Source: Bergeyella zoohelcum ATCC 43767
GTDB taxonomy: Bacteria > Bacteroidota > Bacteroidia > Flavobacteriales > Weeksellaceae
Length of the DNA stretch: 64,000 bases
Assembly (NCBI RefSeq): GCF_000301075.1
Contig: NZ_JH932293.1
Span: forward strand, 915,755 to 979,754
Direction of reading: 5' to 3'
A program made the position numbers and the translations under genes. Below the pieces are notes generated by a model. The model was not told the origin of the DNA. It ran no database searches and saw nothing but the letters and a program-made list of their open reading frames with translations. This document shows, piece after piece, positions 1 to 64,000 of the stretch (its first letter is position 1; every line of letters begins with the position of its first letter).

Positions 1-98
1 CATTTCTGCACTGTGCTGATTCATTTCTGCACCATGCTGGTTCATTTCTGTACCGTGCTGGTTCATTTCTGCACTGTGCTGGTCCATTTCTGCACCAA
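1..98. repeat. 21-bp tandem repeat, about 4.6 units
   Basis: Units begin at 1, 22, 43, 64 and 85, each starting CATTTCTGCACY or a close variant; the last unit is partial. Neighbouring units differ at only a few positions. Because 21 is a multiple of three, the minus strand is open through the array and would read heptads of the type NQHGAEM, with an ATG at 87-85. The array could therefore be the start of a minus-strand gene running off the left edge, or an intergenic array like the 22-bp arrays at 40097 and 46127. The repeat itself is certain; its coding status is not. Confidence 0.85.
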
Positions 99-103
99 GA
101 GTT

Positions 104-165
104 GTACCATGTAAAAAGTATAAAGACTTTTGGCATATGGTTTCTGCCTATTGCTTATCGTCTTT
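104..165. repeat. Dispersed intergenic repeat copies
   Basis: Positions 104-132 match 27475-27504 with about two mismatches over 29 bp (shared core AAAGTATAAAGACTTTT). This is followed at 148-164 by CTGCCTATTGCTTATCG, a member of the 'gcctattgcttat' family also seen near 3957, 38940 and 40362. Such pieces are scattered in non-coding DNA across this window. Confidence 0.65.
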
Positions 166-279
166 TAAGACTACATATAGCTATTGGTTAATGGTCGTCA
201 ATAGTTTTATAAGAGCTTTGCAAATAAAATCTTATGCGTTTGCCCCGTACCTTAGGTGTAAAGGTCTTTAAATCTTTTA

Positions 280-287
280 TATATTTG
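280..287 (+). promoter_or_regulatory. -7 promoter box upstream of the 292 gene
   Basis: TATATTTG matches the Bacteroidota -7 consensus TAnnTTTG. Only four bases separate it from the ATG at 292, so transcription would begin at or next to the start codon. No clear TTG -33 box lies at the usual distance. Confidence 0.55.
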
Positions 288-291
288 CAGT

Positions 292-909
292 ATGGAGCAT
301 TATATTTTTCCGATATTTTTATTGTTGTTGTTTTCGGTATTGTTCACGGGTAAATTTATGGAGCAATATCGTATTCGGCTGATCGGGGTACGGCAAGTGA
401 TTACCTTAGTAGGTTTGGTATTCTATGTTTTTTGGTTTACTAAAGGGTTTATTTCTGAAAACACAAAAGATGCATACAGTGTGGAGATAAGAAATAAGCT
501 CCCCCAAGCCATAGATTTCTATCTGATAAAAGTAACCCAAAACTCTGAAAATCCTAGTACAACCGACAAAGAAACGCTCCATAGTGGTAAAATTCGTCCT
601 GAGTATTACAGATTAGAAAGGCTTCAGATGAAAGATGCTCATGAATTATGGCTCATAGGTTTTTTAGGTAAAGATAATATGGTGTATTTCTCACAGCATA
701 TCATTTCTAATAAAAATATAGATGCCATTATTGAAGTAGAAAATTATTTATTAGGCTCCAAGCAGCTCTCTGAGGAGGGGAAAAAAGCGGTGAAAGCTCA
801 TATCTATACCAATAACAGAAATGCCATTTGGATTTCCCTCAGTCTATTGTTTATTTTCATTAATCTCTATGTACTCCCTAAAAAATGGGTAAAAAGGAAA
901 GCGTTTTAG
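292..909 (+). CDS. Hypothetical membrane protein
   Basis: A 205-residue protein I do not recognise. Hydrophobic segments are visible at about residues 5-20 and 33-50 and again at about 178-195, just before a basic tail. The middle 120 residues are polar and would face one side of the membrane, suggesting a protein anchored at both ends. A -7 box lies just before the ATG. It has no operon partner: the downstream 270 bp hold no gene and the next genes are on the opposite strand. No function can be assigned. Confidence 0.7.
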   Translation: MEHYIFPIFLLLLFSVLFTGKFMEQYRIRLIGVRQVITLVGLVFYVFWFTKGFISENTKDAYSVEIRNKLPQAIDFYLIKVTQNSENPSTTDKETLHSGKIRPEYYRLERLQMKDAHELWLIGFLGKDNMVYFSQHIISNKNIDAIIEVENYLLGSKQLSEEGKKAVKAHIYTNNRNAIWISLSLLFIFINLYVLPKKWVKRKAF

Positions 910-1179
910 AATGACTTTTTCCTATCAAGTGGTTGTTCTCATTTGTATGTTGTGGTATTGCTTTTTGGAAAATGAATATTTTGAGAATATGTCCCCAAAA
1001 ATTAGAAAACAATTCCTTATATCATTTGCTGAACAATAACTTTTGCCATTTCTTTAGGGGAAAAAGGATTTTGCTCCGTGATAAGGATACTTCCTTAAGT
1101 CATTAGGATAAAGGCTTTTTGGTAATTGGGATTGCGTTTTTTTTTCATGGGACAATACCCTCTTTTTTAGTATCATTTT
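910..1179. other. Gene-free spacer with degenerate ~21-bp periodicity
   Basis: No gene is visible. Between about 1064 and 1135 the motif AGGAT(A/T) or GGGATT recurs at 1065, 1084, 1105 and about 1128, that is at intervals of 19-23 bp, with two copies exactly 21 bp apart. This could be the decayed remains of a 21-22 bp tandem array of the kind better preserved elsewhere in the window. Confidence 0.4.
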
Positions 1180-1599
1180 TCATAATATTTTCTTTGGAGG
1201 TCGTAAGAATTCTAAAAAATCTAAAGGAATATTTCTGATAATGAAATAAATACAGAAAATAAAAAACAAACCTAAGATGAACCATTGTTTTTCAAATAAA
1301 GGAATTCTAAATTGCTGATAAGTGAATTTTTGTACGGCCAACTGAATGAGCATTAACATAATAATAGGGAGAAGAACCACAAATAGCGGATTGTATTTCA
1401 AAGCGGTGTATATATCTCCATGAAGAAGATAATGCGTAGCCCTTTGAGAGCCACACCCTGGACAATAAATACCTAGAAAAGTCTTCGTAGGGCAAGAGGG
1501 AAAAAAGGTAGATGGAGCGGCAGGATTGTAATAATAATACAATGCCACCAGTCCTCCTCCAATTATAATAAGGAATAAAAAAAGTTTTTTGTTTCTCAT
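1180..1599 (-). CDS. DUF2752 family small membrane protein
   Basis: A 139-residue membrane protein of the DUF2752 family. The family signature is clear: a Cys-Pro pair followed by GIYCPGCGSQRATH, then a hydrophobic C-terminal half. An N-terminal segment (about residues 6-22) and two later segments are hydrophobic. The start is placed at 1599 because this ATG overlaps the stop of the upstream CD225-like gene as ATGA, the usual mark of translational coupling; a longer in-frame reading would lie wholly inside that gene. The biochemical role of DUF2752 is unknown. The conserved CxGCG-type cysteines could bind metal or form disulfides, which is inference. Confidence 0.85.
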   Translation of the reverse strand: MRNKKLFLFLIIIGGGLVALYYYYNPAAPSTFFPSCPTKTFLGIYCPGCGSQRATHYLLHGDIYTALKYNPLFVVLLPIIMLMLIQLAVQKFTYQQFRIPLFEKQWFILGLFFIFCIYFIIRNIPLDFLEFLRPPKKIL

Positions 1600-2015
1600 G
1601 GACTTTGGACGGCAGCTAGAAAAATGGAAAATAGTACGAATAACACATGCATTACAGCACCAACGATGACCCCAGATATACTCAGTTTTCTTGCAAGCTG
1701 TGCCGTTTCTATTGCTCCTTGCTGATCTCCTTTTGACCACTTTCTTTTTGCTTGGATAGCTTTGATAATAGCGAAAATTCCCAAAGGCTGACAGCAGAAG
1801 AGCGTAACAATAATGGCGGGAGCCAACTGATGATAAGGCATTTTCTCAGGAATTTCTTTTTGAGATGCTTTTTGCTCAGCGGTAGAAGAAGCGTATTTTT
1901 CTTGTGAAGTACCTTTTACTGTATCAGCATTTTCTTTTTGCTTTGTTTTCTTAGAAGAATGGCCTCTTTCGTCTTTCTGATAATCTCCTTCATAAGTATT
2001 GTACTCTCCCATCAT
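1596..2015 (-). CDS. CD225/dispanin-like membrane protein
   Basis: A 139-residue protein with a charged, Lys/Glu/Ser-rich N-terminal half (residues 1-75) and two hydrophobic segments in the C-terminal half. The first segment carries VTLFCCQPLGIFAIIKA, the hallmark of the CD225/dispanin fold (re-entrant helix with a double Cys before a Pro), followed by a basic loop and a second membrane helix. Bacterial members have no established function. It is followed by and coupled to the DUF2752 gene (4-bp ATGA overlap), so the two products probably act together. The start could be either of two adjacent Met codons (2015 or 2012). Confidence 0.85.
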   Translation of the reverse strand: MMGEYNTYEGDYQKDERGHSSKKTKQKENADTVKGTSQEKYASSTAEQKASQKEIPEKMPYHQLAPAIIVTLFCCQPLGIFAIIKAIQAKRKWSKGDQQGAIETAQLARKLSISGVIVGAVMHVLFVLFSIFLAAVQSP

Positions 2016-2185
2016 TTTTTAGTTTTAAACAAAAATAAACAATAAATTTTACCCAAAAAATAGAGGCATTGTAAACTAAAGTAAATGAACGAAAAAATTA
2101 TCCACGGTAATTCTTAGAATTTTCACGGAGTACAAAAACCTATTCTTTTTCATTAAAACATCCTTAGGATATCTTAATTATTATG

Positions 2186-2193
2186 TACTTTTG
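2186..2193 (+). promoter_or_regulatory. -7 promoter box upstream of ABC exporter
   Basis: TACTTTTG matches TAnnTTTG and lies 20 bp before the GTG start at 2214. No good -33 TTG is seen at 19-21 bp, so the call rests on the -7 box alone. Confidence 0.5.
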
Positions 2194-2213
2194 TAAACTT
2201 ACAGAATCTAATC

Positions 2214-3851
2214 GTGAAGTCATTAAAAACACTTAATCCTTACTTTTGGAAGCATCGTGTGCTTCTTTTTTATGGCCTACTCTTCATCATAGCCAGTAAT
2301 TTCTTCATGATATACAAGGTACAATTTATAGGCAAAAGTGTGGACGAAATAGCTGCCCATCCTGATATAGGTTTTAATCAGCAAGTATTGATTAATGTGG
2401 CTATTATAGTGGGGTCTTCATTGGTTACGGGTTTTTTTACTTTTATGATGCGGCAAACCATTATTGTGGCTTCTAGAAGAATAGAGTTTGAACTCAAAAA
2501 TAAAATCTATCATCAATACCAAAATATGAGTATCACTCAGTATAAGAAAACCACCATAGGAGACCTTATGAATAGACTGAGCGAAGATGTAGTGGCGGTG
2601 AGGATGTATCTAGGGCCTGGCGTGATGTATCTTTTTAATCTCGGTATTCTCTTGATGATAACGAGCGTGTACATGCTCAGAACCGATGTAGAGATGACGC
2701 TGTGGACCCTGCTTCCTTTTCCTGTTTTGTCCTTTTTTATTTATAAAGTAAGTTCTATTATCAATAAAAAATCCAAAATTGCACAAAAAAGTCAGTCCAA
2801 GATTTCTACTTTCGTACAAGATAGTTTTTCAGGAATCCGAGTAATAAAATTTTTTGCTAAAGAAAAATACATCGCTTCTAAATACAACGAAAATATAACA
2901 GATTACCAAAAAAAAGCATTAGATTTAGCCAAAACAGAGGCTTCATTTTATACGATAATGTTATTCGTGGTAGGGCTTATTAATGTATTTATTCTCTATA
3001 TGGGAGGGCAAAAATATTTGGTAGGGGAAATCTCTATTGGTAAAATTGCAGATTTTTTTATGTACATTAATATATTGATTTGGCCTTTTTCATTGGTAGG
3101 TTGGGTTACCTCTATTAACCAAAGAGCTGCCGCATCTATGGAAAGGATTAATGAATTTTTAGATGCAAAATCAGACATTCAGAATCATAATGAAGCCATT
3201 TATCCTATTCACGGAAAAATAGAATTTAGAAATGTGTCTTATACCTATCCTAATACGGGTGTAGAAGCGATTAAGAATCTCAGTTTTACCATAGAAGCAG
3301 GAGAAACCCTTGCCATTATGGGGAAAACGGGGAGTGGAAAATCTACCATTGTACTCCTACTCTGCAGGCTAATAGACCCTACGGAAGGTGAAATTTTAGT
3401 AGATGGAAAAAATCTGAAAGAACATAATTTAGATTTGTACCGAAAAAATATCGGTTTTGTACCTCAAGAGTCTTTCCTCTTTTCTGATACCATTGCAGAA
3501 AATATTGGTTTTGCCAAGGATAATCCCTCTCAAGAGGAAATCATCGCTTATGCTAAGAAAGCAGATATTCATAAAAATATTGTGGATTTTAAGCACGGAT
3601 ACGATACCATGGTAGGAGAAAGAGGCGTAATGCTTTCGGGCGGACAGAAGCAGAGAATTGCCATTGCCAGAGCTCTAATTACACAGCCTAAAATTTTGGT
3701 TTTCGATGACTCACTCTCTGCATTAGATACCGAAACGGAAAAAAATATCCTGAAAAATACCTTACAAGATTTCTCTAAAGTAACGGGCATCATCATTACC
3801 CACCGAGAAAGCAGTACTAAATTTGCCGATAAAGTACTGGTGTTAGAATGA
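2214..3851 (+). CDS. ABC transporter, fused permease/ATPase
   Basis: A 545-residue half-transporter of the exporter type, expected to work as a dimer in the inner membrane. The N-terminal ~310 residues form the six-helix transmembrane domain. The ATPase follows with Walker A GKTGSGKST, the Q-loop in GFVPQESFLF, signature LSGGQKQR, Walker B ILVFDDSL and H-loop IITHRES. The Walker B catalytic residue is Asp (VFDDS) rather than the usual Glu. The protein ends only about 15 residues after the H-loop, earlier than most relatives, which carry 20-30 further residues; the stop is followed directly by repeat DNA. It starts with GTG. The substrate is not predictable; drug or lipid export is typical of the family. 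Confidence 0.9.
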   Translation: MKSLKTLNPYFWKHRVLLFYGLLFIIASNFFMIYKVQFIGKSVDEIAAHPDIGFNQQVLINVAIIVGSSLVTGFFTFMMRQTIIVASRRIEFELKNKIYHQYQNMSITQYKKTTIGDLMNRLSEDVVAVRMYLGPGVMYLFNLGILLMITSVYMLRTDVEMTLWTLLPFPVLSFFIYKVSSIINKKSKIAQKSQSKISTFVQDSFSGIRVIKFFAKEKYIASKYNENITDYQKKALDLAKTEASFYTIMLFVVGLINVFILYMGGQKYLVGEISIGKIADFFMYINILIWPFSLVGWVTSINQRAAASMERINEFLDAKSDIQNHNEAIYPIHGKIEFRNVSYTYPNTGVEAIKNLSFTIEAGETLAIMGKTGSGKSTIVLLLCRLIDPTEGEILVDGKNLKEHNLDLYRKNIGFVPQESFLFSDTIAENIGFAKDNPSQEEIIAYAKKADIHKNIVDFKHGYDTMVGERGVMLSGGQKQRIAIARALITQPKILVFDDSLSALDTETEKNILKNTLQDFSKVTGIIITHRESSTKFADKVLVLE

Positions 3852-3893
3852 TATTATTCGTGTACAATGATTTTAGAAGTTGGAGATGAGATG

Positions 3894-3998
3894 TTAGAGA
3901 TTAGAAGCTAATGGCTAATCGCCATCCGCCAAAAGCTGGAAGCCTTTTTTTTAAAAAAGCCTATTGCCTAAAGCTTATTGCCTATCGCCTATTTTCCT
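3894..3998. repeat. Dispersed repeat tract (GCTAATCGCC.../CCTATTGCC...)
   Basis: Non-coding DNA made of short self-similar words such as GCTAATGGCTAATCGCC, GCCAAAAGC, GCCTATTGCC and GCCTATCGCC. The same words recur at 38784-38960, 40362-40402 and, remarkably, inside the ABC-F coding sequence near 9450-9490. It lies between the convergent ABC exporter and aldehyde dehydrogenase genes. Confidence 0.7.
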
Positions 3999-4002
3999 CT
4001 TT

Positions 4003-5301
4003 CTAATTTCCTAATATGGTTTTTCTGTGGGTAAATTCAAATAGTGCATAAGGAGAAAGCTCTGTACCATACCCCGAATTCTTAACGCCTCCAAATGGCA
4101 TGCGTTCATCAGAACGAAATATTTGGTTCACGGCTACGCCACCGCTTTGCAAACGCTGAGCCACGGCTTTTGCTTTTTCTGTATTCTGTGTAAAAACTAC
4201 ATTTCCAAGTCCGTAGGGCGTATTATTGGCCAGTTGTACCGCTTTTTCTGCATTAGGTACCACGAATAGCATTCCCAAAGGACCAAATAATTCCTCTTGA
4301 GCCACAGGATTCTCTTCATTCATGAGTAATAATCCTGGTTCAAATGAAGAAGCGTCTAACCGTACCAATGGTAAAATGATTTTTGCACCATGGTCTAGGG
4401 CTTTTCGGTATTGAGCTTCCAGTTCATCGGCCAAGTCGGGTCTTGCCATTTTTCCTAAATGGGTAGAAGTTTGATATACATCTTGAGGGGAGTATTGTCT
4501 GTATTCACTGATTAATGCATCTACAAATTGCTCTGCAATAGTTTCCTCTACAATATATCTTTTAGAAGCCACGCAGGTTTGCCCTGTATTTTGGAGTCTT
4601 CCCAAAGCAGCAGCTTTTGCCGCTTTCTCTATATCAGCATCTTTTAATACGATGAATGCATCATTCCCTCCGAGTTCTAAAACACATTTTTTTAAATTTT
4701 GCCCCGCCCATGCAGCTATTTTTCTACCCGCTGCTTCACTTCCTGTAAGAGAAACGGCTTTAATAATGGGATGTGCTATAAGTTGCTCTACTTGTGTGTA
4801 ATTGAGCTCGATATGAGTGAAAATGTGAATAGGAAAACCTGCTTTTTCAAATAACTTTTGAATTTGATTTCCACTTTCTAAACAGATGGAGGCATGTTTT
4901 AAAATCACCCCATTGCCTGATAACAGTGTAGGTACTGCAAACCTAAATACTTGCCAATAAGGGAAATTCCATGGCATGATTCCTAAAATTACTCCCAATG
5001 GTTCATGATGAATTTCGGAGATAGAAAATTCTGTTGGAACTTTTTCCACTTCCAAAACATTTTGAATATGGGCATAATACCGAATCATAGAAACGCATTT
5101 TTCCACTTCTGCTATAGATTGAGAGATGGGCTTATGCATTTCCGTAGTGATGGTATGAGCATGGCTTTCTTTTTCTTTTTCAAGAATTTCTGCCAAACGA
5201 TGCAGTAATTGTTGTCTTTCTGAAAAGGAGACATTTCTCCACGCTTCATACGCCGATTGAGAGGCTTCTATATCCAAAGGGAAATTATATTGTGAACTCA
5301 T
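4003..5301 (-). CDS. NAD(P)-dependent aldehyde dehydrogenase (SSADH-like)
   Basis: A 432-residue member of the aldehyde dehydrogenase superfamily, which oxidises an aldehyde to an acid with NAD(P)+. Visible signatures are the IMPWNFPYW cofactor-site motif, the catalytic-Glu motif LELGGNDAF, and the catalytic Cys in GQTCVASKR. The C-terminal ELFGPLG and MPFGGVKNSGYG motifs are also present. It resembles short (about 450-residue) succinate-semialdehyde dehydrogenases. It is the last gene of a minus-strand run after hutI and hutG (24-bp gap), so it is probably co-transcribed with histidine degradation genes, although it is not a standard hut enzyme. The substrate is uncertain. Confidence 0.9.
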   Translation of the reverse strand: MSSQYNFPLDIEASQSAYEAWRNVSFSERQQLLHRLAEILEKEKESHAHTITTEMHKPISQSIAEVEKCVSMIRYYAHIQNVLEVEKVPTEFSISEIHHEPLGVILGIMPWNFPYWQVFRFAVPTLLSGNGVILKHASICLESGNQIQKLFEKAGFPIHIFTHIELNYTQVEQLIAHPIIKAVSLTGSEAAGRKIAAWAGQNLKKCVLELGGNDAFIVLKDADIEKAAKAAALGRLQNTGQTCVASKRYIVEETIAEQFVDALISEYRQYSPQDVYQTSTHLGKMARPDLADELEAQYRKALDHGAKIILPLVRLDASSFEPGLLLMNEENPVAQEELFGPLGMLFVVPNAEKAVQLANNTPYGLGNVVFTQNTEKAKAVAQRLQSGGVAVNQIFRSDERMPFGGVKNSGYGTELSPYALFEFTHRKTILGN

Positions 5302-5325
5302 TGTTTAATTGATTTTAATTGTGCA

Positions 5326-6240
5326 TTAGCTATGCATAAACCATTCATTGACCAGTGAAGCGGCCAGTCGGGCAGTTCTATTGTCTATATCATACAGCGG
5401 ATTTACTTCGGCTACATCTAATGCTTTCAGCTTATCCGATTGTAGAATATGCCTATACAGATGCATAAAAGCAGCATCAGTAAAGATACCATTGTACGCC
5501 AAGGCAGAAACTCCAGGGGCAATGGCTGCATTAAAAACATCCATACAAATGGTAATGTATAGCACATCTATTTCTGCTAAAAAAGCATCTATTTTGAGGT
5601 ACAAATTCGGGAGATTTTCAAAGAACAACTCATCTGCTAAAATGTATTTCATACCCAGCTGATGGGCGGTATCAAATAGTAGTAAGGTATTAGAATTTCT
5701 TTGAATACCTATGTGTAGTGAAGCCCAATGATCTCCCTGTCCGATTTGATAAAATCCTGTTCCAGATGTTGCTTCCCCATTTACGGGCGTTCTATTATCA
5801 AAGTGTGCATCGAAATTAATGATACCTATTTTCTGATTCGGAAAGGCGGTTTTTATCCCTGAATAATGAGCGAAAGTAACTTCGTGTCCTCCACCCAAGA
5901 CAATGGATTTCCCCCCTGCCATGAGCTTCTGAGCTACCGCCACAGCCAAATCATTTTGACTTTGTTCTAAATTACCATCCTTGCACGCTATATTACCAAA
6001 ATCTTTGAGCGAAAAATGAGGCGTAGTTACGGGGAAGTTGGCCATAGATTTCCTGATGATATCTGGAGCTTGGGCTGCTCCTGTTCTGCCTTTATTTCTT
6101 CTTACCCCTTCGTCCACTGCAAAGCCGTGAAGAAAGAAATCCTTTTCTTCTACCACGCCATTCATTGTTACACTTTGAAAAAGCCTTGCTACCAATGGGT
6201 CATCGCCATCATTTCTACCTTGCCAAATTGTATTCATCAT
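5326..6240 (-). CDS. hutG: Formimidoylglutamase
   Basis: A 304-residue ureohydrolase (arginase fold) that hydrolyses N-formimidoyl-glutamate to glutamate and formamide, the last step of one histidine degradation route. Metal-binding motifs are visible: GGGHE (His119), DAHFD (Asp144, His146, Asp148) and ICMDVFNAAIAPGVSA (Asp234). Where arginases have Asp-x-Asp in this last motif the sequence shows Cys232-x-Asp234; I believe Cys also occurs here in some formimidoylglutamases but could not check. It lies 8 bp downstream of hutI, so one transcript is likely. The other pathway genes, hutH and hutU, are not in the window. Confidence 0.92.
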   Translation of the reverse strand: MMNTIWQGRNDGDDPLVARLFQSVTMNGVVEEKDFFLHGFAVDEGVRRNKGRTGAAQAPDIIRKSMANFPVTTPHFSLKDFGNIACKDGNLEQSQNDLAVAVAQKLMAGGKSIVLGGGHEVTFAHYSGIKTAFPNQKIGIINFDAHFDNRTPVNGEATSGTGFYQIGQGDHWASLHIGIQRNSNTLLLFDTAHQLGMKYILADELFFENLPNLYLKIDAFLAEIDVLYITICMDVFNAAIAPGVSALAYNGIFTDAAFMHLYRHILQSDKLKALDVAEVNPLYDIDNRTARLAASLVNEWFMHS

Positions 6241-6248
6241 GTTTATAT

Positions 6249-7484
6249 TTATCCGTTTTTGAGTACTTTTTTTCCTGAAATATACACCTCCGAAGGGAGT
6301 AATGTGCCTTGTCTATACAGTATGTTTTGGAAATTATCCGTAGGATAAATAACAAAATCTGCTTTTTTACCTTTTGCTAAAACTCCTCTATCCGAAAGTT
6401 CTAGTGCATGTGCCGCTCGGTAGGTAATTCCTGCCAAAACTTCCGCAGAGGAAAGTTTTTGATAAGTGGCCAAAATAGACGCTTGGCAAATTAGGTTACC
6501 CATCGGTGCTGAACCTGGATTCCAATCGGTGGCAATAGCGAGAATAGCTCCAGCATTTAAAAGTTTTCTAGCAGGTGTGAAAGGCTCTCCTAAGCCTAAA
6601 CTAGCTCCAGGTAGCGCCACGGCTACGGTGTCTGATGCTGCCAAAAAAGTGATATCTTCTTCACTAGTGGCTTCTAGGTGGTCTGCGGAACTCGCTCCTA
6701 CCTCTACCGCAATGCGAGAGCTGCCTGGCGTAAACTGATCGGCATGAACGGTGATAGAGAATCCTAGAGCTTTTGCTTTCAGTAAAAACGCTTTACTCTC
6801 CTCTGTCCCAAAAGCTGATTTTTCTATGAAGATGTCCACTCTTTGGGCGAGGTTTTCTGCCTTTACTACAGGTAAAATTTCATCTATGATATATTGTAAA
6901 TAAGCTTTAGAATCTCCATTAAAATCTTTGGGTAATGTATGTGCCGAAAGACAAGTAGGGATAATGGTAGCGGTAGTTTTTTCTTGTGCTTTTTGGATTA
7001 CCCTGAGCATTTTGAGTTCCGAATTTTTATCTAATCCGTAGCCTGATTTTACTTCTATAGTGGTAGTGCCCTGAGCGATAAGGAAATCTATTCTTTCTAG
7101 CATAGAATTTAATAGCTCCTCTTCACTGGCGGTACGCGTATGCTGTACCGAACTCCAAATCCCTCCTCCAGCTGCTGCAATTTCCAGATAGGTTTTCCCT
7201 GCATTTCTCATCGCAAAATCATTTGCTCTATTTCCCCCGAAACAAATGTGTGTATGGGCATCTATAAAAGCCGGAAGTGCTACAGAAGGGGTTTTTATTT
7301 CTTCTATTTCCGCATGAGGATACTGCGATTTTAGCTCTTCAAAATTCCCTGATTGGATGATATTGTTTCCCTCTAAAACCAAGGCTCCATGCGAAATAAT
7401 TTCTAACTGTTCATCTTTTAAGCTCCCACGCAATGGCATTTTATCCAGCGTGAGCAATTGTGTAAAAGGTCCTACGATTTTCAT
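6249..7484 (-). CDS. hutI: Imidazolonepropionase
   Basis: A 411-residue amidohydrolase that opens the ring of 4-imidazolone-5-propionate to give N-formimidoyl-glutamate. It has the full family length. Visible motifs are the metal ligands in FIDAHTHICFGG, the NAGKTYLEIAAAGGGI segment, TIEVKSGYGLD, the His of VHADQF, and ATDWNPGSAPMGN near the C-terminus. It is the first gene of the minus-strand hutI-hutG-aldehyde dehydrogenase run. No clear TAnnTTTG box was found directly upstream. Confidence 0.95.
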   Translation of the reverse strand: MKIVGPFTQLLTLDKMPLRGSLKDEQLEIISHGALVLEGNNIIQSGNFEELKSQYPHAEIEEIKTPSVALPAFIDAHTHICFGGNRANDFAMRNAGKTYLEIAAAGGGIWSSVQHTRTASEEELLNSMLERIDFLIAQGTTTIEVKSGYGLDKNSELKMLRVIQKAQEKTTATIIPTCLSAHTLPKDFNGDSKAYLQYIIDEILPVVKAENLAQRVDIFIEKSAFGTEESKAFLLKAKALGFSITVHADQFTPGSSRIAVEVGASSADHLEATSEEDITFLAASDTVAVALPGASLGLGEPFTPARKLLNAGAILAIATDWNPGSAPMGNLICQASILATYQKLSSAEVLAGITYRAAHALELSDRGVLAKGKKADFVIYPTDNFQNILYRQGTLLPSEVYISGKKVLKNG

Positions 7485-7737
7485 AGCCGAAAGGTAGGCA
7501 AAAATCTATTTTCAGGCAAATTTTGTGTTAAAGAGCAACGATTTTAAAGTTTTCAGGTGAAGTTTTTGTTAGATATCCGAAGAGGGAAATTCTCAAAGTG
7601 CTAATGTTTTGAGAAGGTACACATAAAAGTACTCGGGTGAGTTTTCTCGTTGAAAAAATAAAAAAGGGGATGATTAATCTTTTGTCTGAGCTTTAGATGC
7701 TTCATTGTTTTGCTTTCTCCTCCCCAATTAAAATTCG

Positions 7738-7745
7738 TATTTTTG
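7738..7745 (+). promoter_or_regulatory. -7 promoter box upstream of ABC-F gene
   Basis: TATTTTTG matches TAnnTTTG and lies 20 bp upstream of the ATG at 7766. The rest of the 7485-7765 spacer has no gene. Confidence 0.55.
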
Positions 7746-7765
7746 CCGCTTAAATTATCGGAAAT

Positions 7766-9691
7766 ATGTTATCAGTTCAGGGCTTAGGCTTGCATCATTC
7801 GGGGAATTATTTGTTTAGAGATGTAAACTTTACCATCAAAAAAGAAGATAAAATAGGTTTGGTAGGGAAAAACGGTGCAGGGAAATCCACTTTGCTTAAA
7901 ATGCTTTCGGGGGAAATAAGCTTCTATGAAGGGAATGTTGTTCCTGAAGGGAATATTACGATTGGTTTCCTGAAACAAGATTTGGATTTCGTGAAGGGAC
8001 GAACCGTTTGGGACGAAACCATGCAGGCTTTTGAGCAAATCAATGCTATGAAAGCGGAACTGGAAGAGGTAAACCATCAACTTGCCACTCGTACCGATTA
8101 TGAAAGCCAGGCTTACCATGACCTTATCCACCGAATGACCGAACTAAATGACCTGCTGCACCACCATGATGCCTATAATCTGGAAGGTGATATGGAGAAA
8201 GTATTGCTTGGGCTGGGCTTCAAGGCGGATGATTTCAATAAAATTACCGATGAGTTTTCGGGCGGTTGGCGTATGAGAATTGAGTTGGCGAAGCTTTTAC
8301 TTCAAAAAAATGACCTTATGCTCCTCGATGAGCCTACCAACCACCTTGATATGGAGTCCATCATTTGGTTGGAAAATTTCCTGAAAGATTACCCAGGGGC
8401 TATTGTTTTGGTGAGCCACGATAAACAGTTTATGACAGCGGTGTGCAACCGAACTTTTGACATCAACAATAAAAAAATTGACGATTATAAGGCAAATTAT
8501 TCTAAATACCTCACCCTAAGAGCCGAAAGAAGAGAGAAACTGGAACAAGCCAAGAAAAATCAAGATGCGGAAATTAAGCAAATGGAAGATAATATCAACC
8601 GTTTCCGTGCATCGGCTACCAAAGCGAGTTTTGCCCAATCTTTAATTAAGAAACTAGAAAAAATAGAACGAATAGAGCTGGATAATGAAGATGTTTCTAA
8701 ATTTAATATTCGTTTTCAGCAAAGTGTAGTGCCTGGAAAAGTGATTTTTGAAGCGGAAAATCTGGGGAAATCTTATGGTGATAAAAAAGTTTTTGACCAA
8801 GTGGACTTCTTCGTGCAGAGAGGACAAAAAATAGCACTCCTCGGGCAAAATGGACAAGGGAAAACCACTTTGGCAAAAATCCTTGCAGGAGAAATTAAGG
8901 ACTATACGGGAAGCTGGACGCTGGGACATAATGTGAACATCGGCTATTTTGCCCAAAATCAGGAGGAAGTATTGAATCCCAATAAAACCGTTCTGGAGGA
9001 AGCCGAAGATGCTGCCACGGAAGAAACCCGCCCAAGAGTGAGAGATTTGCTGGGAAGTTTCCTTTTTCAGGGGGATGCAGTAACCAAGAAAACCCGAGTG
9101 CTTTCGGGAGGGGAAAGAAACCGTTTGGCATTATGTAAATTGCTCCTTCGTCCGTTCAATACCTTGATTATGGATGAACCTACCAACCACCTCGATATTC
9201 AGTCTAAGGAAATCATTAAACTGGCTCTGCAAAATTATGACGGAACGCTCATCGTCATTTCCCACGATCGAGAGTTTCTCCAAGGGCTTTGTGATAAAAT
9301 TTTTGAGTTCCGAGATGGTAAAATGAAAGAATTCCTAGGCAATATAGATGAATATCTAGAGTTTCGCCAAAAGGAAAGCATTAGAGAAATCTCTGCTGAA
9401 AAAGCAAAATTAGAGATAAAAAACAAGGTACAAGATACGAGAGAAGAAAAGCCATCTGCTAATAGCCAAAAGCCAGTTGCCATTAGCAAAGAGCAAAAGC
9501 AGTTGCAAAACAAAATAAAAAAGGCGGAAGAAAAAATTGCGGACTATGAAAAGGAAATTGCAACGCTGGAAGAGATTTTTAGCAAGGTAAACCCTACCGA
9601 TGAGGAACTGGTAAAATACAACCAACTGAAACAAGAACTCACAGAAATAATGGAGGAATGGGAAACGCTGATGATGGAAATGGACATGTAG
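7766..9691 (+). CDS. ABC-F family ATPase (ribosome-associated)
   Basis: A 641-residue soluble protein with two ABC ATPase domains and no membrane segments, the layout of the ABC-F family that acts on ribosomes. Domain 1 has Walker A GKNGAGKST, signature FSGGWRMR and Walker B LMLLDEPTNHLD. A charged linker follows (about residues 240-310), then domain 2 with GQNGQGKTT, LSGGERNR and LIMDEPTNHLD. A C-terminal coiled coil (about 570-640) resembles that of Uup-type members. The piece joining domain 2 to this coiled coil (residues about 562-575, NSQKPVAIS) is encoded by a copy of the window's dispersed intergenic repeat. Whether it is housekeeping or antibiotic protection cannot be told. Confidence 0.93.
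   Translation: MLSVQGLGLHHSGNYLFRDVNFTIKKEDKIGLVGKNGAGKSTLLKMLSGEISFYEGNVVPEGNITIGFLKQDLDFVKGRTVWDETMQAFEQINAMKAELEEVNHQLATRTDYESQAYHDLIHRMTELNDLLHHHDAYNLEGDMEKVLLGLGFKADDFNKITDEFSGGWRMRIELAKLLLQKNDLMLLDEPTNHLDMESIIWLENFLKDYPGAIVLVSHDKQFMTAVCNRTFDINNKKIDDYKANYSKYLTLRAERREKLEQAKKNQDAEIKQMEDNINRFRASATKASFAQSLIKKLEKIERIELDNEDVSKFNIRFQQSVVPGKVIFEAENLGKSYGDKKVFDQVDFFVQRGQKIALLGQNGQGKTTLAKILAGEIKDYTGSWTLGHNVNIGYFAQNQEEVLNPNKTVLEEAEDAATEETRPRVRDLLGSFLFQGDAVTKKTRVLSGGERNRLALCKLLLRPFNTLIMDEPTNHLDIQSKEIIKLALQNYDGTLIVISHDREFLQGLCDKIFEFRDGKMKEFLGNIDEYLEFRQKESIREISAEKAKLEIKNKVQDTREEKPSANSQKPVAISKEQKQLQNKIKKAEEKIADYEKEIATLEEIFSKVNPTDEELVKYNQLKQELTEIMEEWETLMMEMDM
9448..9490 (+). repeat. Dispersed repeat inside the ABC-F coding region
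   Basis: GCTAATAGCCAAAAGCCAG and the following TTGCCATTAGC match the words of the non-coding tracts at 3894-3998 and 38784-38960. Here they are in frame and translated as part of a flexible linker between the second ATPase domain and the C-terminal coiled coil. Confidence 0.65.
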
Positions 9692-9704
9692 TTTATTTTT
9701 TTAG

Positions 9705-9712
9705 TACTTTTG
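9705..9712 (+). promoter_or_regulatory. -7 promoter box of the ATPase/nuclease pair
   Basis: TACTTTTG matches TAnnTTTG and lies 20 bp before the ATG at 9733, just after the ABC-F stop. The pair thus has its own promoter, and readings that start further upstream for the ATPase would be untranscribed at their 5' end. Confidence 0.6.
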
Positions 9713-9732
9713 ATGGATTAATTAGAATAGCA

Positions 9733-10953
9733 ATGAGTAGAATAAAAATAAAAAATTTTGGTCCTATAAAAGAAGGATTAAAAGACAATGATGGGTGGGT
9801 GGATATAGAAAAAACTACGATCTTCATTGGGAATCAAGGAAGTGGTAAAAGTACTATCGCTAAACTTATTTCTACTTTTACTTGGATGGAAAAGGCTTAT
9901 TATAGAGGTGATTATGATAATAAATGGTTTTCAAGGAAGAATAAATTAAAAAATCAATTTTTGAATTATCATCGTCTAGAAAATTATCTTATAGAGAAAA
10001 ATGGTAAAACAATTTCTGAAATAGAATACGAAGGAGATGCTTGCCGTATTACCTTTAAAAATGATATTTTAAACATTGAAAAACTTGATAAAAAGTATGC
10101 TCTTCCCCAAGTTATGTATGTCCCTGCCGAGAGAAACTTTATTGCTTATGTAAGGACTGCAAAAGAGTTAAAAGTTTCTTCAGATTCTTTTCAAGATTTT
10201 AATGCAGAATTTGAAAAAGCCAAAAAAAATATCAAACAAAAACTAAAATTACCTATCAATGATATTTATTTGGAATATGACAGATTAAATGATGTGCTAA
10301 ATATTTCGAATGAAGAGGAATATAAAATAAAATTGTCCGAAGCTTCTAGTGGCTTCCAATCCTTAGCTCCTTTATATCTTGTTTCTAAGTATCTAACGGA
10401 TAGAATAAAAAAAGGAATAGATGACAAAGAGGAAGGTATGAGCTCTGACGAGAGAGAGCGTTTTAGAAAACAGGCATTAGATATTTACTCTAATAAAGAC
10501 TTGACAGAAGAGCAGAAAAGAATTCTTGTTTCAGAAGTAGCTTCTCGTTTTAATAAGTCTTCTTTTATTAACATTGTAGAAGAACCAGAGCAAAATCTTT
10601 ATCCAACTTCTCAGCAAAAAATGTTCAATAGCTTGATGGAATTCAACAATAGTAACGAAGCTAACAAACTCATCATCACAACGCATAGTCCATACCTTGT
10701 TAATCATATCGGAATTTTAGTTAAAGCTGGAAATTTATTAGAAAAATACAGCTCTATAGAAAAAAAAATTAACGAAATAGTACCTACAAAGTCAGCCATT
10801 AAAGGGAAAAAAGTTGCTATTTATGAAATGAATTTAGACGGAAGCATAGAAAAATTAGGAAATTATAATGGCATTCCTGATGACGATGATTTCTTAAACC
10901 AAGAACTCGTACAAAGTAACGAGGATTTTGCACAACTTTTAGAAATTGAGTAA
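9733..10953 (+). CDS. AAA/ABC-type ATPase, OLD-like (candidate defence)
   Basis: A 406-residue ATPase. Walker A is GNQGSGKS (residues 33-40). A short coiled region follows, then an ABC-like signature LSEASSGFQSLAPL (201-214), Walker B IVEEPEQNLYP (281-291) and a switch His in IITTHSPYLV (313-322). This is the layout of the AAA_15/AAA_21 (OLD/RecF-like) ATPases, common in anti-phage modules. No TOPRIM domain is fused, so the effector should be separate. The start at 9733 is chosen because the peptide begins MSRIKIKNFGPI, typical of the family, and a -7 box sits just upstream. The next gene begins 10 bp after its stop and encodes a nuclease-like protein. The sequence is visibly more AT-rich than the ABC-F gene before it, hinting at acquisition. 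Confidence 0.85.
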   Translation: MSRIKIKNFGPIKEGLKDNDGWVDIEKTTIFIGNQGSGKSTIAKLISTFTWMEKAYYRGDYDNKWFSRKNKLKNQFLNYHRLENYLIEKNGKTISEIEYEGDACRITFKNDILNIEKLDKKYALPQVMYVPAERNFIAYVRTAKELKVSSDSFQDFNAEFEKAKKNIKQKLKLPINDIYLEYDRLNDVLNISNEEEYKIKLSEASSGFQSLAPLYLVSKYLTDRIKKGIDDKEEGMSSDERERFRKQALDIYSNKDLTEEQKRILVSEVASRFNKSSFINIVEEPEQNLYPTSQQKMFNSLMEFNNSNEANKLIITTHSPYLVNHIGILVKAGNLLEKYSSIEKKINEIVPTKSAIKGKKVAIYEMNLDGSIEKLGNYNGIPDDDDFLNQELVQSNEDFAQLLEIE

Positions 10954-10963
10954 TAAATTAGAA

Positions 10964-11467
10964 ATGAAAATTGACTTTTTTAACACTAATTGTAATAGCT
11001 TTTCATCTAAAAAAGAATTTGGATTGTGTGATGACCCACCACCAGCAAAAAATCCTGCCTATATAGATGAAAAAAATGGACAGAATTGGATTGCTGTAAT
11101 AGAAAATCACCATCAAACAAAGGTTCATTTTGTGGCTATTGACAACTGCATTACTCTAAAAAGGGATGATGGTACAGATGTCTCAAAATGTGATGGGTTA
11201 CTCTATTTTGATGACACCATTATTTTTGTTGAATTGAAACAAAGAGGGGGGAATCCTAAAGGCTGGAAGGAGAAAGCTGTAAACCAACTTAAAGAAACAA
11301 TAATTCTTTTTGAACAACAACAGGAAGCAAAAAAATTTAAGATTAAAAGAGCATATACTTGTAATAAAAAAGTTAGAAAATCAAATGAGAAAAATCAAAA
11401 TAGAATGGAAAAGTTTAAGGATGATACAGGTTATGTTTTGAGTATTCAGCAAAGAATTGAAATATGA
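10964..11467 (+). CDS. Small PD-(D/E)xK nuclease-like partner
   Basis: A 167-residue protein I cannot place in a named family. Residues 76-92 read KCDGLLYFDDTIIFVELK: an Asp on one strand, then Glu-Leu-Lys on the next, which is the core of the PD-(D/E)xK nuclease fold (Asp77, Glu90, Lys92). A helix rich in Gln/Lys/Glu follows. The ATG at 10964 gives a 10-bp gap after the ATPase gene; a TTG at 10946 would overlap it by 8 bp. Either way the two are one operon, closed by a strong terminator at 11491-11529. By analogy with ATPase-plus-nuclease pairs, it would be the effector that cuts nucleic acid when the ATPase is triggered. The fold is inferred from the motif only. Confidence 0.65.
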   Translation: MKIDFFNTNCNSFSSKKEFGLCDDPPPAKNPAYIDEKNGQNWIAVIENHHQTKVHFVAIDNCITLKRDDGTDVSKCDGLLYFDDTIIFVELKQRGGNPKGWKEKAVNQLKETIILFEQQQEAKKFKIKRAYTCNKKVRKSNEKNQNRMEKFKDDTGYVLSIQQRIEI

Positions 11468-11490
11468 TAATTTCACAATCTCCATAGACT

Positions 11491-11529
11491 AAAAGACATC
11501 GTCCTCTGAACTAGGACGGTGTCTTTTTT
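11491..11529 (+). terminator. Intrinsic terminator after the ATPase/nuclease pair
   Basis: A 12-bp stem (AGACATCGTCCT pairing with AGGACGGTGTCT, one G-U wobble) with a 7-base loop is followed by a run of Ts. A-rich sequence before the stem means it may also stop minus-strand transcripts from the GLPGLI gene. Confidence 0.85.
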
Positions 11530-11605
11530 AACGGACTTTCTGAGGAAGCTAAATCTTGAACTAAACGAGAAAGTTGTATTTTTTAGCCGGTATAGAATGT
11601 GGTTT

Positions 11606-12448
11606 TTAATATAACAAATCTCTTTCTATATGATTGTTCTCTTTCTTTATCTTCTCTTTCATTTTGTGTTCCCTTTCTCGAATGATTTTATTTATATCTA
11701 ATGGATTTCCATTGGCATCAAAAATTTTTCCTGTGTCCATTCTCATTACTATTGTTGGATCTTTTCGGTGTTTCTGAAATTGTTCCCTAAATTTTTCTAA
11801 GGTAATCTCTACCGAGTTTTTGGATAGTTTAGTTGGGTTTTTATCCAGTTCTATTTTAGGCATCGGTTTTATTTCCAACAGTGAAAATCGGTGAGTTTTT
11901 GTGGTGTCTTCCATTTCTACAATGAGCCCAGGTAAGCCATGAAACTTATAAGGACCTTCTTGTAGGGGGATATCTTTGGTAAACCATGCCTCCCAATTTC
12001 TTCCTGCAAAAGTTACTTTCGCTTTCTGTACCTCCCAGTTGTTCACTTTTTTAGTTTCTGAGGTCAGATGCCAGTGAAGTTTTCTTTCGTCTTTCACTTT
12101 ATAGCTCGTTCCACCAACTCTTGTGTGGAGGAAAGTAACATAGTGCGGATAGTACTTTGCTATTTTATCTCTTACTTCTCCTTTTTTCATATCAGAAGTA
12201 ATGGTAATGCTATTGCTTGTTTTCATTTGTCTTATAGCACTTTCAAACCTTAAACTATCTGATTGGGCTACCGCTTCACTATAAAATTCTGAATGATGAC
12301 TATAGATATCCAGCACCATTCGTTCTATGATTTTACTATTTGTATCTGTGCTATCTTTCAGGAATTGGTAATCATAGATGATGCGTGTGTTTTGTGCTGG
12401 AATGAATATTCCGATATACAAAAAAAGGAAGAAAACGATTTTTTTCAT
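11606..12448 (-). CDS. GLPGLI family secreted protein
   Basis: A 280-residue protein with an N-terminal signal peptide (hydrophobic run ending near IPAQN). It carries the family motif in KFHGLPGLIVEMED at about residue 167. The GLPGLI family is specific to Bacteroidota and of unknown function; members are exported and often sit beside regulators or TonB-dependent receptors. Here it is the last gene of a minus-strand operon after the BlaI-like and BlaR1-like genes (12-bp gap), which suggests it is induced by the same envelope signal. The C-terminal ~50 residues are highly charged. Confidence 0.88.
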   Translation of the reverse strand: MKKIVFFLFLYIGIFIPAQNTRIIYDYQFLKDSTDTNSKIIERMVLDIYSHHSEFYSEAVAQSDSLRFESAIRQMKTSNSITITSDMKKGEVRDKIAKYYPHYVTFLHTRVGGTSYKVKDERKLHWHLTSETKKVNNWEVQKAKVTFAGRNWEAWFTKDIPLQEGPYKFHGLPGLIVEMEDTTKTHRFSLLEIKPMPKIELDKNPTKLSKNSVEITLEKFREQFQKHRKDPTIVMRMDTGKIFDANGNPLDINKIIREREHKMKEKIKKENNHIERDLLY

Positions 12449-12460
12449 TATAAGATGATT

Positions 12461-13966
12461 TTACTTTGCTTCTTTACTTTCTACTTTAACTTCTGGTGTA
12501 TCTCCGTTTTTAAAAACTGATATCCTTTTAATTTTATCAACAGGGTATTTATTGAGCTCTTCCCTTGAGATTTCTTTGCCATCAAGGGTGTATAGGACAT
12601 TTTTTGAGAAAAAGGTATTAGGATAGGTTACATGATTATGTGCTCCTATTTTATCTGAGGAAGACTTAGGTAAACCTTTCTTTTGAATAGCATTTACCAT
12701 ATCTTTTTCTATCTGTATCATACTTTTTTCCATCTTTTCCATGTTTTCTTCCATTTGCTTCATATCCTTTTCCATTTTTTCCATGGCTTTCTCCATCTGC
12801 TTCATATTCATGTCACTTTGTTCATATTGCTTTTTTTCTGCTTCATGCTTTTCAGCTTTTGCTTCAAGTTGTTTTTTCTCAGCTTCAAGTTGCTTTGCTC
12901 TTACTTCAATTTGCTTTCTTTCTGCTTCATATTGTTTTTTTGTTGCTTCATGTTGTTTAGCTTTTGCTTCATGTTGCTTTTTTTCCTTCAAAGTATCCAT
13001 TTTTTTTAGGAATGATTCGTTTTTTAACTCAGAAAATTGTGTTGAAGCCGATTTTTCCATCTCTTTTACAATGATTTTCGCTTTGGTGTTCAGGCGGATG
13101 ATTTCTTTGTTTTTTGCATTAACCAAATAAGCAAAACTGATGATGAAAAGAATAGGTAGTGCTAATAATTTTCTTAGGTAGCTGTGTTTCGTTTTTGTTT
13201 TTGTAATCATTTTTAATCTTTTTTTAATGTTAGACGATAATAATAAATGGGCGGCTTGCCACTGTGTTCCAGAGAAATGACTTGCTAAGAGCATCTGTGC
13301 AAAGGCTTGGGTATCTTTTTCTTTTACGGCTTGTTGGTCTGCCAAATATTCATGGATGAGTCCCATTTCTGTTCGGATGAGCCAAAAAAATGGATTACAC
13401 CAAAATACCGCACAGATTACTTCTAAAAAACATTTGTCCCAACTGTGTTTTTGCTCTATATGTACCATTTCGTGCTTTAGAATTTGCTGTCCTAAATCTG
13501 ACGAAAGAGGAATAGTTTTTTTCCAAAATAAATTTTTGAAGAATGAAAATGGAGCCTCTTCTAACTCGGTGAGGTAAAATGAAATTCCGTTCCACTGCTG
13601 GCATTCGTGATGTTTTTTTAGTTTCAAAATTTGCCATATTCCGATGAGAAATTTTATTGATAAAAACAAAGCTCCGAGGCCTAATCCTATAAAAACTATC
13701 GAAATAAATCTTGAGGACTCATTCATTACCGTGCTCAGCTGGGCAGGCTGTAGTGCATCAAAAAGCACCAAAACTTCTTGGCTTACTTCTATAGTGAAAT
13801 AGTCAATTTTTAGCCATGGTAATAGCAAGGAGACCAGCACTGAAGCAAGGAGATAAAATCTATTGTAATGGTGGAAAGTCTTATCTTTTAAAAAAATGAA
13901 ATAGTAGCCAAACAAAATGGCTGAGCAAATGATAACTTTTAGTATATGGAGAGCGAGGGTTTCCAT
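12461..13966 (-). CDS. BlaR1-like M56 family metallopeptidase
   Basis: A 501-residue membrane sensor/protease. N-terminal membrane helices at about 8-26, 36-52 and 88-112 are followed by the zinc-protease motif HEMVH (165-169) with a downstream Glu in LIHEYLADQ, then another helix at about 268-283. This is the BlaR1/MecR1 M56 arrangement, but there is no penicillin-binding sensor domain. Instead, residues about 330-425 form a long coiled coil of heptads (EAxxKQx, then KQMEKxM), encoded by 21-bp repeats. A 65-residue tail (LYTLDGKEIS...) follows. It overlaps the BlaI-like stop by one base (TGATG). Family knowledge suggests that on sensing envelope stress it cleaves the repressor encoded next door. 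Confidence 0.88.
   Translation of the reverse strand: METLALHILKVIICSAILFGYYFIFLKDKTFHHYNRFYLLASVLVSLLLPWLKIDYFTIEVSQEVLVLFDALQPAQLSTVMNESSRFISIVFIGLGLGALFLSIKFLIGIWQILKLKKHHECQQWNGISFYLTELEEAPFSFFKNLFWKKTIPLSSDLGQQILKHEMVHIEQKHSWDKCFLEVICAVFWCNPFFWLIRTEMGLIHEYLADQQAVKEKDTQAFAQMLLASHFSGTQWQAAHLLLSSNIKKRLKMITKTKTKHSYLRKLLALPILFIISFAYLVNAKNKEIIRLNTKAKIIVKEMEKSASTQFSELKNESFLKKMDTLKEKKQHEAKAKQHEATKKQYEAERKQIEVRAKQLEAEKKQLEAKAEKHEAEKKQYEQSDMNMKQMEKAMEKMEKDMKQMEENMEKMEKSMIQIEKDMVNAIQKKGLPKSSSDKIGAHNHVTYPNTFFSKNVLYTLDGKEISREELNKYPVDKIKRISVFKNGDTPEVKVESKEAK
12692..12979 (-). repeat. Coding 21-bp repeats specifying heptads
   Basis: Within the BlaR1-like gene the codons for residues about 333-382 form seven consecutive 21-bp units (EAKAKQH, EATKKQY, EAERKQI and so on). 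They are followed by less regular Met/Glu/Lys heptads to about residue 425. Unit number could vary between strains by slippage without breaking the frame. Confidence 0.8.
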
Positions 13967-14337
13967 CAGCGTTTATTTTTAAGTTCGTGAAGTAAAAGTT
14001 CTAAATCTTCTACCGTCAGTTCATTTTTCTCTACTAAAAATGAAACGGCATTTTTGTAAGATCCTGAGAAATAATTCTCTACCAATCCGCTGAGTGATTT
14101 TCCGCTGTACTGCTTTTGGGAAATCAGGGGAAAGTATTCATGCTGTCTTCCTTGTAGGGTATAGTTTACATATCCTTTTTCTATTAGGATTTTTAGGATG
14201 GTGGATACGGTATTGGTATGTGGCTTAGGAGTAGAGAATTGCTCTAGGATGTCCTTTAGAAAGCCTTTTTTTACCGTCCATAGGTACTGCATCACCTGTT
14301 CTTCTGCTTTTGTGAGTGTAGGAATTTTAGGATTCAT
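13966..14337 (-). CDS. BlaI/MecI/CopY-type repressor
   Basis: A 123-residue winged-helix repressor. The N-terminal DNA-binding part contains LTKAEEQVMQYLW and the recognition region HTNTVSTILKILIEKGYV, typical of the Penicillinase_R family. The C-terminal helices would dimerise and contain the site cut by the M56 protease. The start at 14337 is chosen because a longer in-frame reading would run through the promoter and operator at 14355-14406. The gene is the first of a three-gene operon and overlaps the M56 peptidase gene by one base. Autoregulation through the perfect inverted repeat upstream is very likely. No beta-lactamase is nearby, so the regulated function is probably envelope stress rather than resistance, which is inference. 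Confidence 0.93.
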   Translation of the reverse strand: MNPKIPTLTKAEEQVMQYLWTVKKGFLKDILEQFSTPKPHTNTVSTILKILIEKGYVNYTLQGRQHEYFPLISQKQYSGKSLSGLVENYFSGSYKNAVSFLVEKNELTVEDLELLLHELKNKR

Positions 14338-14354
14338 ATTTTTTAAAAAAAAGT

Positions 14355-14406
14355 TATCACTAGTTTTATAGTGATACAAAGATAAAAATATTTTCTAATT
14401 GTACAA
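14355..14406 (-). promoter_or_regulatory. BlaI-type operator and promoter
   Basis: On the minus strand a -33 TTG (14406-14404) and a -7 TATCTTTG (14384-14377) are separated by 19 nt, a near-ideal Bacteroidota promoter. Immediately downstream lies a perfect inverted repeat, TATCACTA-6-TAGTGATA (14355-14376), covering the transcription start region. A further half-site TAGTGATA occurs at 14416-14423. The layout predicts repression by the BlaI-like protein encoded just downstream. Confidence 0.88.
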
Positions 14407-14459
14407 CTATTTTTTTAGTGATAAAAATATAATGGTCATTTTTAGGATGTAGATGGAGT

Positions 14460-15248
14460 TTATGATTTCCTTACAATAGGCAAGATTTCATTAGGATTCA
14501 GCCCGAATTTTTTTTGATTTTCTGGAGAGAATTTTTTTGAATAAAAATTAATTTCTGTTTGGAATCCAGCTGTTTCTAATCGAGTAAAAAAATCCATTCC
14601 GTACCAGCGTACATGGTCATACTGTCCGAAATGTTTTTGTCTTTCTTTGGGCTCTGTGATAGTAAAATCTTCATAAGTGGTAGGAGAATGAATCTTCATA
14701 GGCACCTGTAAAATTCCCCAGCCTCCAGGCTTCATTACTCTGTATAGTTCGCTCATGGCTCGGGCATCATCTGGAATGTGTTCTAATACATGATTACAAA
14801 AAACAACATCGAAACTGTTGTCTTCAAAAGGTAAGTTTAAAATATCGGCTTTCACATCTACGATGGGAGAAAATAGATCTGCTGAGATATAATTAAGGTG
14901 AGGCATTTTCTTAAATCGTCTCAGAAATTCTTGTTCAGGGGCAATGTGAAGTACTTTTAGTTTTGCCGAGAAAAAATCCGTTTCATTCTGGAGGTAAAGC
15001 CACATTTGTCTGTGTCTTTCTAGGCTAAGTGTTCCTGGAGAAAGGGCGTTAGCTCTGGCTTTTCCATAGCCATAGGGAAGAAATTTGCGATAAGATTTTC
15101 CATTGATAGGGTCTGTAAATTGGCTACCTTGAAAGAGGATATTCATTAACGGTCTCGCCCATAGGCTTATATTGATTAGCCAAGGTCTTGGAAATAAGTT
15201 TAAAAAAAACAGAGCAAATTTTTTCAAAATAACAGTTTTTTTAATCAA
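14460..15248 (-). CDS. Class I SAM-dependent methyltransferase
   Basis: A 262-residue protein with a Methyltransf_11-type domain. Motif I appears as VLHIAPEQEF at about residue 98, an acidic residue follows in YISADLFSP, motif II-like DVVFCNHVLEHI is at about 148, and motif III is RVMKPGGWGILQVP. The N-terminal ~40 residues are hydrophobic and basic and could associate with the membrane. Its position upstream of and divergent from no known pathway gives no clue to the substrate. It has its own spacer on both sides, and the BlaI operator region lies downstream of its stop. Confidence 0.85.
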   Translation of the reverse strand: MIKKTVILKKFALFFLNLFPRPWLINISLWARPLMNILFQGSQFTDPINGKSYRKFLPYGYGKARANALSPGTLSLERHRQMWLYLQNETDFFSAKLKVLHIAPEQEFLRRFKKMPHLNYISADLFSPIVDVKADILNLPFEDNSFDVVFCNHVLEHIPDDARAMSELYRVMKPGGWGILQVPMKIHSPTTYEDFTITEPKERQKHFGQYDHVRWYGMDFFTRLETAGFQTEINFYSKKFSPENQKKFGLNPNEILPIVRKS

Positions 15249-15297
15249 AGTTTCTGTAATGATAATAATACGCCTTAATTTATCAATAAAACCATTA

Positions 15298-15336
15298 AAA
15301 AAAGCAGCGTTTCAGTCATTTGAAACGCCACTTTTC
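15298..15336 (-). terminator. Intrinsic terminator after the T9SS cargo gene
   Basis: An 8-bp perfect stem (TGAAACGC with GCGTTTCA around a 6-base loop, extended by weaker pairs), followed on the minus strand by a T-rich run, lies 17 bp after the stop at 15353. Confidence 0.75.
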
Positions 15337-15352
15337 ATCTTATGAATAGAAA

Positions 15353-16279
15353 TTATTTTTTAATAAATTTCTTTGAAACTTTTCCTTTTTTAGTAGAAAC
15401 AGTGATAATGTAACTTCCTTTTTCAAGGTGATTTACATTCACTTGGTTCTCTTTTAGGTCAGCATTCATTCTTCTACCTGTCAGGTCAAAAATAGCTACA
15501 CCATTTACTTTCTCATCAGATGAGATGTGAAGCATATCTGTGGTAGGATTTGGGTAGATGGCAATAGCAGTATCATTCCCTACAGTTTCTTTTACGCTAA
15601 GAGCTGCCTCGTTATTGATGGCAATTCTGTCAATGTATCCATCTCCATTATAGTTATCATGAACAAAGTCTATTCTGTTCAGCTGGGTAGAAGTGCTTAA
15701 ATGAGCAGCTGTATGGATCAGGGTGTTATTGAGATAGTATTCTACACCATTCGTTGTACCTACAATTTTTACACGATACCAAGTATCGGCACTCCAGTTA
15801 GCAGAAGTGTTTACCAAGCCAGTTGTTGGCATGTCAGCTACTTTTATAGCACCATCATAACTAAAATCGATATAATAGACAATAGAAGCAGGAGTGCTTG
15901 CTGTATTGATACCACGGAAAACAAAATCCGAGCTATTATTACTTTGCAAGTTAACTCTTACATCAAAAGATACAGTAAAATTGGTGGCATCTAGTGGGGA
16001 AGTGATGGCTTTAAAAGCCCCAACAACAGGGTTCTGTTGTGCACCGTAAGCTGATTCTTTTGCAATTTTTAAAGATTGTACTCCATCTGAATATTGCTCT
16101 GCGGTTACTAATTGTCCTGCAATATTAGGATTTCCAGGTCCAGTAGAGGTAGTAGTCCATCCCTGCTGTCCATCTATGTTTCCAATTGTGTAACCTTCAG
16201 ATCCCTCAAAAGAAATGAGCTGTTGAGCGGAAAGTAGTGATCCTAGCACTACCATTCCAGATAATAAAATTTTCTTCAT
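15353..16279 (-). CDS. Secreted protein with type IX sorting domain
   Basis: A 308-residue exported protein. It begins with a signal peptide (MKKILLSGMVVLG..., cleavage near SAQQ). It continues with a beta-rich domain of about 200 residues that resembles a LamG/concanavalin-like jelly roll. It ends with a type A T9SS C-terminal domain: IYPNPTTDML, then IFDLTGRRM, and a final basic KKGKVSKKFIKK. Such proteins cross the outer membrane through the type IX system and are anchored or released at the surface. The start at 16279 is preferred because a longer reading overlaps the promoter. The ligand is unknown; carbohydrate or adhesion roles are possible. Confidence 0.88.
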   Translation of the reverse strand: MKKILLSGMVVLGSLLSAQQLISFEGSEGYTIGNIDGQQGWTTTSTGPGNPNIAGQLVTAEQYSDGVQSLKIAKESAYGAQQNPVVGAFKAITSPLDATNFTVSFDVRVNLQSNNSSDFVFRGINTASTPASIVYYIDFSYDGAIKVADMPTTGLVNTSANWSADTWYRVKIVGTTNGVEYYLNNTLIHTAAHLSTSTQLNRIDFVHDNYNGDGYIDRIAINNEAALSVKETVGNDTAIAIYPNPTTDMLHISSDEKVNGVAIFDLTGRRMNADLKENQVNVNHLEKGSYIITVSTKKGKVSKKFIKK

Positions 16280-16306
16280 AATAAAATTGTTTTTATATTG
16301 TGGTAC

Positions 16307-16336
16307 CAAATATATTAAATAATATTAATATTCCAA
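16307..16336 (-). promoter_or_regulatory. Promoter of the T9SS cargo gene
   Basis: On the minus strand TATATTTG (16314-16307) is preceded by TTG (16336-16334) at a spacing of 19 nt, matching the Bacteroidota consensus. Confidence 0.75.
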
Positions 16337-16392
16337 ATAATTTGAAGAAAAAATGTTTAAAAAGATACTGATTATTTTTTGATGACTTTATG

Positions 16393-17397
16393 TTATGACA
16401 CTAGTAAGCTGCATCCTCGTAGGTCTGAATGGTCTATTCTCCCTAAAATTTCAAAAGCAGAGTGAATGCTTGCAGGGTGTTTTGGGGTTCCTATTTTTCC
16501 TAAATCTTGGGTAGCGATGAAGGCACAGCTATTTTTATTAGCAAGGTCAATGATGTTTACCCCTCCTGTCCTTCCTTTTTCTAAGTAAACAAAAGGGTTT
16601 TCAAGGCTACGAATCATAATTTTCATCCAATTCGGAGAAAAATAAGTATTCTCTCCTATAGAATAAGCTTGGCTAAGAAGTTCAGTCATACTGTATTCTG
16701 AGAAAACATTCAAAGTACGATATCCTTCCTGAAAAGTTTTTAGAAGCTCTTTCTTAGTCATTTCTGTTTTTCTCCCTTTCATCCCTCCTGTTTCTATGAT
16801 GTGCAGATGCGGGAGAGACAATGTGAGCTGGTGTTCATATAGAAAATCTAAGAAATCCAACAAAGCGAAAGAAACGCCAAAAAGTAGAATCTTCTTATCT
16901 TGATGTGTATTAAGCATATTATATAATGCCTGATGGTCATAAAGGAAATATTGGTTTTCTGGTTTTCCGCTTTTTTTCATCAAGAAATCTACCATGTAAA
17001 TAAGTGATGAATGTGGATTTTCTGAATAATTAGGAAGTAGTCCTAAAATAACATAATCTTCAGGTTTTCCCATAAAAGCTTGAAAACTATGTAAAATACT
17101 TTCTTCATACAGTATAAAATCTGTGATATAATGTTTAGAACGAATGAGCATATCGGCAGTTCCGGAGCTTTGAAAAAAATCTTTTGGTTCAAAATTTTTA
17201 TGAATTACCGTATGTTTTTTAAACATTTCTATTGGGAGAAAGGGGATATCTTGTATTTTTAAAATATCTTCTCTTTTTTTGCCCAAAAAATCTACGAATT
17301 TTCTGTAAATTTCTATGTTTTCGTATTGATAATGGAAGGTTTCTAAAGCGATTTTTTCAAAATCTTTTTCGTCTTGAATGGTAGAAATGGTATTCAC
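16393..17397 (-). CDS. LuxE/PaaK-family acyl-protein synthetase-like
   Basis: A 334-residue protein resembling the LuxE acyl-protein synthetase family, adenylate-forming enzymes that activate a fatty acid. The glycine/serine-rich nucleotide loop is visible as FFQSSGTADM at about residue 75, and VFSEYSMTELLSQAY at about 235 fits the Y(G)xTE adenylate-binding motif. There are no lux genes nearby, so light emission is not implied. It lies 30 bp downstream of yqgE on the same strand and probably shares its transcript. In flavobacteria such stand-alone LuxE-like proteins are common and unassigned; polysaccharide or lipid acylation is a guess. Confidence 0.8.
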   Translation of the reverse strand: MNTISTIQDEKDFEKIALETFHYQYENIEIYRKFVDFLGKKREDILKIQDIPFLPIEMFKKHTVIHKNFEPKDFFQSSGTADMLIRSKHYITDFILYEESILHSFQAFMGKPEDYVILGLLPNYSENPHSSLIYMVDFLMKKSGKPENQYFLYDHQALYNMLNTHQDKKILLFGVSFALLDFLDFLYEHQLTLSLPHLHIIETGGMKGRKTEMTKKELLKTFQEGYRTLNVFSEYSMTELLSQAYSIGENTYFSPNWMKIMIRSLENPFVYLEKGRTGGVNIIDLANKNSCAFIATQDLGKIGTPKHPASIHSAFEILGRIDHSDLRGCSLLVS

Positions 17398-17427
17398 AAA
17401 TACAATTATTAAGAATGAAAAAATAGA

Positions 17428-17976
17428 TTAATTCATGGTGATATCTTCTGGAGCATTAGCCCAAAGTAAATTTTCGCCACCTAAATTTTGCATCAGATTT
17501 TTCCAGAGTGTATCATCTTCTTGAGCTGTATAGTCAAAAGAAGGATCATCAATGATATTCCAAAAATTATTGGCCACTTCATTGTCTAGCTGATTACGCT
17601 CCCATCCAGAGTAACCCGTAAATACTTTTATATCATCTGTGTTAAGTTGATTTCTAAGTATATCATCAATGATATTTTCCATTTCTTGGGTGAGGTAAAA
17701 ATTTTCATTTAAGGCAAGGTGGCTATCTCTGTGAGGTACTCCTTTTACGATGAAAAAAATCTTGCCTATTTCCACGGGACCTCCTTCATAGACATCTATT
17801 GAGGTATGGAGTAGGCCTGTAGCGGCGGATGATAATGCTGGATTTCTCTTGTTAAGGATCAGTCCGAAAGCCCCTTCTTCATTATGTTCTATGATAAGGA
17901 CTACCGCTCTGGAAAATATATCACCAGAAATACTGGGTTTGGAGATTAATAGCTTACCTTTGTACGAAGTTTTCAT
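17428..17976 (-). CDS. YqgE/AlgH family protein
   Basis: A 182-residue cytoplasmic protein of the YqgE/AlgH (UPF0301) family. Recognisable segments are GKLLISKPSISGD at the N-terminus, VVLIIEHNEEGAFGLILNK, the central YEGGPVEIGKIFFI, and FTGYSGWERNQLDNE. Its biochemical role is unsettled despite the AlgH name. It is divergent from pdxH with only 27 bp between start codons, and its promoter lies inside the pdxH coding sequence (18039-18068). It is followed by the LuxE-like gene, with which it probably forms an operon. Confidence 0.93.
   Translation of the reverse strand: MKTSYKGKLLISKPSISGDIFSRAVVLIIEHNEEGAFGLILNKRNPALSSAATGLLHTSIDVYEGGPVEIGKIFFIVKGVPHRDSHLALNENFYLTQEMENIIDDILRNQLNTDDIKVFTGYSGWERNQLDNEVANNFWNIIDDPSFDYTAQEDDTLWKNLMQNLGGENLLWANAPEDITMN
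17955..17962 (+). promoter_or_regulatory. -7 promoter box for pdxH, inside yqgE
   Basis: TACCTTTG matches TAnnTTTG on the plus strand, 41 bp before the pdxH ATG and inside the 5' end of the divergent yqgE gene. Confidence 0.5.
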
Positions 17977-18003
17977 TGTTCTACATTTAACAGAATTAAT
18001 ACT

Positions 18004-18648
18004 ATGGAAAATTTACATGACCACCGCCAAGTATATGCCAAAGATACGCTATTGGAGCAAAATGCCAAAGAAAATCCTATGGAGCAGTTCAGAAATTGGT
18101 ATTTAGAGGCAGAGGAAAATCCAGCGATAGCAGAAGCCAATGCCATGTCTGTATCCACTATAGAAGCAGATGGATGCCCAAGGACGAGGATGGTGCTGCT
18201 CAAGTCTTTTGATTGGGAAGGTTTTGTTTTTTATACCAATTATGATAGCCGAAAAGGGAAAGCTATAGCAGAAAACTCTGCGGTATGTTTGCATTTTTTT
18301 TGGCCAGGATTAGAGAGGCAGGTGATTATCAAAGCTCGTTTAGAGAAGATTGCTGAAAATCTGAGCGATGGTTATTTTGAATCTCGACCTAGAGGCAGTC
18401 AGTTGGGGGCAATGGTTTCTCCTCAGAGTCAGATCATTCCTGATAGAGCGTTTTTAGAGGAAAAATTACGAGCATTAGAAAAGGAAATGGAGGGCAAACT
18501 TCTGGTGCGTCCAAAGAATTGGGGAGGCTTTAAGGCAATACCTTATGAAATAGAATTTTGGCAAGGCAGACCTAATAGACTCCATGATAGATTGCTGTAT
18601 GTTTTAGATGAGGAGTACAATTGGGATAGAGTCCGTTTAGCACCATAA
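18004..18648 (+). CDS. pdxH: Pyridoxamine 5'-phosphate oxidase
   Basis: A 214-residue FMN enzyme that oxidises pyridoxine or pyridoxamine 5'-phosphate to pyridoxal 5'-phosphate. The family signatures are clear: PRTRMVLLKSFD-type FMN contacts, FYTNYDSRKGKAIAEN, the SRPRGSQLGAMVSPQSQ segment, and a C-terminal FWQGRPNRLHDR. Length is normal. The pathway partner pdxJ is also in the window (32433) but not adjacent. It is closed by a strong terminator at 18647-18679. Confidence 0.96.
   Translation: MENLHDHRQVYAKDTLLEQNAKENPMEQFRNWYLEAEENPAIAEANAMSVSTIEADGCPRTRMVLLKSFDWEGFVFYTNYDSRKGKAIAENSAVCLHFFWPGLERQVIIKARLEKIAENLSDGYFESRPRGSQLGAMVSPQSQIIPDRAFLEEKLRALEKEMEGKLLVRPKNWGGFKAIPYEIEFWQGRPNRLHDRLLYVLDEEYNWDRVRLAP
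18039..18068 (-). promoter_or_regulatory. Promoter of yqgE, inside pdxH
   Basis: On the minus strand TATCTTTG (18046-18039) and TTG (18068-18066) are separated by 19 nt. This near-consensus promoter lies within the first codons of pdxH, so the two divergent transcripts overlap at their 5' ends. Confidence 0.7.
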
Positions 18649-18679
18649 AAAAGCTGTCCATTTTTTGGACAGCTTTTTT
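18647..18679. terminator. Bidirectional terminator between pdxH and HU gene
   Basis: A perfect stem (AAGCTGTCCA with TGGACAGCTT) is flanked by A and T runs on both sides, so it can serve both convergent genes. Confidence 0.9.
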
Positions 18680-18698
18680 GCTTTGTGAAAAGTAATCT

Positions 18699-19001
18699 TT
18701 ACTTTTTCTTTTTCTTAGCATCTCCAGCAGCTACTGCTTCAGCAAACTCTGTTCCTGGCTTAAATTTAGCCACCATTTTAGCAGGAATGTTAATAGGTTG
18801 TTTTGTAGCTGGGTTGATACCTTGTCTTGCAGCTCTTTCTGATACTGAGAAAGTCCCGAATCCGATTAAAGAAACTTTACCATCTTTTTGTTTTAATGTT
18901 TCTATTACATTTTTAGTGAAAGATTCAAGTGCAAGTTTTGCTGCTGCTTTGCTGATGCCCGCATCTTGTGCCATCGCATCAATGAGTTCTGTTTTGTTCA
19001 T
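18699..19001 (-). CDS. HU family DNA-binding protein
   Basis: A 100-residue histone-like protein. The N-terminal MNKTELIDAMAQDAG and the beta-arm sequence GFGTFSVSERAARQGINPAT are diagnostic of HU, as is the IPAKMVAKFKPG segment. A short Ala/Lys tail ends in five lysines, a feature often seen in Bacteroidota HU proteins. It bends and compacts DNA as a dimer. It has its own consensus promoter at 19044-19073 and is expected to be highly expressed. Confidence 0.96.
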   Translation of the reverse strand: MNKTELIDAMAQDAGISKAAAKLALESFTKNVIETLKQKDGKVSLIGFGTFSVSERAARQGINPATKQPINIPAKMVAKFKPGTEFAEAVAAGDAKKKKK

Positions 19002-19043
19002 AATTGTTTATTTTTAAATAAATAAATATAGTGTCTGTGTAGG

Positions 19044-19073
19044 CAAATATATAAATAAATCTGAATTGTGCAA
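19044..19073 (-). promoter_or_regulatory. Promoter of the HU gene
   Basis: On the minus strand TATATTTG (19051-19044) is preceded by TTG (19073-19071) with 19 nt between them, a textbook Bacteroidota promoter. The leader is about 40 nt. Confidence 0.8.
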
Positions 19074-19411
19074 ATAAATTTTCTAGAAAAATCATTTTTT
19101 AGAATCGAAAATTATTTTTTCTATGAACTCACATCGTAGGATAGTAAAGCTACCTCCATTTATTGGATGAAAGTGTCCATTTAAGAAGTGAAAAAATAAA
19201 GTACAATTACTCTTTTTGTTAAGAATCTTTAAATAAGGTTATTACAAGTGTTGTGTTTAATCAAGTTTTAGTGTTTTCGGTACTTTGTTGAAGCGATTTC
19301 GAATTTTCTTAAAGTTAAAAAATTAAGCAAAATCAAAAGTTTAATACGAATTCAGAGAAAAAAATAGGTGACTTTTCTTTTGTCCCTCGCTTTCGTTTTT
19401 CTAAAAAATAA
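19074..19411. other. Spacer with a short 21-bp direct repeat
   Basis: No gene is visible in about 340 bp. CCATTTA occurs at 19156 and 19177, exactly 21 bp apart, with weaker similarity on both sides (19151-19190), like a two-unit remnant of the 21-22 bp arrays seen elsewhere. The rest is AT-rich without clear structure. Confidence 0.4.
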
Positions 19412-19419
19412 TACATTTG
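19412..19419 (+). promoter_or_regulatory. -7 promoter box of panD, 4 nt before ATG
   Basis: TACATTTG matches TAnnTTTG and ends four bases before the panD ATG at 19424, predicting a leaderless or nearly leaderless transcript. Confidence 0.6.
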
Positions 19420-19423
19420 CACC

Positions 19424-19774
19424 ATGTTAATAGAAGTATTTAAATCAAAAATTCATCGAGTAAAAGTTACCGAATCCGATTTGAATTATATAGGAAGTAT
19501 TACTGTGGATGAAGACCTGCTAGATGCTGCAGGGATATTGGTGGGAGAAAGGGTGTATATTGTGGATGTGAATAATGGAGAGCGTTTTGATACTTATACC
19601 ATTCGTGGCAGAAGAGGCTCAGGGGAAATTTGTCTCAATGGTCCTGCGGCAAGAAAAGTACACAAGGGAGATATCATTATCATCATTGCTTATGCACAGA
19701 TGACCCCAGAAGAAGCTAAAAACTTCCAGCCGAGAATCATTTTCCCTAATGAGAAAACAAATCTATTAACTTGA
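19424..19774 (+). CDS. panD: Aspartate 1-decarboxylase
   Basis: A 116-residue proenzyme that makes beta-alanine for pantothenate and coenzyme A. The self-cleavage site Gly24-Ser25 is visible in NYIGSITVD; cleavage produces the pyruvoyl group. The conserved [14 protein letters not shown] segment is also present. The other pan genes are not in the window. The next gene, encoding a flippase-like membrane protein, starts 5 bp after the stop, so the two are co-transcribed. Confidence 0.96.
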
Positions 19775-19779
19775 TTTTC

Positions 19780-20778
19780 ATGGTAAAAAAGATTATTACC
19801 GTAGTACTCTCTGTTTTAGTAGGAGTATTCTTTATGTGGTTAGCAACCCGAGGATTAGATTTTAAAGAAATCCAAAATTATTTCGCTAATGCAAATTATT
19901 TTTGGGTAGCTTTGGCGGCAGTTTTTGGGCTTTTGGCTTATTGGTTTAGAGCCGTTCGGTGGAATATAATGTTCGAGCCTATGGGGTATCGGTTTTCGGT
20001 TTCTAATTCTTTTTGGTCTATTTCTTTTGGTTACCTTATGAATCTTACCATTCCTAGAAGTGGAGAACTGGCAAGGGCTACGGCACTGTATAAGGTGGAG
20101 AAGATACCAGTAGAAAATTCCTTCGGCACTATTGTTTTGGAACGCATCATTGATTTACTATGTATGATGCTTTTTCTCATTTTGACTTTTGTATTAAAAT
20201 CTGATGCCATTCAAGCGTTTTGGCAACAAGCCCAATCAGGGAGTCAAAACGGAACTTCTTCATCGCTGGGCTATGGGATAGCAGGAATAGGATTACTCGG
20301 TGCTATATTGTTTTTTTCTCTTCGGAAAAAATTGGAGAAAAACTCTTTTTTTGCTAAGATATACAAGATTGTAGATGGATTATTAGATGGGCTCTTATCT
20401 ATTTTTAAACTTAGAAAACCAGGTGTATTCATCTTTCATTCCTTGATGATATGGGTATGCTATTATTTGGCGGCGTATTTGGTATGCTTTGCATTGCCAG
20501 AGACGGCTCATTTTAGTATTGCTGATGGGTTTTTCCTTATAGTGGTGGGTACTTTTGGAATGATGGTGCCCGCTTCGGGAGGAATAGGAGCGTTTCATTT
20601 TGCACTGAAAATAGGTGTGGGAGCCTTATTTCTATCTATGGGAAAATCTTTTGAGGAAGGAGCTCAGGTGGGGTTAGCATATGCTTTTATTTCCCATACC
20701 ATGCAGCTGGTCATTATGCTTGTGATGGGGCTGATTTCCATCCCGATGTTAGCAAAGGCAAAAAAGGAGGAGGCTTAA
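19780..20778 (+). CDS. LPG synthase-type/flippase-like membrane protein
   Basis: A 332-residue integral membrane protein of the lysylphosphatidylglycerol synthase transmembrane family (UPF0104/AglD-like). About eight hydrophobic segments are visible. Family marks include the NLTIPRSGELARA loop and the late VPASGGIGAFHFALKIGVGAL motif. It lacks the soluble aminoacyl-transferase domain of MprF, so it is more likely a lipid flippase or glycolipid transporter than a lysyl transferase. The ATG at 19780 is preferred over a TTG at 19771 that would overlap panD. Confidence 0.85.
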   Translation: MVKKIITVVLSVLVGVFFMWLATRGLDFKEIQNYFANANYFWVALAAVFGLLAYWFRAVRWNIMFEPMGYRFSVSNSFWSISFGYLMNLTIPRSGELARATALYKVEKIPVENSFGTIVLERIIDLLCMMLFLILTFVLKSDAIQAFWQQAQSGSQNGTSSSLGYGIAGIGLLGAILFFSLRKKLEKNSFFAKIYKIVDGLLDGLLSIFKLRKPGVFIFHSLMIWVCYYLAAYLVCFALPETAHFSIADGFFLIVVGTFGMMVPASGGIGAFHFALKIGVGALFLSMGKSFEEGAQVGLAYAFISHTMQLVIMLVMGLISIPMLAKAKKEEA

Positions 20779-20818
20779 TTTTTTCCAAAACTTTGTGGTA
20801 CATTCGCTAACTTTTTAG

Positions 20819-20826
20819 TACTTTTG
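20819..20826 (+). promoter_or_regulatory. -7 promoter box of sucC
   Basis: TACTTTTG matches TAnnTTTG, 39 bp upstream of the sucC ATG. A TTTG at 20792-20795 lies a little further upstream than the ideal spacing. Confidence 0.55.
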
Positions 20827-20865
20827 TGCTTAAATTCAATTCAGTAAAAATTTAATCAAAAAAAT

Positions 20866-22056
20866 ATGAATCTTCACGAGTATCAATCAAAAGAGATTTT
20901 ATCAAAGTATGGAGTGGCTATTCAGCGTGGTTTCGTAGCAAATAATGTGGACGAAGCGGTGGAGGCAGCCGATAAACTTAAAGCGATGACCGGAGCAGAA
21001 GGCTGGGTAGTGAAAGCCCAAGTACACGCTGGTGGCCGTGGTAAAGGTGGAGGTGTAAAGTTCTCCCCAAATATGGATAAATTAAAAGAAAACGCTAATA
21101 ATATCCTTGGGATGCGTCTTGTAACGCCACAAACTTCGGCAGAAGGTAAGCTGGTAAATTCTGTATTGATTGCAGAAGATGTGTATTATCCTGGTGCTTC
21201 AGAAACTAAGGAATTCTATGTATCTATTCTTTTAGACAGAGCTTTAGGAAAAAATACCGTAGTATATTCTACAGAAGGGGGAATGGATATAGAGCAAGTG
21301 GCAGAGGAAACACCACATTTGATTCATAAAGAAGTGATTGACCCTACTTTAGGGCTCCTTCCTTTCCAAGCAAACAAAATTGCTTTTAACTTGGGTCTTG
21401 AAGGGCAGGCAAATAAAGAATTTAAAAAATTCATTACGGCATTGTACAATGCGTATATCGGTATTGATGCTTCACTTTTTGAAATCAATCCAGTATTAAA
21501 AACTTCAGATGATAAAATCATCGCAGTAGATGCTAAAGTAACTTTAGATGGAAATGCACTTTATCGTCATAAAGATTTAGCTGAGCTAAGAGATAAGAGA
21601 GAAGAAGACCCAATGGATGTAGAAGCGGGTGAAGCGGGGCTGAACTTCGTGAAATTAGATGGGGATGTGGCTTGTATGGTAAACGGTGCAGGACTGGCAA
21701 TGGCTACCATGGATATGATTAAACTTTCTGGAGGTAACCCTGCTAACTTCCTTGACGTGGGAGGTACAGCAGATGCTGCTCGTGTAAAAACAGCCTTTGA
21801 AATCATCTTAAAAGATGAAAATGTGAAAGCGATTCTTATCAATATCTTCGGAGGAATTGTGAGATGTGATAGAGTAGCACAGGGGGTAGTGGACGCATAT
21901 AAGCAATTCGGTAATTTCCCAGTGCCATTAATCGTTCGTCTTCAAGGTACGAATGCGGAAGAAGCTAAAAAACTCATTGATGAGGCAGGGCTTCCTATCC
22001 ACTCTGCAATTACCTTAGAAGAAGCAGCAAATAAAGTAAAAGAAGTATTGGCATAA
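20866..22056 (+). CDS. sucC: Succinate-CoA ligase, beta subunit
   Basis: A 396-residue ATP-grasp protein of normal length that forms, with SucD, the TCA-cycle enzyme converting succinyl-CoA to succinate with ATP formation. Diagnostic stretches are MNLHEYQSKEIL at the start, VKAQVHAGGRGKGGGVK, the Mg/nucleotide-binding EINPVL, and the C-terminal NIFGGIVRCDRVA and VRLQGTNAEE. sucD does not follow: a terminator and pssA lie directly downstream, so the two subunits are encoded apart. Confidence 0.97.
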   Translation: MNLHEYQSKEILSKYGVAIQRGFVANNVDEAVEAADKLKAMTGAEGWVVKAQVHAGGRGKGGGVKFSPNMDKLKENANNILGMRLVTPQTSAEGKLVNSVLIAEDVYYPGASETKEFYVSILLDRALGKNTVVYSTEGGMDIEQVAEETPHLIHKEVIDPTLGLLPFQANKIAFNLGLEGQANKEFKKFITALYNAYIGIDASLFEINPVLKTSDDKIIAVDAKVTLDGNALYRHKDLAELRDKREEDPMDVEAGEAGLNFVKLDGDVACMVNGAGLAMATMDMIKLSGGNPANFLDVGGTADAARVKTAFEIILKDENVKAILINIFGGIVRCDRVAQGVVDAYKQFGNFPVPLIVRLQGTNAEEAKKLIDEAGLPIHSAITLEEAANKVKEVLA

Positions 22057-22079
22057 AAGTGCCTTTACTGCTCACTAAT

Positions 22080-22109
22080 AAGGCTGTCCATGGAGGGGCA
22101 GCCTTTTTT
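22080..22109 (+). terminator. Terminator after sucC
   Basis: AAGGCTGTCC pairs with GGGGCAGCCTT (one wobble or mismatch) around a short loop and runs into seven Ts. Confidence 0.8.
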
Positions 22110-22126
22110 ATGATAAAGAAAATCAG

Positions 22127-22134
22127 TACTTTTG
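22127..22134 (+). promoter_or_regulatory. -7 promoter box of pssA, 4 nt before ATG
   Basis: TACTTTTG matches TAnnTTTG and is followed by only four bases before the ATG at 22139, predicting a leaderless mRNA. Confidence 0.6.
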
Positions 22135-22138
22135 TATT

Positions 22139-22858
22139 ATGAATTTTGTTAGAAATAATTTAGCCAATGCTTTTACTCTAGGAAATCTTTTTGCTGGAGT
22201 TATTGGCGTAGTTCACATTCTAAAAGCGGATTATACCGTGGTGGCACTCTGTATGATGATTTCTTTAATTTTGGATTTCTTTGATGGTTTCATTGCTCGG
22301 GCATTGAAATCTAATTCTAATCTGGGAGTTCAGCTGGATTCTTTGGCAGATATGGTAAGTTTTGGAGTGATACCAGGGCTCGCAATGTTTCAGATGCTTA
22401 AGCCATTTGGGAGCCAATTGATGGGAATTTCTTTGCCTTTTGAGTTGAGCTATTTGGGCATCTTCATTACACTATTTTCTTGTTTGAGACTCGCTATTTT
22501 TAATATCGATGAAGAGCAGAAATTTTATTTTAAAGGCTTAAATACCCCTACTAACACGGTGCTTATTTTTGGATTATTGTACACGAATATTCAATATGAA
22601 AGCTATAATTTTTTAGTGAATAACGCCCTATTTCTGCTCATCCTTACTCTGCTCAGTTCTTGGCTATTGGTATCTCCTATAAAAATGATTGCCATGAAAT
22701 TTAAAAGTATGCAGTTAAAAGATAATTATCCTAAAATGGCCTTGCTATTGGGTGGAATTTTATTATTGGCTTTTTTCCAACTGAAAGCGATGCCCCTCTT
22801 AGTAATATACTATATTTTTGTTTCTCTTATTTTTCAGAAGCAATTATCTGAAAAATAA
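22139..22858 (+). CDS. pssA: CDP-diacylglycerol-serine O-phosphatidyltransferase
   Basis: A 239-residue membrane enzyme that makes phosphatidylserine, the precursor of phosphatidylethanolamine. The CDP-alcohol phosphatidyltransferase motif DG-x2-AR-x8-G-x3-D-x3-D is seen in FFDGFIARALKSNSNLGVQ followed by LDSLAD. The N-terminal NAFTLGNLFAGV is typical of the PssA subclass. About seven hydrophobic segments are visible. It stands between a terminator and a -7 box upstream and a nuclease gene downstream (33-bp gap). Confidence 0.93.
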   Translation: MNFVRNNLANAFTLGNLFAGVIGVVHILKADYTVVALCMMISLILDFFDGFIARALKSNSNLGVQLDSLADMVSFGVIPGLAMFQMLKPFGSQLMGISLPFELSYLGIFITLFSCLRLAIFNIDEEQKFYFKGLNTPTNTVLIFGLLYTNIQYESYNFLVNNALFLLILTLLSSWLLVSPIKMIAMKFKSMQLKDNYPKMALLLGGILLLAFFQLKAMPLLVIYYIFVSLIFQKQLSEK

Positions 22859-22891
22859 TATTTAAATCATGTAATTTTTTAATTAACGATA

Positions 22892-23656
22892 ATGAATTTA
22901 ATTTTGCATAAACCGTTGTGTATCTTTGATTTGGAGACTACGGGTATCAATGTAGGCAAAGACAGAATAGTAGAAATTTGTATCCTTAAAATAAATCCTG
23001 ATGGGAGTAAAGAATCCAAAACTTGGCTTGTGAATCCTGAAATGCCTATTCCTAAAGAGGCTTCGGATGTGCATGGAATTACTGATGAAAAAGTAAAAAA
23101 TTCCCCCACTTTTAATGAACTTGCCCCTAAAATTATTGAGATGATTTCAGGCTGTGATTTAGGAGGTTTTAATTCCAATCGTTTTGATGTACCTCTACTA
23201 GCAGAGGAACTTCTGAGAGCGGGAATGGATTTTGACTTATCTAAGTTCCGATTGGTAGATGCACAGACTATTTATCATAAAAAAGAACCGAGAACGCTTT
23301 CAGCAGCATATCAGTTTTATTGTGATAAAACATTAGAAAATGCTCACTCTGCGGAAGCAGATGTGTGGGCCACTTTTGAAGTATTGGATGCTCAAGTAGG
23401 AAAGTACGAAGATGTGCCTAATGATATACAAGGGCTGAGTGAATTCTCTCATCATCATAAATTTGCAGATTTAGCAGGATATATCGGATATAATGATAAA
23501 AAGGAAGAGATTTTCACTTTCGGGAAGTACAAAGGACAAAAAGTAAAAGAAGTTTTCCAAAAAGATATCGGTTATTATGGGTGGATTCAGAATGCAGATT
23601 TTCCACTATACACCAAAAAAGTATTAACGGCCATTCAGCTTAAATCAAAGTTTTAA
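22892..23656 (+). CDS. DnaQ-like 3'-5' exonuclease with C-terminal DUF3820-like domain
   Basis: A 254-residue protein with two parts. Residues about 8-170 form a DEDDh exonuclease: exo I FDLETTGIN, exo II GFNSNRFDVPLL and exo III HSAEADVWAT. Residues about 205-250 (FTFGKYKGQKVKEV... YYGWI) match the small domain, DUF3820, often found in phage-like nucleases and virulence regulators. The combination suggests a DNA repair or proofreading accessory nuclease rather than the polymerase subunit itself. It is followed by a strong bidirectional terminator. Confidence 0.87.
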   Translation: MNLILHKPLCIFDLETTGINVGKDRIVEICILKINPDGSKESKTWLVNPEMPIPKEASDVHGITDEKVKNSPTFNELAPKIIEMISGCDLGGFNSNRFDVPLLAEELLRAGMDFDLSKFRLVDAQTIYHKKEPRTLSAAYQFYCDKTLENAHSAEADVWATFEVLDAQVGKYEDVPNDIQGLSEFSHHHKFADLAGYIGYNDKKEEIFTFGKYKGQKVKEVFQKDIGYYGWIQNADFPLYTKKVLTAIQLKSKF

Positions 23657-23681
23657 AACGGAAAGATAAATTCGGCATGGT

Positions 23682-23722
23682 AAAAAAAACAAATCGTCAT
23701 TCTCTATGACGATTTGTTTTTT
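23682..23722. terminator. Bidirectional terminator
   Basis: A perfect stem (ACAAATCGTCAT with ATGACGATTTGT) with a 5-base loop has a long A run before and a T run after it. It serves the exonuclease gene and the convergent small membrane protein gene. Confidence 0.92.
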
Positions 23723-23743
23723 AATATAGCCATGTGTTGAATC

Positions 23744-23980
23744 TCATTTTTTTAATTTTCCAGCAATAAGTTTGAACAAGTTGGGATAAAATCTACTGGT
23801 TCCGATTTCTAATTTTCTCATCGTTGGAAATAAAAATTTTAGAATGGGAACGGAAAATACCAATAGGAAAATAAGTGCATAAATATTGCTCTCAGAAAGG
23901 TTTATCATGTTTTGGGATAGGATTAGAGATAAAATAATTCCTATCATTAATGATGAAATAAATAGTATGATGTTTTTCAT
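23744..23980 (-). CDS. Small hypothetical membrane protein
   Basis: A 78-residue protein with two hydrophobic segments (about 3-22 and 32-52) and a basic C-terminal tail ending GKLKK. I do not recognise it. Support for a real gene comes from the bidirectional terminator just downstream, an ATG start, and a possible -7 box (TAATTTTG on the minus strand, 24014-24007) about 27 bp upstream of the start. It could still be spurious. Confidence 0.5.
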   Translation of the reverse strand: MKNIILFISSLMIGIILSLILSQNMINLSESNIYALIFLLVFSVPILKFLFPTMRKLEIGTSRFYPNLFKLIAGKLKK

Positions 23981-24105
23981 TTGGACGGATTTATTTTGAT
24001 TATGAGCAAAATTAAAAATAATTTTTCTAATGTTTGTAAAGAAAATTCGATAGTTTTGAGAGAATTAGAAGATAAATGATGAGAGAAGTATTTGTGAAAT
24101 AGTGT

Positions 24106-24138
24106 TGATGCATTGGGAGAAAAGCTGAGTACATTGGG
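24106..24138. repeat. Two-unit 21-bp direct repeat
   Basis: CATTGGG occurs at 24111-24117 and 24132-24138, 21 bp apart, within partly similar surroundings (TGATGCATTGGG and TGAGTACATTGGG). It resembles the longer 21-22 bp arrays in the window. Confidence 0.5.
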
Positions 24139-24149
24139 TTAGACCGTAA

Positions 24150-24181
24150 AAAAATAAGCTCAGTTTACACCGAGCTTATTT
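24150..24181 (-). terminator. Terminator after pdhB
   Basis: A perfect 10-bp stem (AAATAAGCTC with GAGCTTATTT) with a 10-base loop is followed on the minus strand by seven Ts. Confidence 0.9.
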
Positions 24182-24211
24182 CAGTCACTAAAAAATATTA
24201 ATTATGGAAAA

Positions 24212-25192
24212 TCAATTCTTATACATTGCTTTTTTTACTTCTTCTTTTACTTTCTCTAGTTTCGGGAACCATTCTGCGAAAAGTGCCGAAGAATAAGGAG
24301 CTGGTGCATCAGGTGTAGTGATTCTCTTAATAGGTGCATCTAGGTAGTCAAACGCTTTTTGCTGTACCATATATGCAATTTCTGATGCCACAGAAGCAAA
24401 TGGCCATGCCTCTTCTAATACTACTAATCTATTGGTTTTCTTTACAGAAGCCAATATAGTATCATAATCCAAAGGACGCACCGTTCTTAAGTCTATTACT
24501 TCTACAGAAATGCCTTCTTTCTCTAAATCTTCTGCCGCTTGGAGTGCCAGCTTCATGATTTTTCCAAAAGAAACTAAGGTAACATCTTTTCCTTCTCTTT
24601 TCACATCGGCTTTTCCAAGAGGGATATAGTACTCTTCCTCAGGGATTTCCATTTTGTCACCATACATCTGCTCAGATTCCATGAAAATAACAGGGTCATT
24701 ATCTTGGATGGCAGTTTTTAGCAGTCCCTTTGCATCATAAGGGTTAGAAGGCACTACTACTTTCAGTCCAGGGCAGTTGGCATACCAGCTTTCTAATGCT
24801 TGGGAGTGGGTAGCACCGAGCTGTCCAGCAGAAGCCGTTGGTCCACGGAAAACGATAGGGCAGTTCCACTGTCCACCGCTCATTTGGCGGATTTTTGCTG
24901 CGTTATTGATAATTTGGTCAATACCTACCAATGAGAAGTTAAAGGTCATAAATTCTACGATAGGGCGGTTACCATTCATTGCGGCACCTACGGAAATTCC
25001 AGCAAAGCCAAGCTCTGCAATAGGTGTATCAATGACTCTTTTAGGACCAAACTCAGCAAGCATTCCTTTGGAAGCCTTATAAGCTCCGTTATATTCAGCT
25101 ACTTCCTCTCCCATTAGGTAGATGGATTCGTCTTTACGCATTTCCTCGCTCATCGCCTGAGCAATCACTTCACGGAAAGTATATTCTGCCAT
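24212..25192 (-). CDS. pdhB: Pyruvate dehydrogenase E1 component, beta subunit
   Basis: A 326-residue transketolase-like protein of the PdhB type. It pairs with an alpha subunit to decarboxylate pyruvate with thiamine diphosphate and feed the lipoyl E2. Clear marks are the ThDP Glu in YLMGEEVAEYNGAYK, DTPIAELGFAG, and the C-terminal VEVIDLRTVRPLD and LVVLEEAWPFA. The alpha subunit and E2 genes are not adjacent. The ATG at 25192 is preferred because the upstream in-frame ATG lies at the -7 box (25213-25220). Confidence 0.95.
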   Translation of the reverse strand: MAEYTFREVIAQAMSEEMRKDESIYLMGEEVAEYNGAYKASKGMLAEFGPKRVIDTPIAELGFAGISVGAAMNGNRPIVEFMTFNFSLVGIDQIINNAAKIRQMSGGQWNCPIVFRGPTASAGQLGATHSQALESWYANCPGLKVVVPSNPYDAKGLLKTAIQDNDPVIFMESEQMYGDKMEIPEEEYYIPLGKADVKREGKDVTLVSFGKIMKLALQAAEDLEKEGISVEVIDLRTVRPLDYDTILASVKKTNRLVVLEEAWPFASVASEIAYMVQQKAFDYLDAPIKRITTPDAPAPYSSALFAEWFPKLEKVKEEVKKAMYKN

Positions 25193-25212
25193 AATTTGCA
25201 TTTTTAAAGGCA

Positions 25213-25220
25213 CAAAAATA
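25213..25220 (-). promoter_or_regulatory. -7 promoter box of pdhB
   Basis: TATTTTTG on the minus strand lies 20 bp upstream of the chosen pdhB start. It coincides with a longer alternative start and so argues against that start. Confidence 0.6.
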
Positions 25221-25261
25221 CTGAAATATTTTCATATTTCAGTTCTTAACAGGGTGGAGTT

Positions 25262-26134
25262 TTAGTTTTTTGCTTTAATCATAGCTTCTAGGCTATCCCA
25301 CATTTCTGTAGGAATCTTTTCCAGCATATTAAATTCGCCTGCACCTTGTAGCCATTCGCCACCGTCTATGGTAATTACTTCACCATTGACAAAGGCAGAA
25401 AAATCAGAGATGAGATAAGCCGCCAGATTAGCAAGTTCCTGATGTTCTCCTACTCTTCTTAGGGGGATTTTCTTTCTCATGTCAAACTGCTCTTGGAGGT
25501 TTCCAGGAAGTAGTCTATCCCAAGCTCCTTGAGTAGGAAACGGACCTGGAGCGATGGCATTAAATCGGATATTGTATTTTGCCCATTCTACAGCAAGGCT
25601 TCGGGTCATGGCAAGAACGCCTGCTTTGGCACAAGCGGAGGGAACTACAAATGCAGAACCTGTCCATGCGTAAGTGGTAACGATATTGAGCACCGATGCA
25701 GGGATTTTCTGTTCCATACAATATTTACCTAATGCCAATGTACAGTTTTTGGTTCCTTTCAGTACAATGTCTATAATGACATCAAAGGCATTGGCAGAAA
25801 GTCTTTCGGTAGGGGAGATGAAATTTCCTGCAGCATTATTTACCAGCCCATTTACCTTCCCGAAGTGGGCGATACTTTCATTAAGCATGGCTTTTACTTC
25901 GCTATAATTTCTTACATCACAAGCGATGGGAAGTACCTCTCCGCCTGTATTCTGTCTCAGTTCTTCAGCGGCTTTTTCTAGTTTTTCTAAGTTTCTGGAA
26001 GTAATGATGATTTTCGCTCCCAATTGTAGAAAATACTTTGCCATAGATTTTCCTAGTCCGCTACCGCCACCTGTTATGATGATGATTTTATCTTTTAAAG
26101 CTCCTTCTCTGAGCATTCCTTCGGTGTAGTTCAT
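25262..26134 (-). CDS. SDR oxidoreductase, 2,4-dienoyl-CoA reductase-like
   Basis: A 290-residue short-chain dehydrogenase. The NAD(P) motif TGGGSGLG is at about residue 21 and NNAAGNF at about 98. The usual YxxxK is replaced by PSACAK within a GSAFVVPSACAKAGV segment. This departure is the mark of the dienoyl-CoA reductase subgroup, in which a different Tyr (here in TTYAWTGS) serves. The enzyme would reduce the double bonds that obstruct beta-oxidation of unsaturated fatty acids. It lies just upstream of pdhB on the same strand, but a promoter and a 69-bp gap separate them. Confidence 0.85.
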   Translation of the reverse strand: MNYTEGMLREGALKDKIIIITGGGSGLGKSMAKYFLQLGAKIIITSRNLEKLEKAAEELRQNTGGEVLPIACDVRNYSEVKAMLNESIAHFGKVNGLVNNAAGNFISPTERLSANAFDVIIDIVLKGTKNCTLALGKYCMEQKIPASVLNIVTTYAWTGSAFVVPSACAKAGVLAMTRSLAVEWAKYNIRFNAIAPGPFPTQGAWDRLLPGNLQEQFDMRKKIPLRRVGEHQELANLAAYLISDFSAFVNGEVITIDGGEWLQGAGEFNMLEKIPTEMWDSLEAMIKAKN

Positions 26135-26252
26135 ATTGAAATTTTGGATGAAGATAAGAATTTTTAGCCAATTCTTTTTGTGTCAATTTTACTCTCAGAG
26201 TACCAGTAGAATAAGGGGGTATGGTATATTGATGCCTAGTGGATATGGTAAA

Positions 26253-26936
26253 TTAGCCTTTTTCCATGTTTTCCTCTAATGTTTTTTCCATTTCTTGGAG
26301 GTTTTTCAGGTGCTTAGTGAGTTTTCTGAGGAGTATTCCGTAAACGATTCTGTAATATATCCATGCCAATAGGAGGGAAAAGATGATGGCAACTACAGAG
26401 GCAATGAGCAGTGCAAATACGGTTTGTCCTCCCATGGATTCTGATTTTATAGCGTCATAGAGCAGCCAAGTACCTCCCAGCATGAATAGGCATACCATCC
26501 CGATATTGAGCCATACAAAGAGCTGAACGGTTTTTCGGAAGCGGAGGAGTTGCTGTATGAATGCGGTGAGCTGAGACTCTACTTTTATGGCTTTGTATTT
26601 GAGGTAAAAGAGAACTACGAAGGTTCCTGTGAGCAGTAGGCTTACTACTTTTAGGAGGAAGTAACTCTGTTCAAAGCTTTTTTGATACTCGTCAGCTTTC
26701 CTAATGCCGAGTGCTTTAAAGAGGTCTGAAAAATCATCTTTTTCTCCCGTGATGAGGTAGAAAACTATGAGTCCTAGGAAAAGGGCAAACTCTAATACCC
26801 CTATCCATAAGATGTATTTTACATTATTTTTGGAACGATGATTCAGTACATCTAGTATCTGTCCCTCAGAGTATTTACGGGGAATATCTTGTTCTTTCCA
26901 GGCAGATTTATATTGATCAAAATTAAATTCAGGCAT
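26253..26936 (-). CDS. Membrane partner of ECF sigma factor
   Basis: A 227-residue protein with a cytoplasmic N-terminus of about 40 residues (YKSAWKEQD...) and four hydrophobic segments at about 40-62, 95-112, 137-158 and 170-195, ending in a charged coiled tail. It overlaps the sigma factor gene by 8 bp. By position it may be an anti-sigma or sensor protein, but it lacks the zinc HxxxCxxC motif. Similar proteins beside sigma factors are common in flavobacteria and unassigned. Confidence 0.75.
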   Translation of the reverse strand: MPEFNFDQYKSAWKEQDIPRKYSEGQILDVLNHRSKNNVKYILWIGVLEFALFLGLIVFYLITGEKDDFSDLFKALGIRKADEYQKSFEQSYFLLKVVSLLLTGTFVVLFYLKYKAIKVESQLTAFIQQLLRFRKTVQLFVWLNIGMVCLFMLGGTWLLYDAIKSESMGGQTVFALLIASVVAIIFSLLLAWIYYRIVYGILLRKLTKHLKNLQEMEKTLEENMEKG

Positions 26937-27423
26937 ATTTTTCCATCATTTCTTTAAGGGTTTTCTTGAGTCGGTTCATTTTCACTCTCGCATTTACTTC
27001 AGAGATACCCAGTGTATCAGCTATTTCTTTATAGGGTTGTTCGTCCAAATACATCATCACGATGGCCCTTTCTATCTTGGGTAGTTTTTTGATGACGGTA
27101 TAGAGCAGATCTATCTGCTGCTGTTTCTCATTGGTAGGCTGCTCTATTTTCTCGAGAGTATTTTCACAAAAATCCGCAGACTGTGGGGAACGATTTTTTT
27201 TTCGGAAGAGGGTAATGGCAGTGTTCAGTGCTACGCGGTACATCCAAGTGCTTATTTTACTACCTCCTGTAAAGGAATCATAGCTTCTCCAGAGCTGGAG
27301 TACAATTTCCTGAAAAAGGTCTTCCTCATCTTCCAAAGTATTGGTGTAGAGACGAGAGACTTTGATGATAAGTCCCTGATGCTCTTCTATTAACTGTGCG
27401 AATATTTTCTCTTTGGAAGCCAA
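26929..27423 (-). CDS. ECF-type sigma-70 factor
   Basis: A 164-residue alternative sigma factor with only regions 2 and 4. Region 2 shows LEDEEDLFQEIVLQLWRS and STWMYRVALNTAI; region 4 shows LPKIERAIVMMYLDEQPYKEIADTLG with the helix-turn-helix. It directs RNA polymerase to a small regulon, probably in response to a signal relayed by the overlapping membrane protein gene downstream. The upstream spacer contains dispersed repeats rather than a recognisable ECF promoter. Confidence 0.92.
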   Translation of the reverse strand: MASKEKIFAQLIEEHQGLIIKVSRLYTNTLEDEEDLFQEIVLQLWRSYDSFTGGSKISTWMYRVALNTAITLFRKKNRSPQSADFCENTLEKIEQPTNEKQQQIDLLYTVIKKLPKIERAIVMMYLDEQPYKEIADTLGISEVNARVKMNRLKKTLKEMMEKYA

Positions 27424-27474
27424 TGATAATGAATTATTGACGGCGAAGATACTATTTTTTATTGAGTAAATTAA

Positions 27475-27504
27475 TGTACAATGTACAAAGTATAAAGACT
27501 TTTA
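27475..27504. repeat. Second copy of 29-bp dispersed repeat
   Basis: Matches 104-132 with about two mismatches; the shared core is AAAGTATAAAGACTTTT. The two copies are about 27 kb apart in unrelated intergenic regions. Confidence 0.7.
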
Positions 27505-27547
27505 GTTTGTGGTGTACTGTTACTTTTAGGAATACAAAGCATGAATT

Positions 27548-28031
27548 AGGAAAAACAAAAATCTATGTGGTGTAAACCATGCACAAGCTGGGAAATTAAA
27601 AATTCATTTAGGAAAAACAAAAATCCATGTGGTGTAAACCATGCACAAGCTGGGAAATTAAAAATTCATCTAGGAAAAACAAAAATCCATGTGGTGTAAA
27701 CCATGCACAAGCTGGGAAATTAAAAATTCATCTAGGAAAAACAAAAATCCATGTGGTGTAAACCATGCACAAGCTGGGAAATTAAAAATTCATCTAGGAA
27801 AAACAAAAATCCATGTGGTGTAAACCATGCACAAGCTGGGAAATTAAAAATCCTATATAGGAAAAATAAAAATCCATGTGGTGTAAACAATGCACAAGCT
27901 GGGAAATTAAAAATTCATTTGGGAAAAACAAAAATCCATGTGGTGTAAACCATGCACAAGCTGGGAAATTAAAAATCCTATATAGGAAAAACAAAAATCC
28001 ATCTGGTGTAAACCATGCACAAGCTAGGAAG
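27548..28031. repeat. Minisatellite: eight 62/63-bp tandem units
   Basis: Units start at 27548, 27610, 27672, 27734, 27796, 27859, 27921 and 27984. Each runs AGGAAAAACAAAAATCCATG, then GTGGTGTAAACCATGCACAA, then GCTGGGAAATTAAAAAT and a short variable end. Copies are nearly identical apart from an alternate end (TCCTATAT in place of TCATCT), which adds one base. There are no unique spacers, so it is not a CRISPR array. It fills the gap between the sigma factor gene and pcrA; the outer copies are the most diverged. Open frames through it are accidental, since the frame rotates with each 62-bp unit. Confidence 0.93.
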
Positions 28032-28067
28032 TTTTTAATCTCTAACCTCTCATTTCTAAGTTCTCAT

Positions 28068-30404
28068 CTACACTTTTCTCAATTTTGCAAACTTGAGAAT
28101 GATGTTCTTTTGTCCCTCGTTTTGGAAATCTATCATCGCTTTGATGTTTTCGGTATCAGTGCCGTCTAAACGCTGAACGATGCCCACACCGAAGCGGTCA
28201 TGCCGAACCTGATCACCTACGGAGAGTACGCCTTGGTTTCCGTCAGGAGTGAAAAACGGAGCAGACGCTATATGAATTTTGCCTTGTGTTGGAGGAACTT
28301 CTGATTTTAGGCTGGAAAGTTTCTTTTTAGGTGCTAATTTTTTAAAACTCCTCGGGGCAGGAGGTGTATCATCAAAAATAGATGAACTAAGCCCTGAGGC
28401 ATTAGAGAAACGCGTATTGGTTACCGAAGGATTGAGGAAGTCAATGAATTGTGAGTCTATTTCACTCAAAAATCTTGAGGGTTCACCATCGGTGATTTTT
28501 CCCCATTGGAATCGGGTAACGGCATAGCTCATATAGGCCTCTTTTTCGGCTCGGGTGAGGGCTACATAGAAAAGTCTCCTTTCTTCCTCTAGGTCTTCTC
28601 TGTTGGCGGTGCTTAGGAAGCTGGGAAAAAGATTTTCTTCTAACCCAACGAGGTGGACAATGGGGAATTCTAATCCCTTAGAAAGGTGAATGGTCATTAG
28701 AGAAACTTTGTCTCCATCATCATCTTTTTTATCTTGGTCTGTAGAGAGGGCAATGTTTTCTAGGAAATTAGGAAGCGAAGGATCTCCGTCTTCCAGCTGA
28801 AGCTGCTCATCTATGAATCCTTGCATAGAGTTCATGAGTTCTTGTACATTTTCCACTCTGGAAATGCCCTCGGGGGTCATGTCTTCTTTAAGGTGTTTTA
28901 TGATACCGCTTCTCTTTGCCACTTCCATAGTTACGGTATAGGCAGATTCTGTTTTTAGCATGGCTTGGAATGCCTTAATCATTGCCCAGAAATCTGCTAG
29001 TTTATTCAGTGTAGTGGTATTAAGCCCCATGTGTTGACTGTAAAATGCCAAGTTGTCAAGGACTTTGGAGATACTTATATTTTGGGTATCTGCAAAAGCG
29101 ATGAGTTTATTTTGGGTGGTTTCTCCTATGCCTCTGGTAGGGTAATTAATGACTCTGAGAAGTGCTTCGGAGTCATTTTCATTTACTAGAAGACGAAGGT
29201 ATGCTACAAGGTCTTTGATTTCTTTTCTTTGATAGAAAGATAGCCCACCATAAACTCTGTAGGGGATATTTTTCTTCCGAAGTGCATCTTCAAAAGCTCT
29301 GGTTTGAGAATTGGTACGATAGAGAATAGCGAAATCACTCAGTTTTCTCTGTTGGAAATTATGTTTTTCCCAAATGTTTCCTGCCACGAAGCTCGCCTCA
29401 TCGGCATCTGATAATGCACGATAGACTTTTATTTTCTCCCCCAGTTCATTTTCACTGAAGACATTTTTCTTAAACTGTTGTAGATTTTTAGAAATGACCA
29501 CATTGGCGGCATTGACAATGTTTTGCGTAGAACGATAGTTTTGTTCTAAGGAAACCGTTACAGCATCGGGATAGTCTTTTTTAAAATTAAGGATGTTATG
29601 GATGTTTGCCCCACGGAAGGAATAGATGGACTGGGCATCATCTCCCACTACACAGATGTTTTCAAATTTGGATGCCAATGCTTTCACGATGAGGTATTGG
29701 GAGTGATTGGTATCCTGATACTCATCTACCAAGATGTATCTGAAGCGGTCTTGGTATTTGGCTAAAACTTCTGGAAATCGGGTAAGTAATTCATTGGTTC
29801 GTAGGAGTAAATCATCAAAGTCCATTGCCCCATTTCTAAAGCAAGTTTCCACATATTTTTGATAGATTTGCCCCATGAGTTTCATATTAGCTTTGGCATC
29901 GGCTTCCATCAGTTCGGGGTGGTTATGGTAAGCCCTTACGGTGATGAGGTTATTCTTATAATTGGAGATTCTTGCCATTACCTTTTTAGGTTTATACAAA
30001 TCCGAATCTATCCCGAGGTCTTTAATTACTTTTTTAAGGACATTGAGAGCGTCTTGGGCATCGTAGATGGTGAAATTAGATGGAAAACCCAAGTGATGTG
30101 CTTCATTTCTAAGGATTCTAGCAAAAACAGAATGGAAAGTCCCCATCCATAAGGATTTAGCTTCGCTTACGCCTACCACCTTGGCTATCCTTTCTTTCAT
30201 TTCTCTTGCTGCTTTGTTGGTAAAGGTCAGTGCTAGAATATGAAAAGGATCTACTAGATTGGTAATCAGGTGTGCAATACGCATGGTAAGTACACGCGTT
30301 TTCCCAGAACCCGCCCCTGCTAGTACCATCAGTGGGCCTTCTAGTGTGGTAACCGCTTCATACTGAGCAGGGTTTAATCCTTTCAAATAATCCTCCATTT
30401 TCAC
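28068..30404 (-). CDS. pcrA: UvrD/PcrA-type DNA helicase
   Basis: A 778-residue superfamily 1A helicase of normal length. Motifs in order: Q-motif LNPAQYEAV, Walker A AGAGSGKT, Ia TFTNKAAREM, motif II VDEYQDTN, III GDDAQSIYSFRGA, IV QNYRS, V TIHLSKGLEF, and VI VALTRAEKEAY. The last 50 residues (GDQVRHDRFGVG...) form the Tudor-like domain that contacts RNA polymerase in PcrA. It unwinds DNA in repair and in removing proteins from DNA. Its stop lies about 35 bp from the minisatellite. A -7 box (TATTTTTG on the minus strand, 30426-30419) lies 14 bp before the start. Confidence 0.94.
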   Translation of the reverse strand: MKMEDYLKGLNPAQYEAVTTLEGPLMVLAGAGSGKTRVLTMRIAHLITNLVDPFHILALTFTNKAAREMKERIAKVVGVSEAKSLWMGTFHSVFARILRNEAHHLGFPSNFTIYDAQDALNVLKKVIKDLGIDSDLYKPKKVMARISNYKNNLITVRAYHNHPELMEADAKANMKLMGQIYQKYVETCFRNGAMDFDDLLLRTNELLTRFPEVLAKYQDRFRYILVDEYQDTNHSQYLIVKALASKFENICVVGDDAQSIYSFRGANIHNILNFKKDYPDAVTVSLEQNYRSTQNIVNAANVVISKNLQQFKKNVFSENELGEKIKVYRALSDADEASFVAGNIWEKHNFQQRKLSDFAILYRTNSQTRAFEDALRKKNIPYRVYGGLSFYQRKEIKDLVAYLRLLVNENDSEALLRVINYPTRGIGETTQNKLIAFADTQNISISKVLDNLAFYSQHMGLNTTTLNKLADFWAMIKAFQAMLKTESAYTVTMEVAKRSGIIKHLKEDMTPEGISRVENVQELMNSMQGFIDEQLQLEDGDPSLPNFLENIALSTDQDKKDDDGDKVSLMTIHLSKGLEFPIVHLVGLEENLFPSFLSTANREDLEEERRLFYVALTRAEKEAYMSYAVTRFQWGKITDGEPSRFLSEIDSQFIDFLNPSVTNTRFSNASGLSSSIFDDTPPAPRSFKKLAPKKKLSSLKSEVPPTQGKIHIASAPFFTPDGNQGVLSVGDQVRHDRFGVGIVQRLDGTDTENIKAMIDFQNEGQKNIILKFAKLRKV

Positions 30405-30522
30405 TGAATTTTAAGCCACAAAAATAGGGAAATGAAATGAGAAATAGTCCCTGAAAGATGGATTTTGTTGTGAGGCGTACTGAACTTAAAGCGTTTCTAA
30501 AACCTTGGTTCACCATATCCGT

Positions 30523-31011
30523 TTACATGATCCAATGTACCAGTACTGTAATAAGCATGGTGAATCCGATGATGAGATTAAAGGAGGTGCTCATGAGAAA
30601 CCCGATGAGAGCACCTTTGGTAGAGTTAATTGCTTTTTGGTAGTCTTTTTTATCGTGAAGAAGTTCCCCCGTAAGTACGCCCATTGCCATGCCTATGAGA
30701 AAACCAAATGGAGTAGGAATGAAAAATAGCCCGATGAGCATACCCAATACGGCACCTATGCTTCCCCATTTTGTTCCTCCATATTTTTTGTTGAGTTTTG
30801 CTGGGACTATATAGTCTAAAGTCATGGAAAGAAGTGTGAAGAATCCGAAAATCCAAAGGTAAATGGAATTAAAAGAGCTATCTACCCCGAATTTATAAGC
30901 CAAAAGCCCTGCAAAGCTGAGGATAAGCCCGGGTAAAACAGGGAGTACCGTACCTAAAATTCCTATAATAATGAGTAGGAAACTGATGATGAGCCAAAAA
31001 TATTCTTGCAT
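30523..31011 (-). CDS. DUF456 family membrane protein
   Basis: A 162-residue integral membrane protein. DUF456 is recognised from the glycine-rich hydrophobic repeats: GILGTVLPVLPGLILSFAG near the N-terminus, and a related block (GMLIGLFFIPTPFGFLIGMA) near residue 92. Four or five membrane segments are predicted by eye. Function is unknown. It is divergent from the mechanosensitive channel gene, with 74 bp between starts. Confidence 0.88.
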   Translation of the reverse strand: MQEYFWLIISFLLIIIGILGTVLPVLPGLILSFAGLLAYKFGVDSSFNSIYLWIFGFFTLLSMTLDYIVPAKLNKKYGGTKWGSIGAVLGMLIGLFFIPTPFGFLIGMAMGVLTGELLHDKKDYQKAINSTKGALIGFLMSTSFNLIIGFTMLITVLVHWIM

Positions 31012-31072
31012 GATGATGTGTTTTTATCGTATTATTACTAATTTTCGTACCAAGATAAACAATTTTTATTAC

Positions 31073-31080
31073 TAATTTTG
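31073..31080 (+). promoter_or_regulatory. -7 promoter box, 5 nt before ATG
   Basis: TAATTTTG matches TAnnTTTG and ends five bases before the ATG at 31086, again predicting a very short or absent leader. Confidence 0.55.
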
Positions 31081-31085
31081 CCATT

Positions 31086-32351
31086 ATGAATGACGAGTTT
31101 AAAGAGACAAAAGGTTTTTTACAAAATATCAGTGACGGACTGCATGTTTTCATCAGGGATACTATGCCTGATGGGATGATTCTTGTTACCCAGATTTTAG
31201 CGAAAACCATTTTACTTTTGGCATTGTTATTCGTACTCAATTTTGTGTTTAAGATTGTGGTGCACTTCGTTTTTAAGCTCATAAAAAAATATTCTCAAAA
31301 TTTGGTATTAAGAGCCATATATGAGTCTAAGGTGCTTAATATGATGTCTATTTTTTTAGCGGTAGGTGTGGCGGCAAAGATGGTTTCATCAGTATTTTAT
31401 AGACATCCTAAGAGCCATGTATTTTTTGACACTATTTTTGGGCTTATCTTGGTTTTGGTATTCGCTTTTCTTTATGTGAGAACGCTAAAAGCGGTGGAGC
31501 GTTATTTTTTTCTTAAAGGAGACTATGCCCGAATCACGGGAATCCGTGCGGTAACACAGACACTGAAAATTATTGGTATCGTTCTTTGTATTTTTATTGG
31601 GGTTTCCATTATCTTTCAGGTAACATTAGAAAATATATTTAAAAGTTTAGGAGCCATGACGGCACTTATCTTGCTCATCTTTAGAGATACTGTATTGGGC
31701 TTTATCACGGGGCTTCATGTTTCAGCATCTAAAAGTGTAAAGGTGGGGGACTGGATAGGGATTCCTAAGTATGACATCGAAGGAAATATAGAGGACATTA
31801 ATCTGCTCACTACTAAGATTAGAAATTTTGATAAAACGGTTTCCACTGTGCCTACTTATGACCTTCTGAGTACTGAGATTAGGAATAATCAAGTGATGGC
31901 AGAGGGAAATAGAAGAAGAATAAAAAGAGCGATTGTTTTTAATATCAATTCATTTAAGTTTGTAGATGAGGCATTGTATCAAAAATTAGAATCCATTAAT
32001 CTGCTTTCAGACTACTTGGAAAGTAAAAAAGCAGAAATTAATGAAATGAGAATGGGAATTCCTTATGCGGATAATATCATTAATGGGCCTCAGCTGACCA
32101 ATATTGGCGTATTCAGACGCTATGTGCTTAATTATCTCAATCAGTCCCCAAATATAGACCGGAAAGAGGTGGTTTTGGTAAGGCAGTTGGATATTACCCC
32201 TCAGGGGATGCCCTTGGAGATTTATTGTTTTGCCAATAAGGCAACAATGAAAGATTTTGAAGAAATACAAGCGGATATTTTTGATCATCTTTTAGCATCT
32301 ACCAAAATTTTTGATTTAGAAGTGATGCAAACTATAGGACTTAAAAATTAA
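31086..32351 (+). CDS. Mechanosensitive ion channel (MscS/YbdG-like)
   Basis: A 421-residue membrane protein. Five hydrophobic segments occupy about residues 28-215, and the last is the pore-lining helix leading into LIFRDTVLGFITGLHVSASKSVKVGDWI, the MscS core. The beta domain follows with GNIEDINLLTTKIRNFD and TVPTYDLLSTEIRN. The long C-terminal domain and the sequence of the core resemble the YbdG/MscM subfamily. It would release solutes on osmotic down-shock. Confidence 0.9.
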   Translation: MNDEFKETKGFLQNISDGLHVFIRDTMPDGMILVTQILAKTILLLALLFVLNFVFKIVVHFVFKLIKKYSQNLVLRAIYESKVLNMMSIFLAVGVAAKMVSSVFYRHPKSHVFFDTIFGLILVLVFAFLYVRTLKAVERYFFLKGDYARITGIRAVTQTLKIIGIVLCIFIGVSIIFQVTLENIFKSLGAMTALILLIFRDTVLGFITGLHVSASKSVKVGDWIGIPKYDIEGNIEDINLLTTKIRNFDKTVSTVPTYDLLSTEIRNNQVMAEGNRRRIKRAIVFNINSFKFVDEALYQKLESINLLSDYLESKKAEINEMRMGIPYADNIINGPQLTNIGVFRRYVLNYLNQSPNIDRKEVVLVRQLDITPQGMPLEIYCFANKATMKDFEEIQADIFDHLLASTKIFDLEVMQTIGLKN

Positions 32352-32432
32352 AAAATAACTAAAACAGTGGGATGAGCAAAAGCATAAATACTGTTCGTTT
32401 CTGTTTTTTAGTGAATTAAACTATCAATAAAA

Positions 32433-33152
32433 ATGACGAAATTAAGTGTAAATATCAATAAAATAGCCACTCTGAGAAATGCAAGAGGTGGAGATGTTCC
32501 CAGTGTAACGCAGGTGGCGGTAGACGCTCAGAAATTTGGTGCAGACGGAATTACCATCCATCCCAGACCTGATGAAAGGCATATTACCAGAAAAGATGTG
32601 TATGATCTTAAACCATTGATAACTACTGAGTTTAATATCGAAGGGAATCCGCATCGTACTTTTATTGATATGGTTTTGGAGGTAAAACCTGAACAAGTTA
32701 CTTTGGTACCCGATGCAGATGATGCCATTACTTCTAATGCTGGGTGGGATTGTAAAGAACACTTGGATTTCTTAAAATCAGTGATTGCAGAGTTTAAGGT
32801 GGCAGGTATAAGAACTTCTATTTTCCTTGACCCTAATCCTGAAATGGTAAAATATGCTGCACAAACAGGCACAGACAGAATAGAGCTTTACACCGAAGCG
32901 TACGCTAAAGGCTATACTAATCATAAAGAAGAAGCTATAAAACCATATATTGCTACGGCATTAGAGGCCGAAAAATACGGATTGGGGGTGAATGCTGGAC
33001 ATGATTTGAGTTTGGATAATTTAAAATATTTTGCTGCCCATATTCCAAATTTGTTGGAAGTTTCCATAGGGCATGCACTGATTTCAGAAGCACTTTATTT
33101 GGGCTTGGAAAATACTATTCAAAGTTATCAGAAAAGGTTAGCGAAATATTAA
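32433..33152 (+). CDS. pdxJ: Pyridoxine 5'-phosphate synthase
   Basis: A 239-residue TIM-barrel enzyme of normal length that condenses 1-deoxy-xylulose 5-phosphate with 3-amino-2-oxopropyl phosphate to pyridoxine 5'-phosphate. Clear motifs: [41 protein letters not shown], and the C-terminal [12 protein letters not shown] and [13 protein letters not shown]. Its product is the substrate of PdxH, encoded 14 kb away on the same strand. Confidence 0.97.
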
Positions 33153-33220
33153 TTTTATTCGGTTTGAAAAAAGATAATTTATCTACCGTAAATCAATTTA
33201 TGTAAATAGTATTTAATAAA

Positions 33221-33526
33221 ATGAAAGCTAATATCACTGTTAATGATTTCTCTAAGCACCTATTTTGGGATGTGGATTTAGACCGATTTGATCTTCAGAA
33301 GCATAAAGTTCAGTTGATACATAAAGTTTTGGAATACGGTAAAATAGAGGATTGGAATTTGATTAAAGCGTGTTATGGAATGGAAACTATCAAAGAAGTA
33401 TGTTTGAATTTGAGAAGTTTAGATCCTGTAGCTTTGTCTTTTGTTGCCACGCTTTTTAAAATAGATAAAAAAGAATTTAGATATTACAGACACAAGCAGT
33501 CAGTGCAGAATTATTGGAACTCCTAA
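33221..33526 (+). CDS. DUF6922-like protein (orphan antitoxin candidate)
   Basis: A 101-residue protein whose features match the Bacteroidota DUF6922 family as I recall it: HLFWDVDLDRFDLQKHK near the start, KVLEYGKIEDW in the middle, and a C-terminal FRYYRHKQS ending in a Trp-containing tail. Such genes commonly lie directly upstream of AbiEii/AbiGii nucleotidyltransferase toxin genes. Here the reading frame is intact, but the toxin gene that follows (33481-33679) is a wreck. It therefore looks like the surviving first gene of a broken type IV-style toxin-antitoxin pair. The family call is from memory of the pattern. Confidence 0.7.
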   Translation: MKANITVNDFSKHLFWDVDLDRFDLQKHKVQLIHKVLEYGKIEDWNLIKACYGMETIKEVCLNLRSLDPVALSFVATLFKIDKKEFRYYRHKQSVQNYWNS

Positions 33527-33679
33527 AAAACATTATGAAATCTGAGCTTTTCTCAAATTTTGTATTGGTAGGAGGAGTATTTTGACGATGCCGATGAACA
33601 AGCTACTCCTCTAATCTATGATAATACCTGTTGGGAAAGTATTAAAGTAAGAATAATAGAACAATTTGAAAAATTATAG
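33481..33679 (+). pseudogene. Remnant of AbiEii/AbiGii nucleotidyltransferase toxin
   Basis: In a frame overlapping the end of the DUF6922 gene the translation runs LQTQAVSAELLELLKNIM, then KSELFSNFVLVGG (through about 33577), the start of an AbiEii-type nucleotidyltransferase up to its glycine motif. The frame then breaks, and a second frame gives FDDADEQATPLIYDNTCWES, IKVRIIEQFEKL and a stop at 33679, the usual C-terminus of the same family. About 150 residues between them, including the catalytic region, are missing. The codon at the expected start reads ATA. The gene is dead by deletion and frameshift. Confidence 0.75.
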
Positions 33680-33684
33680 GAATA

Positions 33685-34458
33685 ATGTTATTACATTCAA
33701 AAATATACGGTGAAGAAAAGGAGGGGACTCCGTTATTGGTGTTTCATGGGTTGTTTGGGATGCTGGACAATTGGGGGAGTTTCGGGAAAGAGCTCGGAGA
33801 GGAATATCCTGTACACCTCATAGACCTTAGAAATCATGGTAAAAGTTTTCATTCTGAAGATATGTCTCATGATGATTTGGCCAATGATATTGCCTACTAT
33901 ATGACCCATTATGGCATAGAGAAAGCACATCTTATGGGGCATTCCTTGGGAGGAAAAGCGGTGATGCAGTTTGCTATTCGGTATCCTGAAAAAATGGAAA
34001 AACTTATTGTGGTAGATATTTCTCCTAAGGCATATCCTCCGCATCATCAGGGGATTATAAAAGCATTACAAACAGTAGATTTTCAGTCTGTGAAATCTCG
34101 TCAGGAAGTGGAAGAGGTGCTTTCTGGTTACATTAAAGAAAAACCAGTAATCCAATTTCTTGCAAAAAATCTTTATTGGACAGATGAGAAAAAACTGAAC
34201 TTTCGTTTTAATCTCAAAACTTTGGCAGAAAAATACAATGATTTTGTTTCTAATGCCATTAAATTTGGTATTTTCAGTGGAGAAACGCTTTTCATTGCAG
34301 GAGCTAAATCTCATTATATTTTACCACAAGATGAATTTCTTATCAAGCAGCAGTTTCCCAATTATCAATTAGTTACTATTTCTAATGCGGGGCATTGGGT
34401 ACATGCGGAAAACCCGAAAGACTTTACAGCCGCAGTAGAAGAATTTTTGAAAAAATAA
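33685..34458 (+). CDS. Alpha/beta hydrolase (YbfF-like esterase)
   Basis: A 257-residue hydrolase. The oxyanion region HGLFGMLDNWG, the nucleophile elbow GHSLGGKA (Ser at about residue 94), a late acidic region and the catalytic His in NAGHWVHAENP are visible. The DLRNHGKSFH segment is typical of the YbfF/BPHL esterase group. Substrate unknown. It starts 5 bp after the AbiEii remnant and is followed 4 bp later by the epimerase gene, so these two are an operon. Confidence 0.9.
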   Translation: MLLHSKIYGEEKEGTPLLVFHGLFGMLDNWGSFGKELGEEYPVHLIDLRNHGKSFHSEDMSHDDLANDIAYYMTHYGIEKAHLMGHSLGGKAVMQFAIRYPEKMEKLIVVDISPKAYPPHHQGIIKALQTVDFQSVKSRQEVEEVLSGYIKEKPVIQFLAKNLYWTDEKKLNFRFNLKTLAEKYNDFVSNAIKFGIFSGETLFIAGAKSHYILPQDEFLIKQQFPNYQLVTISNAGHWVHAENPKDFTAAVEEFLKK

Positions 34459-34462
34459 TAAT

Positions 34463-35476
34463 ATGGTCTTAGTAACAGGAGCAACGGGGATTTTAGGGAG
34501 AGTTATTACTTTGGAATTGCTAAAGCAAGGAAAGGTGGTTCGTGCCACTAAAAGGCCTACGAGTAATCTAGAAGAAGTGAAAAATTCCCTTCGTTTCTAT
34601 ACAGAGCATCATGAGGTTTATTTTAGTAAAATAGAGTGGGTAGATACGGATTTTGAAGATTTAGATTCCCTTAGAAATGCACTTTATGGCATAGAGGAAA
34701 TCTATCATTGTGCTGCTATCGTGAGCTTTCATCCTAAGGATGAAAAAAGAATGTACCAGACCAATATTGATGGTACCAAAAATTTACTTTATATAGCCCA
34801 AGAATTGCAGATTCATAAATTTCTCTTTGTCAGTTCTATAGCAGTTTTAGATGGAGTGAATGAAAACGGCATGATGGATGAAAGCTCTGATTTTAATTCT
34901 AAACTTCATCATTCATCGTACGCCATTTCCAAACATTTTTCAGAAATGGAAGTGTGGCGTGCCAGTGCTGAGGGAATGAATACGGTGATTATTAATCCTG
35001 GAATTATTGTGGGCAGTGGGAATTGGAAAAATAGTAGTGGTACGCTATTTTCTTCTTTTCAGAAAGTGCCTTTTTCTTTCTCTGGAGGGGCGGCGTATGT
35101 AGATGTTCGGGATGTGGCAAAAATCAGCACAGCCCTGATGGATAAAGAAATTTTTGGAGAAAGATTCATCATCATCAGTGAAAATAAAAAGTACCACGAA
35201 ATAGGGAATAAGATTCGTAAGAAATTGGGACTTAAGGAAAATAAAATTATTGCTCCTTTTTGGCTCCAGCTGGGAAGGGTAGCGAATGCCTTCTTCGGCT
35301 GGTGTGTGCCTGTTCTTCGTATGGTTAATAAAGTCAATATTGAAGCGATTTCTACTTTTACACCTATTTCTAACCAAAAAATAAAAACTCAGTTACAATA
35401 TGAGTTTATCCCCATAGAAGAAAGTATAGACTTTCATGTAAAAAACTATATTCAAGATATGGAGAAACAAAATTAA
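34463..35476 (+). CDS. NAD-dependent epimerase/dehydratase (extended SDR)
   Basis: A 337-residue Rossmann protein. The cofactor motif VTGATGILG is at the very N-terminus and the catalytic YAISKHFSE (YxxxK) at about residue 154. AAIVSFHP in the middle and IINPGIIVGSGNW later fit the group that includes dihydroflavonol-reductase-like and 3-beta-hydroxysteroid-like enzymes. Substrate unknown. It lies between the hydrolase (4-bp gap) and the mevalonate pathway gene mvaD (86-bp gap). Confidence 0.88.
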   Translation: MVLVTGATGILGRVITLELLKQGKVVRATKRPTSNLEEVKNSLRFYTEHHEVYFSKIEWVDTDFEDLDSLRNALYGIEEIYHCAAIVSFHPKDEKRMYQTNIDGTKNLLYIAQELQIHKFLFVSSIAVLDGVNENGMMDESSDFNSKLHHSSYAISKHFSEMEVWRASAEGMNTVIINPGIIVGSGNWKNSSGTLFSSFQKVPFSFSGGAAYVDVRDVAKISTALMDKEIFGERFIIISENKKYHEIGNKIRKKLGLKENKIIAPFWLQLGRVANAFFGWCVPVLRMVNKVNIEAISTFTPISNQKIKTQLQYEFIPIEESIDFHVKNYIQDMEKQN

Positions 35477-35562
35477 AATGGATAAATCATTTGGCGGGAT
35501 GTGATTTTTCCCAATGGATGATGTATGATTTTAATATCAGTTTGGACTTAAAAATAATGATT

Positions 35563-36642
35563 ATGACTCAAATGTTTATTGGAAATCCTCATTTCACTAT
35601 AAAAGATATTGCTGTAAACGCTTCTTGTCCCAGTAATATTGCACTGATAAAATATTGGGGAAAATATGCACATCAGATGCCTGCTAACCCCAGCATTAGT
35701 TTTACACTCAATCACTGTAAAACCAATACGAAAATGATTTTTAAGGCCAATGCACCTTTTACCGTGAAGACTTTTTTATCAGGGAAAGAGGAAGTGCAAT
35801 TTGCCGAAAAAATAGCAAAATATTTTAGAAATATAGAAGCATATCTTCCTTGGATACTGAAAGGGAGTTTTGAGATTCACACTGAAAATACTTTTCCTCA
35901 TAGTTCGGGAATAGCCAGCTCTGCATCGGGTTTTGGTGCTATAGCCAAGTGTCTGGTAGAAATAGAGCGGCAGTTTACCGCTCAGGAGCAGAAAGCGGAG
36001 GAGAAAGATGACATTGATTATACTTTAAAGAAAGCCTCTTTTTTAGCTCGTTTGGGGAGTGGCTCTGCGTGCAGAAGTCTTTATGATGGTTTGGTGGTTT
36101 GGGGTAAAACTCCCGAAGTACAAGGAAGTTCTGATTTGTATGCTGTACCTTATCCTAATGAAGAAATTCATCCTATTTTTAGAGATTTTAATGATTGGGT
36201 CCTGCTGATTCATGAAGGGCAGAAATCTGTGAGTTCTACTGTGGGACATGGGCTGATGAATACCAATCCTTATGCAGAGAGAAGATTCCAAGAAGCGAGA
36301 GAGAATTTTGTGCCGATGAAAGAAATTTTAAAATCAGGGGATATAGAAAGGTTCATCACTTTGGTAGAGCATGAGGCACTTACACTTCATGCTATGATGA
36401 TGATGAGTGCACCTGCTTTTATTCTAATGAAAACAGGAACCTTGGAAGTAATTAACAAAATTTGGAACTTCCGAAAAGAGACAGGATTACCTTTATTTTT
36501 TACTTTAGATGCAGGAGCCAATGTACATTTGTTATTTCCATCATCTGTTTCTGATGGTTCATCTATTCCTGAATTTATTGAAAAAGAACTATTGCCTCAT
36601 ACACAAAATGGGGGTGTGGTAAAGGATGTGATGAAGTGGTAA
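35563..36642 (+). CDS. mvaD: Diphosphomevalonate decarboxylase
   Basis: A 359-residue GHMP-family enzyme that makes isopentenyl diphosphate from mevalonate 5-diphosphate. Motifs: CPSNIALIKYWGK near the N-terminus, PHSSGIASSASGFGA (ATP loop), GSGSACRSLYDG, and the C-terminal FTLDAGANVHLL. The ATG at 35563 is chosen because the first conserved block then lies at the usual distance; in-frame TTG and ATG codons upstream would add an unconserved, intergenic-looking stretch. It indicates the mevalonate route to isoprenoids, known in flavobacteria. Confidence 0.93.
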   Translation: MTQMFIGNPHFTIKDIAVNASCPSNIALIKYWGKYAHQMPANPSISFTLNHCKTNTKMIFKANAPFTVKTFLSGKEEVQFAEKIAKYFRNIEAYLPWILKGSFEIHTENTFPHSSGIASSASGFGAIAKCLVEIERQFTAQEQKAEEKDDIDYTLKKASFLARLGSGSACRSLYDGLVVWGKTPEVQGSSDLYAVPYPNEEIHPIFRDFNDWVLLIHEGQKSVSSTVGHGLMNTNPYAERRFQEARENFVPMKEILKSGDIERFITLVEHEALTLHAMMMMSAPAFILMKTGTLEVINKIWNFRKETGLPLFFTLDAGANVHLLFPSSVSDGSSIPEFIEKELLPHTQNGGVVKDVMKW

Positions 36643-36661
36643 AGAAGCTGATGAATACAAT

Positions 36662-36688
36662 AGACTGCCCATTTAGGGCAGTTTTTTT
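36662..36688 (+). terminator. Terminator after mvaD
   Basis: ACTGCCC pairs with GGGCAGT around a 4-base loop and runs into seven Ts. Confidence 0.88.
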
Positions 36689-36744
36689 ATGGTGTAAGAA
36701 ACTAAAAAACTAAGAAACTTTTTTTTTATTTAAGTTTCTTTGTT

Positions 36745-36752
36745 TATCTTTG
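36745..36752 (+). promoter_or_regulatory. -7 promoter box of the efflux cluster regulator
   Basis: TATCTTTG matches TAnnTTTG and lies 11 bp before the ATG at 36764. It sits inside a longer possible reading of the gene, which decides the shorter start. Confidence 0.65.
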
Positions 36753-36763
36753 CACTCAGAATT

Positions 36764-37381
36764 ATGGAAAATAAAACCGATTTTTTAGATAAGGCACTTA
36801 GGTTATTCTACCTTAATGGAGCGAAAACTACTACGATGGATGACATTGCTCGGGAGTTTTCTATGTCCAAAAAGACGCTCTATCAGCTTTATGCCAACAA
36901 AGATGAACTGCTGGAAGAGGTGCTGAGCTATGAGCTAGAACTTATCATGAAAACACTGCAAAATTTTGATAATCAAGAGGAATGTCCTATTAAAAAGATG
37001 CTTTGCAGAGATGAAAAAATAAAAGACCTTAGTGAAAGCAGTAATCATTCTATTTTCGCTAGACAGCTAAAGAAGTACTATTGCCATCTCTTTGAGAAGC
37101 AAGCAAATAAAATAGAAAATGCCGTAGCAAAGATGTTCGCCAAAAATGTAAAAAAAGGAAGAGCTTTAGAGCTGTATCGTGGAGATTTTCAGGCTGAGGA
37201 ATATGCTAAATTCTTTATGCTTATCGTATTTTCTTATGATGACTCTCCTCTGGTAGATACCGAGAAAATATCAAGGCATGACTATACGCAGAGTGCTATT
37301 GTGATGATGCTCAATGCAATGACTACTGAGAAAGGTAAGAAACAATTGAATGAATATTTGAAAATCAGTGGTAAGCCATAA
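36764..37381 (+). CDS. TetR/AcrR family regulator
   Basis: A 205-residue repressor. The N-terminal helix-turn-helix is TTMDDIAREFSMSKKTLYQLYANKDELL, written here in two parts: TTMDDIAREFSMSKKT and LYQLYANKDELL. The C-terminal ligand-binding half is poorly conserved and contains three cysteines. It precedes the TolC, adaptor and RND genes on the same strand and is probably their repressor. The ATG at 36764 is preferred because a longer reading from a TTG at 36740 would begin upstream of the transcription start. Confidence 0.92.
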   Translation: MENKTDFLDKALRLFYLNGAKTTTMDDIAREFSMSKKTLYQLYANKDELLEEVLSYELELIMKTLQNFDNQEECPIKKMLCRDEKIKDLSESSNHSIFARQLKKYYCHLFEKQANKIENAVAKMFAKNVKKGRALELYRGDFQAEEYAKFFMLIVFSYDDSPLVDTEKISRHDYTQSAIVMMLNAMTTEKGKKQLNEYLKISGKP

Positions 37382-37448
37382 GCTATAATCACAATTTTTT
37401 AATCTTTTTAATCTTGTAATCATTTAATCTTTAAATAAATAACATCTA

Positions 37449-38783
37449 ATGATCCATAAAATAAAACCATTAGGACTAGCCATGCTCTTATTCCACGGCA
37501 TAGCGATGGGGCAAGAGGTCAAAACGCTAAGTCTTTCCGAAGCCATTACCCACGCTCTAGAGCATAAGTCTGAAGCAGAAAAAGCTCGGCTGAATATTAA
37601 AAAAGGGGATGCCGAAATTGCGGAAGTAAAAGCCAATGCCTTACCCAAAGTAACCGTAGTAAGTGCTACTACTTATAATCCTATTTTGCAAGAATTGGTG
37701 ATTCCGAGTTTTGTGAATCCTACCCAAACGATGAAACTCACTATGGGGCAAAAGTGGACATCTACCAATGCTGTACAAGTGCAGCAAATGCTTTTTAATC
37801 AGTCGGTTTTCATAGGGCTAAAGGCAGCAAAAAGCACCAAAGAATTTTATATACTTAATGCCCAGCTCACCGAAGAGCAAATTATAGAAAAAGTAGCCAA
37901 TGCCTATTATCAAGTTTATCAAACCGAGCAAATGCTGGAAAATTTGAAGGAAAACCTGAAAATCACCGAGCAGACGGCAAAAATCATCAAAGGGCTATAC
38001 GATGCAGGATTGGCAAAGAAAATAGATTACGATAGAACGGTAGTAGCACTGAATAATATACAATCTACAAAACAACAGCTCATCAATGCAGTGAATCTCA
38101 GCGAAAACGCTTTGAAATTTATGATAGGCATGGCGATGGAACAAGAGATTACCCTTCCAGAACAGTCTTTTGAACCCATGCTATTGACTACAGAGGGAGC
38201 AAATTTCAGTGAGAGGACAGAACTAAAGGTACTCAGTAAACAGCTGGAACTACTTCGCTGGCAAAAGAAAGCCTCAGAGTCTGAGTATTATCCATCGGTA
38301 GCACTCACAGGAAACTATAGCTGGTTCGGACAAGGGAAAAATATGCCTTGGTGGAACGGTTCTAATAATGGCGTTTTCTGGTCTGATGTAGCTTCTGTGA
38401 GCCTGAATGTTAGCATTCCTATTTTTAATGGATTTGCTACAAAATCAAAAATAGAAAAAAATCAAATCGAGATAGAAAAGGCTCAGGCAGACCTTAGAGA
38501 GACAGAATTGGGGCTGGATTTAGCGTACAAAAATGCATTGTCTCAGTTGGAAAATTCTGCCATCACCATTTCTAATCAGGAAGCCAATGTAAAATTAGCT
38601 AATGAAGTAATGGAAAATACCCGAAATAACTATAAGTTCGGTTTGGCTACACTGAATGATATTTTAGATGCAGAAAGAGATCTTGCAGATGCTAGGAATA
38701 ATCTTACCAAAGCCAAACTAGAATATAAACTCGCAGAAATAGAACTTTTAAAGTCACAAGGAAAGTTGGGAAGGTTGAAATAG
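37449..38783 (+). CDS. TolC-family outer membrane efflux protein
   Basis: A 444-residue outer membrane channel protein with a signal peptide ending near AMGQ. It shows the duplicated helical organisation of the family: LSLSEAITHALEHKSE at the start of the first half, and in the second half NYKFGLATLNDILDAERDLADA. Three copies would form the exit duct for the RND pump encoded downstream. It starts 67 bp after the TetR gene. Its leader (AATAACATCTAATG) resembles that of the RND permease gene (AATAACATATAATG). Confidence 0.93.
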   Translation: MIHKIKPLGLAMLLFHGIAMGQEVKTLSLSEAITHALEHKSEAEKARLNIKKGDAEIAEVKANALPKVTVVSATTYNPILQELVIPSFVNPTQTMKLTMGQKWTSTNAVQVQQMLFNQSVFIGLKAAKSTKEFYILNAQLTEEQIIEKVANAYYQVYQTEQMLENLKENLKITEQTAKIIKGLYDAGLAKKIDYDRTVVALNNIQSTKQQLINAVNLSENALKFMIGMAMEQEITLPEQSFEPMLLTTEGANFSERTELKVLSKQLELLRWQKKASESEYYPSVALTGNYSWFGQGKNMPWWNGSNNGVFWSDVASVSLNVSIPIFNGFATKSKIEKNQIEIEKAQADLRETELGLDLAYKNALSQLENSAITISNQEANVKLANEVMENTRNNYKFGLATLNDILDAERDLADARNNLTKAKLEYKLAEIELLKSQGKLGRLK

Positions 38784-38999
38784 TTGCTAAAAGGCTAAAA
38801 TGGCTATAAAGTTATAAAGCTAAATGCTAATCGCCAAAAGCTAATAACTATAAGCGAATAGCCATCCGCCAAAAGCCTACCCCTACTGTTTAATAATCTT
38901 TTTAATTTAATTCATAATGAAAGTAAGGTCATAGAGTTAAAAGCTTACTGCTTATAGCTTACAGCCTACTGCTTAATAATCTTTTTAATTTAATTCACA
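38784..38999. repeat. Repeat-filled gap with duplicated leader
   Basis: This 216-bp gap inside the efflux cluster holds words such as GCTAATCGCCAAAAGC, AGCGAATAGCCATCCGCC and TGCTTATAGCTTACAGCC. It also contains a near-perfect 40-bp direct repeat at 38882-38921 and 38965-39004, offset by 83 bp, that duplicates the leader and start codon of the adaptor gene. The upstream copy's ATG opens a frame of only five codons. Confidence 0.8.
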
Positions 39000-40049
39000 A
39001 TGAAAAAAATAATCATCACCGTTTTAGTATTGGCTCTTGTAATTGCGGGAGCAGTCATGGTTCTTAACAAGAATAAGGCAAAAAATGAAGCACAAGTAGC
39101 TGCCGTGGCAGAGAAAAATCCTAGTATATCCGTTCGTACCGCTGTGGTACAGCAAGAAATGATGAATGGAGATTTTTCTGTTAATGGTAACTTCTTACCC
39201 GCTACGGCAGGGGTAGTAGCTGCAGAAACTGGAGGGCAAGTGGTCGCTCTTTATGTGAAAGAAGGTAGCCGCGTAAATACGGGGCAAGTCATCGCGAAGC
39301 TGAAAGGAGATAAGCAAGATGTAGGTACTAATAATGCCAGAATCGCTTTAGAACAAGCTGTTTCGGCATTAAATAGATATGAAGAAGCGTATAAAACGGG
39401 AGGAGTTACCGCACTTCAACTAGACCAAGCGAGATTTCAAGTGAAACAAGCCAAAATGCAATTACAGTCGGCTCAGTTGAATTCTGGAGATACTACCGTG
39501 CGTTCTAAAATTAGTGGCGTGGTGAATAGAAAAAACATTGAAGTAGGAACGGTGGTAGGAGCTGGAACCACCATCGTAGAAGTGGTGAACATTGGTTCGC
39601 TAAAACTTCGTGTAGAGGTAGATGAAAACATGGTTACACAGCTTTCCGTAGGGCAAACGGTGAAGGTAAAACCATCGGTATTAGATGGGGAGATTAATGG
39701 TACCATTACCTTTATCGCACCGGCTGCAACGGGAGCAATGAAATTTCCTGTGGAAATTACTGTAAATAATGACCTCAATACCCTAAAAGCAGGAATGTAC
39801 GCTACAGCTCATTTTGGAGGAAAATCATCTTCTGTACTCACAGTGCCCAGAGAGGCTTTCGTAGGCTCGGTCAGTGAGAATAAAATATTTGTGAATAGAA
39901 ATGGCGTAGCTCAGCAGGTTACTGTACAGAGTGGTGTGAATTACGGGGATAAGGTAGAAATCATCTCAGGGCTGAAAGCGGGAGATATCGTCATCACATC
40001 GGGACAAATTAACCTAACGAATGGAGCGAAAGTAAGTGTATTGAAATAA
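39000..40049 (+). CDS. RND efflux periplasmic adaptor (MFP)
   Basis: A 349-residue membrane fusion protein. An N-terminal membrane anchor (residues 3-23) is followed by the lipoyl half-motif GGQVVALYVKEGSRVNTGQVIAKL, quoted here as GGQVVALYVKEGSRV. A short helical hairpin comes next, then the second lipoyl half with SGVVNRKNIEVGTVV, and beta-barrel and membrane-proximal domains. It connects the inner membrane pump to the TolC-type channel. The start codon is ATG at 39000, within the downstream copy of a 40-bp duplicated leader. Confidence 0.93.
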   Translation: MKKIIITVLVLALVIAGAVMVLNKNKAKNEAQVAAVAEKNPSISVRTAVVQQEMMNGDFSVNGNFLPATAGVVAAETGGQVVALYVKEGSRVNTGQVIAKLKGDKQDVGTNNARIALEQAVSALNRYEEAYKTGGVTALQLDQARFQVKQAKMQLQSAQLNSGDTTVRSKISGVVNRKNIEVGTVVGAGTTIVEVVNIGSLKLRVEVDENMVTQLSVGQTVKVKPSVLDGEINGTITFIAPAATGAMKFPVEITVNNDLNTLKAGMYATAHFGGKSSSVLTVPREAFVGSVSENKIFVNRNGVAQQVTVQSGVNYGDKVEIISGLKAGDIVITSGQINLTNGAKVSVLK

Positions 40050-40096
40050 TACCCAAAAGGGAAGAGATATTATACCGAGAGGGGAATAAATTTTCG

Positions 40097-40206
40097 TCCT
40101 GATGAAAATTTTGCTACATCCCGACGAAAATTTTATTGCGTCCCGACGAAAATTTTACTGCGTCCCGATGAAAATTAAACTTCCCTTTGATGAAGGTTTT
40201 GTTTCG
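40097..40206. repeat. 22-bp tandem array, about five units
   Basis: Units start at 40097, 40119, 40141, 40163 and 40185 with the core TCCCGACGAAAATTTT; the outer units are degenerate. Period 22 means it is not coding. It lies between the adaptor and permease genes. Confidence 0.85.
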
Positions 40207-40451
40207 TATTTATCTTTTTGAAATTTAGCCTAAATCCACTTAACTTTTAATCACAAAGAAAAACAAATTGAGCTATTGAAATATAAAAAGTGGAACAAAG
40301 GCACAAGTGTTTAGCAAAGAAAGACAAGGAATGAAGCATTGGAGACCTTCGGTATATAGCCTCCTGCTTCCTGCCTATTGCTTACGGCTTATAGCATTTT
40401 TATTGCCCAAAAAGTCTAAACAAGTTCTAAAATTAAATTAAATAACATATA
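40207..40451. repeat. Repeat-rich leader of the RND permease gene
   Basis: Contains a tract resembling another flavobacterial intergenic repeat (ATCACAAAGAAAAACAAATT and ACAAAGGCACAAGTG at about 40250-40310). At 40362-40402 a member of the 'gcctattgcttacggcttatagc' family follows. No gene is visible. It ends with AATAACATATAATG at the RND start. Confidence 0.6.
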
Positions 40452-43400
40452 ATGAAATTAGCAGAAATATCCATAAAAAGACCCAGTTTGGTGATTGTGA
40501 TGCTTGCAGCACTCATCATTGGAGGGCTTTTCAGTTATAAGAGTCTCAGCTATGAGCTGATTCCTAAAATGGACATTAAGGTGCTTAGTATCAGTACTAT
40601 TTATCCTGGTGCAGGACCTTCAGAGGTGGAAAGCACCGTGTCCAAAAAAATAGAAGATGCTGTATCATCATTAGAAAATGTGAAAAAAATACAGGCGAAA
40701 TCTTATGAGGGACTTTCAGTAGTGATTATTACTTTGACCAATGAGGCAAATGTAGATAATTCCCTTAATGATGCCCAAAGGAAGATTAATGCCATTCGTT
40801 CAGATTTACCAGATGATGCCAAAGAACCGTCTATTTCTAAATTTTCCCTTTCGGATTTACCTGTTGCCACAATGGGGGTTACGGGTAATTTATCCGATAG
40901 TGAGTTGTATGATTTGGTAGACCAAAAAATCCAGCCCGCTTTTGCTCGTACTTCGGGGGTGGCTCAGGTGAATATAGTGGGTGGAAGAGAACGAGAAATC
41001 CGCGTGAGCATAGACCAAGATAAGGCGGAAGGTTATGGGCTCTCTATACCACAAATTCAGCAAATTATTCAGGCTTCCAATATGGAATTTCCTACAGGGA
41101 ACCTTAAGACTCTGAATAATACTACTTTGCTAAGGCTATCTGGAAACATTTCTTCCGTAGAGCAGCTCAGAAACTTGACCATCGCTTCCCAAAACGGAAT
41201 CAATATTTTACTTTCCGATGTAGCCGATGTACAAGACACCCAAAAAGAGGCTTCTAAAATAGCGAGAATCAATAGCCAAAATACGCTTTTACTTCAGGTG
41301 CAAAAACAATCGGAGGCGAATGCGGTAGAAGTTTCTTCATTGATTCAGGCTAAAATAAAGGAAATAGAAAAGCAATATGAAAAACAAGGTCTGAAAATTA
41401 GTTTGGCTGATGATACTTCTATATTTACATTAGAGGCAGCTAATTCAGTGATGAAAGACTTATTTATCGCCATTGGTTTGGTGGCATTTGTGATGCTGTT
41501 CTTCTTACATTCTTTTAGAAATGCCTTGATTGTGATGGTAGCCATTCCTTCTTCCTTGATAGCTACTTTCATCGGAATGATGATTTTTGGCTATACGCTG
41601 AATTTAATGTCGCTCTTGGCACTTTCCCTCGTGGTAGGTATCTTGGTAGATGATGCCATTGTGGTGATAGAGAATATTCACAGACATATGGAGATGGGCA
41701 AAAATAAATACCGTGCGGCGTATGATGGTGCATCGGAGATTGGTTTTACTGTAACGGCTATTACCATGGTGATAGTAGTGGTATTCCTCCCCATAGCGAT
41801 GAGCTCAGGAATGGTAGCTAATATTATCCGTCAGTTTGCGGTGGTGGTAGTGATTTCTACTTTATTATCTTTATTGGTATCTTTTACGGTAGTGCCTTGG
41901 CTTTTCTCTAGATTTGGGAAATTAGAGCATATTAGTCCTAATAATTTCTTTGGTAAGATTATTTATGCATTTGAGAGACAATTGGACAAATTCACCCATT
42001 GGATGTCTAATTTACTGAAGTGGGCATTGAATAATAAACTCAAAACCTTTATTGTTACTTTCGTTCTTTTTGCTTCTTCTTTCGCTCTATTGTTCTTGGG
42101 CTACATCGGTGGAGATTTTTTCCCATCTACGGAACGAAGCAAGTTTTTGATTCAGTTTGAGCTGAATAAAGATGCGTCATTGGAACAGACCAATTTTGCT
42201 ACTCAGAAAGCTGAAGCCTTTATTAATCAAAAACCAGAAGTAATTCAGACTATCTCTACCGTAGGACAATCCAGCTCGGGAATGGGAGCGTCTCAGGCTA
42301 CTGCATACAAATCTGAAATTACCGTAGAAATGGTAAATAAAGATGAGCGAGCGGAAAAATCTACCAAAGTATATGCAGCAAAACTGAAAAGAGAGCTAGA
42401 AAAAGAACTGGCAGGGGTGAAAATAAAAATAGTACCAATGGGCATCATGGGGGCAGAACAAGCACCACTCCAGATGAATATCACAGGAAATACACTAGAA
42501 GATGTGATGAAATATGCCCGAGAAGCGGAAGCCCTCCTAAAGACTGTGCCAGGCTCCAGCGAGGTTGAGCTGAGTGTGGAAGATGGTAACCCAGAGATTG
42601 CCATTCAGGTAGATAGGGATAAAATGACGGCACTAGGACTGAATGTAGTTACTGTGGGGCAAACGCTCAGAACAGCTTTCAGTGGAAATACGGATTCTAA
42701 ATTCCGTACAGGGAATAATGAATACGATATCAATGTGATTTTGGACGATATTTTCCGTACCGATATAGACAATGTAAGAAATATTACTTTCCTGAATCCG
42801 CAAGGAATGAAAGTGAAATTGGCTCAGTTTGCTGATGTTAATTATGCTTCTGGACCATCGCTTTTAGAAAGGTATGACCGTTCGCCATCGGTTACGGTAA
42901 ATTCCCAAGTAGTAGGTAGAACGGGAGGTGATGTAGCGAACGAATGGACTGCTAAGCTAGAAAAAGTACAAAAACCTGCAGGCGTAGAATGGGCATGGGG
43001 TGGTAATATGGAGAACCAGAGTGAAGGCTTTGGTACTTTGGGAGTAGCAATGCTGGCCGCCTTGATGCTAGTGTATATGGTGATGGTGATTTTGTACAAT
43101 GACTTTATTCGTCCATTCATCGTGATGTTTTCCATTCCTTTATCTTTCATTGGGGCATTGTGGGGCTTGGCACTTACCAATCAATCGCTGAATATTTTTA
43201 CCATCTTGGGGATTATTATGTTGGTAGGATTGGTAGCTAAAAACGCAATTCTTTTGGTAGATTTTGCGAACCACCGATTAGACGAAGGCGAAACCATATT
43301 TAATGCATTGGTACAGGCGAACCACGCTCGTCTCCGTCCGATTTTGATGACCACCATAGCGATGGTTATCGGGATGTTGCCCATCGCATTGGCAGACGGC

Positions 43401-43601
43401 GAAGCCTCATCTATGAATAATGGTCTTGCCATTGTTATCATTGGTGGACTTATTTCATCTTTATTCCTTACCCTTATCATTGTACCTGTGGTGTATATGA
43501 TTTTCGTAAGCCTAGAGGAGCGTTTCTTTGGGCATAAAACCATCGATGTAGAGGCAAAAATGAAAGAAGAATATGAACATAAAGAAGTGGAGATGAGGTA
43601 A
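40452..43601 (+). CDS. RND efflux permease (HAE-1 type)
   Basis: A 1049-residue inner membrane proton antiporter of normal length, with 12 membrane helices and two large periplasmic loops. Clear family marks: RPSLVIVMLAALIIGG at the start, VSTIYPGAGPSEVES-type porter sequence (here STIYPGAGPSEVE), the proton-relay helix VGILVDDAIVVIENIHRHME with two Asp, and the C-terminal VGLVAKNAILLVDFAN. It works with the adaptor and the TolC-type protein encoded upstream. Substrate cannot be read from sequence. It is closed by a strong terminator. Confidence 0.95.
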   Translation: MKLAEISIKRPSLVIVMLAALIIGGLFSYKSLSYELIPKMDIKVLSISTIYPGAGPSEVESTVSKKIEDAVSSLENVKKIQAKSYEGLSVVIITLTNEANVDNSLNDAQRKINAIRSDLPDDAKEPSISKFSLSDLPVATMGVTGNLSDSELYDLVDQKIQPAFARTSGVAQVNIVGGREREIRVSIDQDKAEGYGLSIPQIQQIIQASNMEFPTGNLKTLNNTTLLRLSGNISSVEQLRNLTIASQNGINILLSDVADVQDTQKEASKIARINSQNTLLLQVQKQSEANAVEVSSLIQAKIKEIEKQYEKQGLKISLADDTSIFTLEAANSVMKDLFIAIGLVAFVMLFFLHSFRNALIVMVAIPSSLIATFIGMMIFGYTLNLMSLLALSLVVGILVDDAIVVIENIHRHMEMGKNKYRAAYDGASEIGFTVTAITMVIVVVFLPIAMSSGMVANIIRQFAVVVVISTLLSLLVSFTVVPWLFSRFGKLEHISPNNFFGKIIYAFERQLDKFTHWMSNLLKWALNNKLKTFIVTFVLFASSFALLFLGYIGGDFFPSTERSKFLIQFELNKDASLEQTNFATQKAEAFINQKPEVIQTISTVGQSSSGMGASQATAYKSEITVEMVNKDERAEKSTKVYAAKLKRELEKELAGVKIKIVPMGIMGAEQAPLQMNITGNTLEDVMKYAREAEALLKTVPGSSEVELSVEDGNPEIAIQVDRDKMTALGLNVVTVGQTLRTAFSGNTDSKFRTGNNEYDINVILDDIFRTDIDNVRNITFLNPQGMKVKLAQFADVNYASGPSLLERYDRSPSVTVNSQVVGRTGGDVANEWTAKLEKVQKPAGVEWAWGGNMENQSEGFGTLGVAMLAALMLVYMVMVILYNDFIRPFIVMFSIPLSFIGALWGLALTNQSLNIFTILGIIMLVGLVAKNAILLVDFANHRLDEGETIFNALVQANHARLRPILMTTIAMVIGMLPIALADGEASSMNNGLAIVIIGGLISSLFLTLIIVPVVYMIFVSLEERFFGHKTIDVEAKMKEEYEHKEVEMR

Positions 43602-43627
43602 GAGGCGGTATAAAATATTATAATAGT

Positions 43628-43655
43628 AAAGGGACGGATTATATCCGTCCCTTTT
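43628..43655. terminator. Bidirectional terminator between RND and malic enzyme genes
   Basis: AAAGGGACGGAT pairs perfectly with its reverse complement around a 4-base loop and is followed by Ts. It lies between convergent genes. Confidence 0.9.
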
Positions 43656-43714
43656 ATTGATATATGAATTAGGAAGTTAAGTATAACTACCATGAAAAAG
43701 CAAAGCTAAAGAAA

Positions 43715-45994
43715 CTATTGTTTTTCTCTTTTTTGAGCATCTAAAACGGCAATGGTAGCCAAATTCACTATTTCATCTACACTTGCACGCATCTGAAGTA
43801 CATGGACAGGCTGTTTTAGTCCCATAACAATAGGACCAATGACTTCTGTATTTCCCATTCCTCTCAATATTTTATAAGAAATATTCGCACTTTCTAGATT
43901 AGGAAAAATAAAAGTATTGGCAGGTTTTTTTCCTAATTTACTGAACGGATAGTCTGCCAGATGGTCTTCATTCATGGCGAAATCCGGCTGTACCTCTCCA
44001 TCTACTATCATCTTAGGATATTTTTCATGGAGTATTTTCACAGCTTTTGCCATCTTTTTAGATATTTCAGAGTTTCCAGAGAAATTTTCATAAGAAAGCA
44101 TGGCTATTCTTGGCTGTACTCCGAAGGTCTTTACGGTAAGTTCTGACATTTTAGCGATGCTTACCAACTCTTCCGCAGAAGGATTCGGCTGAATAGAGGC
44201 ATCAGCAAAGAAGTATTGTTTCTTATCGCTCAGCACCATTACCATAGAAGCTATTTTTTCTACGCCTTGTTCTTTTTCTATGATTTCCATTACCGGTTTT
44301 ATCACCGTTCTATAGTTTTTAGAATATCCTATGAGCAGTGCATCTGTATCTCCATGTTTCAGCATCAGTGGCCCGAAATAATCTCTCTGTCTTACTAATC
44401 TTTTGGCAATATATTCATTAATCCCTTTACGCTGACGAAGTTTCCAGAGGGTTTCGCGGTATTCCACTCTTTTATCATTCATTTCATCACTATTAGGGTC
44501 TATGATAGGCACATCTATTTCTATTCCGTATTTCTGCATTTGGGCTTTCACGAATTCTTTTTCGCCTAATAAAATAGGATGAGCAATGCCTTCTTCATAT
44601 AAAATCTGAGCCGCCTTCAGTACATTGTATTCCTCAGCATTTCCTAAAGTAATTCTCTTTGGATTTGCTTTAGCACGGTTTTGCATCATACGGATGAGCT
44701 TTTGGTCTCTACCCATTCTATCGAGGAGTTGAGTTTCATATTGCTCAAAATCAGTAATCGGTTTACCTGCAATGCCACTTTCCATTGCTGCTTTTGCTAC
44801 TGCTATGGATACTTTGGTAATCAATCTATTATCAAAAGGCTTCGGAATAAAATACTCTCTTCCGAAAGAAAGATTTTTTAAGTTATAGGCAAGCATTACC
44901 ATTTCTGGAACAGGCTCTTTGGCGAGTTCTGCAATGGCCTTTACCGCTGCCAGCTTCATCTCTTCATTAATTCCAGAAGCCTGAACATCTAAAGCACCAC
45001 GGAAGATATAAGGAAAACCGAGTACATTGTTCACCTGATTAGGGAAATCACTGCGTCCAGTGGCCATGATGACATCTTTTCTGGTCTTCACCGCAAGATC
45101 ATAATTAATTTCTGGGTCAGGATTTGCCAGGCCAAAGACCACAGGGTTTTCATTCATCTTAAGGAGCATTTCTGGTGAAAGAACATCTCCTTTAGACAAG
45201 CCCACGAAAACATCGGCACCTATCAGTGCTTCTTCCAGCGTTTGTGCAGAGGTAGTAGAGATAAACTCCACTTTTTCAGGCGTTAGATTCGTTCTTTTTT
45301 CATTGATAACCCCTTTACTATCGCACATGATAATATTTTCCCTTTTCAGCCCGAGAGCGATATAGAGCTTGGTACAAGCAATAGCTGCTGCCCCTGCACC
45401 ATTGACCACCATTTTTACCTTACCGATGTCTTTTCCTGCAATTTCCAAAGCATTGAGCAACGCCGCAGCGGAAATAATGGCCGTACCGTGCTGGTCATCA
45501 TGCATGAGTGGGATATCCAATTCTTCTTTCAATCTTTGTTCTATATAGAAAGCCTCTGGTGCTTTGATGTCCTCCAGATTAATTCCTCCAAAAGTAGGGG
45601 CGATGCCTTTTACTATTTCAATGAATTTATCAGGGTCTTTTTCATCTATTTCTATATCAAAAACATTAATATCTGCGAAGATTTTAAATAGAAGCCCCTT
45701 TCCTTCCATCACGGGTTTAGAGGCTTCTGCCCCAATGTCTCCTAGCCCTAATACGGCAGTTCCGTTAGAAATTACAGCTACTAAATTTCCTTTTCCTGTA
45801 TATTCGTATGCAGTTTTAGGGTCTTTTTCTATTTCCAAACAAGGAATGGCTACCCCTGGAGAATAGGCCAAAGATAAATCTCTTGCCGAAGCGTGAGGTT
45901 TAGAAGGCACTACTACTATTTTCCCCTTAGGCTCTGCCTGATGGTATTGTAATGCGGCTTTATTGAAAGCCTTTTCATCTCTTTTATTGTTCAT
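43715..45994 (-). CDS. maeB: NADP-dependent malic enzyme with phosphotransacetylase domain
   Basis: A 759-residue two-domain enzyme of the MaeB type. Residues about 1-410 are malic enzyme: DLSLAYSPGVAIPC, GTAVLGLGDIGA and the dinucleotide site VNGAGAAAIAC. Residues about 430-755 are a phosphotransacetylase-like domain (NAEEYNVLKAAQILYEEG, and PIVMGLKQPVHVLQ at the end), which in this class is regulatory rather than catalytic. It converts malate to pyruvate with NADPH formation. It stands alone on the minus strand. Confidence 0.95.
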   Translation of the reverse strand: MNNKRDEKAFNKAALQYHQAEPKGKIVVVPSKPHASARDLSLAYSPGVAIPCLEIEKDPKTAYEYTGKGNLVAVISNGTAVLGLGDIGAEASKPVMEGKGLLFKIFADINVFDIEIDEKDPDKFIEIVKGIAPTFGGINLEDIKAPEAFYIEQRLKEELDIPLMHDDQHGTAIISAAALLNALEIAGKDIGKVKMVVNGAGAAAIACTKLYIALGLKRENIIMCDSKGVINEKRTNLTPEKVEFISTTSAQTLEEALIGADVFVGLSKGDVLSPEMLLKMNENPVVFGLANPDPEINYDLAVKTRKDVIMATGRSDFPNQVNNVLGFPYIFRGALDVQASGINEEMKLAAVKAIAELAKEPVPEMVMLAYNLKNLSFGREYFIPKPFDNRLITKVSIAVAKAAMESGIAGKPITDFEQYETQLLDRMGRDQKLIRMMQNRAKANPKRITLGNAEEYNVLKAAQILYEEGIAHPILLGEKEFVKAQMQKYGIEIDVPIIDPNSDEMNDKRVEYRETLWKLRQRKGINEYIAKRLVRQRDYFGPLMLKHGDTDALLIGYSKNYRTVIKPVMEIIEKEQGVEKIASMVMVLSDKKQYFFADASIQPNPSAEELVSIAKMSELTVKTFGVQPRIAMLSYENFSGNSEISKKMAKAVKILHEKYPKMIVDGEVQPDFAMNEDHLADYPFSKLGKKPANTFIFPNLESANISYKILRGMGNTEVIGPIVMGLKQPVHVLQMRASVDEIVNLATIAVLDAQKREKQ

Positions 45995-46126
45995 AATTTT
46001 GAGTGATAAATAAGAGGAGTAAATGATGCCCCTCTGGTAATTGTAATTTATTATTCTGATAAGTATAAGGATTTTTCCTTTTTTATCCTATTTGAGTTAT
46101 TATTAAAAGCAGGCGAGATTTTTGGG

Positions 46127-46214
46127 AAAACCTAGTGTACTTTTGAGTAAAACCTAGTGTACTTTTGGACAAAACCTAGCATACTTTTGAATAAAACCTA
46201 GCGTGCTTTTTAGG
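46127..46214. repeat. 22-bp tandem array, four units
   Basis: Units start at 46127, 46149, 46171 and 46193, with core AAAACCTAGTGTACTTTTG and a few substitutions. It lies in the 250-bp gap between malic enzyme and the kinase-like gene. It has no sequence relation to the 22-bp array at 40097, only the same period. Confidence 0.88.
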
Positions 46215-46245
46215 GACAATGAAAAAACACCTCTATCTTCAAGGT

Positions 46246-47097
46246 TTATAAGCCGAGTTTTTTCCTATGATAGTCCACCAAACCATCTATCGGTTTCTGA
46301 ATGATATTTCCTATTTTCATTCCCATTTCTTGAGCTACTTCCCGAAGCAAATCCGAATAAATCATCGCGATAGAACCTACACAATGAATCTCCAAAGTGC
46401 TACTCTCAGGATAAGCAGACGCCTGAAAATAGAGGAAATGCTTAAACTCTTCTTTAATAAGCTGCTGCACGAATGCGTGTGCTTTGTGCTTGACCAAAAA
46501 ACCATTAAACGATGCCAAAAAAGCATTGGCTTTAGGCTGATGATATAATCTCTGTATGAGTTCCTCTATGGTTAATCCATATTCAGAAGCGAAAGCCTCA
46601 TGTAAATCTTGAGGTAATTTTTTCATAAAGAAATTTTTTACCAAAGCTTTCCCTAGTGCAGAGCCACTGCCTTCATCTCCCATAATAAATGCCAATGACG
46701 GAATATCTAAACGAATCTTTTCTCCATCAAAAAAACAAATATTAGAGCCTGTACCTAAAATGGCTACCAATGCAGGGCTTCCATTATACACCGCATAGGC
46801 TGCTCCCAGCATATCTTCCTTTACGGTAATGTCTGCCATAGGAAATACGCCCTCTAATGCTTCTGCCAGTACTTTCTGATTCTTTTCTATACCACATCCA
46901 GAACCATAGAAATAAATGCTTTTTACCTCTGAAACGGGAAAAGTGTAGTCTTGATTCTGTAGTACTTCAATGATTTGATTTTTAGAAATATGGTTAGGAT
47001 TTAACCCTGTGGTTTCCCATCTTGCCGTTTCTTTTCCTTCAGGCGTAATGAGCACCCAATCACATTTAGTAGAACCTCCATCTATAATGGCTATCAT
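46246..47097 (-). CDS. BadF/BadG-type sugar kinase, GlcNAc kinase-like
   Basis: A 283-residue ASKHA-fold kinase. The phosphate-1 motif is AIIDGGSTKCDWVL at the N-terminus, phosphate-2 is VAILGTGSNICFF, and FIMGDEGSGSALGKALV is the stretch typical of bacterial N-acetylglucosamine kinase-like members of the BadF/BadG/BcrA/BcrD family. It probably phosphorylates an amino sugar released in cell-wall recycling, which is inference. It has no operon partner. Confidence 0.87.
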   Translation of the reverse strand: MIAIIDGGSTKCDWVLITPEGKETARWETTGLNPNHISKNQIIEVLQNQDYTFPVSEVKSIYFYGSGCGIEKNQKVLAEALEGVFPMADITVKEDMLGAAYAVYNGSPALVAILGTGSNICFFDGEKIRLDIPSLAFIMGDEGSGSALGKALVKNFFMKKLPQDLHEAFASEYGLTIEELIQRLYHQPKANAFLASFNGFLVKHKAHAFVQQLIKEEFKHFLYFQASAYPESSTLEIHCVGSIAMIYSDLLREVAQEMGMKIGNIIQKPIDGLVDYHRKKLGL

Positions 47098-47171
47098 ATG
47101 ATCAATTATTAGAGAGCGAAAATACGCATTTCTTACGAGTAAGGAATAAGATTTTTCTTAGTTTTAATGCA

Positions 47172-47206
47172 AAAATTAAAAAACCATCCTTTTTGGGATA
47201 GTTTTT
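47172..47206 (-). terminator. Terminator after pirin gene
   Basis: On the minus strand AACTATCC pairs with GGATGGTT (one wobble) around a short loop, followed by a T-rich stretch. Confidence 0.7.
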
Positions 47207-47214
47207 AGTTAAAA

Positions 47215-48114
47215 TTACTTACTTTTCAGCGGATAAGTAGGCAGTGGCACGAAATCGTCTTCATCGTCAATGACTTTTGGGAAGGCTTCGTGGTTTTGTT
47301 CTTTCCAATTTTGTTTAGCTTTTTCTATTTTCTCTTTGTCGGAGCTCACGAAGTTCCAAAACATAAATCGTTCTTCAGGAAAAGGCTCTCCACCGAAAAT
47401 ATAAACTACCGAATTTTCACTCATCTCAAACTCGCATAACTTACTGTTTTTAGCCACTAACAATTGTTTAGAACCATAGTCGTTCCCCTCAATGTTCACT
47501 GTGCCTTCCAGTACATACATTGCCGCTTCTCCGTAGAGGTCTTCGCCGATGTGGAGTTTGGTTTTCTCCTTGGCTTTCAGTTCAATGAAAAACAACGGGC
47601 TATGCACAGGCACGGGCGATTTTTTCCCAAAAGCCTCTCCAGCAACCAGTTTTACCTGTACGCCATTTTCCTCCCAATGCGGAAGTTCCTCCGCTTCGAT
47701 GTGATGAAAACTAGGGTCGCAATCTTCCAAATGTTTCGGTAGAGCCACCCAAATTTGGAGTCCGTGTAGTTTTTTCTCCGTATTTCTTAGGTAATCAGGC
47801 GTTCTCTCGGAATGCACCACGCCTTTTCCTGCCGTCATCCAATTGACCGCTCCAGGCTGAATTTCCATTTGCGAACCGATGCTATCTCTGTGAAAAATAG
47901 ACCCCTCGAACAAATAAGTGAGCGTAGAAAGCCCAATATGCGGATGCGGTGCCACATCCAAATTCTGATAATCTTTCAGGTCGGCAGGTCCCATATGGTC
48001 GATGAACACGAAAGGTCCTACTGCTCGTTTTTCGCGAAAAGGAAGTAATCTTCCTACCAAAAAGTTGCCGATATCTGCTGCTTTTTCTTCTAATATAATT
48101 CCGATGTTTGACAT
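47215..48114 (-). CDS. Pirin family protein
   Basis: A 299-residue bicupin of the pirin family. The iron-site residues are visible in VAPHPHIGLSTLTYLFEG and in the second motif AGKGVVHSERTP. Length is that of cytosolic pirins such as the quercetinase YhaK/YhhW group. The start at 48114 is chosen because it begins MSNIGIILEEK and a -7 box lies 27 bp upstream; longer readings run through the promoter. A second, exported pirin is encoded at 58553. Function in flavobacteria is unknown. Confidence 0.9.
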   Translation of the reverse strand: MSNIGIILEEKAADIGNFLVGRLLPFREKRAVGPFVFIDHMGPADLKDYQNLDVAPHPHIGLSTLTYLFEGSIFHRDSIGSQMEIQPGAVNWMTAGKGVVHSERTPDYLRNTEKKLHGLQIWVALPKHLEDCDPSFHHIEAEELPHWEENGVQVKLVAGEAFGKKSPVPVHSPLFFIELKAKEKTKLHIGEDLYGEAAMYVLEGTVNIEGNDYGSKQLLVAKNSKLCEFEMSENSVVYIFGGEPFPEERFMFWNFVSSDKEKIEKAKQNWKEQNHEAFPKVIDDEDDFVPLPTYPLKSK

Positions 48115-48141
48115 ATTTTTGATTTTAATCGTTCTATGCTG

Positions 48142-48149
48142 CAAAACTA
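48142..48149 (-). promoter_or_regulatory. -7 promoter box of pirin gene
   Basis: TAGTTTTG on the minus strand matches TAnnTTTG, 27 bp upstream of the chosen start. Confidence 0.5.
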
Positions 48150-48461
48150 GCGTATTTTTCATTCCCTGCCATTGACATAGGGTAATAACGATATAATCCA
48201 ACTTTTTGTGATGAAAATAAAAAAGAAGCATTTTTATGGCTTTTTTATCTTTTGTATTCTATTCGGAGGCTTAATTACTTCTATTTTTGGATCAAATAGA
48301 CAACATTTTTTTTAGAAGGGTCTTCTAATAGAATTCGTCTTGACTTTTTATTTTTTTGATGAATGCTTACTACTCAATAAGTCGAAATAGCTTTATAAGT
48401 TGAATTATAGAAACAAAAAAACACAATCAAAGAAAATCGTATCCCGCTTCAAAAAACCTTG
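48150..48461. other. Gene-free divergent spacer
   Basis: About 310 bp between the pirin gene and the aminopeptidase promoter. AT-rich; no gene, repeat array or strong hairpin was seen. Confidence 0.5.
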
Positions 48462-48469
48462 TATTTTTG
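48462..48469 (+). promoter_or_regulatory. -7 promoter box of M1 aminopeptidase
   Basis: TATTTTTG matches TAnnTTTG and lies 17 bp before the ATG at 48487. It lies inside a longer possible reading, which it rules out. Confidence 0.65.
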
Positions 48470-48486
48470 CACCAAAAAAGGATAAT

Positions 48487-50943
48487 ATGAAATACATACT
48501 TTTTGCCATTGCTTTATGGGGAGGGACTTGTCTTTACGCCCAAACCGATACTTCGGGGAGAACCCTTCACCGAGCGACTCCCGAAATGAAAACCAAACTC
48601 CAACATACCAAACTCAAAGTAGGCTTTAACTTTGAGAATCAAACCCTAAATGGGGAGGAATGGCTCACGGCTTCGCCTTATTTTTATGCCACCGATAGCC
48701 TGATTTTAGATGCCAAATCAATGCTCATCCACAAGGTAAAACTCAATGACCAACCGCTGAAATATGCCTATGAAAACGATTTTCTGAAAATAAAATTGGA
48801 TAAAATCTATCAGAAAAACGAAAACTACACCGTGTACATTCGCTATACGGCACAGCCTGAAAAAGTCATTGAAAAAGAGGGGACAAGAAGTGATGCTAAA
48901 GGTTTGTATTTCATCAATCCGAAAGGAGAAATTCCTGATGTGCCTACCCAAATTTGGACGCAGGGCGAAACCGAATCTTCATCGTGCTGGTTTCCTACCA
49001 TCGACAAGCCCAACCAAAAGACCACGCAGGAAATTTATATGACTGTTCCCGATAAATTCGTAACCCTGTCCAACGGGATTTTAAAATCTTCCGTAAAAGA
49101 GGCCAATCACCTACGCACAGACCATTGGGTGATGGATAAGCCTCACGCTCCGTACCTCTTCTTTATGGGTGTGGGAGATTTCGCCGTAGTGAAAGACACG
49201 CCGTGGCGAGGCACTATTCCTGTGGATTATTATGTGGAAAAAGAATACGAATCGGTGGCAAAAAAAATCTTTGGTCACACGGCGGAAATGATGGAGTTTT
49301 ACTCTAAAAAATTCGGATATGATTTCCCTTGGCAGAAATACGCTCAAATGGTAGTTCGCGATTTTGTGGCGGGGGCAATGGAAAATACCACAGCGGTAAG
49401 TCACGCCGAGTCTGCTCATCAGCCGAGCGAAGTTTTGGCAGACGAAAACTATTGGGAAGCCGTCATCGCTCACGAAATGGGGCATCATTGGTTTGGCGAT
49501 TTGGTAACCACCGAAAGCTGGGCAAACCTCACCATCAATGAATCTTTTGCCAATTATTCCGAGTATCTTTGGTACGAATACAAATACGGAAAAGATGCCG
49601 CCGACTATCACCTCAACAATAAAGTGGGACAATACCGCCACCGCTCAACGGATTTTCTGAAAAATTTGGTGCGTTTTGGGTACGATGACAAGGAAGATAT
49701 GTTTGATTTGGTGTCGTACAACAAGGGCGGTGCGATTCTGCATATGCTTCGCGATTATTTGGGCGATGAGGCTTTTTTTCAAGGGATTACAGACTTCCTA
49801 AAAACTTATGAATTCGGCACAGGAGAAGCCCATCAGCTAAGACTTTCCTTTGAAAAAGTTAGTGGAAAAGACCTCAATTGGTTTTTCAATCAGTGGTTTT
49901 TCTCTCACGGGCATCCTTTCGTGGCTGTGGAAAAAAATTACGATACAAAAACGCAGAAAGTCCATTTGAAAATCATTCAAAATCAGGAAGAAGATGTGCT
50001 TTTTGAGTTTCCTTTGGAAGTGGATATTTATGAAAACGGAACCTACCACAGACACCAAGTTTGGGTAAAAGCTCAAAAGGAAAACGAATTTTATTTCTCG
50101 GCGAAGAAAAACCCTAATTTGGTGAATGTCAATCCGAGAGGTGTTCTTATTTGGGTGGAAGCATCGTACAAAACCCCTGCTGAATACGCCTTTCAGTACC
50201 AACACGCCAAAGATTTCAAAAGCAGATGGCAAGCAGTAGAATTTGCAGAAGAAAATCAGGATAATCTATTGCTAATGAAAGCGATAAAAGACCCTTTCTA
50301 TCAAGTTCGAATTAAAGCCTTGAATGCTTTGGCAGGTCAGAAATTGAGCAAAAAAGAATTTGCCGAGATAGAAAAAATTGCCAAAACCGACCCTAAAAAT
50401 TTGGTAAAATCGGCAGCAATGTGGACTTTGGCAGCGACCCAAAACCGAAAATATTTACCTGTTTTCGAAAATGCTTTGGGCGTACATTCGGCAGCCATAC
50501 AAAATGCAGCACTTAACGGCATCGGCAAAATAGACCCTACACGAGCTAAAAACTTCCTATTGAAATCCGCTCCCGAAAATTTCACTTCCGACCAATTGGT
50601 TTGGGTATTTTCCGTAATCGTGGACAACAAAATGGAGAAATATTTACCAAAAGTGCTTCCGTACATCATTTATTATCCGTTCATAGAAAAGGACAACCCG
50701 AAACAAGCTGAAATTTTCCGCAAGGGCTACCTATGGGCAATGAGCTTAGACGATAAGGCTTTGGTAGAAATCATTGCCAAATCTTTCAGAGCGGCGGCTC
50801 CGTATTCCGACAAAGGTTCAGAAGCCAACAAAGCCACCATCAAAGTTATGGACGAGGGCATCGCCGCCAAACGAAAACTCCCCCCAACCGCCTCCGTACA
50901 ACAACAAATACAGCTATTGGAAGAAGTAAAAGCCTTGTTTTAA
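48487..50943 (+). CDS. M1 family aminopeptidase, exported
   Basis: An 818-residue zinc aminopeptidase. A signal peptide (MKYILFAIALWG..., cleavage near YAQ) is followed by the N-terminal beta domain, the exopeptidase motif GAMENTTAV, and the zinc site HEMGHHWFGD with the third ligand Glu in NESFANYSEY. The C-terminal ~250 residues look like helical HEAT-type repeats (ALNALAGQKLSKKEF and similar). It is expected in the periplasm, degrading peptides for nutrition. The ATG at 48487 is preferred because it opens directly with the signal peptide and follows the -7 box. Confidence 0.94.
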   Translation: MKYILFAIALWGGTCLYAQTDTSGRTLHRATPEMKTKLQHTKLKVGFNFENQTLNGEEWLTASPYFYATDSLILDAKSMLIHKVKLNDQPLKYAYENDFLKIKLDKIYQKNENYTVYIRYTAQPEKVIEKEGTRSDAKGLYFINPKGEIPDVPTQIWTQGETESSSCWFPTIDKPNQKTTQEIYMTVPDKFVTLSNGILKSSVKEANHLRTDHWVMDKPHAPYLFFMGVGDFAVVKDTPWRGTIPVDYYVEKEYESVAKKIFGHTAEMMEFYSKKFGYDFPWQKYAQMVVRDFVAGAMENTTAVSHAESAHQPSEVLADENYWEAVIAHEMGHHWFGDLVTTESWANLTINESFANYSEYLWYEYKYGKDAADYHLNNKVGQYRHRSTDFLKNLVRFGYDDKEDMFDLVSYNKGGAILHMLRDYLGDEAFFQGITDFLKTYEFGTGEAHQLRLSFEKVSGKDLNWFFNQWFFSHGHPFVAVEKNYDTKTQKVHLKIIQNQEEDVLFEFPLEVDIYENGTYHRHQVWVKAQKENEFYFSAKKNPNLVNVNPRGVLIWVEASYKTPAEYAFQYQHAKDFKSRWQAVEFAEENQDNLLLMKAIKDPFYQVRIKALNALAGQKLSKKEFAEIEKIAKTDPKNLVKSAAMWTLAATQNRKYLPVFENALGVHSAAIQNAALNGIGKIDPTRAKNFLLKSAPENFTSDQLVWVFSVIVDNKMEKYLPKVLPYIIYYPFIEKDNPKQAEIFRKGYLWAMSLDDKALVEIIAKSFRAAAPYSDKGSEANKATIKVMDEGIAAKRKLPPTASVQQQIQLLEEVKALF

Positions 50944-51012
50944 TCGGGAACTTCCTTTAGTAAAGTGCTTTTGAAACGGGTTTAAAGCAACTTTAAACCA
51001 AGTAAAATAATT

Positions 51013-51055
51013 CAATGGAGCGACATCAAATTTTAAGGTGTTGCTCCATTTTTTG
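51013..51055. terminator. Terminator between M1 peptidase and ARH gene
   Basis: TGGAGCGACA pairs with TGTTGCTCCA (one mismatch or wobble) around a loop and is followed by six Ts. It lies between convergent genes. Confidence 0.75.
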
Positions 51056-51083
51056 ATTTTTAGAAATTTGTGCTGAAAGGGGG

Positions 51084-52604
51084 TTATTCTTTATTTTCAA
51101 TAATCAATTGTAGAATTTTTATCAAAGAATTATCTATACTTTTATTCTCAATGTATTTTTTAAATAGAGCAAAATTTTTAGGATTTAGCTTTTTTTCTGC
51201 TAATTTTAGTATATCACCTTTATAATCAGTATTTTTTTGGGTATTTTCATTAGAATAATTAAATAGTTTTGAGATAATAATACTCTGGTTACTTTCAAAA
51301 ATAATTTCAATTATTACATTGTATTTTCCTTTTGTTAGGGTGTCTTGCCTATCAATGGATGCTATCTTTCCCTTTCCTAATGGAATAAAATGTACTTCAT
51401 CAGAAATTTGTAAATTATCATTTTTTATATCATTTATATTTTTAATACTTGGAAAGTCTTGTATTGTTTGTTCTATATATCTATCTTCTGAAATCGCTAA
51501 AAGTCTTTCTGAAATTGTATTTAAATAGGATTCATCTTGTACATTTTTCCATTTTGAAGGAATAATTTGCTGTCCGTGCAAAGCACCAATTAAACCACCT
51601 GTAAAGGCAGCAATACTATCAGTATCAGTTCCAAGAGAATTAACCCCTTCTATAACAGCTTGTAATGGGTTATTATGATATTTTAAAGTAAGATAAATTC
51701 CTGCAAGAACAGTAGAAGTACCAGAGCCTTTTGTCTCAGGTGCATAACACCCTAACTTTGTCAGCGTATCAAATACGGTAGTATCTTGTTTAATTTGCTG
51801 ATAAATAAGTCTCAAATAATTTTGAGTTTCAATTAGAGTTTCGGAATATATTTTTTCAAAAGGTTCCTCACTTGATTTATTCCATTCATTTAGCCATTCT
51901 TTTATTTCATATTTGTCTAGAAAAGTAAGAGCAAATTTTTCTGGGAAATTTTTTCCTATATGAGTCAAATAATTTTCCCAACTGAAATCTTTAGGATCTA
52001 ATGTGATGATTTTATTAATAGCATATCCATAAAGCATAGCTCCTAAAATAGCTCTTGGATGTCCGTGTGTAACAATGCTATTACAAAATATTTCTTCTTT
52101 GATTTTATTAGTATCTCCCAAATTTGCCAATGCAATAGGTAACACCCTCATAGCGGCACCATTGGCTCCACTCTGTCTATAATCGTAGCTTTTACCATTA
52201 ACCTTGAATTTGTAAAAGTTTGAAAACCATTTTACTGATTTTCTTTGAATTTTTTCAGCTGCTGTTTTTACTGTTCTTCCACCACCTCTTGCATATTCAA
52301 GCCAATTTGCAAGTTCTATTTTCGCAAAATAATCTTGATTTACATTTCCATTTTTTTCTATACTTCTTGCAACAGACAATAGTAATTGCGTGTCGTCGGA
52401 ATATGATCCCTCTTTTATGTTATCTAAATATCCGTAAAATCGACCTCCAACATACTTTTTCCAAGTATAGAATTTTTCAATCCTTTCAACACCATATTTT
52501 TCCCTTAATGAAGTTGTATTTCTTTCAAATTCAGTTATCCAACCTAAGGCATCTCCTATAGCTGATAATTTAATACTTCCTTTATATTTTGATATCGCAT
52601 TCAT
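51084..52604 (-). CDS. ADP-ribosylglycohydrolase (ARH), candidate antitoxin
   Basis: A 506-residue protein. Residues about 8-350 are an ARH/DraG-fold hydrolase that removes ADP-ribose from targets. The binuclear-metal ligands are visible in SYSDDTQ (about 68-73) and GTDTDSIA (325-332), and substrate-loop sequences in SGANGAAMRV and THGHPRAILGA. Residues about 355-506 are an extra C-terminal domain with beta strands that I do not recognise. The start overlaps the DarT-like gene's stop by one base (TAATG), so the two are translationally coupled. Beside a DNA ADP-ribosyltransferase it most likely reverses that modification, the role DarG's macrodomain plays in DarTG systems. This is inference from context. 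Confidence 0.9.
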   Translation of the reverse strand: MNAISKYKGSIKLSAIGDALGWITEFERNTTSLREKYGVERIEKFYTWKKYVGGRFYGYLDNIKEGSYSDDTQLLLSVARSIEKNGNVNQDYFAKIELANWLEYARGGGRTVKTAAEKIQRKSVKWFSNFYKFKVNGKSYDYRQSGANGAAMRVLPIALANLGDTNKIKEEIFCNSIVTHGHPRAILGAMLYGYAINKIITLDPKDFSWENYLTHIGKNFPEKFALTFLDKYEIKEWLNEWNKSSEEPFEKIYSETLIETQNYLRLIYQQIKQDTTVFDTLTKLGCYAPETKGSGTSTVLAGIYLTLKYHNNPLQAVIEGVNSLGTDTDSIAAFTGGLIGALHGQQIIPSKWKNVQDESYLNTISERLLAISEDRYIEQTIQDFPSIKNINDIKNDNLQISDEVHFIPLGKGKIASIDRQDTLTKGKYNVIIEIIFESNQSIIISKLFNYSNENTQKNTDYKGDILKLAEKKLNPKNFALFKKYIENKSIDNSLIKILQLIIENKE

Positions 52605-53287
52605 TATTTTCTAACACTTTTAAAAAGCGATTCATCAACAATAAAGTTTTCGGTATTAAACCCTGATAATGCCGCTTTTGTACTATTTAATTCATTTTCG
52701 TTTCTAAAACAAATTTGCAAAAAATCTGAAATGGGAATTTCATTTTTTACCAAAACTTCTGCTTGTTCATCTGTTGGATATTTTGTTAATAATCCATTTC
52801 TTGATACTACCCTTGAATTATAAGAAGTTACAACTTGAATTTGCTCATCAAACATTTTTTTAAATTTTTCAATATCACCTGTAATTCCTATTTGCTTTTT
52901 GTTATGACTATTTGCCGCATTTGTAACAGAAAATAAAGTATCCTGATGGTATATGTATTTAGGATTTATCTTTATTACACACCACCGAATATGAATCATA
53001 TTTATTGTTTTTTGCTGAAACCTGTTGAATAAAAATGAATTAGGGTATTGAATGGAAAGATTGATATAATTCTTCTTATCATCAAATCGTATTTCATCTG
53101 TAAACTCTACATAATCAAATATATCTGTTTGCTCAATATCAAATTGTTCGAGCAATGCTCTTGATAATAATTTACCTTGTTCATAGATGCTTAGCAAATT
53201 AATTGTGGGTGTAAAGTGAATTAAATATTCAATCCCTCTTTGACTGATTTCATTCTGAAATTCTATAAAATTTGATTTAGATTTCAT
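52604..53287 (-). CDS. DarT-type DNA ADP-ribosyltransferase toxin
   Basis: A 227-residue protein matching the DarT (DUF4433) family, which attaches ADP-ribose from NAD+ to bases in single-stranded DNA. Visible marks: IHFTPTINLLSIYEQGKLLS (His24), the DEIRFDD segment (Arg68), LSIQYPNSFLF, LFSVTNAAN (119-126), and the catalytic-Glu motif YPTDEQAEVLV (Glu177). The ATG at 53287 is preferred over a TTG at 53302. It lies 23 bp after a helicase gene and overlaps the ARH gene by one base. By family knowledge it is toxic unless countered and can block phage DNA replication. The target base is not predictable. Confidence 0.85.
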   Translation of the reverse strand: MKSKSNFIEFQNEISQRGIEYLIHFTPTINLLSIYEQGKLLSRALLEQFDIEQTDIFDYVEFTDEIRFDDKKNYINLSIQYPNSFLFNRFQQKTINMIHIRWCVIKINPKYIYHQDTLFSVTNAANSHNKKQIGITGDIEKFKKMFDEQIQVVTSYNSRVVSRNGLLTKYPTDEQAEVLVKNEIPISDFLQICFRNENELNSTKAALSGFNTENFIVDESLFKSVRK

Positions 53288-53310
53288 AGTTCTAAGATAC
53301 AATGTAATGT

Positions 53311-54786
53311 CTATCTTTTATCAATTATTTCAACATAGTCTTTATTGATTTCTGAAAGATAACGAGTAGATTTGCTACAAGATAATAAATATAGTTTTTC
53401 CCTTGCTCTTGTCATAGATGTATAAAGTAATCTTCTTTCAGTTGAAATATGGAACTCATCATCTTCATCAACAAAACCTTGTGGGTGAGGGATAACATTT
53501 TCATCAAGGTTTATAATAAAAACATTGTCAAATTCCAATCCTTTTACAGATGAAAGTGTACATACTTTAATACTATCGTCATTAAAATTAATATTTTCTG
53601 ATTTTGTTATTATTTGATAGTTATAGCCATTTTGATATAAAAAATTTACTATTTGATTTAGCCCGCCATTTCTTCTGTGTAGAATAGCTGTTGACCCCAA
53701 ATCATCATCAATTGCTATTTGTTTAAGCTCTTTTAGAATAAAATCACATTGTTCATTCCAGTTACTAAAATAGCCGAGTATAGGTTTACTTTCCCCTTTT
53801 CGTGCAGCCTCAACAGTTGTAAACTCACTCTTATCATCTTCTTTTTCCAATAATGAGAGAGCTGCTTTTATAATTTGTACTGTGTTTCTATAGTTTTTCT
53901 TAAATTCAATTGTTCTACCTCCACGTACATTCAATCCAACTTCACTCCAGCTAAAACCACTTTTGTAAATTCGTTGTGCGGCATCTGCCAAAATGGAAAT
54001 ACTTTTAGTCTCGTCAGCAACCAATTTGGTTATAACAAGAATTTGAGCTTTATTCAAATCTTGTGCTTCATCTACAACAATATGAGAGAAAGGCTTTATA
54101 AAGCTTGTATTATTTTCAATAATATCTAGACTAATCAAAGCGTAATCATCAAAATCAACCAAATTGTTGTTTTTGAGATAAATATTATATTCACTGAATA
54201 TTTCCCAAATGATTTCTTTATCTGCTTTTGTAATTCTATCGTTTGTTCCTCGACCTATTCGTTTTGCTTCTAAATATTCTTCTCTTGTTTTAAATATCTT
54301 TCCTTTCATCCAAGAGATTTCTTCAATAAAAAAGTCATCAGATTTGTTGGAAATATTGTAATCTGAATATTTTGATTTTAAGTCATTAATTACAAATTGC
54401 TGCGTACATTTATTAATCAATCTTCCTCTTAAAGAAATATCATTACTTTCTATAAAACGATAAGCCCAACTATGAAAGTTGGTAATAAAAATGTCTAACC
54501 CTTTTGGCTTTGTTGGGTTGATTTCATCAGAATCTTTTTGATAACCTCCCGAAACGAAAGGAGCCAATGATTTTAAGTATTTTACCAAAGTCTTATTGTA
54601 AGTAAAAATAGCAACTTTGGTTTCTAAAAATAAATCAGAATGTGTATCTATCAAATGTTTCGCTCGGTAAAGAGCTACAGTAGTTTTTCCACTACCTGCA
54701 ACACCTTTTATCTGAATAGGTTCTGTTGTAGGAAGGAACAATACTTTTTTCTGTTCGCCTGTGAGTTTGATTGGTTTTATTGCCAT
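53311..54786 (-). CDS. UvrD-like superfamily 1 helicase of the DarT-ARH cassette
   Basis: A 491-residue, compact UvrD-family helicase/ATPase. Motifs: LTGEQKKVL, Walker A GVAGSGKTT (28-36), Ia VAIFTYNKTLVKYL, motif II IVVDEAQDLNKAQ, III DAAQRIYKSGFSW, IV KKNYRNTVQI, V TLSSVKGLEFDNVFI, VI YTSMTRAREKLYLL. It is much shorter than PcrA (28068) and lacks its C-terminal domain. The start at 54786 is chosen because the upstream in-frame ATG at 54819 lies only one base from the -7 box and would not be transcribed. It is the first gene of a tight three-gene operon. It may sense or process invader DNA, or expose ssDNA for the transferase (inference). Confidence 0.85.
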   Translation of the reverse strand: MAIKPIKLTGEQKKVLFLPTTEPIQIKGVAGSGKTTVALYRAKHLIDTHSDLFLETKVAIFTYNKTLVKYLKSLAPFVSGGYQKDSDEINPTKPKGLDIFITNFHSWAYRFIESNDISLRGRLINKCTQQFVINDLKSKYSDYNISNKSDDFFIEEISWMKGKIFKTREEYLEAKRIGRGTNDRITKADKEIIWEIFSEYNIYLKNNNLVDFDDYALISLDIIENNTSFIKPFSHIVVDEAQDLNKAQILVITKLVADETKSISILADAAQRIYKSGFSWSEVGLNVRGGRTIEFKKNYRNTVQIIKAALSLLEKEDDKSEFTTVEAARKGESKPILGYFSNWNEQCDFILKELKQIAIDDDLGSTAILHRRNGGLNQIVNFLYQNGYNYQIITKSENINFNDDSIKVCTLSSVKGLEFDNVFIINLDENVIPHPQGFVDEDDEFHISTERRLLYTSMTRAREKLYLLSCSKSTRYLSEINKDYVEIIDKR

Positions 54787-54820
54787 ACTTTTTCGTTGAT
54801 TTTCGGCACAGGAAATCATT

Positions 54821-54828
54821 CAAAGATA
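54821..54828 (-). promoter_or_regulatory. -7 promoter box of helicase-DarT-ARH operon
   Basis: TATCTTTG on the minus strand is a perfect TAnnTTTG. No TTG is seen at 19 nt upstream, so the promoter may be weak or regulated. Confidence 0.6.
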
Positions 54829-54914
54829 AGCAAATAAAAAACATAGCTGTTTCGTTGTTGCTTATTTACCAAAAGGCTCCACCAAGAACCCAACACACAA
54901 ATAAGGAACAAAAA

Positions 54915-54935
54915 GTCCACGCTATACGCGTGAAC
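54915..54935. other. GC-rich imperfect palindrome upstream of the cassette
   Basis: GTCCACGC and GCGTGAAC flank a TATAC centre, giving an 8-bp inverted repeat with one mismatch in otherwise AT-rich DNA. It lies about 90 bp upstream of the cassette promoter. It could be an operator or a trace of an element boundary; no function is shown. Confidence 0.35.
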
Positions 54936-55033
54936 CTCCGTGAGCTTATTTTCGTTTGTTTTAAAAAAATGGCGGATTTTTTTGGTGAGAATAAAAGCCG
55001 GAAGCTGGTTATATCGTTATGTTAATTAAAAAA

Positions 55034-55246
55034 CTATTTCTTTATCTTTATGCTATTTTTTTTGCAAATATATACATTTTTTTTAGCAATCTTGATTAAC
55101 AAAATAATAATATTTACAATACTTCCCATTGATAGTAAAATTTCGCCTTTCTCCAAAGATTTTAAAGAGAAAAAATCTTCCAAATCCGAGAGGGCTACGG
55201 AGCAGTTCGCAACTAAGGCTTGTATATAATCAATAAATTTTCCCAT
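55034..55246 (-). pseudogene. Truncated Crp/Fnr-type regulator (N-terminal fragment)
   Basis: A 70-residue reading frame. The first ~45 residues (MGKFIDYIQALVANC..., then FFSLKSLEKGEILLSMGSI) look like the start of a cyclic-nucleotide-binding Crp/Fnr protein up to its first beta strands. The remainder turns into low-complexity Ile/Lys sequence, and no DNA-binding domain follows. I read it as a truncated gene. It is divergent from an intact Crp/Fnr gene at 55376. Confidence 0.55.
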
Positions 55247-55345
55247 TGTTATAGTCTGTGAAATTGAGGTTTCAGCAAAAGTAAAGTGTTTTTGTTACAT
55301 ACTGAAATATTTAATCTCTTGATTCCAAAACCATTCGAAACTTGA

Positions 55346-55353
55346 TACCTTTG
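55346..55353 (+). promoter_or_regulatory. -7 promoter box of Crp/Fnr gene
   Basis: TACCTTTG matches TAnnTTTG, 22 bp before the ATG at 55376. A TTG at 55319-55321 is slightly further than the ideal distance. Confidence 0.55.
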
Positions 55354-55375
55354 CAAAAAAAACAGCTAATCAAAA

Positions 55376-55918
55376 ATGAATCTCCATACGATTTTTACGG
55401 AAAACTTTTCCTTGGGAAAGGAAATCGTAATCCCAAGAGGAGCGTTTTTAAAAACGCCCGATACGAAAAATACGCATATTTATCTTGTAAAAGAAGGGAG
55501 TTTGAAAATCGGATTTTTTACCGAAAATGAAGACAAAATACTGAGGTTCCGGTACGAGAATGATGTAATCACGGCATTGGATTCTTTTATGACAGAACAG
55601 AAATCCAAATTGTATATTCAGGCAATCAAAAAGTGTCGTTTGGCGGTGGTTTCTAAGTCGGATTTTATGGTATTTGCACAAAAATCTTCCGAAAACTTGT
55701 GGATTTATACCAAAATTTTAGAAAAACTGCTTGTTGACCAATTGGAACGCGAACAAGATTTGCTCTTATCCTCGCCCAGAGAACGCTACCAGCGAATTTT
55801 GAAACGCAACCCCCAACTTTTTCAGCAAATTCCGCACAGGCACATCGCCGTGTATTTGGGAATGACCGAAGAGACGCTTTCCAGACTCAAAAAAACATTG
55901 ACGCCAATCAAGATTTAG
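55376..55918 (+). CDS. Crp/Fnr family regulator
   Basis: A 180-residue regulator. The N-terminal cyclic-nucleotide-binding-like beta domain (about 10-110) contains IYLVKEGSLKIGF and FRYENDVITALDSF. A dimer helix follows, and the C-terminal winged helix is IPHRHIAVYLGMTEETLSRLKK. The Arg/Glu phosphate-binding signature of true cAMP receptors is not evident, so the effector is unknown. The DinB gene starts 34 bp downstream on the same strand and may be co-transcribed. Confidence 0.87.
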   Translation: MNLHTIFTENFSLGKEIVIPRGAFLKTPDTKNTHIYLVKEGSLKIGFFTENEDKILRFRYENDVITALDSFMTEQKSKLYIQAIKKCRLAVVSKSDFMVFAQKSSENLWIYTKILEKLLVDQLEREQDLLLSSPRERYQRILKRNPQLFQQIPHRHIAVYLGMTEETLSRLKKTLTPIKI

Positions 55919-55952
55919 CACCTCCATTTTGCTGACCTTTGCCCCAAAAAAG

Positions 55953-56534
55953 ATGGACAGAAAACAATTGTTAGACACGCTTACCCAAATAACGCTTGAA
56001 AATAAAACCTTTGCAGAAGCACTGCTACTAAAATCCGAAACAGAACTCAACCATAGCCCCAGTGATGATACTTGGAGTATTTTGGAATGTATCGAACACC
56101 TGAATTTGTACGGAAATTTTTATCTGCCCGAAATAGCTTCGTGTATAGCAAAAGCTGATGAAAGCAACCGTAATCTGTTCAAAAGCGGATTTTTAGGCAA
56201 TTATTTTGTGAAACTTATTCAGCCCAAACCTAGGCTCAACAAAATGAAAACCGCCACTAAAATGAATCCCAAAGGGTGTAGGCTTACAAAGAATTGTTTG
56301 CAAGTTTTTATCCGTCAGCAAAACCAACTCCTTGATTTACTACAAAAAGCCCACACTACGGATTTGACTCAACTAAAAACCAAAATTTCCATTTCCAGAT
56401 TCCTGCGTCTTCGTTTGGGCGATACTTTGCAGTTTGTGGTTTACCACAATCAGCGACATATGAAGCAAGTACAAGATATTTTGGATGCAAATAAAAAAAA
56501 CACACTTGAAATCCGAAGAAATTCAAAAGCTTAG
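55953..56534 (+). CDS. DinB-like/DUF1569-type four-helix protein
   Basis: A 193-residue protein of the DinB superfamily. The N-terminal helix pair ends in WSILECIEHLNLYGNFY, whose His is a usual metal ligand, and a later YHNQRHMKQVQDIL supplies two more His. The middle contains a Lys-rich loop. DinB-like proteins are metal-dependent thiol transferases or stress proteins; the exact activity is unknown. The ATG at 55953 is preferred over an upstream TTG that adds an unconserved stretch. Its stop overlaps the end of the convergent YeiH fragment by 4 bp. Confidence 0.82.
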   Translation: MDRKQLLDTLTQITLENKTFAEALLLKSETELNHSPSDDTWSILECIEHLNLYGNFYLPEIASCIAKADESNRNLFKSGFLGNYFVKLIQPKPRLNKMKTATKMNPKGCRLTKNCLQVFIRQQNQLLDLLQKAHTTDLTQLKTKISISRFLRLRLGDTLQFVVYHNQRHMKQVQDILDANKKNTLEIRRNSKA

Positions 56535-56779
56535 CTCATTTCATACACCATTAAAAGCCCTAAAAGACTAATGCCTATCCATAGTAAAACGGAAAAAATC
56601 AGAGGTTTTACACCTACATTTCTTAAGGTTTCATAAGAGAGTGTACTGCCTATAAGAAATAGCGTAAGATGCAATGCTGCTTTTGCTGTGAGGGTAATGG
56701 TATTTGTAATCACTTCGGGAATAGGAAGGTAAGTATTTAACCTGAGTTCGGGATAAGAAAAATTAAAAAATATTTGCAA
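56531..56779 (-). pseudogene. YeiH-family exporter, C-terminal fragment
   Basis: An 82-residue frame matching only the last part of the YeiH (putative sulfate exporter, UPF0324) family: LNTYLPIPEVITNTITLTAK and TLFLIGSTLSYETLRNVGVK followed by a membrane helix. The other ~250 residues are absent. The fragment begins right next to the inverted repeat and the IS982 remnant at 56784-57402, so the gene was probably cut by insertion or rearrangement there. Confidence 0.75.
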
Positions 56780-56783
56780 AAAA

Positions 56784-56843
56784 AGGTAATAGTTCGTATA
56801 TTTAAAGTTTTGAAAATTAAATATATAAACCGAATTATTACCT
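56784..56843. repeat. Imperfect inverted repeat bordering the IS982 remnant
   Basis: AGGTAATA...TATATTTAA on the left pairs imperfectly with TTAAATATA...TATTACCT on the right, with a centre of about 16 bp. It sits exactly between the YeiH fragment and the transposase remnant and may be the insertion sequence end or the trace of an insertion. Confidence 0.45.
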
Positions 56844-56844
56844 A

Positions 56845-57402
56845 TGGATTGATTTGAGACAGCAAGTTACGGATATTTTTGTAAAAGTAGATGATTTTTG
56901 TAAAGAACTACGAAGTAATCACCGAAACCGCTGAAAACAAATAAATAAATTGAGGTAACTTGATGTAGAAATCAGAAAATTAAAGAAAATCGGCACTGGT
57001 AACAATGGCAAAAAAGCTCGCAATCGTCCATGTACAGTGTCCGATGCGGAGATTCTTACCATTATGATAGGCTTCCATCTTGGACATCATAAAACTTTTA
57101 AGCATTACTATCAAAATTTTGTTTGCGAATACTGGAAAGATTTATTTCCTAAAACATTGTCTTACAGCAGATTTGTAGAGATAAAACATCGTTATTTTTT
57201 AGTTTTCTTTCTATTTTTAAAGCAAAAATGCTTGGGGAAATGTACTGGAATTAGCTTTATTGATAGTACCACATTAAAAGTCTGCAAGAATCAACGAATA
57301 CATAATCATAAGGTTTTCAAATGAATAGCAGAAAGAGGAAAGTCTTCTATGGGATGGTTTTACGGTTTTAAATTGCAGAGACCTTTGAAAGGTAAATTTT
57401 CC
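56845..57402 (+). pseudogene. IS982-family transposase remnant
   Basis: Three pieces of one transposase are visible. First is QQVTDIFVKVDDFCKELR (about 56857-56910), which soon hits a stop. Then comes NNGKKARNRPCTVSDAEILT, continuing IMIGFHLGHHKTFKHYYQNF and ISFIDSTTLKVCKNQRIHNH up to a stop at 57322. Last is IAERGKSSMGWFYGFKLQ after that stop. The order and sequence match IS982 transposases (ISRa1-like, known from Riemerella). The C-terminal third with the remaining catalytic residues is missing. It is inactive. Confidence 0.85.
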
Positions 57403-57480
57403 TAAAAATGTTAATTATTTGAATATTAATTAATTATATTTTTTATTCACTTTATAAAACGCACCAAAACCCTATCCGCT

Positions 57481-58077
57481 ATGTCCTTTACTGCTTACGA
57501 TGTAGAAAGACGCACCCGAAAAGGCACTTTTTACGCACAAATTGATACCATTATCGATTGGAACCTCATTTCCGCTATCATTGACCAACATTATCAAAAA
57601 GGGCTTTCCGCTTCGGGTGAAAAACCTTACGATGGACTCCTGCTGTTCAAAATGCTACTCATCGGGATGTGGAACAACCTATCGGATGTCAAGGTAGAAG
57701 AGCATGTAAACGACAGTCTATCGGCAATGAAATTCTGCGGTATGCAATTGGAGGATAATGTTCCGAGCTACAGTGTTTTAAGCCGATTTCGCACCGAGCT
57801 TACCGAAAAGAAAGCCTTTGATTTGTCGCTTTCGGAAATCAACCATCAGTTGGAAAAACATAGGATTATCATCCATCAAGGCGTAAAGGTAGATGCCAGT
57901 ATTACGCAGAATTCGTTTCATTCGAAAAAGCTGAAAACTTTTGAAATCGCCCAAGACCGAAAAGAAGACGAATTGCCCGAGGGAGAAGTTGAAAAACAAG
58001 ACCATTTTTTCAAGGAAATGGCTGAAGATGGAGATACTTTCCTGCCTTTTAATGAAAAAAGGCTCAAAAGAGGGTGA
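57481..58077 (+). pseudogene. IS5-family transposase, 3'-truncated
   Basis: A 198-residue frame matches the N-terminal half of IS5-type transposases: the DUF772 region KPYDGLLLFKMLLIGMWNNL, then EEHVNDSLSAMKFCGM and PSYSVLSRFRTEL, and the first catalytic Asp in VKVDASIT. After about residue 145 the sequence loses similarity (FHSKKLKTFEIAQ) and ends before the second and third catalytic residues. It is inactive. The base composition is less AT-rich than the flanks. Confidence 0.85.
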
Positions 58078-58552
58078 TTTTGGTTAAAATCGTCCCGAAA
58101 AAAGGACAAAAAATGATGAAAAAGAACACAATTTCGAATTTTCAGAAACACATTTTCTAAAAAAATATCCGAATACAAAAAAATCAGAGAGTGGACGGTT
58201 CTTGCAAAGGTTTCTTTATGAGTTAATATGCCTTAATTACTTTGATTAAAAATCAAATGATTAAGTTAATACAATAGTATAGTCCTTGCATATTTCCATA
58301 TGATTCCATTTTTTATATGCTCAATTTTTTAACCCCTTGCATATAATCAATAAAACTTCTACATTTGCCTTGTCTATACAGATTTTGTTCTTTTGGAGTG
58401 AATGATTAACTATTTATATTTCAATGTATTAGAGTACTGAGGGAATAAGTTATTTCAGAAGATATTCTTTCTTGATTTATATCAATGTTTAGCGGTGGAT
58501 GTCCGTAGTATCTTTGCATCATCAATAACGAAGTATTAAACAATTTAAATCG
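58078..58552. other. Post-IS spacer and promoter of pirin-DoxX operon
   Basis: No gene is visible in this AT-rich 475 bp after the IS5 remnant. A -7 box TATCTTTG lies at 58509-58516, 36 bp before the pirin start. TTGCATAT words recur around 58290 and 58335, but no array is formed. Confidence 0.5.
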
Positions 58553-59362
58553 ATGCGAAAAATTTTACTATTTTTAAGTGCAGCACTTTTGAGCAGTTGC
58601 GGTTTCGGACAAAAAACAAATTCAAACAATAAAAATAACAAACAAATGAAAGCAGTTTATCATAAAGCAGATAGCAGAGGACACGCAAACCACGGATGGT
58701 TAAATAGTTACCACACTTTTAGCTTTGCAGAATATTACAACCCACAGAGAATGAACTTCGGTGTTCTTCGTGTATTAAATGACGATACCGTAAAAGGTGG
58801 AATGGGCTTCGGAACACACCCACACCGAGATATGGAAATCATCAGTATTCCTTTGGAGGGCGACCTAAAACACGGCGATAGTATGGGTAATGAAGGTATC
58901 ATCCGTAAAGGAGAAATCCAAGTAATGAGTGCTGGAACAGGAATTATGCACAGCGAAATGAACGGCAATCAAGGAGAAACCGTGAAATTCTTGCAAATTT
59001 GGATTTTACCTCGTAAAATGGGAGTTACTCCTCGTTATGACCAAATTGAAATCGAAAAAAATAAGAAAATCAACGATTTCCAGCAAATCCTATCCCCTAA
59101 CCCTGATGATGCAGGTGTATGGATTCACCAAGATGCGTGGTTCAATATGGCTAACTTTACCGCCGGAAACTCAAAAACATACAAGCTAAACAAAGAAGGT
59201 AACGGAGTTTATGTATTCGTTATTAAAGGAAAAGCAAAAATAGGCGACCAAGTATTAGACCAAAGAGACGGTTACGGAATTTATGATACTTCAGAATTTA
59301 ATTTACAAGCTCTTGAGGATTCACAAATTCTGTTGATGGAAGTACCAATGCAATTACCATAA
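58553..59362 (+). CDS. Pirin family protein with lipoprotein signal
   Basis: A 269-residue protein. Residues 1-16 are a lipoprotein signal with lipobox LSSC, followed by a Asn/Lys-rich tether to about residue 31. The rest is a complete pirin of the YhhW type: DSRGHANHGWLNSYHTFSFA, the iron ligands in FGTHPHRDMEII, and SAGTGIMHSEMN. Pirins are normally cytosolic and begin where Met32 lies here, so an exported, lipid-anchored form is unusual. The signal sequence is in frame and well formed, which argues it is real. It is followed by a DoxX gene after 13 bp. Oxidative or electrophile stress in the envelope is a plausible role (inference). Confidence 0.88.
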   Translation: MRKILLFLSAALLSSCGFGQKTNSNNKNNKQMKAVYHKADSRGHANHGWLNSYHTFSFAEYYNPQRMNFGVLRVLNDDTVKGGMGFGTHPHRDMEIISIPLEGDLKHGDSMGNEGIIRKGEIQVMSAGTGIMHSEMNGNQGETVKFLQIWILPRKMGVTPRYDQIEIEKNKKINDFQQILSPNPDDAGVWIHQDAWFNMANFTAGNSKTYKLNKEGNGVYVFVIKGKAKIGDQVLDQRDGYGIYDTSEFNLQALEDSQILLMEVPMQLP

Positions 59363-59375
59363 AAATTAAGTTACG

Positions 59376-59786
59376 ATGAGCATATTTCAAAACAAAGATT
59401 TAGGACTTTTAATTCTTCGTCTATCCGTAGGATTGCTAATGATTCCACACGGAATCCATAAATTACTAAATTCAGGAGCGTTGGGGTACATTCAGTCGCT
59501 TTTGGAAGCCAAAGGATTACCAGCGTTTATCAGCTATGGTGTTTTTGTGGGAGAAATTATTGCACCGCTACTCATCGTAATTGGTTTCCGTACGCGTATC
59601 TCGGCATTGGTATTGGCAGCCACAGGTTTAATGATTCTGTTCTTAGGATACGACAACCTTTTTGCCCTCACGCAGCACGGCGGTTGGGTAGCAGAACTTG
59701 CAGGATTGTTCCTCTTCGGAGCCTTGGCATTAGCCTTTACGGGCGGTGGGAAATACGCTCTATCCACTAATAATCAGTGGGATTAA
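59376..59786 (+). CDS. DoxX family membrane protein
   Basis: A 136-residue protein with four hydrophobic segments. LILRLSVGLLMIPHGIHKLL at the N-terminus and GFRTRISALVLAATGLMILF are typical of DoxX, and the loop before the last helix contains LTQHGGWVAELAG. DoxX proteins are linked to sulfur or redox metabolism in some bacteria. It lies 13 bp after the lipoprotein pirin gene and before a terminator, so the two form an operon and may act together at the membrane. Confidence 0.92.
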   Translation: MSIFQNKDLGLLILRLSVGLLMIPHGIHKLLNSGALGYIQSLLEAKGLPAFISYGVFVGEIIAPLLIVIGFRTRISALVLAATGLMILFLGYDNLFALTQHGGWVAELAGLFLFGALALAFTGGGKYALSTNNQWD

Positions 59787-59813
59787 AATAAATAAAATCA
59801 AAACGAAACGCCC

Positions 59814-59833
59814 TTTAATTGGGGCGTTTTTTA
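59814..59833 (+). terminator. Terminator after DoxX gene
   Basis: AAACGCCC pairs with GGGCGTTT around a short loop and runs into Ts. Confidence 0.85.
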
Positions 59834-59909
59834 AGTTAAAACCTATTTGAAAAAATCTTGGAAAATACTCCTTTCGTTAAAAAAACATTTTTATTTCACA
59901 TCTGATATT

Positions 59910-60731
59910 ATGAAAAACAATTTTTTAGAGTGCTTAAAAACAGGCTATTGTGATAGAAAATATGACTTAAACAAACAGAAAATAGAACAATTTATAGATT
60001 CTTTTTTTCGGTTTATATTTTTCTTAGAGCCTCAAAGATGTGATTCTCAAACGGAGATTGAAAGCCGATTTGTCAGTTTTAAAAATCAGTTTAAAGACAT
60101 AATAAACGATATAAAACAAGAAAATACCGTACAGGTATGCGAAACTTTTTTTAATGAGATTCCTAGTATTTATGAAACATTGGGAAAAGACGCTCAGTTT
60201 TTCTTAGAAAGTGATCCTGCTGCTACGCATATAGAAGAGATTAAAGTTTCATACCCAGGATTTTATGCCATTGCAATTTATAGATTTGCAAATCAGCTGC
60301 ACCTTCAAAAAATCCCACTAATTCCAAGAATTTGGACAGAGCTTGCCCATAGCAAAACGGGAATAGATATTCATCCAGGGGCAAATATTGGGGAATATTT
60401 CTTTATTGATCACGGCACAGGAATTGTAATAGGAGAAACCACCCAAATAGGAAACCGTGTAAAAATTTATCAGAATGTAACATTAGGGGCATTGGCAGTA
60501 TCTAAAAGCATTGCCAATACCAAAAGGCATCCTACTATAGAAGATGAAGTAACCATCTATGCAGGAGCTACTATTTTGGGCGGAAAAACCACTATTGGTA
60601 AGGGGGCTACTATTGGAGGAAATGTTTGGATTACAGAAAGTATAGAGCCACATAGCTTGGTTTATTACAAAGATAAAACCATCATCAGAAGTCAAGGAAA
60701 TTCATCCGAACCGATTAATTTTTCCATATAA
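59910..60731 (+). CDS. cysE: Serine O-acetyltransferase
   Basis: A 273-residue enzyme that acetylates serine for cysteine synthesis. An N-terminal helical domain is followed from about residue 170 by the left-handed beta helix of hexapeptide repeats: GIDIHPGANIGEYFFIDHGT, then IGETTQIGNRV, IYAGATILGGKTTIG, and GATIGGNVW. The final residue is Ile (EPINFSI), which in this family inserts into the active site of cysteine synthase to form the regulatory complex. The ATG at 59910 is preferred over an upstream TTG. cysK follows 94 bp downstream. Confidence 0.94.
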   Translation: MKNNFLECLKTGYCDRKYDLNKQKIEQFIDSFFRFIFFLEPQRCDSQTEIESRFVSFKNQFKDIINDIKQENTVQVCETFFNEIPSIYETLGKDAQFFLESDPAATHIEEIKVSYPGFYAIAIYRFANQLHLQKIPLIPRIWTELAHSKTGIDIHPGANIGEYFFIDHGTGIVIGETTQIGNRVKIYQNVTLGALAVSKSIANTKRHPTIEDEVTIYAGATILGGKTTIGKGATIGGNVWITESIEPHSLVYYKDKTIIRSQGNSSEPINFSI

Positions 60732-60825
60732 ACCTATTAAATGATATGGATACACCGATAGATTTTCTTCTAAAAAAGGAAAAAATATAACAAAGCCATT
60801 CTTAATATTTAAAGTCATATAAAAC

Positions 60826-61734
60826 ATGAAATTCAATAATGTATTAGAAACTATTGGGAAAACGCCAGTAGTCAAATTGAGTAAAATTTTTCCTAAGCAT
60901 AATGTTTGGATAAAATTAGAACGAAGCAATCCAGGGGGAAGCATCAAAGATAGAATTGCTTTAGCAATGATAGAAACCGCTGAAAAGGAAGGAAAAATCA
61001 ATAGAAATACCCAAATCATAGAACCTACTTCGGGGAATACAGGAGTAGGATTAGCTATGGTTTCGGCAGTAAAAGGTTATCATTTAACATTGGTAATGCC
61101 TGAAAGTATGAGTGTTGAAAGAAGAAAACTTATGACTGCCTATGGTGCCAATATCGTATTAACACCAAGAGAATTAGGTATGAAAGGAGCCATTGAAAAA
61201 GCTCAGGAATTGGCACAGCAAAACGAAAACACTTGGATACCACAGCAGTTTGAAAACATCTCAAACCCTGAAATTCATCGTAATACAACTGCTCAAGAGA
61301 TTCTTAATGATTTTCCAGAGGGAATTGATTACCTCATCACGGGCGTAGGAACAGGTGGACATATTACAGGAATTTCGGAGATTATAAAACAGAAATTTTC
61401 TGAGTTAAAATCTTTTGCTGTAGAGCCAGAGCTTTCCCCAGTTCTAAGTGGCGGAAATCCTGGGCCTCACCCTATACAAGGCATCGGTGCAGGGTTTGTA
61501 CCCAAAGTTCTCAATACTGAAATTTTAGATGGAACCTTTCAGGTGAGTAAAGAAAATGCATTTGCTTATACCCAAAGACTAGCCCAAGAAGAAGGTATTT
61601 TAGCCGGAATTTCCACAGGAGCATCTCTCGCAGCCATTGCACAAAAAATAGATGAGTTGCCTGAAAACGCCACCATTCTCACCATAAACTATGACACTGG
61701 TGAAAGATATTGGTCGGTAGAAGGACTTTTTTAA
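60826..61734 (+). CDS. cysK: Cysteine synthase A
   Basis: A 302-residue PLP enzyme that makes cysteine from O-acetylserine and sulfide. The PLP Lys is in [12 protein letters not shown], followed by [13 protein letters not shown] (substrate loop) and the phosphate-binding [10 protein letters not shown]. The C-terminal [11 protein letters not shown] is also typical. Length is normal. With the serine acetyltransferase gene just upstream it forms a complete two-step cysteine pathway, and a terminator follows. Confidence 0.95.
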
Positions 61735-61741
61735 ATTTATG

Positions 61742-61777
61742 AAGTGATTGGAATTTTTTCCAATCATTTCTTTTGTA
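61742..61777 (+). terminator. Terminator after cysK
   Basis: AAGTGATTGGA pairs with TCCAATCATTT (one wobble) around a T-rich loop, followed by a short T run. Confidence 0.72.
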
Positions 61778-61806
61778 TGCGTTTATTAAGAACGCTATTC
61801 ATTTCG

Positions 61807-61814
61807 TACCTTTG
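61807..61814 (+). promoter_or_regulatory. -7 promoter box of DUF4300 lipoprotein operon
   Basis: TACCTTTG matches TAnnTTTG, 18 bp before the ATG at 61833. It could drive the lipoprotein, sigma factor, anti-sigma and DUF417 genes. Confidence 0.55.
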
Positions 61815-61832
61815 CTTCAAATAAAATAGAAC

Positions 61833-62792
61833 ATGATGAAAAAAAACATATTGATTACTGCATTATCTTTAGCGGTGCTATGCAGTTGTAATAAAACTAC
61901 CACGCCCAAGACCGAAACCCCACAGACGGCATTAGAAAATATCCCACAGCCTTTTATTTCGAGTATAGAATATTCTAATTTGGTAGATAAAGCCAGTCAA
62001 GAAGAAGTAAAAAAGGCACTCTCTGCTGCAGGAATCAAGGAGGAAAATATCCAAACTTTTTTGGACAATGTAAGTACTTTTAACCAGACCGTTGGCGAAG
62101 TAGGAATGGTAAAAGAAGGATTTGCTACCTCACAAAATTTAACTCCTGAATATGATAAAGTAAAAATACAAGAAAAATGGGAAGAAAAAAATCCTGTCTT
62201 TGTAGGCTATAACTGCCGTATTACTTCGTTTGATATGTTAAGAGATTTTGTTCACATTGAAAACCCGATTTTAGAAAATGCTAAAAATCTATTTGTAGAT
62301 GAAGATGCTCTAGAAAACAACCCTAAAAAAGTATTTTCTAGTAAAGAGAGAGACCTTTTTATGGCTTTCTTTTCGCAAATTCCTACCGTAGAGAGCAAGG
62401 ATATCTCAAAACATATAGATATGGTGCAAAAAGATTGGCAAAAGAAAGGAATTTCATTTATTCATAATAATGATAAGACCAAAGCTTCTTTAATTTCGGT
62501 ATTTTTTCATTCGTTTTTTAGTAAGGAAGACAATCATTTGTTTATCGGGCATATCGGGGTATTGGTACCTTCTGAAAATGGAAAACTTATTTTCATTGAA
62601 AAATTATCTTTCCAAGAGCCTTATCAAGCACTGAAATTCAGCAACCGAACGGAACTTAATGATTACCTCATGAACCGTTACGATGTGGAATGGAACCAAC
62701 CTACAGCCGCACCTTTTATCTTTGAAAATAATCAACTGATAGAAGGCTATAGACCCAATCCGAATAAAAAACAAACCGATAACATGCAGTAG
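61833..62792 (+). CDS. DUF4300-type lipoprotein
   Basis: A 319-residue predicted lipoprotein. The signal ends in lipobox LCSC at Cys19 and is followed by a Thr/Pro-rich linker. The mature part contains ISSIEYSNLVDKASQEEVKK and VFVGYNCRITSF, features I associate with DUF4300, a family of unknown function best known from Gram-positive lipoproteins. Two adjacent Met codons are possible starts. The sigma factor gene begins 23 bp after the stop, so it probably belongs to the same transcript and may be part of the sensed or controlled function. Confidence 0.75.
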   Translation: MMKKNILITALSLAVLCSCNKTTTPKTETPQTALENIPQPFISSIEYSNLVDKASQEEVKKALSAAGIKEENIQTFLDNVSTFNQTVGEVGMVKEGFATSQNLTPEYDKVKIQEKWEEKNPVFVGYNCRITSFDMLRDFVHIENPILENAKNLFVDEDALENNPKKVFSSKERDLFMAFFSQIPTVESKDISKHIDMVQKDWQKKGISFIHNNDKTKASLISVFFHSFFSKEDNHLFIGHIGVLVPSENGKLIFIEKLSFQEPYQALKFSNRTELNDYLMNRYDVEWNQPTAAPFIFENNQLIEGYRPNPNKKQTDNMQ

Positions 62793-62815
62793 TTTTATGC
62801 TGAGAATTATTATTG

Positions 62816-63346
62816 ATGAAAGGTAAATATGCTATCATAGAAGAATGGATTGATGCTTACTCAGCACCACTGCTTCGTAGGGCTTTGTACATGGTTTCAG
62901 ATAAGGAAGAGGCAGAAGATATGGTGCAGGAAGTGTTTACGGCATCGTTTATTGCTTTTGATTCCTTCCAAAACAAAAGCAATCCTCTCACTTGGCTTTA
63001 TGCCATTTTGCACAACAAAGTGGCAGATTTTTATCGAAAAAAATACAAAAACCCTATTGAAAATAACCTCTCTCATTTTTTTGACTCTAATGGCAATTGG
63101 AAAGATGAAAGTATCATTCAGCCCTGGGAAGACACACCCGAAGAATGGGAACAAAGCCTGCACGAATGTATAGAAAAATTGCCCCCACGATGGAAAATTC
63201 CCGTAAAACTCTATTATCTTAAAGAGAAAAAAAACGAAGTGGTGTGTCAGGAAGTGGGAATTACTCCGACAAATCTTTGGAAAATACTTCAAAGAAGCCG
63301 TTTACAATTGAGAGAATGTTTAGAAAATAACCGTTTTGTAGGATGA
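62816..63346 (+). CDS. ECF-type sigma factor
   Basis: A 176-residue sigma factor. Region 2: RRALYMVSDKEEAEDMVQEV and NPLTWLYAILHNKVADFYRK. Region 4: LPPRWKIPVKLYYLKEKKNE, then VCQEVGITPTNLWKILQRSR. The ATG at 62816 is preferred over a TTG one codon earlier. The stop overlaps the anti-sigma start by 4 bp (ATGA), the normal arrangement of a sigma/anti-sigma pair. Region 4 ends in TPTNLWKILQRSR, a form common in sigma factors paired with small zinc anti-sigmas. Confidence 0.92.
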   Translation: MKGKYAIIEEWIDAYSAPLLRRALYMVSDKEEAEDMVQEVFTASFIAFDSFQNKSNPLTWLYAILHNKVADFYRKKYKNPIENNLSHFFDSNGNWKDESIIQPWEDTPEEWEQSLHECIEKLPPRWKIPVKLYYLKEKKNEVVCQEVGITPTNLWKILQRSRLQLRECLENNRFVG

Positions 63347-63615
63347 TTAACCGATGGATTCATTTTTGGATACTTCCATGTTCGGAGATTTCCATGCTCA
63401 TAGAGAAAAAAAATGCCAATCAAATTACTTTTTTGGAAAAAATACGATTAAAAGCACATATAAATGTTTGTAAAATGTGTAGAGCGTACCAAAAAAAGGC
63501 CACTTTGATAGACCAGCTCCTCAGCAAACATACCAATGACGAAAAAAAAGAGGGGTTTGAGGAGATTGAAATTCAGGACTTTAAACAAAGAATGAAAGAA
63601 AAAATGAAAAAATAG
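63343..63615 (+). CDS. Zinc-binding anti-sigma factor (ZAS-like)
   Basis: A 90-residue protein with the HxxxCxxC zinc motif in AHINVCKMCRAYQKK (about 38-52), flanked by helices, the pattern of small ZAS-type anti-sigma factors. There is no membrane segment, so it would be cytosolic and could sense redox state or metals through the zinc site. It overlaps the sigma factor gene by 4 bp. The C-terminal half is charged and ends EKMKK. Confidence 0.83.
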   Translation: MINRWIHFWILPCSEISMLIEKKNANQITFLEKIRLKAHINVCKMCRAYQKKATLIDQLLSKHTNDEKKEGFEEIEIQDFKQRMKEKMKK

Positions 63616-63677
63616 CATTTTTTTTGTCAGGTTTTACTCTCCGTGCAGACTAACATATTAAACAAAAAATAATAGAT

Positions 63678-64000
63678 ATGTTAAGACAAAAAGCAACTGA
63701 AAACCTGCTCATCTTCAAAATGGGGTATTGCGTATCTCTATTTGGAGCAGTGCTTATCCTCCTCTGGATAGGTATTTTTAAATTTACTCCTTCAGAAGCA
63801 AAAGCCATAGAAGATTTGGTAGCACATCATCCGCTTACCTTTTGGGTGTATGATTTTTTTAGCTTACAAGCCGTTTCTAATGTCATTGGGCTGATAGAAA
63901 TTGGTACAGCATTGGGGCTAGTAGCTTCCATTTGGGTAATTCCCTTGCGTAAATACATAGCTTGGGCAATGATACTTACCTTCCTCATCACGCTGAGCTA
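63678..64000 (+). CDS. DUF417 family membrane protein (partial)
   Basis: The first 107 residues of a gene cut by the window end. It begins MLRQKATENLLIFKMGYCVS and continues through a membrane segment to FKFTPSEAKAIEDLVAHHPL, the hallmark of the DUF417 (YkgB/RclC) family, then SNVIGLIEIGTALGL. RclC is tied to reactive chlorine stress in E. coli, and other family members are unassigned. It follows the sigma/anti-sigma pair by 62 bp and is a likely target of that sigma factor. Confidence 0.88.
   Translation, partial: MLRQKATENLLIFKMGYCVSLFGAVLILLWIGIFKFTPSEAKAIEDLVAHHPLTFWVYDFFSLQAVSNVIGLIEIGTALGLVASIWVIPLRKYIAWAMILTFLITLS

Follow-up and report, generated by a model that had tools for sequence, protein, structure and literature searches.

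Tandem direct repeats at a fixed short step are known from centromere-like arrays, on which ribbon-helix-helix proteins are bound side by side, and the arrays described here share that fixed-step tandem layout. REP/BIME and Neisseria dRS3 elements are short intergenic palindromes that occur in many copies. In the iterons of Rep_3 plasmids, direct repeats follow one another every 21 to 22 bp, or about two helical turns: 21-bp iterons adjoin the Rep_3 gene on this organism's own plasmid, and of the 15 named Bacteroidota Rep_3 plasmids that we surveyed, with repeats inside rep genes excluded, 14 had a step of 21 or 22 bp. Whereas those iterons adjoin a rep gene, the arrays reported here are chromosomal and lie at many loci, and in the window (the whole 64-kb stretch of DNA analyzed) their neighbors are efflux, metabolic, and ATPase-like genes.

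The sole close description of such repeats that we found, in a literature search that was thin in subscription journals, is that of BrickBuilt in Porphyromonas gingivalis, a 23-nt tandem array present at 19 intergenic sites in one strain; 41-, 23-, and 22-nt arrays are also reported in this species (PMC4596501). These P. gingivalis repeats resemble our arrays in their occurrence in Bacteroidota and in their intergenic, multilocus tandem units of 22 to 23 nt, in imperfect copies of variable number (41 nt being about 2 × 20.5), and differ in that here one genome carries several unrelated unit families, whose F2 and F3 copies have no leader or tail in common among the alignments listed; on casual inspection, no terminal repeats stood out around our arrays. 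The repeats of the window and the genes around them are as follows.

1–96, plus strand: F1 array, unit CATTTCTGCACCGTGCTGGTT, 21 bp × 4.6 copies, 88% match (TRF)
12695–12992: 21/42/63-bp period within a coding ORF (TRF)
27547–28030, non-coding: F4 array, 62 bp × 7.8 copies (TRF)
39000–40049, plus strand: HlyD-type membrane fusion protein gene (Pfam PF16576, PF13437), upstream of the F2 array
40050–40451: expanded operon gap of 402 bp between the HlyD-type and RND efflux genes, holding the F2 array
40095–40194, plus strand: F2 array, unit CGTCCCGACGAAAATTTTACTG, 22 bp, ~4.5 units (TRF and lag scan)
40452–43601, plus strand: AcrB-type RND transporter gene (Pfam PF00873, E = 2e-248), downstream of the F2 array
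43715–45994, minus strand: gene with malic enzyme and phosphate acetyl/butyryl transferase domains (Pfam PF00390, PF03949, PF01515), on one flank of the F3 array
46119–46210, minus strand: F3 array, 22 bp × 4.2 copies (TRF)
46246–47097, minus strand: BadF/BadG-type ATPase-like gene (Pfam PF01869, 31.0 bits, just under the cutoff of 31.5), on the other flank of the F3 array

TRF delimits the F2 array as 40095–40176 (22 bp, 3.7 copies), and the lag scan prolongs its end to 40194. The F1, F2, and F3 arrays, already recognized in a preliminary description of this DNA as its main 21- to 22-bp arrays, were all detected by TRF and had lag scores of 58, 44, and 46, respectively, against a threshold of 14; at this cutoff, 105 kb of non-coding DNA gives ~0.4 hits per lag once shuffled. 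That description missed the non-coding array at 27547–28030 and the coding repeats at 12695–12992, and what it took for two-unit remnants at 19151–19190 and 24106–24138 and a decayed array at 1064–1135 proved to be noise: lag-21 scores were 8, 7, and 8, and lag 23 (score 9) and lag 24 (score 10) beat lag 21 near the second and third of these, respectively. Its statement that the array sequences share nothing holds between families (the F1, F2, F3, and F4 unit consensus sequences resemble one another no more than shuffled units do) but fails genome-wide, because each of the three arrays has relatives at other loci. A 1,410-base N run borders the F1 array, with 1–96 as its right edge; because the same array is present on the left edge as well (C1:914250–914344), it was probably longer. 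We read the 62-bp F4 unit as about three subunits of 20.7 bp. The longer units, of 62 and 41 bp, point to a mixture of 20- and 21-bp steps, the subunit split being an interpretation; such a mixture counts against a fixed-step generator and also against the phased-site reading proposed below.

The preliminary description had staked its idea on a genome-wide excess of 21- to 22-bp periods, and this excess is present in the approximately one-third of the genome that we checked. Because the unmasked lag spectrum is inflated by N runs (which add 2 at every own lag up to ~86) and by harmonics of 7-bp repeats (6 of 12 own and 7 of 17 named-relative segments with a best step of 21), the masked recount is the version to use. 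Once N runs and repeats of 7/8 bp had been masked, step lags (20 to 23, 41, 42, 62, and 63) covered 3.16% of the organism's own sampled non-coding DNA versus 0.00% at control lags (eight other lags); the corresponding figures were 1.05% versus 0.03% of sampled DNA in the named relatives and 0.00% versus 0.27% in six genomes from other classes. Own masked counts were 3, 7, 5, and 2 at lags 20, 21, 22, and 23, respectively, and 5, 10, 8, and 9 at lags 41, 42, 63, and 84, with 0 to 3 at the remaining lags from 11 to 61. Some relatives of the same class (G004, G021, and G029; 0/3 each) had no 20- to 23-bp array in a survey that excluded arrays containing N runs. The DNA read amounted to about a third of the own genome, 20 to 400 kb per sampled relative, and 150 kb of Escherichia coli; five own stretches and one from G001 (L081, L082, L083, L111, L121, and L148), all chosen on account of hits, do not enter the lag spectra and surveys, and some of these still entered the array-by-array tests.

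Family F1 shows exact spacing with diverging letters. Its core, (C)ATTTCTG, repeats every 21 bp and was found by pattern search in 15 of 197 genomes of the bacterial family and in 3 of its 33 genera; the reversed control pattern matched in one genome. The core-to-core step was 21 in 126 of 126 cases, roughly 30 to 36 of which were forced to this value by how the loci were found. Neighboring units differ by 18% (488 substitutions in 129 unit pairs), and we saw no indels, whereas the 17 indels per 346 substitutions of flanking DNA would predict ~24; this yardstick comes from a single flank of 188 to 200 bp in five related species whose pairs are nonindependent. One F1 locus is retained in five species of one genus, with six to nine units. 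Outside F1, 19 arrays had 12 indels (L031, 4; L074, 3; L003, 2; L121, L075, and L141, 1 each) to 608 mismatches, with 29.8 indels expected, or ~2.5 times fewer indels per mismatch than in one intergenic flank set. The TRF indel ratio was 0.091 for 20- to 23-bp arrays and 0.120 for 9- to 19-bp arrays, a difference that is not clear, and 0.333 for other arrays of >23 bp. The earlier suggestion that spacing is what matters thus gains support from the substitutions without indels in F1, from the scarcity of indels in the 19 other arrays, and from a peak that survives masking of 7/8-bp repeats. Of 25 arrays, 10 varied in conservation from column to column more than chance would allow, a figure inflated by the common ancestry of units.

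Families F2 and F3 also recur at several loci. F2 copies lie at C1:1850733–1850942 and C1:1004401–1004460, and the F2 pattern is absent from every other genome among the 197. On its minus strand, the F3 array of the window is a partly decayed AAAACC-N6-GGTTTT plus four variable bases; a relative in a better state lies at C1:1798119–1798202, a similar array occurs in another genus (G134), and no viral contig matched the F3 pattern. Among the alignments listed, copies of F2 and F3 aligned within the array only and had no common flanks, so a mobile element with a common leader and tail was rejected for both. The gap corresponding to the F2 site has a median of 24 bp across 75 genomes, our own included, and in one other genus the orthologous gap is occupied by an unrelated 21-bp array. 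Altogether, 8 of 18 expanded gaps, in several lineages, are filled by 21-, 22-, or 7-bp repeats, versus 0.025 expected; this count excludes, of 80 loci, L036, L038, L049, and L077 (short upstream side) and L041 and L061 (no upstream gene found).

By analogy, our preferred but tentative reading is that the arrays may be helically phased, DNA-level multisite arrays that work like plasmid iterons. In F1, the retention of spacing while letters change suggests phased docking sites for a putative protein. A motif of ~17 to 18 bp plus ~4 bp of freer sequence, as in F1 and F3, would repeat every two helical turns, and copies of one putative DNA-binding protein would load cooperatively as neighbors along a single face of the helix, in the manner of initiators on plasmid iterons. 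Each family would be read by its own protein, and such different proteins would explain a common step without a common sequence. Arrays vary in unit number and occupy many intergenic sites; selection would remove most indels that break the step, and the cell would presumably benefit. Observations in favor of this reading are the excess of the step, the recurrence of families at several loci, the unbroken F1 spacing amid diverging letters, the lack of coding signs and of a fixed strand in F1, the arrays within an operon gap that is short in most relatives, the dyads of some arrays, and the iterons of like step.

A broader proposal, which we regard with considerable doubt, is that Bacteroidia chromosomes hold a general, undescribed class of phased arrays: unrelated 21- to 22-bp motif families, each with its cooperatively loading protein, in which register is selected over letters and which colonize intergenic gaps, including those within operons. 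Such a class would correspond, on the chromosome, to iterons or centromere arrays. If register is conserved rather than sequence, a class of bacterial DNA-protein platforms would escape tools built to find conserved sequence, and the arrays supply concrete loci in several genera for separating step from letters. They may also account for some unresolved assembly gaps in the group (two N runs here fall within such arrays), and variation in unit number could be used as a strain marker.

The arrays could also be selfish or neutral minisatellites, some of them MITE borne, that resemble BrickBuilt and spread and change length by slippage and recombination without benefit to the cell; we consider this somewhat unlikely. 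Like BrickBuilt, they are intergenic, multilocus, and variable in unit number, and in genus g75, a left end of similar sequence that includes an inverted unit reappears at different F1 loci. By eye, the F1 arrays of this genus have in common the left end only, and two F1 copies have ~40 bp in common on one side. However, the relatives of F2 and F3 have the array alone in common among the alignments listed, neutral arrays should drift out of register, which F1 does not, and the step of 20 to 23 bp is left without explanation. A viral origin of F1 was rejected: we saw the F1 unit in none of the 21 viral contigs that match the pattern, and 19 of the 21 matches lie within an open frame of at least 150 codons.

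It is improbable that the arrays are by-products of a mutational process that writes 21- to 22-bp duplications at a fixed step, an idea raised at the outset. Unrelated sequences with one step would fit such a process, as would the repeat-filled gaps of the efflux operon, and template-driven synthesis of tandem repeats is reported in bacteria for DRT10 (PMC12632851). However, two-copy duplications are mostly of 9 to 15 bp, with 0 of 26 at 20 to 22 bp in the own genome and 2 of 105 in other Bacteroidia; this absence of a 21- to 22-bp peak argues against a fixed-step generator, and F1 units diverge while their step stays unchanged.

We give little credence to RNA-level elements, in which transcribed arrays would form chains of hairpins. 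Long hairpins are predicted at the left ends of F1 arrays (z = −2.9, −4.2, and −5.7 for L241, L238, and L245, respectively), where, by eye, the inverted unit agrees in three cases with the sequence of the local unit; folding is also strong for L121 (z = −5.1 and −4.4) and L126 (z = −4.9), with values of −2.7 and −3.9 at window positions 1–98 and −2.4 and −1.3 at 40090–40200. Against this, the F3 array of the window has no folding advantage over shuffles (z = 1.9 and 0.5), and Rfam gives three tRNAs only in 113 kb from six sources. The F1 strand, moreover, has no fixed orientation to the flanking genes: at 17 loci, both genes were forward in 7 cases (five of which are one locus), both reverse in 5, divergent in 3, and convergent in 1, and one array lay inside an open frame.

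Despite the common step of 21 to 22 bp, it is very improbable that the arrays are captured or decoy Rep_3 iterons of incompatibility type, and we rejected this for lack, in the comparisons made, of a sequence match within an array and of an association between Rep_3 and F1 genomes. The sole Rep_3 match in the own genome is on contig C3, and the F1 to F4 units match the rep region of that organism's plasmid no better than shuffles do. A BLAST comparison of 15 iteron sets with 22 chromosomal arrays returned one 15-nt AT-rich match, just outside an array; a plasmid collection gave no match to the F2 array or to two F1 arrays, and phages gave none to one F1 array. Among F1 genomes, 1 of 15 has Rep_3, compared with 18 of 182 others.

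That the arrays encode heptad repeats (seven codons being 21 bp) is scarcely credible, even though 21-bp coding repeats do exist, as at 12695–12992, one F1 reverse frame has just five stops and runs uninterrupted through 14 of 19 arrays, and the window has four open frames in its F1 array and one in F2. No frame is open across all 19 F1 arrays, third codon positions of the reverse frame in genus g75 are no lower in information content, 22-bp arrays lose frame, and the F3 array of the window has no open frame. We rejected coding as a general cause, the exception being L235, an F1 array within a 635-aa open frame. A CRISPR array was rejected because units abut with ~0 to 9 variable bases instead of unrelated spacers of ~26 bp or more.

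The L126 unit is palindromic, as REP/BIME and dRS3 elements are; unlike these, the arrays run head to tail at one step, with dyad symmetry in 7 of 33 (combined p = 3e-5; 26 of 33 miss p < 0.05, and some families are counted repeatedly), and a dyad universal to the arrays was therefore rejected. An inverted unit in the flanks is likewise not general, with z > 3 in 5 of 76 flanks of the 39 arrays tested. The flank matches of L086, L118, and L123 are better in direct orientation and represent array continuation; L048 and L225 are the remaining inverted-unit flanks, and that of L225 carries a 25-bp perfect inverted copy.

The three main arrays of the window were confirmed by Tandem Repeats Finder (TRF) and by a lag scan (lag being the self-match offset and step the unit-to-unit spacing), but three short remnants that the preliminary description had listed with them did not score above their surroundings by lag. 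Two repeats absent from that description were also recovered, at 12695-12992 and 27547-28030.

Tandem arrays of the window
1-96: 21-bp array of family F1, core (C)ATTTCTG, which resumes across a 1,410-base run of N
12695-12992: 21/42/63-bp coding repeat
27547-28030: 62-bp array, 7.8 copies (F4)
40095-40194: 22-bp array F2, in the HlyD/RND gene gap
46119-46210: 22-bp array F3

The sample of the Bergeyella zoohelcum genome (2.33 Mb, 7 contigs) comprised the window, C1:915755-979754, and 40 further 20-kb stretches that amount to 34% of the genome; exclusion of five stretches picked for hits left 764 kb, with 104,750 noncoding bases. The unmasked noncoding lag spectrum peaked at 7, 14, 21, 22, 42, 63, and 84, but was inflated by N runs and 7-bp repeats and is replaced here by a recount in which N, runs, and 7/8-bp repeats were masked. 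The peak stood after masking; the observation of a shared 21- to 22-bp step is real and extends beyond the original claim. Strong self-match segments numbered 3, 7, 5, and 2 at lags 20, 21, 22, and 23; 5, 10, and 3 at 41, 42, and 44; 8 at 63; and 9 at 84, with 0 to 2 at each remaining lag from 11 to 61. Named relatives (80 loci) gave 9 segments at lag 21, none at 22, 6 at 42, 5 at 63, and 4 at 84, as well as 6 at 11; other members of the family, order, or class gave 3, 4, and 4 at lags 20, 21, and 22, 7 at 42, and also 5 at 11. Six genomes of other classes yielded no segment at lags 20 to 23, and Escherichia coli yielded one, at 21.

Coverage of masked noncoding DNA by step lags (20 to 23, 41, 42, 62, and 63) was compared with that by eight control lags: 3.16% versus 0.00% in B. 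zoohelcum, 2.27% versus 0.00% in the sampled genome G001, 1.05% versus 0.03% in named relatives, 1.06% versus 0.16% in other class members, 0.00% versus 0.27% in other classes, and 0.00% versus 0.38% in E. coli.

TRF assigned steps of 20 to 23 bp to 18 of 53 B. zoohelcum arrays and steps of 41 to 44 or 61 to 66 bp to 7; the remainder had steps of 7/14 (n = 15), 8/16 (n = 7), otherwise 12 to 19 (n = 3), or otherwise >44 bp (n = 3), and none fell at 24 to 40. Steps of 20 to 23 bp were found in 3 of 13 arrays in G001, 5 of 7 in G002, 5 of 16 in G032, 12 of 56 at named loci, none of 3 in each of G004, G021, and G029, none of 7 in the six genomes of other classes, and 1 of 2 in E. coli; two arrays in G085 appeared coding-like by eye. 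Arrays of ≥2.6 copies did peak at these steps (12 of 38 at 20 to 23 bp in B. zoohelcum, plus 7 at 41, 42, 62, and 63; 13 of 75 at 21 to 22 in other Bacteroidia; 0 of 7 in other classes), but tandem duplications of about two copies showed no peak at 20 to 22 (0 of 26 in B. zoohelcum and 2 of 105 in other Bacteroidia). Thus, the 21- to 22-bp step seems to be favored as arrays grow or persist rather than at the birth of duplications, a tendency drawn from small counts.

The arrays had been described as unrelated in sequence, which holds between families; within the genome, each of F1, F2, and F3 recurs. F1 lies at several loci, F2 at three, and F3 has a second copy at C1:1798119 and a similar array in L128 (8123-8229). 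Among the alignments listed, those of F2 and F3 copies are confined to the array, in either orientation, and two F1 copies share ∼40 bp past it. Across 197 family genomes, the F1 pattern occurred in 15 (B. zoohelcum, G001, and 13 of a single genus, g75) and a reversed control pattern matched 1; the F3 pattern occurred in B. zoohelcum and G134, and F2 in B. zoohelcum only.

At several g75 loci, F1 units read TTGCGGAAC-CATTTCTG plus four variable bases, the first half varying between loci. In G001 and at a subset of g75 loci, the array opens with an inverted unit that, by eye, matches the local unit (inverted/local pairs: GTTCCGCAA/TTGCGGAAC, GTCCGGCAA/TTGCCGGAC, and AATCAACCGCA/TGCGGTTGATT); at other loci no such unit is recognizable. 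One locus is preserved across five species with 6 to 9 units; judged from its translation by eye, the preceding gene looks like dihydrolipoyl dehydrogenase. With spacing free over 15 to 27 bp and ≤2 mismatches allowed per core, the core-to-core step was 21 bp in 126 of 126 cases, of which roughly 30 to 36 were forced by the way loci were found. Across 129 pairs of adjacent units, 488 sites differed; at the shared locus, the flanking sequence had 17 indels versus 346 substitutions in ten pairwise comparisons, and hence ∼24 indels would be expected in the F1 arrays. In F1, there is good support for constraint on the step.

Outside F1, the constraint is moderately supported: 19 arrays carried 12 indels and 608 mismatches relative to consensus, where the F1 flank ratio predicts 30 indels, evidence that is weaker because detection favors in-register arrays and the yardstick is one locus. 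The TRF indel/mismatch ratio of 20- to 23-bp arrays (0.091) was close to that of 9- to 19-bp arrays (0.120); it was 0.044 for 41- to 44- and 62- to 63-bp arrays and 0.333 for other steps >23 bp. Dyad symmetry (P < 0.05) was found in 7 of 33 arrays, most clearly in L126 and the F3 type; in L126 the dyad unit AATTCCCTAGCTAGGGAATT is followed by AATTTCCTAACTAGGAAATT, with change on two sides.

No single frame is open in every one of the 19 F1 arrays, nor are third codon positions the variable ones. F1 arrays have no fixed strand relative to flanking genes, which argues for action at the DNA rather than the RNA level. We also noted an F1 array of ∼10 units in L235 (G220:C14) within a 635-amino-acid open frame, which the 21-bp units preserve.

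In 75 genomes (74 relatives plus B. zoohelcum), the gap lying 5′ of the best RND match had a median length of 24 bp, with ≤60 bp in 56; in one genome it exceeded 1 kb, and no near gene was found there. Repeats of 7 or 20 to 23 bp occurred in 8 of 18 gaps of 61 to 1,000 bp, versus 0.025 expected from shuffles, and in 2 of 55 short nonempty gaps. The B. zoohelcum gap (402 bp) carries F2, and that of L003, from a metagenome-assembled genome labeled B. zoohelcum, is 285 bp, 221 bp of it a 21-bp array unrelated to F2 and with no second match in its 1.5-Mb assembly; thus, unrelated arrays of near-identical step occupy the same gap in two lineages. The window RND protein is ≤73% identical to its best named matches (Cruoricaptor, Kaistella, Bergeyella, Chryseobacterium, and others).

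Contig C3 (16.3 kb) encodes a Rep_3 protein, 64.6% identical to Rep of Riemerella anatipestifer plasmids, with five identical 21-bp repeats just upstream (L291 4206-4313). In a set of 15 named Rep_3 plasmids from Bacteroidota, which includes four Riemerella relatives, the best step was 21 bp in 12 and 22 bp in two (one weak and tied with 21); one, its gene at the record edge, had none. By eye, these iterons mostly have a TTTTATAAG-like core. The apparent initiator-binding arrays of the phylum therefore have the same step as the chromosomal arrays. We do not class the latter as iterons, because those compared matched no iteron of the B. zoohelcum or named plasmids in sequence and Rep_3 did not co-occur with F1 (1 of 15 F1 genomes versus 18 of 182 others). 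By analogy with iterons, they may instead serve as phased sites for protein loading. The nearest description found is BrickBuilt of Porphyromonas gingivalis, with 23-nucleotide (nt) units at 19 intergenic sites and a leader and tail; 41-, 23-, and 22-nt repeats are also mentioned there (PMC4596501). We found no description of a common step across unrelated repeat families in the open-licence PubMed Central literature.

Degenerate 7-bp (also 8/16-bp) tandem repeats lie in many intergenic gaps of B. zoohelcum and its relatives (in the window at 120-180, 3956-3993, 38942-38975, and 40340-40400), adjoin some 21- to 22-bp arrays, and occupy several expanded operon gaps of other lineages. A dispersed piece of ∼30 to 45 bp (..GTATAAAGTACAAAGACTTTTGGCATA..) adjoins several unrelated arrays.

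Copies of the dispersed piece
Window 103-131
Window 27475-27503
L084 13553-13593
L111 9972-10002

Chromosomal N runs lie at L083 8345-9754, L086 14317-14416, and L095 12493-12592; since the first two fall inside 21-bp arrays, array lengths in the assembly may be underestimated. Long, uninterrupted (AC)n/(GT)n tracts of 24 to 40 copies (L082 12422-12501, L083 1445-1492, and L084 15816-15869) seem unusual for a bacterium. Periods of 64 to 65 bp (L129 2630-3821) and 66 bp (L127 1701-4247), with repeat-like pieces, look like two candidate CRISPR arrays, and a 452-bp tandem duplication (96% match) lies within coding sequence at L096 12752-13661.
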